From assembly GCA_016872595.1 (NCBI GenBank), contig VGZJ01000027.1, forward strand, positions 1 through 35,215: a stretch of 35,215 nucleotides of DNA, in the 5' to 3' direction. Every line of letters starts with the position of its first letter. Position 1 is the stretch's first letter. This stretch comes from Planctomycetota bacterium. GTDB lineage: Bacteria > Planctomycetota > Planctomycetia > Gemmatales > Gemmataceae. Positions 1 to 35,215 of this stretch are shown here, piece by piece. A program made the position numbers and the translations under genes. The notes beneath the pieces are model-generated. The model made no database searches, was not told the origin of the DNA, and was given only the letters and a program-made list of their open reading frames with translations.

Positions 1-68
1 TCGCCCACCCGCTGCACGGCCAGCCGGCGGCGGGCCTCCAGTTCGGCCGCTGTACCTTTGGTCCTCAT
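1..68 (-). CDS. IS630-type transposase, N-terminal fragment cut by window edge
   Basis: Reading the minus strand from an ATG at 68 gives a frame open to the window edge that begins MRTKGTAAELEARRRLAV and continues QRVG. This start, a short basic stretch followed by an 'AAELE.RRRLAV' helix, is how the helix-turn-helix domain of many IS630-family transposases in planctomycetes and relatives begins; the recognition helix would follow outside the window. Only 22 complete codons are visible, so the family call rests on recognition of the N-terminus alone. If correct, the end of the insertion element lies a few tens of bases to the right of 68, inside or just before the plus-strand gene that starts here, and may have removed that gene's true 5' end. 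Confidence 0.55.
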   Translation of the reverse strand, partial: MRTKGTAAELEARRRLAVQRVG

Positions 69-966
69 GGCAAACAGGTTACGACGATCCGGTGGGTTGT
101 ACAGGGCTCGCTACCTGCCGGTCAGTAGTGAGGTCTTCACGTACGGCGGCACCGCTGGCCTCGTGGGGGGCACGGTCACACTGGTCTGGGATTGTCAGGC
201 GAAGGCCGGCAAGTTTGAGCCCGGACCGTATCAAGCGAAGATCATCATTGACAACGTGGAACGCGGGGTCATCAACTGGGAGATCAAGGGATCGAAGGAC
301 ACGATGCCCGACCCGGTGAAGCCGCCCGACGTCAAACTGCCCGACTTCGTCAAGCTGATCGTCGGGAAGTGGGAGGTCGTCAAGTCTGACGAGGAGATCC
401 CGGCCGGGGGCGTGCTCGAATTCACTGCGAACGGGAAGGTCCGGTCGACCTTCAAGAAAGACGCGAAGGCCACGACGCTTGAGGGCACCTACGCGCTCGA
501 GAAGGACGTCCTGACCCTCACGGTCAAATTGGGCGACGAAACGCTGACGGAGAAGATTCTCATCCGAAGCATTTCCGACACGGAGATGACAACATTGGCC
601 AAAAACGGGAAGGGCGTCGAGTTCAAGAAGTTGCGGGATACGAAGCCCGATCCCGTCAAACCGCCCGACCCCGCGAAGTTGATCGTCGGCACATGGGAGG
701 TGCGAGCGGTCGCGCCGGGGTCGGCCTTCGTTTCCGACTACGTGGCGTTCACAGCGGACGGCAAGGTTCGGTTCGTCGCGAGGGAACAGGGTAAAGAGGT
801 GGTCATTACCGAGGGCACCTACACGGTCGAGAACGACACGCTCACTTTGAAGTTCAAACTGGACGTGGGTGTGAAGGCGAACACGATCACCATCACGAAG
901 GTCTCCGAGACGGAGTTGCTCATCAAGGAAAGCCGGGGGGCCGGCGAACTGAAACGGGTGAAGTGA
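67..966 (+). CDS. Two-domain TIGR03066-like protein, possibly 5'-truncated
   Basis: About 299 residues from the ATG at 67; the frame is also open to the left edge and a TTG lies at 58, so the start is uncertain. Two tandem copies of the small lipocalin-like domain found in the Gemmata TIGR03066 paralogous family occupy roughly residues 95-190 and 206-299. Each begins KLIVG(K/T)WEV, carries an EFTANGKVR or AFTADGKVR strand and an 'EGTY..E.D.LTL' strand, and ends with a Lys-rich strand. Each domain is preceded by the same Pro-rich linker (PDPVKPPD). Residues 20-80 form a separate beta-rich segment ending ERGVINWEIKG. No signal peptide is visible, unlike the single-domain paralogs at 9789 and 10265, which fits loss of the N-terminus, perhaps by the adjacent insertion element. 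Function of the family is unknown. Confidence 0.75.
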   Translation: MANRLRRSGGLYRARYLPVSSEVFTYGGTAGLVGGTVTLVWDCQAKAGKFEPGPYQAKIIIDNVERGVINWEIKGSKDTMPDPVKPPDVKLPDFVKLIVGKWEVVKSDEEIPAGGVLEFTANGKVRSTFKKDAKATTLEGTYALEKDVLTLTVKLGDETLTEKILIRSISDTEMTTLAKNGKGVEFKKLRDTKPDPVKPPDPAKLIVGTWEVRAVAPGSAFVSDYVAFTADGKVRFVAREQGKEVVITEGTYTVENDTLTLKFKLDVGVKANTITITKVSETELLIKESRGAGELKRVK

Positions 967-988
967 CTCCCCACCTACCGATACCCCA

Positions 989-1012
989 CGACCCCGGCAC
1001 CTGCCGGGGTCG
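989..1012. terminator. Hairpin between convergent genes
   Basis: An 11-bp perfect stem (989-999 with 1002-1012, arm CGACCCCGGCA) with a two-base centre lies between the stop of the plus-strand gene at 966 and the stop of the minus-strand BBP7 gene at 1047. It could end transcription in both directions. There is no T tract, so classical intrinsic termination is not certain. Confidence 0.45.
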
Positions 1013-1046
1013 CACGCTTCTTGGGGCCGGTCGCAGGCGCGGCCGG

Positions 1047-2471
1047 CTACCAGTCCAGCACGAATCCGACGACGAGGCCGTGGGCGAGGAAGTCCGACGA
1101 GCGGAACCGCGTTTGCGGGCGGGTCGCCGCGACCGCGGGGTTGAACGTCGGGTCGATGGGCACCTGCGAGAACGCCACCACCGGGTCGATCACGTTCGCG
1201 GGGCGCAGCACGTCCGACCAGAACAGCAGGTTGTACCCGACGCGCACCGACATGAACTTCGTCACCTGCATACCCAGTTCGGCCCCGGTCTCGGCGACGA
1301 ACGAGAAGTCCGTGTTGGTCGAGCGGCCGATGTTCGAGGCCAGCCCGCGGACCCCGCCGAGCGCGGTGCGCGTGACCCCGAACCCGCTGGCGACCGTGTT
1401 CCCTTCGACGCGGAGCGTCTGCAGGTTCGCCCCCGCGCCCACCTTGCCGAGCGCCGACAGGGTGAACATGTCGTGCCGGTACTCGCCGCGCGCCCCGATC
1501 TGGACGCCGATGAACTCGGTGCGGGCGCGGAAGGCGTCGGTCGTGTTCACCACCACGCCCGCGGGCAGCGCGGCCCCGTTGAACGTGGCGACCCCGCCGG
1601 CGGCTTGCGTGCGGCCCACGAGGTCGAGCCGCTCGTTCAACTGCATGTAGCGCGAGCCGAACAGCGTGTCGACGTGGAAGCACCCGTCGCCGTGCTGCCG
1701 GCGCAGCAGGTTCCCTTCGGCGCTCCAGAGCTGCGTCGCGGTGCGCACCCCGAGCGCCCCGGTGAACGCGCCGGGGAACGCGAAGTTGTACGCCGCGGGC
1801 ACCCCGTTCGCGCCGAGCACCGGCACCGTGAGCGGTTGCGTCGCGCTGCCGGCGAAGAAGTCGGCGCTGCCGCGCCGCGCGAACACGAACGCGCTCAACT
1901 CGCCGCCCAACTCGCCGTCGCAGTCGAACCACGAGCCCACGGTGGCGCGGAGTCCGTTGAACCGGCCCACGTCGCGACTCGGCCCGACGAGCGCGCGGTA
2001 GTTGCCCCCGCCGGGCACGCCCGCGGCCGGCAGCGCCGGGTTCCCGGTGGCGATCAGCGCCGGAACGGGCTGGTCGCGGAAGCTCCAGTTCAGCCAGTCG
2101 AAGCGCACCCACGCCTCGTTGTGAACGATGGCCCGCACGTAACGCCGCGCGCACGGGTCGACGCAGGCGTTGCACGGGTCGTAGGTGTAGCCGCTGAGGT
2201 CCGGAGCGCGCCCGCCGGGGGGCGCGCCGGGCGGCATTCCCATACCGGGCGGCATCATCCCCATCGGCGGCATCATGCCGGGCGGCATCATGCCCATCGG
2301 TGGCATCGCGCCGGGCGGCAGTTGGTCCGGCGCGTACCCGCCCGCGTACATGCCGGGCTGGTAGCCCCCGGGCGCGGGGTACGGCTCCATCGGCAACGGC
2401 GGCGGGTACTGCGCCGCGGCGGGCAGAGCGAGCAGCACCACGGCCGCGGCCGACATCCCGAACTTTCGCAT
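1047..2471 (-). CDS. BBP7-family outer-membrane beta-barrel protein
   Basis: 474 residues from ATG at 2471, preceded by a GGAGG ribosome-binding site 5 nt upstream. Residues 1-20 are a signal peptide ending PAAA/Q. Residues 21-50 are Pro/Gly/Tyr-rich, and 51-86 are Pro-Met-Gly repeats (MPPMGMMPPGMM type). Three cysteines follow (100, 103, 107). The rest alternates short amphipathic strands, and the C-terminus contains MSVRVGYNLLFWSDVLRP and closes with the aromatic end VVGFVLDW. These features match the planctomycete 'putative beta-barrel porin-7' family, predicted to sit in the outer membrane. The Pro-Met linker may hold the barrel at the surface or bind metal; that is speculation. The gene is divergent from the monooxygenase gene at 2613. 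Confidence 0.85.
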   Translation of the reverse strand: MRKFGMSAAAVVLLALPAAAQYPPPLPMEPYPAPGGYQPGMYAGGYAPDQLPPGAMPPMGMMPPGMMPPMGMMPPGMGMPPGAPPGGRAPDLSGYTYDPCNACVDPCARRYVRAIVHNEAWVRFDWLNWSFRDQPVPALIATGNPALPAAGVPGGGNYRALVGPSRDVGRFNGLRATVGSWFDCDGELGGELSAFVFARRGSADFFAGSATQPLTVPVLGANGVPAAYNFAFPGAFTGALGVRTATQLWSAEGNLLRRQHGDGCFHVDTLFGSRYMQLNERLDLVGRTQAAGGVATFNGAALPAGVVVNTTDAFRARTEFIGVQIGARGEYRHDMFTLSALGKVGAGANLQTLRVEGNTVASGFGVTRTALGGVRGLASNIGRSTNTDFSFVAETGAELGMQVTKFMSVRVGYNLLFWSDVLRPANVIDPVVAFSQVPIDPTFNPAVAATRPQTRFRSSDFLAHGLVVGFVLDW

Positions 2472-2612
2472 GACTGCCTCCGTGCCAGCGCGCCGAGCCG
2501 CGCGAACGCCCGCGCCCCCACGCGGAACGTTCCTTACATCTGTTGTCGGCAGTTCAACTAGAAAGGTTGATACGGCCCGCAAAAATTGCCCGAACCCGCG
2601 CGGAGAGCGCTC

Positions 2613-2939
2613 GTGCCAAAGCCCCCATACTACGCCGTCGTGTTCACCGCGCTGCGGCGCGAACGGCCCGGCGACGGCTACGCGGCCACCGCCGCGCGCA
2701 TGGACGAACTGGCCCGCGCCCAGCCGGGGTTCCTCGGCGTCGAGTCCGCGCGCGGCGCGGACGGCCTCGGCATCACGGTTTCGTATTGGGAATCGGCCGA
2801 CGCCGTGAGCGCATGGGCCGCGAACGCCGAACACCTGCTCGCCCAGCGCATGGGCCGCGACGAGTGGTACCAGTGGTACGCGCTGCGCGTCTGCCGCGTC
2901 GAGCGCGCCACCGAGTTCGCGCGCCCGGAGAGCGCCTGA
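2613..2939 (+). CDS. Antibiotic biosynthesis monooxygenase (ABM) family protein
   Basis: 108 residues from GTG at 2613 (VPKPPYYAVVFTALR), chosen over a TTG at 2586 because a GGAG motif precedes it at good spacing and family members begin close to this strand. The ABM ferredoxin-like fold is recognisable: an opening beta strand (YYAVVFTALR), a long helix (ATAARMDELARAQPG), the 'FLGVESAR' strand, a GITVSYWES strand and the 'A...WAANAEH..AQ..G...WY' helix, ending with a Y..RVCRVER strand. Members are small dimeric cytoplasmic oxygenases or heme-degrading enzymes, and many have no known substrate. It is a single gene, divergent from BBP7 and convergent with the gene ending at 2998. Confidence 0.8.
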   Translation: MPKPPYYAVVFTALRRERPGDGYAATAARMDELARAQPGFLGVESARGADGLGITVSYWESADAVSAWAANAEHLLAQRMGRDEWYQWYALRVCRVERATEFARPESA

Positions 2940-2995
2940 GCGCGCTGCTGTCTTCACCTCCCCCCTCAAGGGGGGAGGTGAAGACAGCAGCGCGC
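2940..2995. terminator. Perfect 26-bp palindrome between convergent genes
   Basis: Positions 2941-2965 are the exact reverse complement of 2970-2994, and 2940/2995 also pair, giving 26 bp around a four-base loop (TCAA). The stem includes six consecutive G:C pairs next to the loop. It fills nearly the whole gap between the stop of the ABM gene (2939) and the stop of the minus-strand gene (2998). It would act as a bidirectional terminator or RNA 3'-end stabiliser. There is no T tract on either side. Confidence 0.7.
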
Positions 2996-2997
2996 GG

Positions 2998-3666
2998 TTA
3001 TTCCTTGCCCAGCACCAGATCGAGCGCCCAGCAGCCGCGAACGTGCGGCGCGATGGTGTCGCGCAGGTGGTGGAGGATATCGTCGCTGTCGCACCCGGCG
3101 TCTTGCAAGGCGTCCGCCAGAATTGGCATCCGGTCGAACGCCCGCTCCGCGTAGATGCCACTCGCGAGCAGCATTACGTCCGACGAGCGCCAATCAGGGT
3201 TGAAGGTGATTGGGCGGAAGGGGTTGCCGACGATTTCACGCACCAACACTGCGAACGCCTCATGCAACCGACGTCTGATCGTCCCGTCTCCGGGGCCGCA
3301 ATCGGCTTCCGCGCATGCAACGAACGCGCTGATCGCGGTGTACTCTTCTGTGGGATATGAAGCCGCTGCTGCGACTACTTCCGCCGCGTGGTAGCGCGAC
3401 GAACTCATATCGTGGCGCGCCTCCCACTCGACAGCGTCGTATGATGTGCGGGCCGCTTCGTACAGTTCGGTTTCCGTAGCAATTTCGTCTGCCACACGCT
3501 CCACTGTCTCGATAACACCGTGCAACCGCGCGTCGGGAATGATTGGCAAACGTCGGCAACATTCGACGGCGAACAACAGACCGCGCCGCTCGCTCCAGAC
3601 ACTTTGTCCGCGAGACCCAATTAGCACAGCAGGCTGCGCGCACGCCAGCCATTCCGCTTCCGTCAT
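2998..3666 (-). CDS. Planctomycete 'MTEAEWLAC' family hypothetical protein
   Basis: 222 residues from ATG at 3666 with a strong GGGAGGAG ribosome-binding site. The protein has the hallmarks of a paralogous family common in Gemmataceae: an N-terminal MTEAEWLAC..P, then 'RGLLFAVECCRRLPII.D.R', an Ala-rich helical middle, and a conserved C-terminal block 'IVGNPFRPITFNPDWR', 'IYAERAFDRMPILADAL', 'DAGC', 'HVRGCWALDLVLGK'. In other family members this last block often follows a TIGR02996-type repeat-companion domain. No signal peptide or membrane segment is visible, so it is likely cytoplasmic. Function is unknown. It starts 15 nt after the stop of the DUF1549/DUF1553 gene and probably shares its transcript. 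Confidence 0.75.
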   Translation of the reverse strand: MTEAEWLACAQPAVLIGSRGQSVWSERRGLLFAVECCRRLPIIPDARLHGVIETVERVADEIATETELYEAARTSYDAVEWEARHDMSSSRYHAAEVVAAAASYPTEEYTAISAFVACAEADCGPGDGTIRRRLHEAFAVLVREIVGNPFRPITFNPDWRSSDVMLLASGIYAERAFDRMPILADALQDAGCDSDDILHHLRDTIAPHVRGCWALDLVLGKE

Positions 3667-3681
3667 CGCTCGCTCCTCCCT

Positions 3682-6303
3682 TCAGTCCGCGAAGAGGAAC
3701 TCGTTGGTGTTGAACAGCACGCGGCACAGGTTCGCGAGGCCGTGCTTGTCGGCGTAGGTGGCGAACAGCTTCGCTTCGGTCGCGGTCGGGGCGCGGCCCC
3801 ACACGAGGCGGCAGGCGAACTCAATCTGCCTCGCGCGCTCCGGGCTGTGCTTCTCCAACCGCGCGGCCAGTGCCTTCGCGTGGACGAGGATGAACTCGTT
3901 GTTGAGGAGCGCGAGCGCTTGCGGCGCGGTCACGGACTCCGTGCGCTTCGGCGTCAGCGCGCTGGCGTCGGCCCCGTCGAGGCACTCGACCAGCGGGTCG
4001 GGCAGCGTGCGAAACACGAAGCGGTACACGCTGCGGCGGTGACCCTGCGGCCGGTCCCAGTCGAACTTGCCGTAATCGACCTTCGGCGTGACGTGGATGC
4101 CGGGCTTCATGTCGAACTGCTGGTCGGACGGGCCGCCGGGCGTGCGGTCGAGCCGACCGCTGATGGCGAGGATCGCGTCGCGCACCTGCTCCGCGTCCAG
4201 CCGCGCCCGGTTCTGCCGCCAGTGCAGTTTGTTGTCCTCATCGGCCTTCGCGCCGTCGGCGCGCGTCGTCGAGGCCTGCTTGTAGGTGGCGCTCGTGACG
4301 ATGAGGCGGTGCAGGCGTTTGAGGGAGCCACTGGGCGAAGCCAGTTCACTCGCCAAGTAGTCGAGCAGTTCGGGATTCGTGGGCGGCTGACCCATCTTGC
4401 CGAAGTCGTTGGGCGTGCTCACGAGACCCGCGCCGAAGTGCCACTGCCAGAGGCGGTTCGCCATCACGCGATACGTCAGCGGGTTGTTGGCGTCCGTGAG
4501 CCAGTTCGCCAGCGCCGCGCGCCGCGCGCCCTCTGTGTGGCCGTCCTTCAGCTTGAAGTCGCCCGGCAGCTTGGGCAGCAGCGACAGTGCGCCGGGTTCG
4601 ACGCGCTCGCCGGGCTTGCGGATGTCGCCGCGCTTCAGCATCCGCACGTCGCGCGGCAGCGGCGTGGGCCGGTGGGAACCGTCCGCGGTGAAGTTCGGGG
4701 CCGCGGCGTACACCAGCGCCGGCGCGGGCAGCGCCGCCAGTTCCGCGGTCGCACGCTCCTTCAGTACGAACAGCGCCAGTTCGCGGGCCTGCACCGCGGT
4801 GCGCTTGTCCTTCGGTGTGGCGACAATCGCGCGGATCGCGGGGGGCACGGCGGTCACTTGAATCGGCGGCGGCGCGTCGGTGAACGACAACCGGAAGCGG
4901 CCGATCAGGTGCCCTTCCCCGTGGAGTTGTTCGAGCGCGAGCGTCAGTTCCGTGCCGGCGGCGATTGACTCCGCCAGCTCGAAAACGGCCTCGTGCGCCT
5001 TGCCGACCTGCGGGTAAATGCCCCACGCGCTCCCCGGCCTGCCGTCGATGGCGTGCAGCACGGTCCAACCACTCTGGTTGAAGTCCGCGGTCGCGGTGCG
5101 GACCTTGACCGGCTTCCCGGCGGCGCGGACCTTGAACTCGCTCAGGTGCAGGTTGCCGTTGTCCTGCCGGCCCGGTCCCTGAAACGGCAGCGTGTCGTCC
5201 GTGAGCAGTTCGAGCCGCACCGCGGTCACGCGGGCCTTTGTGCGTGTCGTCAGCGTGTACGTGTCCTTCTCCGGCCGCTTGCCGGCTGCGCGAACGGTCC
5301 CGTCCTTGAGGCGCGCGAGCGTCGAGCCTTCGGCACTCATCTTGGTGAACTCCGGCACGGCCCACACCACGCGCGCCGCGTCGTTGCTCTTCTCCCACAC
5401 CGCCACCGCCCACTTCATGGCGGTCGTGTCGGTCTTCAGCGTCGGATCGTCCTTCGCAATGCTCGCGAGCGTCGCTTGAAGCTCGGCTCGCTTCGCGCTC
5501 GCGTTGGGGTCCAACTCGAATGGCACGTCGCCGCGCCCGACGCCGGCGAACACCGCTTGCAGCCGGTAGTACTCTTCCTGCGAGATGGGGTCGAATTTGT
5601 GGTCGTGGCAGCGGGCGCACTGCACCGTGAGGCCGGCGAACGTGTTGAACACGGTCGTCACGATGTCGTCGCGGTCGAGGTAGCGGGCGATTTCGCGGTC
5701 GATGGTGTCCTCGCGGATGTCGCGCAACGAGCTTTCGTCCCACGGCCCGGCCGCGAGGAAGCCCAGCGCCGGAACCCGTTTCGGCTCGTTCGGGAACAGC
5801 ACGTCGGCGGCGATCTGCTCCTTCACGAACCGCGAATACGGTATGTCGGCGTTGAACGCGGCGATGAGGTAGTCGCGGTAGCGCCACGCGTTGGGCCGCA
5901 CGCGGTCTTGGTCGTGACCGTGCGTCTCGGCGAAGTGGACCGCGTCCATCCACAAGCGCGCGAGCCGCTCGCCGTAGGCCGGCGAAGCGAGCTGCCTATC
6001 GACCAGCTTTTCGTAAGCGTTCGCGTCCCGGTCGCTCAGGAACGCCGCGACCTCGTCCGGTGTCGGCGGCAACCCGGTGAGCCCGAAGGTGACGCGGCGG
6101 ATGAGCGTGCGGCGGTCGGCTTCGGGCGCGAGGGTCAACCCCTTCGCGGCGAGCTTGGCGCGGACGAGGTGATCGAGGGGGTGCGCGCGGTCGGGCACGG
6201 TGGGGCGCGCGACCGGCTCGAACGCCCACCACGGCTTGTCCGCGCCGGGGGCGCGAGCGACGAGGGCCAGCAGCACGACCACGGTGAGGAACCGGCAGCG
6301 CAT
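3682..6303 (-). CDS. DUF1549/DUF1553 planctomycete surface protein (PSD1 type)
   Basis: 873 residues from ATG at 6303 (MRCRFLTVVVLLALVA); the frame extends further upstream but this start gives a proper signal peptide ending near residue 20. Residues 40-245 match DUF1549 (PSCyt2): 'VTFGLTGLPPTPDEVAAFL', 'YGERLARLWMDAVHFAET.G', 'VQCARCHDHKFDPISQEEYY'. The last contains a CxxCH motif at 229-233. Residues about 600-850 match DUF1553 (PSD1): 'LANWLTDANNPLTYRVMANRLWQWHFG', 'GKMGQPPTNPELLDYLASE', 'ALALLNNEF'. A middle region of roughly 300 residues is likely a beta-sandwich. Many relatives begin with a cytochrome-c domain (PSCyt1) and are followed by a DUF1501 gene; both are absent here. The family is thought to be exported and linked to complex polysaccharide use, but its activity is unproven. 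Confidence 0.9.
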   Translation of the reverse strand: MRCRFLTVVVLLALVARAPGADKPWWAFEPVARPTVPDRAHPLDHLVRAKLAAKGLTLAPEADRRTLIRRVTFGLTGLPPTPDEVAAFLSDRDANAYEKLVDRQLASPAYGERLARLWMDAVHFAETHGHDQDRVRPNAWRYRDYLIAAFNADIPYSRFVKEQIAADVLFPNEPKRVPALGFLAAGPWDESSLRDIREDTIDREIARYLDRDDIVTTVFNTFAGLTVQCARCHDHKFDPISQEEYYRLQAVFAGVGRGDVPFELDPNASAKRAELQATLASIAKDDPTLKTDTTAMKWAVAVWEKSNDAARVVWAVPEFTKMSAEGSTLARLKDGTVRAAGKRPEKDTYTLTTRTKARVTAVRLELLTDDTLPFQGPGRQDNGNLHLSEFKVRAAGKPVKVRTATADFNQSGWTVLHAIDGRPGSAWGIYPQVGKAHEAVFELAESIAAGTELTLALEQLHGEGHLIGRFRLSFTDAPPPIQVTAVPPAIRAIVATPKDKRTAVQARELALFVLKERATAELAALPAPALVYAAAPNFTADGSHRPTPLPRDVRMLKRGDIRKPGERVEPGALSLLPKLPGDFKLKDGHTEGARRAALANWLTDANNPLTYRVMANRLWQWHFGAGLVSTPNDFGKMGQPPTNPELLDYLASELASPSGSLKRLHRLIVTSATYKQASTTRADGAKADEDNKLHWRQNRARLDAEQVRDAILAISGRLDRTPGGPSDQQFDMKPGIHVTPKVDYGKFDWDRPQGHRRSVYRFVFRTLPDPLVECLDGADASALTPKRTESVTAPQALALLNNEFILVHAKALAARLEKHSPERARQIEFACRLVWGRAPTATEAKLFATYADKHGLANLCRVLFNTNEFLFAD

Positions 6304-6403
6304 CGCGGCCTCCGACGAACGGGGAACCGCTATTGTCGCCGCCGCCGCGCGCGAGGTGAAGGCCCGACAAGCGGATTCCGCGCCGCCGCGCACCGCGGGC
6401 GCG

Positions 6404-7297
6404 TCACGGCCCGCGGTCGGTGCGAGCCTTGATCGCTCGAGCCGTTTCGTCCGGAACCAGCGGGAAGAACTTGAACCCGGTCTTCGACTCGATCTCCGAC
6501 ACCGGAACGACGTAGGGCTTCCACGCTTCGGGAATCTTCTGCTCGTTCGGGAACCACGCGCCGATCGCGCGCGTCTCGGCGTTCGGCGGCGCGTCCTTGT
6601 TGGGCAGCACCAGCACCACCTTCCAGCACGCGGACGGCACGACGACCTTCGTGGTGCGGCCCACGGTCTGCGCGAACCCCTCGGTCCCGGTGCCGCCCTG
6701 CCCGTAAGGGCCGGCGGCGATGTACAACTCGTTGCCGGCTTTGGCGAGATCGCGGCAGTACCGCTCCAGCGCCTCCCACCCCTTCTGGTTGCAGTCCGGG
6801 GCTTGCGGCACCATGTTCGTCATGTAGAACGTGGCCCGGTTGTTCTCCACGGTGTCGGAGCGGTCCTTCGCCGGGCACAGGTGGCCGCGGTCGAACCCGA
6901 AGCCGGTGTAGTCGCCGTGCTTGACGCGCCGAAACCCCGCGGGCAGGTCCGGGTCTTCGGCGAACTCGCTGCGGGGCGTGTTGCCGATGTCGCCCGCGGT
7001 CAGGTTCCAGCACACCCAGTTCGGGGTCTTGCGCGAGTCGTTGTAAGAGAGGGCGTACTGCGGCCGGTCGATGAAGTAGGCGTCCTTTTGCGCGGGGTCG
7101 GGCTTGGCGTCCGCGGGCATGCCGAAGCGGATGTGGCGGTTCGCGAGTGTGGTGCCCGGCTCGCCCTGCGGCTGCGGTTCGGGCTTCGGCTGGAACCGCT
7201 GCACCAGCAGCACGATCCCGCCGATGACGAGGACCGCGACCGCCAGCGCGATCCGCTGCTTCGGCGTGAGGCTGTCGAGAATGCTCTTCGCGGCCAT
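6404..7297 (-). CDS. Membrane-anchored DNA/RNA non-specific endonuclease (NUC family)
   Basis: 297 residues from ATG at 7297, with an AAGGA motif upstream that overlaps the NuiA stop region. Residues 15-33 form one transmembrane helix (RIALAVAVLVIGGIVLLVQ), followed by a Pro/Gln linker and the nuclease domain (about 50-290). The active-site DRGH motif is at 136-139 (His139 general base) and the metal-binding Asn is in 'DCNQKGWE' at 170. Other family blocks are 'RPQYALSYND', 'NWVCWNL', 'KDRSDTVENN' and 'ELYIAAGPYGQGG'. Family members cut DNA and RNA without sequence preference using a single Mg2+. The anchor suggests a catalytic domain outside the cytoplasmic membrane. It is the third gene of a set with the NuiA-like inhibitor (14-nt gap) and a secreted paralog, which shares most motif blocks. 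Confidence 0.93.
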   Translation of the reverse strand: MAAKSILDSLTPKQRIALAVAVLVIGGIVLLVQRFQPKPEPQPQGEPGTTLANRHIRFGMPADAKPDPAQKDAYFIDRPQYALSYNDSRKTPNWVCWNLTAGDIGNTPRSEFAEDPDLPAGFRRVKHGDYTGFGFDRGHLCPAKDRSDTVENNRATFYMTNMVPQAPDCNQKGWEALERYCRDLAKAGNELYIAAGPYGQGGTGTEGFAQTVGRTTKVVVPSACWKVVLVLPNKDAPPNAETRAIGAWFPNEQKIPEAWKPYVVPVSEIESKTGFKFFPLVPDETARAIKARTDRGP

Positions 7298-7311
7298 AGC
7301 GCGCAGGTTCC

Positions 7312-7683
7312 TTACGTTTCGACGACTTTGGTCTTCACGCCCGCGTACTGGCCGTCGGCGGCGCGACCGACGATGTACACGTCGATGGTGATTTCGCCCA
7401 CCCGGAACACGGTGACGCCGGTGAGCGCGCCGAGCGCGTCGAGCAGCGGCTTGAAGTCGGCGCGGCTCTCCTTCGGGATCGTGCGCGTGAGCTGTGCGAG
7501 GGTGGCCTGCTCGACGACCGCGCCGGCGGCCAGTTTCGCCCCGGCGCGGAGCGCGGCCTCCGTGGGCGGGCCGTCGCCACCGGGCCACGCGAACGCCACA
7601 ATCGGCGCGTCGGTCTCGCTGGGGAACAGCAGCCCTTTGGCGGCGGTCTGAAGCGCCTTCAGGGTCGGGTTCGATTTCGCCAT
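7312..7683 (-). CDS. NuiA-like nuclease inhibitor
   Basis: 123 residues from ATG at 7683, no signal peptide, so cytoplasmic. The sequence fits the NuiA family (inhibitor of the Anabaena sugar-non-specific nuclease NucA): 'TLKALQTAAKGLLFPSETD' near the N-terminus and a closing 'VTVFRVGEITIDVYIVGR..DGQYAGVKTKVVET'. In the published NucA-NuiA structure, as I recall it, a Glu near residue 24 and the C-terminal Thr of NuiA reach the nuclease metal site. Here Glu23 and the final Thr123 are at the matching places. It lies between two NUC-family nuclease genes, so its expected role is to neutralise them in the cytoplasm before export. No clear ribosome-binding site is visible upstream; translation may depend on readthrough from the upstream gene. 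Confidence 0.85.
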   Translation of the reverse strand: MAKSNPTLKALQTAAKGLLFPSETDAPIVAFAWPGGDGPPTEAALRAGAKLAAGAVVEQATLAQLTRTIPKESRADFKPLLDALGALTGVTVFRVGEITIDVYIVGRAADGQYAGVKTKVVET

Positions 7684-7716
7684 GTGAGAAGCGCGGAGTT
7701 AGGGGGTTGGATTCTG

Positions 7717-7736
7717 CCGCTTGCGGCTTCGCGAGT
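7717..7736. repeat. Single arm of a dispersed hairpin repeat
   Basis: The 20-mer CCGCTTGCGGCTTCGCGAGT between the secreted nuclease and the NuiA gene is identical to 34921-34940, where it forms one arm of an intrinsic terminator. Here the second arm is missing, so it is a half copy. It contains a small CCGC-TT-GCGG stem of its own. Confidence 0.55.
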
Positions 7737-7742
7737 CGGGAG

Positions 7743-8585
7743 TCACTTCTTCGGCGCGCCGATCTTCACGTCGTCCGGCTTCTCCTTGAGCGCGGTCGCG
7801 GTCTCTTCGTTTAGCAGCGGCCAGAACTTCAGTTTCGTCTTCTTCTCCACCTCGGCCACCGAGACGCGGTAGCGCGACCAGTCCTCGACCACGGTGTCGT
7901 CGTTCGGCATCCACACGGCAATCGTGCGGCTGTCCTTCGTCGGGTTGCGGCCCTTGTCCACGACCAACACCACCTTCCACACACTCGCGGGCACGGTCAC
8001 GAACGGCGGGTTCTTACCGATGGTGAGCTTCTTCGCGCCGTCGCTCGACACGCCGCCCTGCCCGTGCGGCCCGGCCGCGATGTACAACTCCTTGCCGGTG
8101 TCAGCGATTGTGCGGCAGTAGCTCTCGAACCGCTCCCAGCCGCCCTGATTGCACTTGGGCGACTGCGGCACGATGTTCGTCATGAGGAACACCGCGTCGT
8201 TGTTCTCCTCGGTGTCGGAGCGGTCCTTCGACGGCACGAGGTGCCCGCGGTCGAACCCGCTGCCGGTGTAGGTGCCGAAGCCGACTTGCGCAAAGCCCTT
8301 CGGCAGTCCCTTGTCGGCCTCGAACGCGCCGCGCGCGACGCGCCCGATATCCTTCGACACCAGTTGCCAGCACACCCAGTTCGCGCAGCGGGTCTTGTCG
8401 TTGTACGACATGACGTATTGCGGCCGGTCGATGAGGAACGCCGCTTTCTCGGCGGGGTCGTCCTTCGCCTCGCCGGGCAGTCCGTACCGCACGTTGCGGT
8501 TCTTCGGGGTCTTCGGCGGCTCCTGCGCGCCGGCAACCGCGGCGACGACCAGCGCGGCTAGCGCGCACGCTACGAGGCGCTTCAT
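7743..8585 (-). CDS. Secreted DNA/RNA non-specific endonuclease (NUC family)
   Basis: 280 residues from ATG at 8585. The ATG overlaps the stop of the NHL gene as ATGA, and a GGGAG ribosome-binding site lies inside the NHL 3' end, so translation is probably coupled. Residues 1-20 are a signal peptide (ALVVAAVAGA/QE). The nuclease domain carries DRGH at 112-115 (His115 catalytic) and the metal-ligand Asn at 146 (KCNQGGW). It is a clear paralog of the membrane-anchored nuclease at 6404-7297: 'RPQY..SYND', 'NWVCW.L', 'FDRGHL.P.KDRSDT.ENN' and 'ELYIAAGP.GQGG' are shared in order. It probably degrades extracellular or periplasmic nucleic acid for nutrition, competition or matrix turnover; the substrate is inferred. 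Both copies keep the active-site residues. Confidence 0.93.
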   Translation of the reverse strand: MKRLVACALAALVVAAVAGAQEPPKTPKNRNVRYGLPGEAKDDPAEKAAFLIDRPQYVMSYNDKTRCANWVCWQLVSKDIGRVARGAFEADKGLPKGFAQVGFGTYTGSGFDRGHLVPSKDRSDTEENNDAVFLMTNIVPQSPKCNQGGWERFESYCRTIADTGKELYIAAGPHGQGGVSSDGAKKLTIGKNPPFVTVPASVWKVVLVVDKGRNPTKDSRTIAVWMPNDDTVVEDWSRYRVSVAEVEKKTKLKFWPLLNEETATALKEKPDDVKIGAPKK

Positions 8586-9661
8586 GGTTTCTCCCGCACG
8601 ATCTTGAGGACGCGGCCGTTGCTCGCGTCGGAGATATAAATGTCGCCGGATTTCGGGTGAACGATGACCCCGTGCGGCTGGTTGAACTCCGCCTTCAGCG
8701 GGTCGCCGTCGCCAAGCCCTTTGCCCTTCTTGCCCGTGCCCGCGACCAGCGCCAGCGTCTTCGCCTTCGGGTCGAAGCGCAGGATGCGGTGGTTCTCGGT
8801 GTCGGCGATCAACACGGTGCCGTCGCGGTCGATGCACAGGTGCTTGGGGCCGTTCATCTCGGCCTCCAGCGCCGCGCCTGTCTTCGTGCCCGCTTTGCCG
8901 GTGCCGGCCACCGTGCGAATCTTCCCGTCCTTATCAACGACGCGCAGCGAGTGCCCGCCGCGCTCCAGAACCCAGATGTTGCCGTCCTTATCGACGGCGT
9001 GCGCGCGCGGGTCGATCAGAGGTTGTTTGGTCGCCTCTTCGCCGTCCTTCGGCACGCCGCGCATCCCGTTGCCCGCAACCGTGGTGACGATCTTCGTCGC
9101 CATGTCCACCTTGCGGATGCGACGGTTGCCGAGATCGGTGATGTACAGGTTCTTCTTGTCGGGGTCGAAGCCGACGCAGAATACACCGTCGAACTTGGCG
9201 TCCTTCGCCGGGCCGCCGTCGCCGCCGAATCCCTTCTCGCCGGTGCCCGCGAACGCGGTAACGTTCCCGGTTCCGGCAGAGTACGCGCGGACACGGTTGT
9301 TCCAAGTATCCGCGAGGAAGAACGTTAATCCGGGACCGGTTGCCAAACTGTGCATCCCGTTAAAGGTCGCCTTACGTGCATCCCCGCCGTCTCCCGCGTC
9401 ACCCTTCTCTCCGGTCCCGGCCATCGTGACGAGTTTTCCCTCTCGCGTGATCGCCCGTAGGCGTTCGCCCTTCGCCATCTCGACGATGAGGATCGTGTCG
9501 CCGCCGCCGGCTGAGAAATCGACACCGAACGGCTGGATCAGTTTGGCCTTCGTCGCCTCGGTGCCGTCCGCGCCGTCGCCGCCGGCCACGAGAACAATCT
9601 TGTCGGCGCGCGCGTGCGACGCGACCGACACGAGCAAGAACGCGGCGAACAGCGCGCGCAT
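8582..9661 (-). CDS. Secreted NHL-repeat beta-propeller protein
   Basis: 359 residues from ATG at 9661 with a signal peptide cleaved near residue 19 (SHARA/DK). The body is a run of about five to six NHL repeats, each with a 'G.....FN.P.G......G...IAD..N.RI......G....VAGTG..G' pattern, visible around 'TFFLADTWNNRVRAYS', 'NLYITDLGNRRIRKVD', 'TVLIADTENHRILRFD' and 'DIYISDASNGRVLKI'. Such proteins form six-bladed propellers used for protein, RNA or ligand binding; in planctomycetes they are numerous and unassigned. It is the first gene of the minus-strand set NHL, secreted nuclease, NuiA and anchored nuclease, with a 4-nt overlap to the nuclease. A link to nuclease function is inferred from position only. 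Confidence 0.88.
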   Translation of the reverse strand: MRALFAAFLLVSVASHARADKIVLVAGGDGADGTEATKAKLIQPFGVDFSAGGGDTILIVEMAKGERLRAITREGKLVTMAGTGEKGDAGDGGDARKATFNGMHSLATGPGLTFFLADTWNNRVRAYSAGTGNVTAFAGTGEKGFGGDGGPAKDAKFDGVFCVGFDPDKKNLYITDLGNRRIRKVDMATKIVTTVAGNGMRGVPKDGEEATKQPLIDPRAHAVDKDGNIWVLERGGHSLRVVDKDGKIRTVAGTGKAGTKTGAALEAEMNGPKHLCIDRDGTVLIADTENHRILRFDPKAKTLALVAGTGKKGKGLGDGDPLKAEFNQPHGVIVHPKSGDIYISDASNGRVLKIVREKP

Positions 9662-9708
9662 GGGAAGCCCTCCGGGGGTGAGGAGAAGCTACGCCGGGCG
9701 GAATGCGA

Positions 9709-9733
9709 AGGCAACGCGCAGGGCGCGTTGCCT
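9709..9733. repeat. Hairpin in the divergent promoter region
   Basis: An 11-bp perfect stem (AGGCAACGCGC, 9709-9719, with 9723-9733, three-base loop) lies in the 127-nt region between the NHL start (9661, minus) and the TIGR03066 start (9789, plus). Lying between divergent starts it is more likely an operator or a short dispersed repeat than a terminator. No confident -35/-10 pair was found. Confidence 0.35.
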
Positions 9734-9788
9734 ACTCTTGTCGGCGCGTGTACTCTGTGCGCCGTACTGCCACTTTCAGGAGGAACCC

Positions 9789-10181
9789 ATGCGAACGCTG
9801 ATCGGGATCGCGGTACTGGTGCTGGCGGGCGCGGCGCTCGCCGCGGACGACAAGAAGGAAAAGGACAAGGACAAGAAAGAAGCCATCGACGGCAAGAAGC
9901 TGATCGGGAAGTGGGAGCCGGAGAAGCCGAAGAAGGGCGAACTGGCGTCCATCGAGTTCACCGCGACCGGGAAACTGATCGCCGTCGCGGACGTGGGCGG
10001 CAAGGACGCGAAGGCCGAGGGCACGTACAAGCTCGACGGCGACAAGCTCACGTTCGAGATCACCTTTATGGGCGAGACCGTGAAGGAGACGATCACCATT
10101 ACGAAGCTGACAGACGACGAGCTTGAGGGCCGCGACAAAGAAGGCAAGGCCGAGGCGTTTAAGAGGGCGAAGCCCAAGTAG
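9789..10181 (+). CDS. TIGR03066-like small secreted protein
   Basis: 130 residues from ATG at 9789, with a strong AGGAGGAA ribosome-binding site ending a few nt before it. Residues 1-19 are a signal peptide (GAALAA/DD), followed by a highly charged Lys/Asp segment (20-32). One family domain begins 'KKLIGKWEPEKP' and runs through 'IEFTATGKLIAV', 'EGTYKLDGDKLTFEI', 'KETITITKLTDDELEGRD' and 'AEAFKRAKPK'. This is the architecture of the Gemmata obscuriglobus paralogous family TIGR03066, whose function is unknown; a lipocalin-like small barrel is a reasonable guess. It stands next to another member at 10265, a probable tandem duplication, and shares the domain found twice in the gene at the left edge. 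Confidence 0.85.
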   Translation: MRTLIGIAVLVLAGAALAADDKKEKDKDKKEAIDGKKLIGKWEPEKPKKGELASIEFTATGKLIAVADVGGKDAKAEGTYKLDGDKLTFEITFMGETVKETITITKLTDDELEGRDKEGKAEAFKRAKPK

Positions 10182-10264
10182 AAGTAGCCGGGCGCGGCCC
10201 GGGGGCGTAGCCTCACCCACACCGCCGCGCGCAGTCCGCGCGCGGCCCCTCTCGGAGTCCTCAG

Positions 10265-10621
10265 ATGCGCACGCTCCTCGCGTCGGTCACGTTCCTCGCC
10301 CTCGCCGGCTTCGCCACGGCCGCTGACGTGGACGCCAAGAAACTGCTCGGCAAGTGGGAACCGGCCAAGCCCGAAAAGGACGGCCCCACGATGGTGCTGG
10401 AGATCATGGACAAGGGCAAGTTCGTGTTCCACGTCACCTTCAACGGCAAGACCCAGAAGGTGGACGGCACGTACAAGATCGACGGCGAGAAGATCGAGGT
10501 CGAGATGAAGATCGGCGACAAGACCGAGAAGGACACGCTCACCGTCATCAAGCTGACCGACACCGAGATGGTGACGAAGGGCAAGAGCGGCAAGGAAGAG
10601 ACGATGAAGAAGGTGAAGTAG
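10265..10621 (+). CDS. TIGR03066-like small secreted protein, second tandem copy
   Basis: 118 residues from ATG at 10265. Residues 1-19 are a signal peptide (LAGFATA/AD), then 'KKLLGKWEPAKPEKDGP' opens the same domain as the upstream gene: 'VLEIMDKGKFVFHV', 'VDGTYKIDGEKIEVEM', 'KDTLTVIKLTDTEMVTK' and a basic end 'KEETMKKVK'. It lacks the extra charged segment of the 9789 copy. The two genes are 83 nt apart in the same orientation and probably co-transcribed. Function is unknown. The gene is convergent with the membrane protein gene ending at 10753, and a long palindrome separates them. Confidence 0.85.
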   Translation: MRTLLASVTFLALAGFATAADVDAKKLLGKWEPAKPEKDGPTMVLEIMDKGKFVFHVTFNGKTQKVDGTYKIDGEKIEVEMKIGDKTEKDTLTVIKLTDTEMVTKGKSGKEETMKKVK

Positions 10622-10628
10622 CGCGTAC

Positions 10629-10749
10629 CAGAAAAGGCAGAAGAGTTTCGACGGGATCACAAGATCAGACAGGATGAAGAGAAGGACAGTTCACTACTTC
10701 TCATCCTGTATCATCTTGTGATCCCGTCGAAACTCTTCTGCCTGTTCTG
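10629..10749. terminator. 48-bp imperfect palindrome between convergent genes
   Basis: Positions 10629-10676 pair with 10702-10749 with three mismatches in 48 bp; 30 consecutive bases pair perfectly from 10636. The loop is 25 nt. The left arm includes GGCAGAAGAGTTTCGACGGG and then ATCAC. It fills the gap between the plus-strand stop at 10621 and the minus-strand stop at 10753, so it can end both transcripts. It is unusually AT-rich for this genome and shares blocks (GGCAGAA, CGGGATCAC, CAGGAT) with the palindrome at 29750-29899. Confidence 0.7.
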
Positions 10750-10752
10750 CCC

Positions 10753-12372
10753 TTACCGCACCCGTTCGTACATGACCGCGCGCTTGCCGCGGGCGACCTC
10801 GCGCCAAGTCTCCTTCGCGCCGCTCAGGTAGCGCTCGATGGGCGGCTTCTCCTGCTCCGGCGGGTTCGTCATCACAATCGCGCGCTCGAACTTGTAGTGC
10901 TTGGCCCACGTCTCGAACACCGGGCCGAGGCGCTCCGGCGGCAGGCCCATCGCGTCGGAATAGTCCTTGATCCAGTCGTCGCCGTACAACTCGCAGCGGT
11001 CGTCCATGAAGATTTTCAGGTTCGGCGTGTGGTAGATCAGGTAGCCGCCGAGGTTGGCATCGTTGAAGATCGGCGTGCCCGGCGGGACGCTGGCCGCGTA
11101 CGCCCGTACTTCCTTCTCGATGTCGGACGGGATGAAGTCCGGGTCGAGCCGTGCCCAGCCGTGGCCGATCACCGGCACACCCACTTTGTGCGCTTGCAGC
11201 TTGAACGACACCGCAACCAGCAGCACAGGCACCAGCAGCGCGGCCCAGACCGGCCGCGCGCGCCGCGCGACTTCGGCGGGGTCGTCGGCGTTCCACGCGG
11301 TGGAGCCGTCGCCGTGCTTCACCAACAGCCGGTGCCAGATCGTGTGCTTCCACAGGTCGGCAATGGCAACACCGGCGCACACCGCGAACAGCGGCCCTTG
11401 CCGGATGCCCTTGAAGCTCAGCGCGAACCACACCAGCGGAATGAGCCAGCTCACGCGCGGGAGTTTGGGTAACGTGCCGGCGAGCATGACGATGTAGAAC
11501 AGGCCGAGCGCGATCACGGTCAGGCCGAGCGGCGACGCCGGGTCGAGCGGCATGTGCTCGTTCACTACTTCCGGCAACACCTTCGACGCCACAATGCGCT
11601 GCCAGATGCGAATCATCTCCATGCCGTGCGGGTTCACAAACGGCGTCAGTCCGCACGCCGCAACGATGCCGACGAGGAGGAAGGCCGTGCGCCACGACGT
11701 GATGGGCGAGCGGGGGGTGTAAGCCCCCTGTTCTCTGTCTGCGCCTTCTCGAACAGGGGGCTTACGCCACCCGCTCGCCAAGAAGAGGATTCCCCACCCT
11801 GCGACCGCGAGGCCCAGCGTCATCGTGCCGCCGAGGACGCCACCGTGCAGGTTCACCCAGAGGACGTACAGCGGGATCAACCCGGCGAGCCGCCACGCGG
11901 TGGCGCGGCCGCGCTCGAAGTCGATCACGCACATCATCGTCCAGCCGAGGAACCCGATGGTGAACATGTGCGGGCGCACGAAATAGTGGAACGCGCCGAC
12001 GAACAGTACGCCGCCCACGATCGCGCCCGCGAGCATTGGCCCCATGCCGCCCTGCACGCACCGGCGGAAAATGAGCGTGTACAGCAGCGCGACGCCCGTG
12101 GCGAAGCCGAGGAGCATCGCGTCGAGGCCGCCGGCGCGGTGCGTGAGCGCCATCAGCACTTCCGCGCCCCACTGCTGCGGCACCCACCGCTGCCCTTCAA
12201 ACGTGTAGCTGAACGGGTCCGTCTGCGGGATGCCGCGGTCGAGGATGATCTCGCCCACCTTGACGTGCCACAGCGCGCCGGGGTCGTAGAACCCGCGGTC
12301 GCGGAACGCGACCATCAGGCCCAACAGGGTGAGAACGAAGAAGGCCGTTTCGGGCCGGAACATCCGGTTCAT
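10753..12372 (-). CDS. Polytopic membrane protein, GT-C glycosyltransferase-like
   Basis: 539 residues from ATG at 12372 (MNRMFRP; a second ATG is three codons later). About ten to eleven hydrophobic helices lie between residues 10 and 400, followed by a soluble C-terminal domain (about 410-539) with 'GTPIFNDANLGGYLIYHTP' and 'KIFMDDRCELYGDDWIKDY'. The N-terminal loop 'YDPGALWHVKVGEIILDRGIPQTDPFSYTF', followed by W63 and W68 (given here in pieces: D30, H36, DPFSYT 52-57), is typical of large bacterial GT-C-fold membrane proteins that use lipid-linked sugars, though no catalytic assignment is possible. Residues about 198-223 are encoded by a 75-nt palindromic repeat (11705-11779) that keeps the frame, in a loop between two membrane helices. 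It stands alone, divergent from the gene at 12449. Confidence 0.75.
   Translation of the reverse strand: MNRMFRPETAFFVLTLLGLMVAFRDRGFYDPGALWHVKVGEIILDRGIPQTDPFSYTFEGQRWVPQQWGAEVLMALTHRAGGLDAMLLGFATGVALLYTLIFRRCVQGGMGPMLAGAIVGGVLFVGAFHYFVRPHMFTIGFLGWTMMCVIDFERGRATAWRLAGLIPLYVLWVNLHGGVLGGTMTLGLAVAGWGILFLASGWRKPPVREGADREQGAYTPRSPITSWRTAFLLVGIVAACGLTPFVNPHGMEMIRIWQRIVASKVLPEVVNEHMPLDPASPLGLTVIALGLFYIVMLAGTLPKLPRVSWLIPLVWFALSFKGIRQGPLFAVCAGVAIADLWKHTIWHRLLVKHGDGSTAWNADDPAEVARRARPVWAALLVPVLLVAVSFKLQAHKVGVPVIGHGWARLDPDFIPSDIEKEVRAYAASVPPGTPIFNDANLGGYLIYHTPNLKIFMDDRCELYGDDWIKDYSDAMGLPPERLGPVFETWAKHYKFERAIVMTNPPEQEKPPIERYLSGAKETWREVARGKRAVMYERVR
11705..11779. repeat. Palindromic repeat inserted in frame in a coding sequence
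   Basis: Positions 11705-11733 pair with 11751-11779 (29 bp, two mismatches) around a 17-nt loop. The total is 75 nt, an exact multiple of three, lying inside the membrane-protein gene on the minus strand and adding about 25 residues with no stop (SGWRKPPVREGADREQGAY and following). On the minus strand the arm begins GGCGAGCGGGTGGCGTAAGC, which resembles the arm of the intergenic palindrome at 23836 (GCGAGCGG, then GGCGTnAGCCC). It looks like a mobile palindromic element of the REP/RPE type. Confidence 0.65.
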
Positions 12373-12448
12373 GCGAGCGCGTCCCGCGACACGAGTTTTC
12401 TGCTGTAAACTTAGAACACGATTTCCGCCCCCGCAGAACGGGTTCACG

Positions 12449-12754
12449 ATGCACACGATCCGCCTCGCCGCCCCGTGGGAAACCGCCGCGACCGCGGGCG
12501 GAACGCGGCACGCGCGCAAGTTCGGTCGGCCGCGCACGTTGGACGCTACCGAACACTTGTGGCTGGTGTGCGCGCACGTGCCCGGCGCGGCCGACGTGTT
12601 CCTGAATGGGGAGCGCGTCGCCAGCGTTGCCGCGCCCGGCCCGCTCGCGGTCGAGATCACGCCCCATTTGCACCCGCGGAATGAGGTTGCGTTCGAGGTC
12701 ACGTCCGCGGACCCGCTCGGCGCGGTCGTGCTCGAGATTCGCGCCGTGTCGTAA
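12449..12754 (+). CDS. Small hypothetical protein with galactose-binding-like fold
   Basis: 101 residues from ATG at 12449 to TAA at 12754. No signal peptide. The C-terminal half reads 'HLWLVCAHVPGAADVFLNGERVASV', 'PLAVEITPHLHPRNEVAFEV' and 'VVLEIRAVS'. This resembles the jelly-roll sugar-binding domain at the start of family 2 glycoside hydrolases, where a 'V.LNG..V' strand is followed by 'DIT..L...N.L.v.v'. Here the domain stands alone, so it is either a stand-alone binding protein or a remnant. It is divergent from the membrane-protein gene (76-nt gap) and 124 nt upstream of the FHA gene. Codon usage is like the neighbours. The fold call is from pattern only. Confidence 0.6.
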   Translation: MHTIRLAAPWETAATAGGTRHARKFGRPRTLDATEHLWLVCAHVPGAADVFLNGERVASVAAPGPLAVEITPHLHPRNEVAFEVTSADPLGAVVLEIRAVS

Positions 12755-12878
12755 TCTCGTGCTGCAACAAATAGTGCGCGCACGGGTTTCGTTCGTGACC
12801 TACAGTGCCCATAGCGCCCTGATCCGCCCCCGTCGCGCCGTTCGTTCCCGATGGTCGCCCGACTGGTCAGGTTTTCCG

Positions 12879-13289
12879 ATGAACGAATCCGTCCTCGAGC
12901 AACCGCACCAGACGATTCCCGCGACCGCTCGCGCCGACCAGCCGCCGGCCCCGGCCCCGCCCCCGGCGCGGCCCAAACTGGTCGTGCTCCGCGGCATGAA
13001 GATCGGCGCGGAGTTCCCCATCTACGAAGGGCGTAACACCGCCGGGCGGTTCGCCGACAAGCCCGTCGACATCGACCTCGTGGCCCAAGAAGCCACCGAC
13101 CAAATCTGGTGCTCGCGTCAGCACGCGGCGTTCGTGTTCGAGAAGAACGCGGTCGTGATCGAAGACCTGAACAGCCTGAACGGGACGTGGGTGAACGGGG
13201 TCCGCGTTCACGCCGGCGAGCCGAAGGTGCTGCGCCCCGGCGACGTGGTGCAGATCGGCACCGTGCAGATGAAACTCGTCCTGAGCTGA
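12879..13289 (+). CDS. FHA-domain protein
   Basis: 136 residues from ATG at 12879 (MNESVLEQPHQTIP). Residues 1-32 are a Pro/Ala-rich disordered tail, and residues 33-136 are one forkhead-associated domain with the expected phosphothreonine-binding residues: GR at 56-57, 'CSRQHA' with Ser79 and His82, and 'LNSLNGTWVNG' (Asn98, Asn101, Asn106), ending with 'GDVVQIGTVQMKLVLS'. FHA domains bind phosphothreonine peptides, so this cytoplasmic protein probably reads the output of a Ser/Thr kinase; a kinase gene lies 3.5 kb downstream. Thr12 or Thr16 in the tail could themselves be phosphorylated, as in GarA-type proteins, but that is a guess. Confidence 0.92.
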   Translation: MNESVLEQPHQTIPATARADQPPAPAPPPARPKLVVLRGMKIGAEFPIYEGRNTAGRFADKPVDIDLVAQEATDQIWCSRQHAAFVFEKNAVVIEDLNSLNGTWVNGVRVHAGEPKVLRPGDVVQIGTVQMKLVLS

Positions 13290-13350
13290 GCGACGCGGGT
13301 TCGCGCGCTTAAGATCACTGTGGGCGAACGCCACCCACAGGAACCTCCCC

Positions 13351-14409
13351 ATGCGCTTCCTCTTTCTCGGCGCGCTCGTGTGCGCGCTCGCGCGGCCCGC
13401 GCTCGCGGACCCGCTCCCCCCGGACAAGGCCAAGGCCGCGCTCCTCAAGGTGCTCGACCGGCCGCGCGTGAAGCCCGACATCGAAGAGGGCGCGACGAAG
13501 AACGCCGACGAACTCGTCTACCAGAAGTGGTCGTTCGCGAGCGAGAAGAAGTCCGACGGCACCGTCGAGCGCGTGCCGGTGTTGCAGGTGTCGCCCGCCG
13601 GCAACCAGAAGCGCCCGGTGATGATCGTGCTGCACGGCACCGGCGGCAGCACCGAGAGCGTGCGAGGCTGGCTCGAAGACTTCGCCCGCAAGGGCATCGT
13701 CGGGGTCGCCATCGACGCCCGCTATCACGGGGCACGCGCGACCGCGGGCAAAGGCTCCACGGCCTACGTCGCGGCCATCACGAAGGCGTGGAAGGCCCCC
13801 GCCGACAAGCAGGAACACCCCTTCTACTACGACACCGTATACGACCTGTGGCGGCTCGTGGACGTGCTAGAAACGCGCGCCGGCATCGACCCGAAACGCA
13901 TCGGCATGATGGGCATCAGCATGGGCGGTATTCAGACGTGGCTCGCGGCGTCGGTGGACGAGCGCGTCACGGTCGCGGCCCCGCTCATCGGCGTGCAGAG
14001 CTTCAAGTGGAGCCTTGAGAACGACAAGTGGTCGGGCCGGGCGAACACCATCAAGGCGGCGCACGAGGCCGCGGCCAAAGACCTCGGCGAACCCGCGGTG
14101 AACAAGAAAGTGTGCCGCGAGCTGTGGTCGAAGGTGATCCCCGGCATTCTGGACGACTTCGATTGCCCGAACCTGTTGCCGCTGTTCGCGGGGAAGCAGC
14201 CGCGGGCGCTGTTCATCGCCAACGGGGAGACGGACCCGAACTGCCCGATTGAGGGCGCAAAGATCGCGGTCGCCGCGGCCGAGAGCGCGTTCGCGAAGGC
14301 CGGGGCGAAAGACAAACTGGTCGTGCGCCTGAACCCCGGCGTCGCCCACAAGGTGACGGACGAGGACCGCAAGGCGTGCATCGAGTTCTGCGCGAAGTGG
14401 TTGAAGTAG
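13351..14409 (+). CDS. Secreted alpha/beta-hydrolase (esterase, dienelactone-hydrolase-like)
   Basis: 352 residues from ATG at 13351. Residues 1-19 form a signal peptide (ALARPALA/DP). The alpha/beta-hydrolase core shows the oxyanion-hole strand 'VMIVLHGTGGS' (91-100), 'VGVAIDARYHGAR', the nucleophile elbow GISMGG with Ser190, an acid candidate Asp295 in 'IANGETDPNCP', and the catalytic His333 in 'PGVAHKVT'. The triad is complete, so the enzyme is expected to be active on an ester in the periplasm or outside the cell; acetyl-xylan esterase and dienelactone-hydrolase-like families are the nearest. The substrate cannot be told from sequence. It lies 61 nt after the FHA gene but is probably independent. 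Confidence 0.88.
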   Translation: MRFLFLGALVCALARPALADPLPPDKAKAALLKVLDRPRVKPDIEEGATKNADELVYQKWSFASEKKSDGTVERVPVLQVSPAGNQKRPVMIVLHGTGGSTESVRGWLEDFARKGIVGVAIDARYHGARATAGKGSTAYVAAITKAWKAPADKQEHPFYYDTVYDLWRLVDVLETRAGIDPKRIGMMGISMGGIQTWLAASVDERVTVAAPLIGVQSFKWSLENDKWSGRANTIKAAHEAAAKDLGEPAVNKKVCRELWSKVIPGILDDFDCPNLLPLFAGKQPRALFIANGETDPNCPIEGAKIAVAAAESAFAKAGAKDKLVVRLNPGVAHKVTDEDRKACIEFCAKWLK

Positions 14410-14412
14410 CGG

Positions 14413-14540
14413 GCCTGAATCGTAGTCCTCACGCTCCGCGTGAGGACCGCTGGCGTAAGCGCGATGGGAGAGGGCAAGCACACCCAAGAACCGTGTACCC
14501 CAGCAGTCCTCACGCGGAGCGTGAGGACTACGATTCAGGC
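14413..14540. terminator. 41-bp nested palindrome between convergent genes
   Basis: Positions 14413-14453 pair with 14500-14540 with a single mismatch. Each arm also contains its own hairpin (CTCACGC-TCC-GCGTGAG), so either one long stem or two short stems can form. The middle of about 46 nt is unpaired. It fills the gap between the esterase stop (14409) and the minus-strand stop at 14543. A bidirectional terminator is likely; the doubled stem suggests a mobile repeat origin. Confidence 0.65.
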
Positions 14541-14542
14541 AC

Positions 14543-15214
14543 CTACTCGCCGTGCTCCTCGAGCGCGCGAACGGTGTCGTACAAATCGAGGCCGGGGTTG
14601 ATCTCGAGCGCGCGGCGGAACGCGCGGAGCGCAGCCCGCGGTTTGTTCAGCTTCAGCAGGCACTGCCCCATCCCGGCCGCGGCCCCGAAGTGGTGCGGGT
14701 TCAGGTTCAGCACGGCCTCGCAGTCCTCGACCGCTCGGGCGAACTCGCCGCGCTTGAAGAACCAGATGGCGCGCTGGTTGCGGGCCTCGGCGAACGCCGG
14801 CGCGGTGCGGACGAGGTCGTCCAGTTCGGCCCGCGCCCGCCCCGCGTCGGGGTTGCCCAGCGCGTCGCGCAGGCGCGCGCACTGCTCGACGGTGCCGGCC
14901 GCGAACCACAGTTGCCAGAGCGAATCGGCGGCGAACCGGCGCGCCAGCGGGTCGGCGTCGTGCAGGGCGGCGGCCAGCGCGGGCGCGGAGGCGAGCGTGC
15001 CGATCAGCCCGAGGGCGAGGGCCGCGGCCCGGCGCATCTTGGGATCGTCGGCGGCGGCCAGCACGCGCTGGAGCGTGCCCTCGGTGTAACGGGCGCGCAC
15101 CTCGGCCCGGAACGCGCGAAGCGCCCCGTCCACGCCCGCGGCCCAAAGGTCGTCGTCGTCCCCGGCCCGCAGTTCCGGGAGTTGGTCGTACATTTCAGCC
15201 AGCAGTCCGCCCAC
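14543..15214 (-). CDS. HEAT/TPR-repeat protein
   Basis: 223 residues from GTG at 15214, chosen because GGAGG lies 7 nt upstream. The N-terminal half has HEAT-like helices ('YTEGTLQRVLAAADDPKMRRAAALALGLIG', 'PALAAALHDADPLARRFAADSLWQLW'; given as separate blocks). The C-terminal half has two to three TPR units: 'FAEARNQRAIWFFKRGEFARAVEDCEAVL', 'HHFGAAAGMGQCLLKLNKPRAALRAFRRALEINP'. This order, with 'EA.NQRAI' and 'HFGA..GMGQC', matches a planctomycete family of unknown role. There is no signal peptide, so it is a cytoplasmic scaffold protein. It is divergent from metK (117 nt between starts) and the two may share a promoter region. Confidence 0.82.
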   Translation of the reverse strand: MGGLLAEMYDQLPELRAGDDDDLWAAGVDGALRAFRAEVRARYTEGTLQRVLAAADDPKMRRAAALALGLIGTLASAPALAAALHDADPLARRFAADSLWQLWFAAGTVEQCARLRDALGNPDAGRARAELDDLVRTAPAFAEARNQRAIWFFKRGEFARAVEDCEAVLNLNPHHFGAAAGMGQCLLKLNKPRAALRAFRRALEINPGLDLYDTVRALEEHGE

Positions 15215-15331
15215 GGTCGACCCTCCACGCGGTCCGCTGGTATCTTAGTGCGCGCCCCAACGCGCGGACGAACCGCGCGCGCAGCCGTATAACACGAACA
15301 CCCGCCGAACACTACTCGCAGAGGGCCCGCC

Positions 15332-16594
15332 GTGACCGCCAGCCGCTACCTGTTCACCAGCGAATCCGTCTCGATGGGCCACCCGGACAAGGTGTCCGAT
15401 CAGATTTCGGACGCGGTCCTCGACTTCTGCCTCGCCGCGGACCCGATGAGCCGCGTGGCCTGCGAGACCCTCGTCACCACCGACCTCGCGGTCGTGGCCG
15501 GCGAGATCACCACGAAGGCCAACCTGACCCGCGAAGCGGTCGATAAACTGGTGCGCGACGTGATCCGCGAGATCGGGTACGTGGCGAAGGACCGGGCCGA
15601 GGCCGAGGAGATCGGGTTCACCGCGGACTCGTGCCAAGTGGATTGCCGCATCCACGCCCAAAGCCCGCACATCAGCCAAGGGGTGGACACCGGCGGGGCC
15701 GGCGATCAGGGTATGATGTTCGGGTTCGCGTGCAACGAGACCAACAGCCTCATGCCGCTGCCGATCCACCTCGCGCACCGGCTCGTCGAGCGCCACTCCG
15801 AAATGCGCGCCGCCGGCACCCTCGGCTGGCTCCGCCCGGACGCCAAGAGCCAAGTCACGGTCGAGTACAACGCCGACGGCACCCCGCACCGCATCCACAC
15901 GGTCGTACTCAGCACCCAGCACACGCGGGCCGTGATGACGCGCCGCGGCGACACCGACTACTTCACAGACGACGCGCGCCAGCAGGTGATCGACCAGTTG
16001 CTGCTGCCGGTGTTGAAGGCGGAGCGCGCCGACCTGATCCGCGGGAAGATGGTGATGGTGGTGCCGGGCACGAAGCCGGCGCTGGGGCCGGACGACATCG
16101 CGTGCCACATCAACCCGACGGGCTGCTTCCTGCAGGGCGGGCCGCACGGCGACAGCGGGCTGACCGGCCGCAAGATCATCGTGGACACCTACGGCGGGCG
16201 CGGGCGGCACGGCGGCGGCGCGTTCAGCGGCAAAGACCCCACGAAGGTGGACCGCAGCGCGGCCTACATGTGCCGGTACATCGCGAAGAACATCGTCCGG
16301 GCCGGCCTCGCGCGCGAGTGCGAGGTCCAGCTCTCATACGCCATCGGCTACCCGGACCCGCTGAACATCTGGGTGAACACCAACGGCACGGCGAAGGTGG
16401 CCGAGGCGAAGTTGGTCGATCTGATCCGCGAGCACTTCAAGCTGACCCCGAAGGGGATCATCGAGACGCTGGACCTGCGCCGCCCGATCTACCGGAACTC
16501 GGCGCGGAACGGGCACTTCGGCCGCGAGCGCCCGGAGTTCACGTGGGAAGCGACCCCGGTCGCCAAGGCGCTCGCCGCCGCCGCCGGGGTGTAA
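15332..16594 (+). CDS. metK: S-adenosylmethionine synthetase
   Basis: 420 residues from GTG at 15332. It makes S-adenosylmethionine from methionine and ATP in the cytoplasm. Signature blocks are all present: '[20 protein letters not shown]' at the N-terminus with the ATP-binding His-Pro-Asp-Lys, '[16 protein letters not shown]' (first MetK signature), '[17 protein letters not shown]', '[12 protein letters not shown]' and the Gly-rich '[19 protein letters not shown]' (second signature). The C-terminus '[13 protein letters not shown]' is typical. Length is slightly above the usual 385-400, from small loops around residues 200-250. No SAM riboswitch is visible in the short upstream region (15215-15331). 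Stop codon is TAA at 16592-16594. Confidence 0.98.
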
Positions 16595-16839
16595 GCGAAG
16601 TGGCCGCGCCCCACCCCGCGCGTTTCGGTTCGGGCCGCGGGCGCAATTCTCCCCGCCGGCGCGAAGTCCGGCGCTCGGCCCGCGGCGCACATTTCGCGCG
16701 CCGGGGCGAATCCCCGCGGTATCTGTCACTTCTCCCTTCCGCCGGTTGTGCGCGGCGGAATCGTGCCCCAAGCTCATAGGGGGGCGAGTCGGCGCGCACC
16801 ACACGGGGCGCGCCGCGGCCCTCCCGCGAGAGGGACCGC
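16595..16839. other. Intergenic region with a GC-rich stem-loop
   Basis: 245 nt between metK and the kinase gene. A 9-bp stem (GCCGCGGGC at 16634-16642 with 16678-16686) encloses a second 6-bp stem (CGCCGG/CCGGCG) and may end metK transcription. The rest is very GC-rich with no convincing open frame. The kinase promoter should lie in the right half, but no clear -35/-10 pair could be chosen. Confidence 0.35.
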
Positions 16840-19053
16840 ATGACGCCGCTGATCGAGTACGCGCGCCCGGACTACGGCTCCGCGCCGAGCGGTACCCCGC
16901 CGGGCACGATGGAGGCCGCGATCCCGCCGGCGCAGTCCCTCCTCGCGCGACTGCTCAGTTCGCAGGTGCTCATGCCGGAAGAGTGGGACGAGGTGCCGCC
17001 CACCGACCGCGACGCGCTCACGCGCCTCGTCTCCGCCGAGGCCCTGCTCGCCAAGCTCCTGAACCTGCACCTGCTGACCCGGTTCCAAGTGGACACGATC
17101 CGCAAGGGCGCGGCCGACGACCTGATCCTCGGCAACTACCGCGTCCTCGACGTGCTCGGGCAGGGCGGCATGGGCACCGTGTACCGGGCCGAGCACTTCC
17201 AGCTGCGCCGGCAGGTGGCCCTGAAGGTGATGGCACGCTCCACCGACGTGAGCGCGCGGCTGATCCACCGCTTCTACGCCGAGGCCCGCGCCGTCGCCCG
17301 GCTCCAGCACCCGCACATCGTAACGTGCTTCGACGCCGGCCGGCACACGAAGGGCGGCCCGCCGCGCGACTACTTTGTGATGGAGTTGATCCCCGGCCAA
17401 GACCTGTTCACCCTCGTGCGCGAGCGCGGCCCGCTCTCCCCGCTGAAGGCGTGCGACCTGTTCCGCCAAGTGGCCGACGCGCTGGGCGAGGCCCACCGCA
17501 CCGGGCTGATCCACCGCGACATCAAGCCGAGCAACGTGCTGGTGACGCCGGACGGCCAAGCGAAGGTGCTCGACTTCGGCCTCGCGCGGCTCCCGACGCA
17601 GCAGATGACCGAGCCGGGCGTGGTGCTCGGCACCATTGGGTACATGGCCCCGGAGCAGGCCCGCGACCCGCACTCCGTCGACGCCCGCGCCGACCTGTTC
17701 AGCCTCGGCGCGACCCTGTACTGGGCCCTGACCGGGCGCGACCCGTACCCGGAAACCGGGAACCCGGTCCAAGACCTGCACCGCCGGTTCACCACGACCC
17801 CGCCGCCCGTGCGCCGCGTGCGCCCGGAAGTGCCGGCCGAAGTGTCCGACCTCGTCGCGCGGCTGATGGAACCGGACCCCGAACTGCGGTTCCCGTCGGC
17901 GCGTACGGTCTCCGCGGCGCTGACCGGGTTCACCCTGTGGCTCCCGCACGGCACGATGGTCGCTGCGTCCGACTCGCGCCTGCTCGACTCGACCCGCGGG
18001 CGCGTGCTCATCGTCGAAGACGACCCCAGCGTCCGCGCGCTGATGATGGCCCTGTTGCAAGACCAGTACGACGTGCGCGAGACCGAGGACGGCGAGAGCG
18101 GGCTGGCGGAAGTGCTGCGCGACCCGCCGGACCTCGTGGTCGTGGACGTAGGGCTACCGGGCCTCAGCGGGCCGGACCTGATCGAGAAGGTGCGCGCCGC
18201 CGGCCTCGAGAGCGACCGCCTGAAGGTGTTGCTCACGTCGGGCGAACTGCCGGCCGAGGCTTTGGGTGGGCTGTCGGTGTCCGCGGCCGACGACTTCATC
18301 AGCAAGCCGTTCGCCCCGGTTGAGTTCCTCTCCCGCGCGCGGGCGCTGCTCATGCGCCGCCCGACGAAGTCGCACGACCTCGCCGGCTCTACGACGCCGC
18401 CCCCCGCGACCGGGGCCGCGCGCCCGGTCGCGGCCGAGGCGCTGTCCCTGACGATTTCGCGCCTGTTGGCCGAGACGCAACTGATCTCTGAGGGGCAATG
18501 GACCCGCGTGGCCCGGTACGTGCGCGCCCTCGCCCGCGCGGTGCCCGAACAGGGTGAGTACGCGCGCCTCAAGGACGAACACTTCGTCGCGGTGCTGTCC
18601 GCGGTCGCCCCGATGTACGACATCGGGCTACTGGGAGTGCCGCGGCACACGCTGTTGAAGCCCGACCGCCTCGACGCGGCCGAGCGGTCCATTGTTCAGA
18701 CGCACTGCGCCATCGGCTCGGAGGTGCTGATCGGCGTGGCCCAGACGTTCGGCGGCGACGTGGCCGGCCTCGACGTGGCCGCCGAGATCGCCCGGTGCCA
18801 CCACGAGAACTGGGACGGGAGCGGGTACCCGGACGGGCTGATCGGCGAGGACATCCCGCTGGCCGCGCGCGTGGTCGCGCTGGCCGCGGTGTACGAGGCG
18901 CTGCGGAGCCGCCGCCCGCACCGCCCGGCCCTGAGCCACGCGCAGGCGACGCGCCTGATCGCGCAGGACTCGCCCGGCCAGTTCGACCCGACCCTCGTGG
19001 CCGCGTTCGTGTCGGTCGCCACCCGCTTCGACCAGATTCAACAGGGGCAGTAG
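16840..19053 (+). CDS. Ser/Thr kinase - receiver - degenerate HD-GYP fusion
   Basis: 737 residues from ATG at 16840. Residues 1-97 form the helical N-terminal region common in planctomycete kinases. Residues 100-370 are a Hanks-type Ser/Thr kinase: glycine loop GQGGMGTVY (106-114), Lys129, catalytic HRD at 225-227, DFG at 245-247 and 'APEQA' with the activation loop, so it should be active. Residues 388-500 are a response-regulator receiver with acidic pocket EDD (393-395), phosphoacceptor Asp436 and the switch Thr/Lys in 'LLTSG' and 'ISKPF'. Residues 530-737 are HD-GYP-like: 'LLKPDRL', HHE at 654-656 and DGSGYP at 659-664 are kept, but the HD pair is Tyr593-Asp594. No membrane helix. It probably senses a two-component signal and phosphorylates proteins; c-di-GMP hydrolysis is doubtful. 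Confidence 0.92.
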   Translation: MTPLIEYARPDYGSAPSGTPPGTMEAAIPPAQSLLARLLSSQVLMPEEWDEVPPTDRDALTRLVSAEALLAKLLNLHLLTRFQVDTIRKGAADDLILGNYRVLDVLGQGGMGTVYRAEHFQLRRQVALKVMARSTDVSARLIHRFYAEARAVARLQHPHIVTCFDAGRHTKGGPPRDYFVMELIPGQDLFTLVRERGPLSPLKACDLFRQVADALGEAHRTGLIHRDIKPSNVLVTPDGQAKVLDFGLARLPTQQMTEPGVVLGTIGYMAPEQARDPHSVDARADLFSLGATLYWALTGRDPYPETGNPVQDLHRRFTTTPPPVRRVRPEVPAEVSDLVARLMEPDPELRFPSARTVSAALTGFTLWLPHGTMVAASDSRLLDSTRGRVLIVEDDPSVRALMMALLQDQYDVRETEDGESGLAEVLRDPPDLVVVDVGLPGLSGPDLIEKVRAAGLESDRLKVLLTSGELPAEALGGLSVSAADDFISKPFAPVEFLSRARALLMRRPTKSHDLAGSTTPPPATGAARPVAAEALSLTISRLLAETQLISEGQWTRVARYVRALARAVPEQGEYARLKDEHFVAVLSAVAPMYDIGLLGVPRHTLLKPDRLDAAERSIVQTHCAIGSEVLIGVAQTFGGDVAGLDVAAEIARCHHENWDGSGYPDGLIGEDIPLAARVVALAAVYEALRSRRPHRPALSHAQATRLIAQDSPGQFDPTLVAAFVSVATRFDQIQQGQ

Positions 19054-19090
19054 AGGCGCGTGCCGCGCGGCGGTCCGTATAACAGCCGGC

Positions 19091-20272
19091 ATGTCCGATC
19101 CGCTCGCGGTGCTCGCGGTGCTGGTGCTCGCCGTCGCGTGGCTCGGGCACACGTGCGTTCTGGTCGCGCTCCTAAACCACCTCTACGGCCGGCCGCTCCC
19201 GAAGGCGTTCCTGAAGCCGTGGCGCAACGTCACCGCGGTGCTGATCCTCGCGTTCCCGCTGCTCGTGTGGTCGGCGGCGAACCCGGCCGCGCCGCTCGAA
19301 CCGCGCGGCGGGCCGTGGGGCTACGCGGTGCTCGCCTACGTCGTGACGTGCCTCTACTTCGGCACCGTGTTCCCGATGATCTGCCTCGAGCGCGGGTTGC
19401 GCGCGCCGCCCGCGTGCGTCGTATCGGAGCGCACGCGCACGCTCGACCTGTGGCGCGAACTGGGCCCGGCCGCGATCGGCGAGGGCAAGGGTCGCGCCGC
19501 GACCCGGCTCCCCGGCAACTGCGTGTTCAAGTTCGACCATACCGAACTCGAACTCGCGCTGCCGACCCTGCCGCCGGAGTGGGACGGCCTCACGGTGCTG
19601 CTGCTCAGCGATCTGCACTTCCACGGCACGCCGAGCCGCGCGTACTTCGAGCGCGTGTGCGCCGAGCTGACCGCCGGGCCGGTGCCGGACCTCGTGTGCG
19701 TCGCCGGCGACATCGTGGACTCGCTGACACACCACGATTGGATCCGCCCGCTGTTGGGCCGGTTCGGTGCGAACGACGCGAAGTTCGCGATTCTGGGGAA
19801 CCACGACGTCTACCGCGACCCCGACCGCGTGCGGGCCGAACTCACCGCGGCCGGGTACACCGTCCTCGGCAACGGGTGGAAGGAAGTGACCGTGCGCGGC
19901 GTGCCGTGCGTGGTCGTCGGGCACGAGGGGCCGTGGTTCGCGCCGGCCCCGGACCTGAGCGCCGCCCCGGTCGGGCCGTTCCGACTGTGCCTGAGCCACA
20001 CCCCCGACAACTTCTATTGGGGGCAAGCCCACGGCGTCGGGCTGATGCTGTGCGGGCACGTTCACGGCGGCGGCATCCGCGTACCGCTGATCGGCTCGAT
20101 CTTCGTGCCGAGTGTGTACGGCCGCCGGTTCGACACGGGGACGTTCGAGGAGAACGGGACCGCGATGGTGGTGTGCCGCGGGATCAGCGGGCGCGAGCCG
20201 CTGCGAATCCGCTGCAACCCACAGGCGATTCGGATTACACTCAAGGTCGCGAGCGCCGCGCCCGCGGCGTGA
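19091..20272 (+). CDS. Membrane-bound metallophosphoesterase (YaeI-like)
   Basis: 393 residues from ATG at 19091, 37 nt after the kinase stop. Three membrane helices occupy roughly residues 5-28, 46-62 and 77-97. The calcineurin-like phosphoesterase domain (about 165-375) has all metal-binding motifs: 'LLSDLHFHG' (Asp174, His176), 'GDIVD' (Asp207), 'GNHDVY' (Asn237, His238, Asp239), 'LSHTPDN' and 'GHVHGGG'. This arrangement resembles the YaeI/YkuE group, membrane-associated dinuclear phosphodiesterases, some of which act on lipid-linked phosphate such as UDP-diacylglucosamine-type substrates. The actual substrate here is unknown. The next gene begins 14 nt downstream, so the two are probably co-transcribed. 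Confidence 0.9.
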   Translation: MSDPLAVLAVLVLAVAWLGHTCVLVALLNHLYGRPLPKAFLKPWRNVTAVLILAFPLLVWSAANPAAPLEPRGGPWGYAVLAYVVTCLYFGTVFPMICLERGLRAPPACVVSERTRTLDLWRELGPAAIGEGKGRAATRLPGNCVFKFDHTELELALPTLPPEWDGLTVLLLSDLHFHGTPSRAYFERVCAELTAGPVPDLVCVAGDIVDSLTHHDWIRPLLGRFGANDAKFAILGNHDVYRDPDRVRAELTAAGYTVLGNGWKEVTVRGVPCVVVGHEGPWFAPAPDLSAAPVGPFRLCLSHTPDNFYWGQAHGVGLMLCGHVHGGGIRVPLIGSIFVPSVYGRRFDTGTFEENGTAMVVCRGISGREPLRIRCNPQAIRITLKVASAAPAA

Positions 20273-20286
20273 CCAGAGATACCCAC

Positions 20287-22413
20287 ATGCGCACACGCTC
20301 CATTCTGCTGTTGGCCCTCGCCCTGTTCGCCGCGCCGGCGGGCGCGGGGCAACCGCCGGAGCCGCCGGCACCGGCGAAGCCGCCCTCCCACGAAGAGTTG
20401 ATCGCCAAGACCCAAGACGCGGACCGTGAGACCGCGGCGAAGGCGATGGTCGCGCTCGTGGGGGCCGGGCCGGACGCGGTGCCGGCGCTCACGCAGGGGC
20501 TGTGGTCCGAGTCGTACACCGCGCGGCGGAACTGCGCGTACGCGCTCGGCGAGATCGGCGCGGACGCGCGGGCCGCGGCCCCGTCGCTGGCCCGCGTGCT
20601 GCGCGACGACAACGACACCGAGGCCCGGCGGAACGCGGCCCGCGCGCTCGCGCAGGTCGGCGCGTACGGCGCGATTCCCGCGCTCACCAAGGCGCTCAAG
20701 GACGAGGCCCACACGGTGCGCATGGCCGCCACCGGCTCACTGGTGCAACTCGGCGCGGACCCGCAGACCGTGCTGCCGGTGCTCACCAAAGCACTGAAGT
20801 CGGCCCGTGCCGACGAGCAGGTCGCCGCGGCGCGGATTCTCGGCGACCTCGGCCCGGAGGCGGCCCCGGCCCTGCTCGCCATTCAGAACGAACTGGTCGA
20901 GTCCGACGCGCAGCTCGGCTACTACCTACTCGAAGCGCTCGCGCGCGTCGGGCCGGAGGCCAAGAACGTCGTGCCCAGCATTCAGGCGAAGGTGAACGGC
21001 GACGAGACTCTGCCGGTGTTCCGGGTGAACGCCGCCGCCGCACTGTGGCGGATCGCGCGCGACGAGGGGGCGATCAAGCTGCTCCGCGACGCCGCCGCCG
21101 CCAAGAAGGTCTCGCGCCCCCTGCCCTACGCGGCGCTGTGGCGACTCGACCGTGCAAAGGACACGCTCGACGTGTTCGCGAAGCAACTCAAGGCCGAGGA
21201 CAGCGACGAGGTGATGCGCGTCATTGAGGCGCTCGGGCCACACGCGAAGGACGCGGTGCCGGACCTCGTCAAAACGCTGTCGAAGGTAACGAACGTACTC
21301 AGGGGCGCGGAGCAACCGCCGCCGGGGTTCGCCGAGCTGCTCGCGGGCGCGGCCCCGCTGGTCCACGCGCTCGGCACCATCGGCCCGGACGCGAAGGCCG
21401 CGCTCGAACCGCTCGGCGTGCTCGCGAAGGCCAAAGACCCGAACCTGAGCTTCCTCGCGGCGGTCGCGCAGTACCGCATCGACCCGAAGGCCGACAACGC
21501 GCTCACACTCGCCGGGTACCTCGAAGACAAGGACCACAAGCGCGCCGCGGCCCGCGCGCTGCGCCAGTTCCCGCCCACCGGGACCGCCGTTGCCATCGAA
21601 CTGCGCCTCGCCCTCGACAGCGCCGACGAGGAGCTGCGCCTCGATGTGGCCGCCACGCTGTGGCGCATGGAGAAGAACGCCGGGGCGCTGAAGGCCGTGC
21701 GCAAACTGCTCGCGTCGGACGACGCGAAGGTGCGCCAACAGGCGGCGCTCGACCTCGGGTTCGAGTTCGGCCCGGCCGCGAAGGACGCGGTGCCGGACCT
21801 CGTGAAGCGCCTGTTCGACGTCCGCGCCGCGGTGCGCTCGACGAGCGCCGAGGCGCTGGCGCGCGTCGGCCCCGTGGCGAAGGACGCCGTGCCCGCGCTG
21901 GTCGCCGTACTGGAGGGCGACGAGGCGGAGTTCGTACTTTCGGCCGCGTGCGAAGCCCTCGGCCTGATCGCCCCGACCGAGCGCGCCGCGGCGGTCGCGG
22001 CGCTGAAGGCTCGGCTCGAGTACCCGGCCCCGCTGGTCCGCGCCCACGCGGCGCTCGCGCTGGTGCGCCTCTCCGACCAGTCCGGCAAAGAAGAAGCCAC
22101 CCGCGGGCTGACGCATCGCACCTTTCAAGTACGGATCACCGCGGCCGAAGCGCTGTGGCGCATGAACAAGGACGGCCGCGCCACCGCGCTGCTGGTGCGG
22201 GCGCTGGAAGAGTCGAACCTGACCGGGACCGAGGGCGACAACGAGCGGTACATGGCGGCGCGAGCGCTGGGCCGCATCGGGGCCGACGCCAAACCCGCCT
22301 TGCCGGAACTGCTGAAGCTGATCGACCACCCCGACGACGCGCTGGCCGCGACCGCCCGCGCCGCGGCACAGGCCATCGACCCCGAAGCCGCCAAAGCCGC
22401 CGGCATCAAGTGA
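20287..22413 (+). CDS. Secreted HEAT-repeat protein
   Basis: 708 residues from ATG at 20287. The same frame stays open far upstream through the metallophosphoesterase gene by chance, but this ATG gives a proper signal peptide (residues 1-20, LFAAPAGA/GQ). After a Pro-rich linker the rest is built of about fifteen HEAT/PBS-lyase-type repeats, each about 35-40 residues with 'A.PAL...L.D....VR..AA.AL..IG..A' patterns, for example 'ARRNCAYALGEIGADARAAAP' (trimmed), 'VRSTSAEALARVGPVAKDAV' and 'MAARALGRIGADAKPALPEL'. It forms an alpha-solenoid, likely a periplasmic or surface protein-binding scaffold. Only 6 nt separate its stop from the convergent LRR gene's stop; no hairpin fits between them. Confidence 0.88.
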   Translation: MRTRSILLLALALFAAPAGAGQPPEPPAPAKPPSHEELIAKTQDADRETAAKAMVALVGAGPDAVPALTQGLWSESYTARRNCAYALGEIGADARAAAPSLARVLRDDNDTEARRNAARALAQVGAYGAIPALTKALKDEAHTVRMAATGSLVQLGADPQTVLPVLTKALKSARADEQVAAARILGDLGPEAAPALLAIQNELVESDAQLGYYLLEALARVGPEAKNVVPSIQAKVNGDETLPVFRVNAAAALWRIARDEGAIKLLRDAAAAKKVSRPLPYAALWRLDRAKDTLDVFAKQLKAEDSDEVMRVIEALGPHAKDAVPDLVKTLSKVTNVLRGAEQPPPGFAELLAGAAPLVHALGTIGPDAKAALEPLGVLAKAKDPNLSFLAAVAQYRIDPKADNALTLAGYLEDKDHKRAAARALRQFPPTGTAVAIELRLALDSADEELRLDVAATLWRMEKNAGALKAVRKLLASDDAKVRQQAALDLGFEFGPAAKDAVPDLVKRLFDVRAAVRSTSAEALARVGPVAKDAVPALVAVLEGDEAEFVLSAACEALGLIAPTERAAAVAALKARLEYPAPLVRAHAALALVRLSDQSGKEEATRGLTHRTFQVRITAAEALWRMNKDGRATALLVRALEESNLTGTEGDNERYMAARALGRIGADAKPALPELLKLIDHPDDALAATARAAAQAIDPEAAKAAGIK

Positions 22414-22419
22414 CCGCCC

Positions 22420-23802
22420 TCACCCGGTGCGAATCTCGACGCGGACGCGGCCGGCTTTCGCGCGCTCGGCCCCTTCGCGCGTCGCCTTCGAGCCGGTCGC
22501 GTCGATGAACCGCACCTTCGGCGCGCCGGCCAGCGCCTTCAGCCCCACATCGGTTAGCGGGGTGCCGGCGAAATTTGCGTCCTGCAACTCTGCCAGCGCG
22601 CCCAGCACCGCGGCCGTGCCGTCGCCCGCCCGCGTGCCGGACAGGTTGCACGTCGTCAGCTTCTTCAGGTCGCTCAGACGCGCGAGGCCGGTGTCGGACA
22701 CCGAACAGCCGGACAGGACCAAGTGCGTCAGGTTGGGGAACTTGGCGAGGTGCGCCGCGCCGGTGTCGTCGAGCTTGGTGCCGCCGGCGTACAACCGCCG
22801 TAGCCCGGGCCGCTCCGCGAACGCTGCGAACCCCGATCCCTGAATCGCGGTTTCAGACACGTCCAGCGCGCGCAGCGCGGGCAGGTCTTTGAGGTCGCGC
22901 AGCGCGGCGTCGGTGGTCTTCGTGCCGCACAGGGACAGGTCCGCGAGGGTTGCGGTTTTCCGCAGGTGGTGAACGCCGGCGTCCGTGATCGGACACAACC
23001 GGACGTTCAGAAGTTGCAGCGCCGGCAGAGCCGCGACCGCTTCTAGCCCCGCGTCGCTGAACTTACTATCCGAGGCTCCGATCTCGCGGAGCTTGGCCCA
23101 CCCCGGCGCGGCGAACGCGGTGCCGCTGACCGGCGTGTGTACCAGCACCAGCGCTTCCAGTGCCGGCAGCGCGGCCAGTTCTTTCAGACCGGCGTCGGTG
23201 AGCTTCGTCCGATAGAACGCAACGTTTTCCAAGCTCTTGACGCGCCCGAGGTGCTGGCCCGCGGCGTCGGTCAAGGCGCACTCGGAAACGGTCACGATCT
23301 TGAGCCGCGTCAGCCCCGCAAGCGCGTCGAACCCCTCGCCGCTGACCTTCGGGCACTGGTGCAGCGCGAGCAGTTCGAGGCACTCGAACCCGGCGGCGTG
23401 GCGCAGCGTCGCGTCGGTGATCTTGTTCCCTTCGAGGTTCAGGGAAACGACGCACTTCGTTCCCTTGAGCGCCTCGAAGACGGGTTCGGGGTCGGTGTCG
23501 GGCGCGATGCGGACCTCGTAGCCGCCGTTCTGGGCCTCGTGAACGGTCGCGCCCTTCTTTTCGGCTTCGGCGACACGGGCCTTGTCCGCGGCCGTGACCG
23601 GCACCGATTCGGGCACCGGGTCCGGTGGCGCGGGTGGTTCGACCTTCGGAGGCGTTACCTTCGGAGGCGGCGCGGGCGCGGGGTCGCCGCCGCGTTGCTC
23701 GCGCTCCGGGTTCACCGGGGCTTGCGGCGGCGCGTCGGACTTCGCGCCGCACCCCATGAGCGCGCCGAACAGGAACACGAACAAGAAGCGGCGCGCGCGC
23801 AT
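22420..23802 (-). CDS. Leucine-rich-repeat lipoprotein
   Basis: 460 residues from ATG at 23802. The signal peptide ends in a lipobox LMGC (Cys18), so the protein is predicted to be lipid-anchored. Residues 20-70 are Pro-rich and disordered. From about residue 115 onward there are about twelve ribonuclease-inhibitor-like LRR units of 23-25 residues with the bacterial pattern 'L..L.L..T.[IV]TD.GL..L..L..L', for example 'LSLCGTKTTDAALRDLKDL' and 'LTHLVLSGCSVSDTGLARLS'. LRR lipoproteins of this type are abundant in planctomycetes and are thought to bind proteins; the partner is unknown. The gene is downstream of the GRDP/TIGR04222 locus, separated by a long palindrome. Confidence 0.88.
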   Translation of the reverse strand: MRARRFLFVFLFGALMGCGAKSDAPPQAPVNPEREQRGGDPAPAPPPKVTPPKVEPPAPPDPVPESVPVTAADKARVAEAEKKGATVHEAQNGGYEVRIAPDTDPEPVFEALKGTKCVVSLNLEGNKITDATLRHAAGFECLELLALHQCPKVSGEGFDALAGLTRLKIVTVSECALTDAAGQHLGRVKSLENVAFYRTKLTDAGLKELAALPALEALVLVHTPVSGTAFAAPGWAKLREIGASDSKFSDAGLEAVAALPALQLLNVRLCPITDAGVHHLRKTATLADLSLCGTKTTDAALRDLKDLPALRALDVSETAIQGSGFAAFAERPGLRRLYAGGTKLDDTGAAHLAKFPNLTHLVLSGCSVSDTGLARLSDLKKLTTCNLSGTRAGDGTAAVLGALAELQDANFAGTPLTDVGLKALAGAPKVRFIDATGSKATREGAERAKAGRVRVEIRTG

Positions 23803-23835
23803 GACGAACCTCCGCAGAGTCTGCCAACAATACTA

Positions 23836-23936
23836 GCGAGCGGCGCGGCGTCAGCCCGCCGGTAGTTTCACAACTGAGAGGCGCTCGACGCGCCTGAGTT
23901 GTGTCGCTACCGGCGGGCTGACGCCGCGCCGCTCGC
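23836..23936. repeat. Near-perfect 100-nt palindrome between genes
   Basis: The 30 bases from 23836 pair perfectly with the 30 ending at 23936 (arm begins GCGAGCGGCGCGGCGTCAGC), and pairing continues with bulges through CACAACT and GGCGC toward a small loop near 23886-23890. It occupies most of the gap between the start of the LRR gene (23802) and the end of the TIGR04222 gene (23946), both on the minus strand. It can serve as terminator for the upstream transcript. Its arm resembles the in-gene element at 11705. Confidence 0.65.
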
Positions 23937-23945
23937 GCGCCGGCT

Positions 23946-24956
23946 TCAGTCGCCGCCGCCGCCACAGCCGCCGCCGCCACAGCCCCCGCCCCCGCCGCCG
24001 TCGCCGCTGCTGCACCCGGAGCCACAGCCCCCGCCGCCGCACCCGCCGGACGAACCTTCGGTCGTTTGTCGCGGGTACCACGTTTGCAGTGGAGCGTACA
24101 TCGTGCCGGCCAGCGCCGCGGTGCCGAACAGCGCCACCGCCATGCCCGCGTCGGTCCCGGTCGCCCACTTGGTCCCGCTCCGCAGCGCCTCGTTCCGCTC
24201 TTTCGTCTTGGCCAGCACCGCCGTGCCGCGGTTGCTTAGGCGCGTCGAACCGGCCAGCGTAACGAACAGGGCGAAGATGCCGCCGACGATGGTGAGCAGA
24301 CCGAGGAAGCCGACCGGGTTCTTGGCCTGCACGCCCATCAGCATCCGCGGCACCGCCAGCCCCAAGATCACCAGCGCCAGCGGCACGAGCGAGACGAGGA
24401 TGACGCGCGCCCGGCTTGCGGGGGAGAGCAGCAGACCGTCTTGCTTGAGTTGCTCGACCCGCGCCGCGACCACCGCCTCCACCGCGTCCTTGACCGGCTT
24501 CATCGCGGTCCCGTCGTTGGTCATGGGGAGCGCGCGGTACACAGCGGCCTCGCTCGCGGTGGCGTCGGTCGGTAGCGGGCCGTTGGTCCGCAGCGTCTTG
24601 CCGTCATCGCTCACCGTCAGCACGTTCTGCCCGCCGAGCCGGGCGATGGCCGCGGACATTAGCCGCGGCGCGCCGCCCACGAGGTACGCGCTCTGCTCCC
24701 AGTCCAGTTCGATCTTGTCGTCGTCGGCGCTCGGGTTCGGGCTTCGCAGCACCGACCGCAGCACGCGCCCGGCGCACACGGCCCCGACCAGCGCGAGCGC
24801 GAGCACCGTGAGGAAGTCGGTGTTACCGAGCGCGAACGGGTTCAACCCGCCGTTGCAGCCCGGCACGAGGAGCGCGACCAGCACGAAGGCCAGCGCCAGC
24901 CCGCCGACGCGCTTCACCGGGGCCTTCGGGATCACCCAGTTGCGGGCGGTGTTCAC
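23946..24956 (-). CDS. TIGR04222-type membrane protein (3' part of a split gene)
   Basis: 336 residues if started at GTG 24956. It has hydrophobic helices near residues 18-32 and 48-65, a central soluble part 'LDWEQSAYLVGGAPRLMSAAIARLGG' that matches the conserved opening of TIGR04222 proteins, two further helices near 205-260, another near 290, and a C-terminal tail made almost only of Gly, Cys and Ser (GGCGGGGCGSGCSSGDGGGG and more). That tail is typical of this group. Function is unknown. No ribosome-binding site fits the GTG. The frame is continuous with the upstream minus-strand gene 25002-25403 except for one TAG, and the sequence around the joint ('RFGDDL', 'VNTARNWVIPKAP') looks like the middle of one protein. 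Confidence 0.7.
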   Translation of the reverse strand: MNTARNWVIPKAPVKRVGGLALAFVLVALLVPGCNGGLNPFALGNTDFLTVLALALVGAVCAGRVLRSVLRSPNPSADDDKIELDWEQSAYLVGGAPRLMSAAIARLGGQNVLTVSDDGKTLRTNGPLPTDATASEAAVYRALPMTNDGTAMKPVKDAVEAVVAARVEQLKQDGLLLSPASRARVILVSLVPLALVILGLAVPRMLMGVQAKNPVGFLGLLTIVGGIFALFVTLAGSTRLSNRGTAVLAKTKERNEALRSGTKWATGTDAGMAVALFGTAALAGTMYAPLQTWYPRQTTEGSSGGCGGGGCGSGCSSGDGGGGGGCGGGGCGGGGD

Positions 24957-25001
24957 GGCGCGGTGGCTCAGGTCGTCGCCGAAGCGCGTGTCGCCGCAGG
25001 G

Positions 25002-25403
25002 CTAGACGTCGGCGGGCGGGGCGTGCCCGAAGGCGGCGCGGTACGCGGTCAGCGTGTCGGCGTACATGGCGAGGTGCTTCGCGCCCTCGGCCGGGCCGCC
25101 CTTCGTCGGCTCGTGGTGCAGCGGGCGGCCGAGCGTGTCGGCGCAGAACCGCTGCCAGTACGACTTGGTGTAGGTGAGGTGGAGGTGCCACGCCGCGTCC
25201 ACGTCTTCGGACGGGCACACCGGCGCGCGGCCGGTGGTGGCGAGGAACGCGAACCGCTTGTACTCCTCGACGACGCGCGCCGCGTAAGCGCGGGACCAGC
25301 CGTTCTCGCGGGCCAGCCGCGCCGCGAACGGTAGGGCGACGTCGCCGCCGTCGATGTCGAATGCCTGAATGCGGGCCAACAAACCGGGACGATCTGCGCT
25401 CAT
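25002..25403 (-). CDS. Glycine-rich-domain-protein (GRDP)-like domain (5' part of a split gene)
   Basis: 133 residues from ATG at 25403, with GAGGG upstream as ribosome-binding site. No signal peptide. 'LPFAARLARENGWSRAYAARVVEEYKRFAFL' is a helical start, followed by the family's signature 'SEDVDAAWHLHLTYTKSYWQRFCADTLGRPLHHEPTKGG' (shown in parts: VDAAWH, HLTYT, PLHHEPTKGG), the VDxxWHxH motif of the GRDP/DUF1399-like group. It ends 'YRAAFGHAPPADV' at a TAG. By itself it would be a small cytoplasmic protein of unknown function, but it most likely is the N-terminal domain of a longer membrane protein continued in the same frame downstream. Confidence 0.75.
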   Translation of the reverse strand: MSADRPGLLARIQAFDIDGGDVALPFAARLARENGWSRAYAARVVEEYKRFAFLATTGRAPVCPSEDVDAAWHLHLTYTKSYWQRFCADTLGRPLHHEPTKGGPAEGAKHLAMYADTLTAYRAAFGHAPPADV

Positions 25404-25477
25404 ACACGACCCTCAAGAGGAACGGGTATCTACTCGCAGTGTACTTCGCCGGGGCGTGTGAAGGCTTGATGAAAGCA

Positions 25478-25531
25478 AAGAATTGGCCCGCTGATGACGC
25501 CGAAGTCTGCGCCATCAGCGGGCCAATTCTT
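25478..25531. terminator. Terminator hairpin downstream of rplT
   Basis: Positions 25478-25500 pair with 25509-25531 over 23 bp with one mismatch (arm AAGAATTGGCCCGCTGATG, then ACGC) around an 8-nt loop. Read in the direction of rplT (minus strand), the stem is followed by TTCTTTGCTTTC, a T-rich run that fits intrinsic termination 20 nt after the rplT stop. Confidence 0.75.
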
Positions 25532-25551
25532 CTGCCGGTTTTCGCGGCCTC

Positions 25552-25932
25552 TTACTTCTTCGCGGCTTCGGCCGGCTTGGGCAGGTGCTTCTTCGCCAGT
25601 TCGACCAGCTTGTCGAAGGCCGCCGGGTCGTGGATGGCGATCTCCGACAGCGCCTTGCGGTCCAGCGTCACGTTGGCGAGTTGCATCGCGTGCATGAACT
25701 CGCTGTACCGCAGGCCGCGCATGCGGCACGCCGCGTTGATGCGGACGATCCACAGGCGGCGGAACTCGCGCTTCTTCGCCTTGCGGTCGCGGAACGCGAA
25801 CTTGCGCCCGCGGATCAGCGTCACGCGGGCCTGCCGGTACAGGTTGTGCCGGCCGAGGCGGAACCCCTTCGTCAGTTTGCGCGTGCGCTTCTTACGCGCG
25901 GCGGTCGTCGTTTTGCTGCGAGCGCGAACCAT
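25552..25932 (-). CDS. rplT: Ribosomal protein L20
   Basis: 126 residues from ATG at 25932, with AAGGGG as ribosome-binding site. It starts MVRARSKTTTAARKKRTRKL and contains the family blocks 'KGFRLGRHNLYRQARVTLIRG' (in part), 'FAFRDRKAKKREFRRLWIVRINAACR' and 'YSEFMHAMQLANVTLDRKALSEIAI'. L20 binds 23S rRNA early in large-subunit assembly. The first residues are typically 'R.K....ARRKK', and the C-terminal tail PKPAEAAKK is a short local extension. It lies 73 nt downstream of rpmI in the usual order. In other bacteria L20 represses the rpmI-rplT operon by binding its mRNA leader; no leader structure was recognised here. Confidence 0.98.
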   Translation of the reverse strand: MVRARSKTTTAARKKRTRKLTKGFRLGRHNLYRQARVTLIRGRKFAFRDRKAKKREFRRLWIVRINAACRMRGLRYSEFMHAMQLANVTLDRKALSEIAIHDPAAFDKLVELAKKHLPKPAEAAKK

Positions 25933-26005
25933 GACCGTGACCCCTTATGAACGAGTGTGTTGGAACAAGAGTGTGTGAGTGCAGACCCGACGCGGGGCGC
26001 GCCTC

Positions 26006-26212
26006 TTAGAGCACGCCGAGCGCGATCTTGTACTTCTTCTGCACGCGGGGGCGGTCCCCGATGATGCCGGCCTTGCGGAGCTGGCGCTTCCGCTTGGCCT
26101 TCATGTGCGCGTTCAAGTGCCGCCGCCCGACCTTGCCGTATTTCAGCTTGCCGGTCGCGGTCACGCGGACGCGCTTCTTCACGCTCTTGTTCGTCTTGTT
26201 CTTGGTGGCCAT
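26006..26212 (-). CDS. rpmI: Ribosomal protein L35
   Basis: 68 residues from ATG at 26212, with GGAG about 12 nt upstream. The sequence MATKNKTNKSVKKRVRVTAT followed by 'GKLKYGKVGRRHLNAHMKAKRKRQLRK' is standard L35: a Lys/Arg-rich protein of the large subunit with the 'KT..S..KR...T..GK.' opening. It is co-transcribed with rplT (73-nt gap). In most bacteria infC (translation factor IF3) lies just upstream; here the 281 nt upstream carry no infC and the next gene is divergent, so infC must be elsewhere. Confidence 0.97.
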   Translation of the reverse strand: MATKNKTNKSVKKRVRVTATGKLKYGKVGRRHLNAHMKAKRKRQLRKAGIIGDRPRVQKKYKIALGVL

Positions 26213-26493
26213 TGGTCCGTTGCTCCGTGCGGGGGAGCGGGGGCAGGTGCCCGCCGTCTTAGATTCCCCGTGGCACTGGGAAACGATGCGACCCGGCGGG
26301 CTTAAGCCCGCGCGCCGAGCGGTCGCTCGCGACCGAGCGCGACACCGCGCCCGGCCTTAAACTCGGAACGGAGATTGTAGAAGGCGCGCCGCGGCGCGGG
26401 AAGGGCCGCGCGGCGCACAATTCCCGTTGCGCCGCGCCCGCGCGCGGGTATGATTGATACACACCACGCGACGCGCACCACGGGATCGGCACC
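26213..26493. other. Divergent intergenic region with palindromes
   Basis: 281 nt between the rpmI start (minus) and the next start (plus). It holds a perfect 16-nt palindrome GCGGGCTTAAGCCCGC (26296-26311) and a 7-bp stem CGGTCGC/GCGACCG (26320-26335). Read on the minus strand, this region resembles the repeat arm at 23836 (a GCGAGCG block and AAGCCCGCCGG), so it may be a decayed copy of that family. The rpmI promoter should be in the left part, but no clear consensus was chosen. No infC. Confidence 0.45.
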
Positions 26494-27957
26494 ATGCGGC
26501 GGCGGCTCCTCGCAACCTTCGGGGCGCTCGGGCTTCTCGCGCTCTTTGCGTCTCTCGCACTTCCGGCGCGCGCCGCCGAACCCGCCGCACTCGTTCAGCA
26601 ACTCGGTTCCGACGACTTCAGAACGCGCGAAGCGGCAGCCGCAGCGCTCGAACGCGCCGGCCCCGCGGCCCTGCCCGCCCTGCGCGCCGCGGTCGCCGGT
26701 TCTGATCCCGAAGTGCGACACCGCGCCGCCCCGATCCTTCAAAAACTCCAGCGCGCCGCCACAAGCGCCGAGCGCCTCGCCGCGCCGAAGGTCACGCTCA
26801 ACTTCAAGGCCGTTCCGCTGGCCCACGCGGTCGCCGAGTTGCGCGCGCGTACCGGGGTGAATCTCACGCTCGACCTCGACCGCGTCGCCGACCCGCTGCG
26901 CCCGGTCACGGTCGCTACCGCCGAACTGCCGGTGTGGGAGGCGGTCGAAGCGTTCAGCGCCGCGGCCGGGCTGCGCGAGTCGTTCGCCGCGGAACTGGAA
27001 CTGCCGAAGCCGCCCACCAACGTGCGCCGGGTGTACGCCCTGCCGCCCGTGCCGCCCGGCCCGGAGGCCGTGCCCGTGGTGCTGATCGACGGCCGCGGGC
27101 GCGCGCCGGGCGCGCGCAGCAACGGGGTGCGCGTGCTCGCGCTCCCGCGCGCGTTCCCCGGCCACCGCGTCACCCTCGGCACCGGCGAAACGGCGCTGTG
27201 CCTCGACGTCGCCCCGCTACCGGGCTTGAACTGGAACGAGGTACTCGCTGTTAAAGTGACGCGCCTGATCGACGACGCCGGGCGCGTCGGCAGCGGGGCC
27301 GCGGCGCGCCCCGTCGACGACGGGCCGATGGACCTCGAAGGGGTCGTCGTATGGGGCGGCCCCGGCGTGAAGCAGGGCTTCGCGCGCTTCGACCGACCGG
27401 GCGCGCCGGCCGCGCTCGCGGCGGTGCCGAACCCGCGCGTCGTGCCGGTGCCTCTGAGGCTCGCCACGCCGCACGCCAAAAGCCTGAGGCGCCTCGACGG
27501 GTCGGTGTTCGGCGAACTGCTACTGCCCAACGAACCGCTCGTGACCGTGACCGCGCCGGAGAAGCACACCGGGCGCACGCTTGAAGGGCCGGGCGAAGTC
27601 GCGCTGACGCTCGAATCGGTGCGCGCCGACAACGACGGAACAACAGTCGCGTTCGTGCTGCGCTACCCGTCGCCGTGGGTCGCGGGCGCGCGGCGCGGGC
27701 AGAACCCCGGCGGGCTGTGGCCGGAAGCGCCGCGCGGCCCGAACCACACGCCGGTGTTGCGCGCGTTCGACGCGAGCGGCAAGGAACTGACAGGGCTGGC
27801 CGCGAGCGGTTCGACCGACGCGAGCGCCGACGGGCGCGCGATCTACGAGCGCCGGACGTGGACGTTCCTCGCGGCCCCGGCGAAGTTGGTCGTCACCGGC
27901 CCGCGCCCGGTCGTCGTGGAAGTGCCCTTCGCGCTGGAAAACGTCCCGCTGCCGTAG
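26494..27957 (+). CDS. Secreted HEAT/STN-like hypothetical protein
   Basis: 487 residues from ATG at 26494. Residues 1-27 are a signal peptide (LALPARAA/EP). Residues 30-90 are two HEAT-like units ('LVQQLGSDDFRTREAAAAAL', 'DPEVRHRAAPILQKLQ'). Residues 98-165 resemble the small STN/secretin N-terminal fold: 'VTLNFKAVPLAHAVAELRARTG' (in part), 'VNLTLDLD' and 'PVWEAVEAFSAAAGL'. The remaining 300 residues are beta-rich with no family I can name; 'RRTWTFLAAPAKLVVTGPRP' near the end suggests an immunoglobulin-like strand set. This combination is common in planctomycete genomes and unassigned. It probably acts in the periplasm. The convergent gene ends 6 nt downstream. Confidence 0.78.
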   Translation: MRRRLLATFGALGLLALFASLALPARAAEPAALVQQLGSDDFRTREAAAAALERAGPAALPALRAAVAGSDPEVRHRAAPILQKLQRAATSAERLAAPKVTLNFKAVPLAHAVAELRARTGVNLTLDLDRVADPLRPVTVATAELPVWEAVEAFSAAAGLRESFAAELELPKPPTNVRRVYALPPVPPGPEAVPVVLIDGRGRAPGARSNGVRVLALPRAFPGHRVTLGTGETALCLDVAPLPGLNWNEVLAVKVTRLIDDAGRVGSGAAARPVDDGPMDLEGVVVWGGPGVKQGFARFDRPGAPAALAAVPNPRVVPVPLRLATPHAKSLRRLDGSVFGELLLPNEPLVTVTAPEKHTGRTLEGPGEVALTLESVRADNDGTTVAFVLRYPSPWVAGARRGQNPGGLWPEAPRGPNHTPVLRAFDASGKELTGLAASGSTDASADGRAIYERRTWTFLAAPAKLVVTGPRPVVVEVPFALENVPLP

Positions 27958-27962
27958 GGCGG

Positions 27963-28952
27963 CTAGCGCCCGGTCCACGACACGGGGATCGCGACCTCGC
28001 CGCCCGGTTCGCTCAGGCGCACGCGCACCGTGCAGCGCCCCGGCTTCGCGCTCAGCGCCTCCGGCACGGTCACCCGCACCGTCGCCACCGGTCCGCTCCC
28101 CGCGGACCACTTCACCTGCACGCCCGGCAGGTCGCTGTCCGCGCCGCTCACGCTGACCGCTTTGCCGTCCGGGGCGCGCAGTTGCACCAGCGCCGAGCCG
28201 TCGGTTTGCCCCGGCGCGAGGCGGATGCTCACCGCTTCCGGGGTCGCGGTCACGGCCGCCGCCGCGCGCTTCAGCACGCGCACCGGAATGTGCAGTTCCG
28301 GGCACGCCGGGTCGTCGGTGTACAGCGTGACGATTTCGTCGCGGTGCCCGGCGGGGGCGCTGGCCTCGAGCTTGATCGTGACCGACTGCGCGCGCGGCGT
28401 GCCGCCGGCAGGGGCGATCTCGACCGTCAGGTGCGCGGCCGACGCCGCGGCCTTCAGAATCGTCAACGACTTGGCGCGCTTGTCGGCCACCGTTAGCACT
28501 TGCTGGGCCGCGCCCGCGGTCGAGAACGCCACCTGCGGCGGGCTCACGGTCACGTCGCGCGACAGGGTCGCGGTGATCTGGAGGAGCAGTTCGCCGGCGC
28601 GGGCCGGCGCGCCCGGCTCGTCAATCGTATAGGATACCGCGACCTGCCAGCGGTTCGGGCCGTCCGGTTGGGTGAGCGTGTTCACCTCGAGTACGAGGCG
28701 CGTCTTCTCGCCCGGCTGAAGCGTGGTCGCGCCGAGGGCGCGGCGCAGGCACCCGCACCCGGCCTCGACCTTGGTAATCGTGAGCGTGCCGGCCCCGGCG
28801 TGGGCGAGGTCGAAGGCGTGAGCCAGCGGCGGCCCGGCCTTCACGTCGCCCTTCGCGCCGAGCGGAGCGGCGCACGTCAGCGCCGCCAACGGCGCGGCGG
28901 GCGCGGGCGGCTGGCCGGTAGCCAGTGCCGCGACGAAAATGAGTGTGGTCAT
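27963..28952 (-). CDS. Secreted DUF1573-like protein
   Basis: 329 residues from ATG at 28952, with a short signal peptide (residues 1-13, MTTLIFVAALATG/QP). The first domain has the DUF1573 pattern: 'HAFDLAHAGAGTLTITKVEAGCGC', then 'LQPGEKTRLVLEVNT', where a GCGC motif and a Pro-Gly-Glu turn are diagnostic (blocks shown in part). Three or four immunoglobulin-like beta-sandwich segments follow, including 'DEIVTLYTDDPACPELHIPVRV' (in part). Such proteins are exported in Bacteroidetes and planctomycetes; function is unknown. It is convergent with the 26494 gene and divergent from the phosphopantetheinyl transferase gene, with 53 nt between starts. Confidence 0.8.
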   Translation of the reverse strand: MTTLIFVAALATGQPPAPAAPLAALTCAAPLGAKGDVKAGPPLAHAFDLAHAGAGTLTITKVEAGCGCLRRALGATTLQPGEKTRLVLEVNTLTQPDGPNRWQVAVSYTIDEPGAPARAGELLLQITATLSRDVTVSPPQVAFSTAGAAQQVLTVADKRAKSLTILKAAASAAHLTVEIAPAGGTPRAQSVTIKLEASAPAGHRDEIVTLYTDDPACPELHIPVRVLKRAAAAVTATPEAVSIRLAPGQTDGSALVQLRAPDGKAVSVSGADSDLPGVQVKWSAGSGPVATVRVTVPEALSAKPGRCTVRVRLSEPGGEVAIPVSWTGR

Positions 28953-29005
28953 GCCGCGGGGAATAGCGTGCGGCGGCGAACCGGGAAAGGGCAAGTGCGG
29001 CGACG

Positions 29006-29743
29006 ATGACACCGGGAGGCGAGCGCGTTCGGGTGAGCGTGGCGGCGTGCCCGGCGCGGCCGCGCGCACCCGCTGGCGACGCCGTGACCGCGTGGGTCGT
29101 CGATCTCGCACGCCCACCGGTGCCGGCGGAGGAACTGCTCGCGCGCCTCACGCCGGAGGAACACGCCCGGGCCGTGCGGTACCGCATCGCGAAGGCGCGC
29201 GACCAGTTCGTCATCGGCCGCGGGCTGCTCCGCGGGCTGCTGGGCGACGCGCTCGGCCTCGACCCGGCCGCGGTGCCGCTCGCGTACCTGCCCTCCGGCA
29301 AGCCGGTGCTGAGCGCCGGCGCGCCGCCCTTGCACTTCAACATCACTCACACCGACGGTGTACTGGTGCTGGTCGCCGGCGCGCGGCGCGTGGGCGTCGA
29401 TGTGGAGTGCGTGCGCGAAATGGCCGACGCCGAGGGGCTGGTGGCGCGGTACTTCTCCGCGGCCGAGGCCACGACGTTCCGCGAGCTGCCGAACGAGCAG
29501 CGCGCCGGTGCGTTCTTCCGGGGGTGGACGTGTAAAGAGGCGGTCATCAAGGCCGCGGGCGCGACGGTCGGGTGCCTCGCGGAGTTCGACGTGGAACTGG
29601 ACCCGGCGCGCCCGCCGCGGGTGAACGCGGTGCGCGCCCCGCAACTCGCCGGCCACGGTTGGGCGCTAGCCGAGTGGCTCGCGTTCGGCACCGCCACCGT
29701 CGCCCTCGCGGTCGAAGGCGCGAGCGAATTAGTGGTGGAATAA
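29006..29743 (+). CDS. 4'-phosphopantetheinyl transferase, Sfp type
   Basis: 245 residues from ATG at 29006. It transfers phosphopantetheine from coenzyme A to a carrier-protein serine. The Sfp-type motifs are in order: 'RYRIAKARDQFVIGRGLLR' (P1 region), 'LPSGKPVLS', 'LHFNITHTDGVLVLV' (P1a), 'VGVDVECVR' with the Mg-binding Asp and Glu, and 'FFRGWTCKEAVIKA' (the WxxKEA motif). The spacing of about 245 residues is that of the Sfp/Gsp group used for polyketide or non-ribosomal peptide synthases, rather than the shorter AcpS group. No carrier protein or synthase is next to it in this window, so its partner lies elsewhere; it could also serve fatty-acid synthesis. Confidence 0.95.
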   Translation: MTPGGERVRVSVAACPARPRAPAGDAVTAWVVDLARPPVPAEELLARLTPEEHARAVRYRIAKARDQFVIGRGLLRGLLGDALGLDPAAVPLAYLPSGKPVLSAGAPPLHFNITHTDGVLVLVAGARRVGVDVECVREMADAEGLVARYFSAAEATTFRELPNEQRAGAFFRGWTCKEAVIKAAGATVGCLAEFDVELDPARPPRVNAVRAPQLAGHGWALAEWLAFGTATVALAVEGASELVVE

Positions 29744-29749
29744 CGGCAG

Positions 29750-29899
29750 GCTCTCGCAAAGGCGCGAGGACGCAAAAGAAGACAAGAGAAGGCAGAAAAC
29801 AGTTCACGGGATCACCGGCAGGATTGCCCGCCGGCTGTCTGTTGAACCGTATTCTGCCTTCTCTTGTCTTCCTTTGCGGCCTCCCGCCTTTGCGAGAGC
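29750..29899. terminator. 56-bp imperfect palindrome between convergent genes
   Basis: Positions 29750-29805 pair with 29844-29899 with five mismatches in 56 bp; the outer arm begins GCTCTCGCAAAGGCG. The centre holds a second small stem (CCGGC/GCCGG). It fills the gap between the transferase stop (29743) and the minus-strand stop at 29910. It is AT-richer than the genes around it and shares GGCAGAA, CGGGATCAC and CAGGAT blocks with the palindrome at 10629-10749, so both belong to one family. Confidence 0.68.
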
Positions 29900-29909
29900 T
29901 TCTTCCTTC

Positions 29910-31493
29910 TTAGGGTTGCGGGGCCGGGGGCATCGGGACCGGGTTGCCCACGCCCACGTTGCTCAGGTACGGCGCGGTCGCTTGGTTCACCTTATCGTCC
30001 GGCACGTCGAGCCGGAACTTGTACCCCATGCGGCTGAAGAAGTCGCGGAAGTTCATCCGGTCCACGCCGCGGGCGCGCGCGTCCTTGACCTTGTTGTTGA
30101 TGATCTCAAGCAGCTTACTCTTCTCGTCGCGGTTCGGGTCGGTGCCACTTAGGAGGGGCTTGAACCCTTCGACGACGTAGCGGGTGTTGTCCGTGACCTC
30201 GCCCACCCACTCGCGCTTCCGCATGTCGAAGTACGCGTCGACCGGGATGCCCATGTTCCGCAAGTCTTTGACCACGCTCTCGATGTCGTCGATGCCGTCG
30301 CCGTTCACGTCGAAGATGCCGATGAGGGCGATGTGGTCGGCCACCCCCTTGCGCCACACGGAGTTATAAATCAGGTCGCCCACGGCAATGCCGTCGCGGA
30401 TCGGATCCAGTTCGCTACCCGGCTGGATGCGGGCCAGTGACAGCGTCGGGCTGACGACCTCGTACACCTCGATGGAGCCTTTGGGAACGAACATTTCGAC
30501 CGACGTGAACTCGCCCTTGGCGTTCTGCGTGCGGAGCATCCGCATCCGCGACTGCCGGCCCTTCTGCGGGAAGTCCGGGGGCAGTACAGTGAACGTCAGG
30601 CCCGGGCGCACGCCGGCCGCGGAGCCGAGGTTGATCTCGACCACGCCCTCCGGCAGTTTGCGCAGAATCTTGCCCTGCGGCTCGTCGTACGTCACCTTCT
30701 CCTTGCTCTCGGCGTTGATGCGCGAGCGGAGCGCGTCGTTGTCCGAGGCGAGGGCGTCGAGCTGTTTCTTGAGCGCGCGGGACAGCGTCTCGAACTTGTC
30801 GCGGTCGGCGGTAATCTCCGTGATCTTGTCGTTCGCGCGGGCCTCGGCCGCGGTGTACTGATCGGTGCGAACCTTGTAGCCGTCCGTCACCTTCTTCAGG
30901 TCGGCTTTGAACTCGCCCGGCAGCGTGTCGATCTGCGTCTGGTACTTCGCCTGAACCGCGGCCAGCGCGGTGATGGCGGCCTTCATGCCGTCGATCTGCT
31001 TCTTGTAGGCGTCGCGCTCGTCGTCCGCGGCCTTGTACACGGTTTCCTTCCCGCGGATCTTGGCGTACAGGTCGAGCAGCGCCTCGGCCGGTGGCGACTT
31101 GGCCCGGCGGTTCTCGTCCAGTACCCAGAACTTGAACTCGTCGGGCAGGTCGGCCGCGGTCGCGACGCCGAGCTTCTTAGCCACGGCCTCGTTGATCTTC
31201 TGTACCTCGTTGGAAACGGTCGCCGACCCCTTCTCGGCCTCGATGGTCGATTTGTCGTCGCCCTCTTCCCAGCCGAGGTACAGGCGGTACACGCGGGCCT
31301 TCAGGTTCGACTCGCGCTCGGCGTCGCGCGGCGCTTTGAGGTCGCCCTCCGCCTTCTTCTTGTCGGCCTTGGCCTGCTCCACCTCGGAATACGACAGGTA
31401 CCACATCACGCCGAACGCGATGGTGGTGAGAACGAAGAACACCAGCGCGAAGATCAGCGGGAGGCTGGTCTCTTTCGACTTCGCTTTGGCCAT
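29910..31493 (-). CDS. Single-span membrane protein with long coiled coil
   Basis: 527 residues from ATG at 31493 (MAKAKSKETSLPLIFALVFF). One membrane helix at about 12-33 is followed by Lys/Glu/Ala-rich coiled-coil segments at about 35-65 and 160-285 ('AEARANDKITEITADRDKFE', 'RALKKQLDALASDNDALRSR'). Between them is a helical region. After residue 290 comes a beta-rich domain ('GKILRKLPEGVVEINLGSAA', 'GVRPGLTFTVLP'), which resembles the C-terminal part of FlgT-like proteins, then 'DVNGDGIDDIESV' (an EF-hand-like calcium loop) and a BRCT-like end 'YFDMRKREWVGEVTDNTRYV'. The C-terminus is Pro-rich. A periplasmic structural or tethering role is possible. Function is unknown; the family is widespread in planctomycetes. 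Confidence 0.75.
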   Translation of the reverse strand: MAKAKSKETSLPLIFALVFFVLTTIAFGVMWYLSYSEVEQAKADKKKAEGDLKAPRDAERESNLKARVYRLYLGWEEGDDKSTIEAEKGSATVSNEVQKINEAVAKKLGVATAADLPDEFKFWVLDENRRAKSPPAEALLDLYAKIRGKETVYKAADDERDAYKKQIDGMKAAITALAAVQAKYQTQIDTLPGEFKADLKKVTDGYKVRTDQYTAAEARANDKITEITADRDKFETLSRALKKQLDALASDNDALRSRINAESKEKVTYDEPQGKILRKLPEGVVEINLGSAAGVRPGLTFTVLPPDFPQKGRQSRMRMLRTQNAKGEFTSVEMFVPKGSIEVYEVVSPTLSLARIQPGSELDPIRDGIAVGDLIYNSVWRKGVADHIALIGIFDVNGDGIDDIESVVKDLRNMGIPVDAYFDMRKREWVGEVTDNTRYVVEGFKPLLSGTDPNRDEKSKLLEIINNKVKDARARGVDRMNFRDFFSRMGYKFRLDVPDDKVNQATAPYLSNVGVGNPVPMPPAPQP

Positions 31494-31740
31494 GTGATCC
31501 TCGGCGCGGGCGGTTCGGGGCGGGACGTGTCGGGAGTAAATGGCGCGCCGCGGGGCGCACCTTTCACCTTTCTTTGAGCTTAAAGGGCGCAGGGGGCCTG
31601 TCAACACGAAAGCCGGCGCAAGGCCGCGCCGCGATTGCGGTTGTACCGGCCGCGCCGGTGGCGCTGGCGCGCCGCGGGCGTTTCTAGGTGCATCGCGGCC
31701 AGCGCCCGGCTACACTCCTGCGGTTTCGCCCGGAGCTGCC

Positions 31741-33225
31741 ATGCCCCAGCGCTACGTCATCGTTGCCATCACCGCGGTCGCGGCCCTGTGGATGTACATC
31801 GACCGCGTCTGCTTCTCCACGCTCGCGGAGCCGATGAAGGTCGAGCTGCTGTTGCCGCTCGCCCCGGAGCCGGGACCGGACGACAAGCTCTCCGACGACG
31901 ACCTCGCCGCCGCCAAGAAACGGAAGCTGAAGCGCCTCGGCGACAACCCCCCGCCCGGCGGCGAGGAGCTGACGCCGGCCGAGATCACCGCTGCCAAGAA
32001 GAAGAAGTGGGCCGATACGCGCATGTCGTACGCGCTCAGCGCGTTCTTCCTCACCTACGCGCTGTTCCAGATTCCGATGGGCACGCTAGCCGACCGCTAC
32101 GGGGCGCGCAAGGTGCTCACCATCTCGATCGCGGCGTGGTCGCTCGTGACCATGCTGACCGGGTTCGTCATGGGGTTCGTGGCGCTCTTGGGCATCCGCT
32201 TGTTGCTCGGCATCACAGAGGCCGGGGCGTACCCCGCGGCGGCCGGGCTGGTGAAGCGCTGGGCCAAGCCGGAGGAGCGCGGGCGGTGCAGTTCCATCGT
32301 CGCCCTCGGGGGGCGCATCGGCGGCGCGATCGCGCCGTGGCTCACGGCCGCGCTCGGCGTCGGGCTGGTCGGGATCGCCCTCGCGGAGTGGGCCGTCACG
32401 CCGAACACCGTGCCGCCGGAACCGGGCGAGAAGGCGACCAACTGGCGCGGCGTGTTCGTCGTGTACGGGCTGTGCGGGCTGGCGGTCGCGGCGCTGTTCT
32501 GGCTGGTCGTGCGCGACCACCCGCCGGCACAACCCGACGCGCCCCAACCCGACGCGCCCGCCGCGGCGCAACCGCCCGCGCCGCGGGTCGGGTTCTTCCA
32601 ACTGCTGCCGATGCTCGCGCGGTCGCGCAACATGTGGCTCTTCGGCGGCGTGCAGTTCGGGGTGAACGTGGGCTGGGTGTTCGTGGTGACGCTGCTCCCG
32701 ACGTACCTGAAGGAGACGTTCGGCACCCAAGTGGAAACCGTCGGGAAGATGCAGTCCACCGCGCTGACCATCGGCCTGTGCGGGATGATCTTCGGGGGCG
32801 TGTTCACCGACTGGCTGCGCACGAAGCTCGGCCCCAAGTACGGGCGCTCGGTGCCCATCGCCGTGACCCTGAGCGGTTGCGCGCTGGTGTTCTTCGCCCT
32901 GCCCGGCCTGCCGACCGCGTGGGCCGTGGTCATCGCGCTGGGCGTCATGGCGTTCTGCGTGGACATGCACAACCCGTCGATCTGGTCGTTCGCGCAGGAC
33001 GTGGGCGGGAAGAACGTGGGCGCGGCGCTGGGTTGGGGCAACATGTGGGGCAACCTCGGCGCGGCGCTCTCGCCGATTCTGCTGAACGCGATCCGCCAAG
33101 AGGCCGGGTGGAACGCGGCGTTCCTGTGCTGCGGGCTGGCGTTCGCGTGTTCGGCCACCTGCGGCTTGCTCCTCGACGCCACCAAGCCCGTCGACGCCCC
33201 GCCCCCGGGCGCGCCCGTGCCGTAA
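31741..33225 (+). CDS. Major facilitator superfamily transporter
   Basis: 494 residues from ATG at 31741; a longer frame exists upstream, but MPQRYVIVAITAVAALWMYI is a standard first membrane helix. Twelve membrane helices are predicted. The 'MGTLADRYGARKV' loop after helix 2 is the MFS motif A, and 'GAYPAAAGLVKRW..PEERGR' follows helix 4, typical of the anion:cation symporter (sugar acid/organic anion) branch. After helix 1 there is an unusual 55-residue hydrophilic, Asp/Lys-rich loop (about residues 40-95, 'KKRKLKRLGDNPPPGGEELT') that most relatives lack. The central loop (residues 255-290) is Pro/Ala-rich. Substrate cannot be fixed; an organic acid is likely. It is divergent from the coiled-coil gene (247 nt between starts). 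Confidence 0.9.
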   Translation: MPQRYVIVAITAVAALWMYIDRVCFSTLAEPMKVELLLPLAPEPGPDDKLSDDDLAAAKKRKLKRLGDNPPPGGEELTPAEITAAKKKKWADTRMSYALSAFFLTYALFQIPMGTLADRYGARKVLTISIAAWSLVTMLTGFVMGFVALLGIRLLLGITEAGAYPAAAGLVKRWAKPEERGRCSSIVALGGRIGGAIAPWLTAALGVGLVGIALAEWAVTPNTVPPEPGEKATNWRGVFVVYGLCGLAVAALFWLVVRDHPPAQPDAPQPDAPAAAQPPAPRVGFFQLLPMLARSRNMWLFGGVQFGVNVGWVFVVTLLPTYLKETFGTQVETVGKMQSTALTIGLCGMIFGGVFTDWLRTKLGPKYGRSVPIAVTLSGCALVFFALPGLPTAWAVVIALGVMAFCVDMHNPSIWSFAQDVGGKNVGAALGWGNMWGNLGAALSPILLNAIRQEAGWNAAFLCCGLAFACSATCGLLLDATKPVDAPPPGAPVP

Positions 33226-33318
33226 CTTGACGGCGCGGGTTCCGAGGGTTGGGCTTGTCCGCGCGGGCCGGGTTCGGAGAATATCCGGGTCCGTTGCCCG
33301 CCCTCGCCGTACAGTTGC

Positions 33319-33852
33319 ATGAGTTTCGCACCCAACCCGCGCCGCCGCCCGCAGCCGCACCGCCCGCCGCTCGGCCTGTACCCGATGGAGCTGTCCCGCG
33401 ACCTTCGAGTGGACAGCGTGTCGCGGCTCGAACCCAACGAGCCGCGCGCCGTCGACGCCGCCGGCACCGCCGCCGACGCGGTCGCCGCCATGCGCCAGTG
33501 GAACATCGGCTCGCTGCTCGTTACCGAGTTCGGCCGCGTCGTCGGCATCTTCACCGAGCGCGACTTGCTCGTGCGCGTGCTCGCGCCGGGCCTGCCCCTC
33601 GACACGCCCGTGCGCCGGTGCATGACCCCGAACCCGGTCACGGTGTCGCCCAAAGATTCGGTGCGCACCGCGATCAAGCGGATGCAGAAGGGTGGGTACC
33701 GGCACCTGCCCGTGGTGGACGAGGCCGGGCGACCTGTGGGCGTGCTCTCGGCCCGGCGCGTCGTTCACTACCTCGTCGAGCACTTCCCCGGCTTGGTCTT
33801 CAACCTGCCGCCCGAACCCGACCGCTACCCGGCCGAACCCGAAGGCCCGTGA
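33319..33852 (+). CDS. CBS-domain pair protein
   Basis: 177 residues from ATG at 33319; an ATG at 33385 (MELSRDL) would remove a 22-residue basic tail and is an equally possible start. Two CBS domains fill the body: the first around 'AVDAAGTAADAVAAMRQWNIGSLLV' (in part) and 'VVGIFTERDLLVRVLA', the second around 'CMTPNPVTVSPKDSVRTAIK' and 'GGYRHLPVVDEAGRPVGVLS'. The pair forms a Bateman module that binds adenine nucleotides. With no other domain attached it is probably a cytoplasmic sensor subunit that acts on a partner protein. The nearby MFS gene is in the same orientation, but no link is evident. Confidence 0.9.
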   Translation: MSFAPNPRRRPQPHRPPLGLYPMELSRDLRVDSVSRLEPNEPRAVDAAGTAADAVAAMRQWNIGSLLVTEFGRVVGIFTERDLLVRVLAPGLPLDTPVRRCMTPNPVTVSPKDSVRTAIKRMQKGGYRHLPVVDEAGRPVGVLSARRVVHYLVEHFPGLVFNLPPEPDRYPAEPEGP

Positions 33853-33888
33853 CCGCGGCGCGCGAACAGGAATCGCGCGCGTTCGCGC

Positions 33889-33918
33889 TTGACTTAACTT
33901 TGCACTGCCAAGTATACT
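33889..33918 (+). promoter_or_regulatory. Promoter with overlapping operator, regulator operon
   Basis: TTGACT (33889-33894) and TATACT (33913-33918) are separated by 18 nt, a good vegetative promoter, 34 nt before the ATG at 33952. The spacer carries the imperfect dyad ACTTTGCACTGCCAAGT (33897-33913), which also overlaps the -10. Almost the same sequence is found at 34991-35007 before the next gene. It is the expected binding place of the winged-helix regulator encoded in this operon. Confidence 0.65.
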
Positions 33919-33951
33919 GCCCCCTCAATCGACCCCTGCGGGAACCGGCCC

Positions 33952-34539
33952 ATGAGCGTGCGCGACGCGCTCGACCAACTCGACCGCATTCACGACCAAC
34001 TCGCCAAGGGCGAGGTGTACCGCGGGTTCCGCGTGCCCGCGGTGGCGCTGGTCGGCACGCTGGGGTTGCTGGCCGCGGCCGGGCAGCGCTGGGTGGTGCC
34101 GCCGGGCGACGCGCCGGCGTTCGTGTGGTACTGGGCCGCGGTCGGCGCGACCGGCGCGCTCGTCGGGTTCGGGGCCGCGGTGCGCTCGTACCTGTTCCGC
34201 GAAGACGACTTCGAGCGCCGCCGCACCCGCCGGGTCATGGGCCAGTTCCTGCCGTGCGTGCTGGCCGGCGCGCTGCTGACCGCGGCGCTGGCGCGCGGCT
34301 TGGCGTTCGCGCCGCTGCTGCCGGGGCTGTGGGCGCTGGTGTTCGGGTTGGGCGTGGTCGCGGTGCGCCCGCACCTGCCGCGCGCGGTCGGGTTGGTAGG
34401 CGCGGGGTACGTGCTCGCCGGCGGGTTGCTGCTGGCGTGGCAACCGCCGGAGCCGCCGGGGTGGTGCGTCGGCGGCACGTTCGGGGTCGGGCACCTGATT
34501 ACGGCGCTCGTGTTGTGGAAGGGAGAAAACGATGCCTGA
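33952..34539 (+). CDS. Small polytopic membrane protein paired with regulator
   Basis: 195 residues from ATG at 33952. After a soluble N-terminus (MSVRDALDQLDRIHDQLAKG) there are five to six membrane helices, for example about 28-45, 60-80, 95-115, 118-133 and 140-160, with conserved-looking polar loops 'FREDDFERRRTRRVMGQFLP' and a Trp-rich loop. It overlaps the winged-helix regulator gene by 8 nt (its TGA lies inside the start region of the regulator), so the two are translationally coupled. Similar membrane protein-regulator pairs occur in other bacteria, where the membrane protein may sense the signal; that role is inferred. No family name is secure. Confidence 0.75.
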   Translation: MSVRDALDQLDRIHDQLAKGEVYRGFRVPAVALVGTLGLLAAAGQRWVVPPGDAPAFVWYWAAVGATGALVGFGAAVRSYLFREDDFERRRTRRVMGQFLPCVLAGALLTAALARGLAFAPLLPGLWALVFGLGVVAVRPHLPRAVGLVGAGYVLAGGLLLAWQPPEPPGWCVGGTFGVGHLITALVLWKGENDA

Positions 34540-34915
34540 CGAACCGGACGCCGACGCGGGGCGATTCGCCTACGAGGGGCTGGACCGCGTGCTGCACGAG
34601 AAGGCCCGGTTGGGCATCCTGACGGCGCTGATCGCGCGCGCCGGCGGGCTGTCGTTCGGCGACCTCGCGCGCCTGTGCGACCTGACCGACGGGAACCTGA
34701 GCCGACACCTCGACGTACTAGCCGAGGCCGCGCTGGTGAAGATCACAAAAGGGTACGAGGGCCGCCGCCCGCTCACGACCGTGGCGCTGACCGCGACCGG
34801 GCGCAAGCGGTTCCGCGAGTACCTCGCACAACTGGAACAGGTGCTCCGCGACGCCGCCGCGCAAGAGAGCGGCGCGAGCGCCAAACAAGCGAAACCGGGT
34901 CTGGCGGGAACGTAA
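34532..34915 (+). CDS. Winged-helix transcriptional regulator (HTH_34/MarR-ArsR-like)
   Basis: 127 residues from ATG at 34532, overlapping the membrane-protein gene by 8 nt. The winged-helix core is clear: 'LDRVLHEKARLGILTALIAR', 'LSFGDLARLCDLTDGNLSRH' (recognition helix), 'LDVLAEAALVKITKGYEGRR' and the wing 'PLTTVALTATGRKRFREYLA'. This matches the transcription-regulator group with a C-terminal dimerisation helix. It has no membrane segment. The same 17-nt dyad is found upstream of its operon and upstream of the next gene, so it probably represses or activates both. Signal unknown. Confidence 0.88.
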   Translation: MPDEPDADAGRFAYEGLDRVLHEKARLGILTALIARAGGLSFGDLARLCDLTDGNLSRHLDVLAEAALVKITKGYEGRRPLTTVALTATGRKRFREYLAQLEQVLRDAAAQESGASAKQAKPGLAGT

Positions 34916-34920
34916 CCCAG

Positions 34921-34978
34921 CCGCTTGCGGCTTCGCGAGTGCGAACTCCACGCCCTCGCGAAGCCGCAAGCGGTTTTT
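34921..34978 (+). terminator. Intrinsic terminator after the regulator gene
   Basis: A perfect 19-bp stem (34921-34939 with 34955-34973; arm CCGCTTGCGGCTTCGCGAG) with a 15-nt loop is followed directly by TTTTTCTCGG. This is a textbook intrinsic terminator 5 nt after the regulator stop. Its arm is identical to the lone 20-mer at 7717-7736. Confidence 0.85.
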
Positions 34979-34990
34979 CTCGGCCCTTTA

Positions 34991-35007
34991 ACTTTGCATT
35001 ACAAAGC
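34991..35007 (+). promoter_or_regulatory. Second copy of the regulator dyad
   Basis: ACTTTGCATTACAAAGC, inside TTTAACTTTGCATTACAAAG, lies 27 nt before the ATG at 35034. It matches 33897-33913 in 12 of 17 positions, and both are imperfect inverted repeats of the form ACTTTGCAnTGCAAAGT. It probably places the downstream gene under the regulator encoded at 34532. A weak -10 (CATTCT) may follow it. Confidence 0.55.
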
Positions 35008-35033
35008 ATTCTGCATCACTCAAGGATAAGTTC

Positions 35034-35215
35034 ATGCGCAGCGCCGTTGTCGAAGCCCTGACGCTCGCCACCGACCAAGCCCCGCCCTTACGAATCGCGC
35101 GCACGTCGGCGGAGTGGGTCGCGTACTTCCGCGCGAACGCGGCCCGCGTGCTCGACGTGCCGTGGCACGACGGGGCCGGAGCCGCGCCGCCGGCGGTGGT
35201 CGCCTCGCTCCGCGC
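35034..35215 (+). CDS. N-terminal part of a gene cut by the window end, possibly ferritin-like
   Basis: From ATG at 35034 the frame is open to the edge (60 full codons), with AAGGATAAG as ribosome-binding site. The protein begins MRSAVVEALTLATDQAPPLR and continues 'IARTSAEWVAYFRANAARVLDVPW'. The pattern 'RI.RTSA.W..YFRANAAR.L..PW' reminds me of planctomycete and acidobacterial ferritin-like membrane proteins, in which an iron-binding four-helix bundle follows at about residue 70; that part is outside the window, so the call is weak. It is preceded by the second copy of the regulator dyad and by a terminator, so it has its own, probably regulated, promoter. Confidence 0.45.
   Translation, partial: MRSAVVEALTLATDQAPPLRIARTSAEWVAYFRANAARVLDVPWHDGAGAAPPAVVASLR

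Follow-up and report, generated by a model that had tools for sequence, protein, structure and literature searches.

REPINs have been defined as extragenic doublets of REP sequences (Bertels and Rainey 2011, PMC3116915). REPs tagged with GTAG or CGTC are found within genes as well, where monomers and dimers in open reading frames add 20-30 residues; uvrA of Opitutus terrae holds two of them, recB of two Xanthomonas species carries different REPs at about the same site, and REPs supply stop codons to flanking reading frames (Di Nocera et al. 2013, PMC3733652). The same 2013 study reports REPs from Planctomycetes (PMC3733652). The RPEs of Rickettsia, an obligate intracellular host, are palindromic repeats of about 150 bp that have entered unrelated genes without breaking the reading frame (Ogata 2000 and 2002, as cited in PMC10969869) and that have a CGTC end (PMC3733652). 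The RPE passages of PMC10969869 name no linked transposase.

The window analysed here is the whole stretch of 35,215 nucleotides, and the Gemmataceae genome containing it, which its relatives place near Gemmata, is called G000. A first-pass annotation, made from the sequence alone, had pointed out a palindrome within a membrane protein gene of the window and read it as a mobile repeat inserted in frame. The observation is correct and its interpretation as a mobile repeat is largely supported. We consider it highly probable that this palindrome is a REPIN which landed in frame in a tolerant loop, one that has been refilled repeatedly across Gemmataceae; its most likely mover is a RAYT acting in trans. 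The features referred to below are:

10756..12372, minus strand: host gene, encoding a 539-aa multi-pass membrane protein of GT-C fold, with the insert between predicted helices 180-199 and 227-241.
11705..11779, minus strand: REPIN-like element in frame, 75 nt or 25 codons, recognised by its hairpin, its dispersed family and the gap or different repeat in orthologs; the minus strand reads GGCGAGCGGGTGGCGTAAGCCCCCTGTTC, a 17-nt spacer and GAACAGGGGGCTTACACCCCCCGCTCGCC.
11705..11733, plus strand: REP arm 1, a GGCGAGC foot followed by a small hairpin.
11734..11750, no strand: variable spacer, 17 nt here and 9-38 nt in most paired copies.
11751..11779, minus strand: REP arm 2, inverted; the minus strand reads GGCGAGCGGGTGGC-GTAA-GCCCCC-TGTTC.
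23836..23936, plus strand: second REPIN of the window, from the sister family GCGAGCGGCGCGGCGTCAGCCCGCCGGTAG, near-perfect, 101 nt, z -16.0; its family flanks a RAYT at G000:C241.

The two arms of the palindrome are 29 nt each with 27 positions pairing (93% complementary). Folded as single-stranded DNA, the palindrome reaches -31.8 kcal/mol, whereas shuffled sequences average -13.0 (z = -8.97) and none of 200 shuffles was as good. Counted in codons, the element extends from base three of codon 198 through base two of codon 223, and the gene stays open across it, which agrees with the 25 added codons without a stop described earlier. The small hairpin within the arm is imperfect in the window copy, unlike the GGGGGC-GTAA-GCCCCC found in family copies.

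The host protein was modelled with AlphaFold2 using 22 orthologs, resulting in a mean pLDDT of 90. In the model the helix 180-199 is followed by coil through residue 226 and by the helix 227-241, and residues 205-218 are the sole stretch of at least three residues with pLDDT below 50. The insert is therefore predicted to lie in a loop between membrane helices, as had been proposed. The best Foldseek matches among solved structures are the GT-C enzymes OST/STT3, DPY19, ArnT and PglB, bearing out the label 'GT-C-like'. No Pfam or NCBIfam family matched the protein and PDB sequence searches gave no family name either; one other member of the alignment had a weak TrbC match. Another strong palindrome, at 10629-10749, lies directly downstream of the gene, and further ones of other families are found in the window at 29750-29899, 14413-14540, 2940-2995 and 25478-25531.

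A 106-nt probe gave 80 BLAST matches on both strands of G000. In 689 kb of this genome, made up of stretches around probe matches and of sequence from elsewhere, the 77 arm matches form 26 inverted pairs and 25 single arms in about 51 places. The consensus of the family is GGCGAGCGGGGGGCGTAAGCCCCCTGTTC, a spacer and then the inverted copy, and each arm has its small hairpin after GGCGAGC. Spacers outside the usual range occur in two pairs, near 190 nt. The anatomy is that of a REPIN: a REP arm and its inverted copy enclose a short variable spacer and together give one long hairpin, the arm itself is an imperfect palindrome, and the copies are many, dispersed and mostly extragenic. An unpaired GTAG or CGTC tag is absent from the arm end in the window family, where the arm runs GGCGAGC...TGTTC, and the GGCGARC ends of the element agree with neither published tag. 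CCGGTAG is present at the inner end of the sister family flanking a RAYT in G000. The upstream flanks are T-rich: 28 of 49 REP ends of G000 have T at -4, and 18 of 22 of G016 have it at -1. Several called genes of G000 (in L041, L047, L056, L065, L040, L049 and L052) end exactly 18 nt inside a REP, the stop codon being the TAA of the REP itself (GGC GAG CGG GGG GCG TAA).

Terminal inverted repeats and small size are also what a MITE of a classical DDE insertion sequence would have. This candidate was rejected since no target-site duplication was seen by eye in the listed flanks of the G000 copies; moreover, each arm forms a hairpin of its own, closed by a GTAA-type loop, and RAYT genes are flanked by sister families, leaving the DDE origin a very small probability.

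Of the 19 genomes of the genus, 16 have Y1_Tnp genes, and G010, G021 and G023 gave no match. Matches to the REP pattern (GGCGARC, 8 positions of any base, GTNAGNCC) number 131 in G016, 53 in G022 and 22 each in G000 and G015, compared with 5 in G010 and none in G021, G023 and G017. The three genus members without Y1_Tnp thus have 0, 0 and 5 matches versus 131 in G016, and we counted this in favour of RAYT-driven REPINs. As G017 combines Y1_Tnp with no pattern match and G010 the reverse, the correlation between RAYT and REP is loose.

None of the strongest Y1_Tnp genes (L080-L099) is flanked by the window family, several having other repeats beside them; at L098 1361-2043, for example, another RAYT has 94-nt inverted flanking arms bearing CGGGCTGAAGGCCCG repeats. 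The RAYTs linked to sister families rank among the weaker Y1_Tnp matches. The RAYT at G000:C241 (L199), 198 aa long, lies between REPINs of GCGAGCGGCGCGGCGT[CA]AGCCCGCCGGTAG, the family to which the second window palindrome belongs. This protein scores above the cut-off for Y1_Tnp and below that for REP_Tyr_transpos (42.6 bits versus 80). At G014:C403 (L202) the RAYT is flanked on both sides by the family of the loop insert of G014 itself, the arm of which matches 76 nt before (96.6%) and 86 nt after (93%) the gene. At G012:C1 (L204) both flanks carry the family seen in the G015 and G044 loops. A RAYT beside the exact family of the window was not found, the linked RAYT of G000 having the sister family (GCGAGCGGCGCGGCG..GTAG). 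As read from sequence, the RAYT link is direct for the sister families, and for the window family we infer it. The likeness to REPIN/RAYT systems (PMC3116915) includes the inverted REP doublet, the variable spacer, the long hairpin, the many copies and the flanked RAYT genes, here flanked by sister families; the differences are the GGCGARC arms and the copies lying in frame within conserved genes.

Orthologs of the GT-C gene were found in 71 of 95 genomes of the family. The loop is short in G013 (FLVRRPTPI), G087 (FLARRESPI), G018, G045 and G046, with a length of 8 residues in the close relatives G013 and G087. A REPIN of the GGCGARC type occupies it in G000, G014, G026, G012, G089, G015, G022 and G044, and a degenerate one in G092. 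It is filled by AAGTC-type repeats in G011, G024 and G088, by long palindromes in G010 and G017 and by other sequence in G023 and G021. Residues of about 198-223 are a gap in some orthologs and a different sequence in others, and the outcome that would have marked an ordinary loop, i.e. the same 25 residues encoded by diverged DNA in distant genera, was looked for among the orthologs and not seen. All hairpins with arms of at least 20 nt in the GT-C orthologs sit in this loop, which makes up 6% of the length.

A maximum-likelihood gene tree was built from the protein with the loop left out. On it, the REPIN state needs 8 changes, and supported branches force 7 of these. Sister pairs differ: G089 is filled and G087 empty, G012 has a REPIN and G010 a long palindrome, and G000 and G014, with proteins 90% identical, carry different REP families at the same junction.

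Seven loop inserts were concatenated and used as a probe in ten genomes; no more than 40 candidates were scored in each genome, all match counts being lower bounds. Among the matches listed, nearly all in G015 and most in G022 fall on the insert of the genome's own species, those in G012 and G026 fall on the G026 type, and in G014 copies of other insert types are present too. The probe had zero matches in G023, the loop of which has no palindrome. Judged by these matches, the loop inserts correspond to repeat families abundant in their own species.

That the segment is an ordinary variable loop with a chance or structural palindrome, such as an mRNA hairpin, has almost no probability left. The length of the loop does vary in every lineage, but the dispersed copies of a multi-copy family contradict this reading and together with the z-score reject a chance palindrome, the repeat families are species-specific, and the short or differently filled orthologs reject an ordinary loop conserved in distant genera. 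A functional loop, in which selection maintains a long, basic, proline-rich segment and the repeats are mere raw material, would account for filled loops being mostly 23-39 residues long and rich in R, P and G. We regard it as improbable because the close relatives G013 and G087 have the short form given above, the loop sequence is unconserved and the same repeats invade unrelated enzymes.

These other enzymes were identified in G000 using a simple home-made gene caller based on codon usage; for G022 and G015 the codon table of G000 was used. The G000 sequence covered amounts to 1,076 kb and was partly picked by repeat matches, a choice that distorts density more than it does the share of copies inside genes. 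Its 151 hairpins of any family (arms of at least 20 nt) comprise 9 intragenic, 28 gene-edge and 114 intergenic ones, despite 88% of the sequence being called coding. In-frame copies were found in UvrA, SMC, chorismate synthase, farnesyl-diphosphate (FPP) synthase, an MnmE-like GTPase, a PfaA-like ketosynthase and an ABC ATPase. The UvrA gene of 2353 aa (L061 194-7255) has three in-frame inserts, two of them REPs and the third a longer palindrome, and the SMC gene carries two single REP arms. The way the test is built places every intragenic copy in an open frame, so the retention of frame rests on homology. Alignment with orthologs from four genus members placed the in-gene inserts in variable stretches, and one relative or more lacks most of them or has something different there; the MnmE-like gene was aligned with a single relative, which likewise has a REPIN. 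The arm recurs at many places of the genome, mostly extragenic, and the copies inside conserved genes stay in frame. Together with the gap in GT-C orthologs, these are the three checks proposed in the first-pass annotation, and all of them favour its reading. A separate long palindrome family, translated like PPTPFPKREGG...LLGKGVGGLG, is also in frame (L045 10680-10785, L047 15059-15168, L061 5100-5209). In L202 (G014:C403), near 810-860, an in-frame REP arm (AQGAYAPRS) is located close to the start of a reading frame resembling, by eye, 2-oxoglutarate dehydrogenase E1.

The FPP-synthase loop was compared in 18 genus members (L045 13313-13336 and the orthologs L238-L255). This loop is a second hot spot: G014 and G016 have a full REPIN there and G000 has a single REP, long palindromes occupy it in G013, G017, G018 and G024 and other repeats in G015, G020 and G026, and it is short in G019 and G011.

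Junctions bear on how the loops came to be refilled. The clean REPIN loops of the GT-C gene in 8 species start at CT-GGCGARC (GTGAGC in G044) and end in TCGCC (TCACC in G089) before an Ile codon, which is not expected from free random insertion. Identical junctions make in-place replacement possible at this loop: one ancestral REPIN would have had its arms swapped later for those of the active family, by gene conversion or template switching at the common GGCGARC ends, with occasional loss. The ends common to different families and the sisters G000 and G014, with their different families at one junction, fit such turnover. However, empty loops also have GGCG...CGCC-like codons (Leu-Ala ... Ser-Pro-Ile), so the host sequence could fix the junction, and at the FPP-synthase loop the junctions of G000, G014 and G016 are unlike, a difference expected of fresh insertion and one that favours separate events at that loop. 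We think in-place turnover somewhat unlikely. A wider proposal, that certain protein loops of Gemmataceae are standing docking sites where an active REP family replaces the earlier occupant in place, is offered as speculation of slightly lower probability still; if true, the loop sequences of essential enzymes would be rewritten in step with the mobile elements of the genome.

The reading that we prefer, a REPIN inserted in frame and probably mobilised by a RAYT, suggests the following course of events. The REPIN, two inverted REP arms with a short spacer, would be a non-autonomous mobile element; its mover in trans is most likely a RAYT, an HUH tyrosine transposase of the IS200/IS605 kind, acting on single-stranded DNA hairpins, and for the window family this role is a presumed one. 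RAYT action would have spread the REPINs and led to insertion into that stretch of the GT-C gene which encodes the short, disordered loop joining two membrane helices. The element's length and frame give 25 stop-free codons, such that the protein would have stayed functional and the insert been tolerated; the 25 residues are presumably translated and near-neutral for the protein. Copies in genes would mostly be purged, the survivors being those in frame, free of stops and in flexible loops. In this view the GT-C loop is a landing site that across Gemmataceae has several times gained, lost or regained an insert, be it a REPIN or another repeat.

Compared with the GTAG/CGTC REPs (PMC3733652), the intragenic position, the uvrA target, the recurrence at the same site and the stop codons are alike. 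Unlike them, the window family is without either end tag, and the turnover here concerns two genes in many species with empty sites placed on a gene tree. The resemblance to Rickettsia RPEs first suggested for this element holds for behaviour, i.e. in-frame insertion in unrelated protein genes. It does not hold for anatomy, the 75-nt element having neither the length of about 150 bp nor the CGTC end of RPEs and instead the anatomy of a REPIN linked to RAYTs. Intragenic REPs and Rickettsia RPEs have already been published; what is new here is that the arms are of the GGCGARC kind and that turnover recurs at a single loop in many species. No report of loop turnover of this kind in Gemmata was found in the open-access literature searched, and descriptions of one loop being turned over again and again are scarce.

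The earlier suggestion that a mobile repeat could be a source of new protein segments is supported by the dispersed family, the empty and refilled loops and the in-frame copies in other genes. Together these loops document, over many species, how a mobile repeat makes and remakes segments of proteins. The hosts are not reduced endosymbionts and the targets are housekeeping enzymes (UvrA, SMC, chorismate synthase, FPP synthase). The coexistence of empty, half, filled and swapped states in close relatives makes an old question directly testable, namely whether inserts of this kind are neutral passengers or the raw material of new functions. Furthermore, repeat-derived loops can pass for lineage-specific domains in these proteins.
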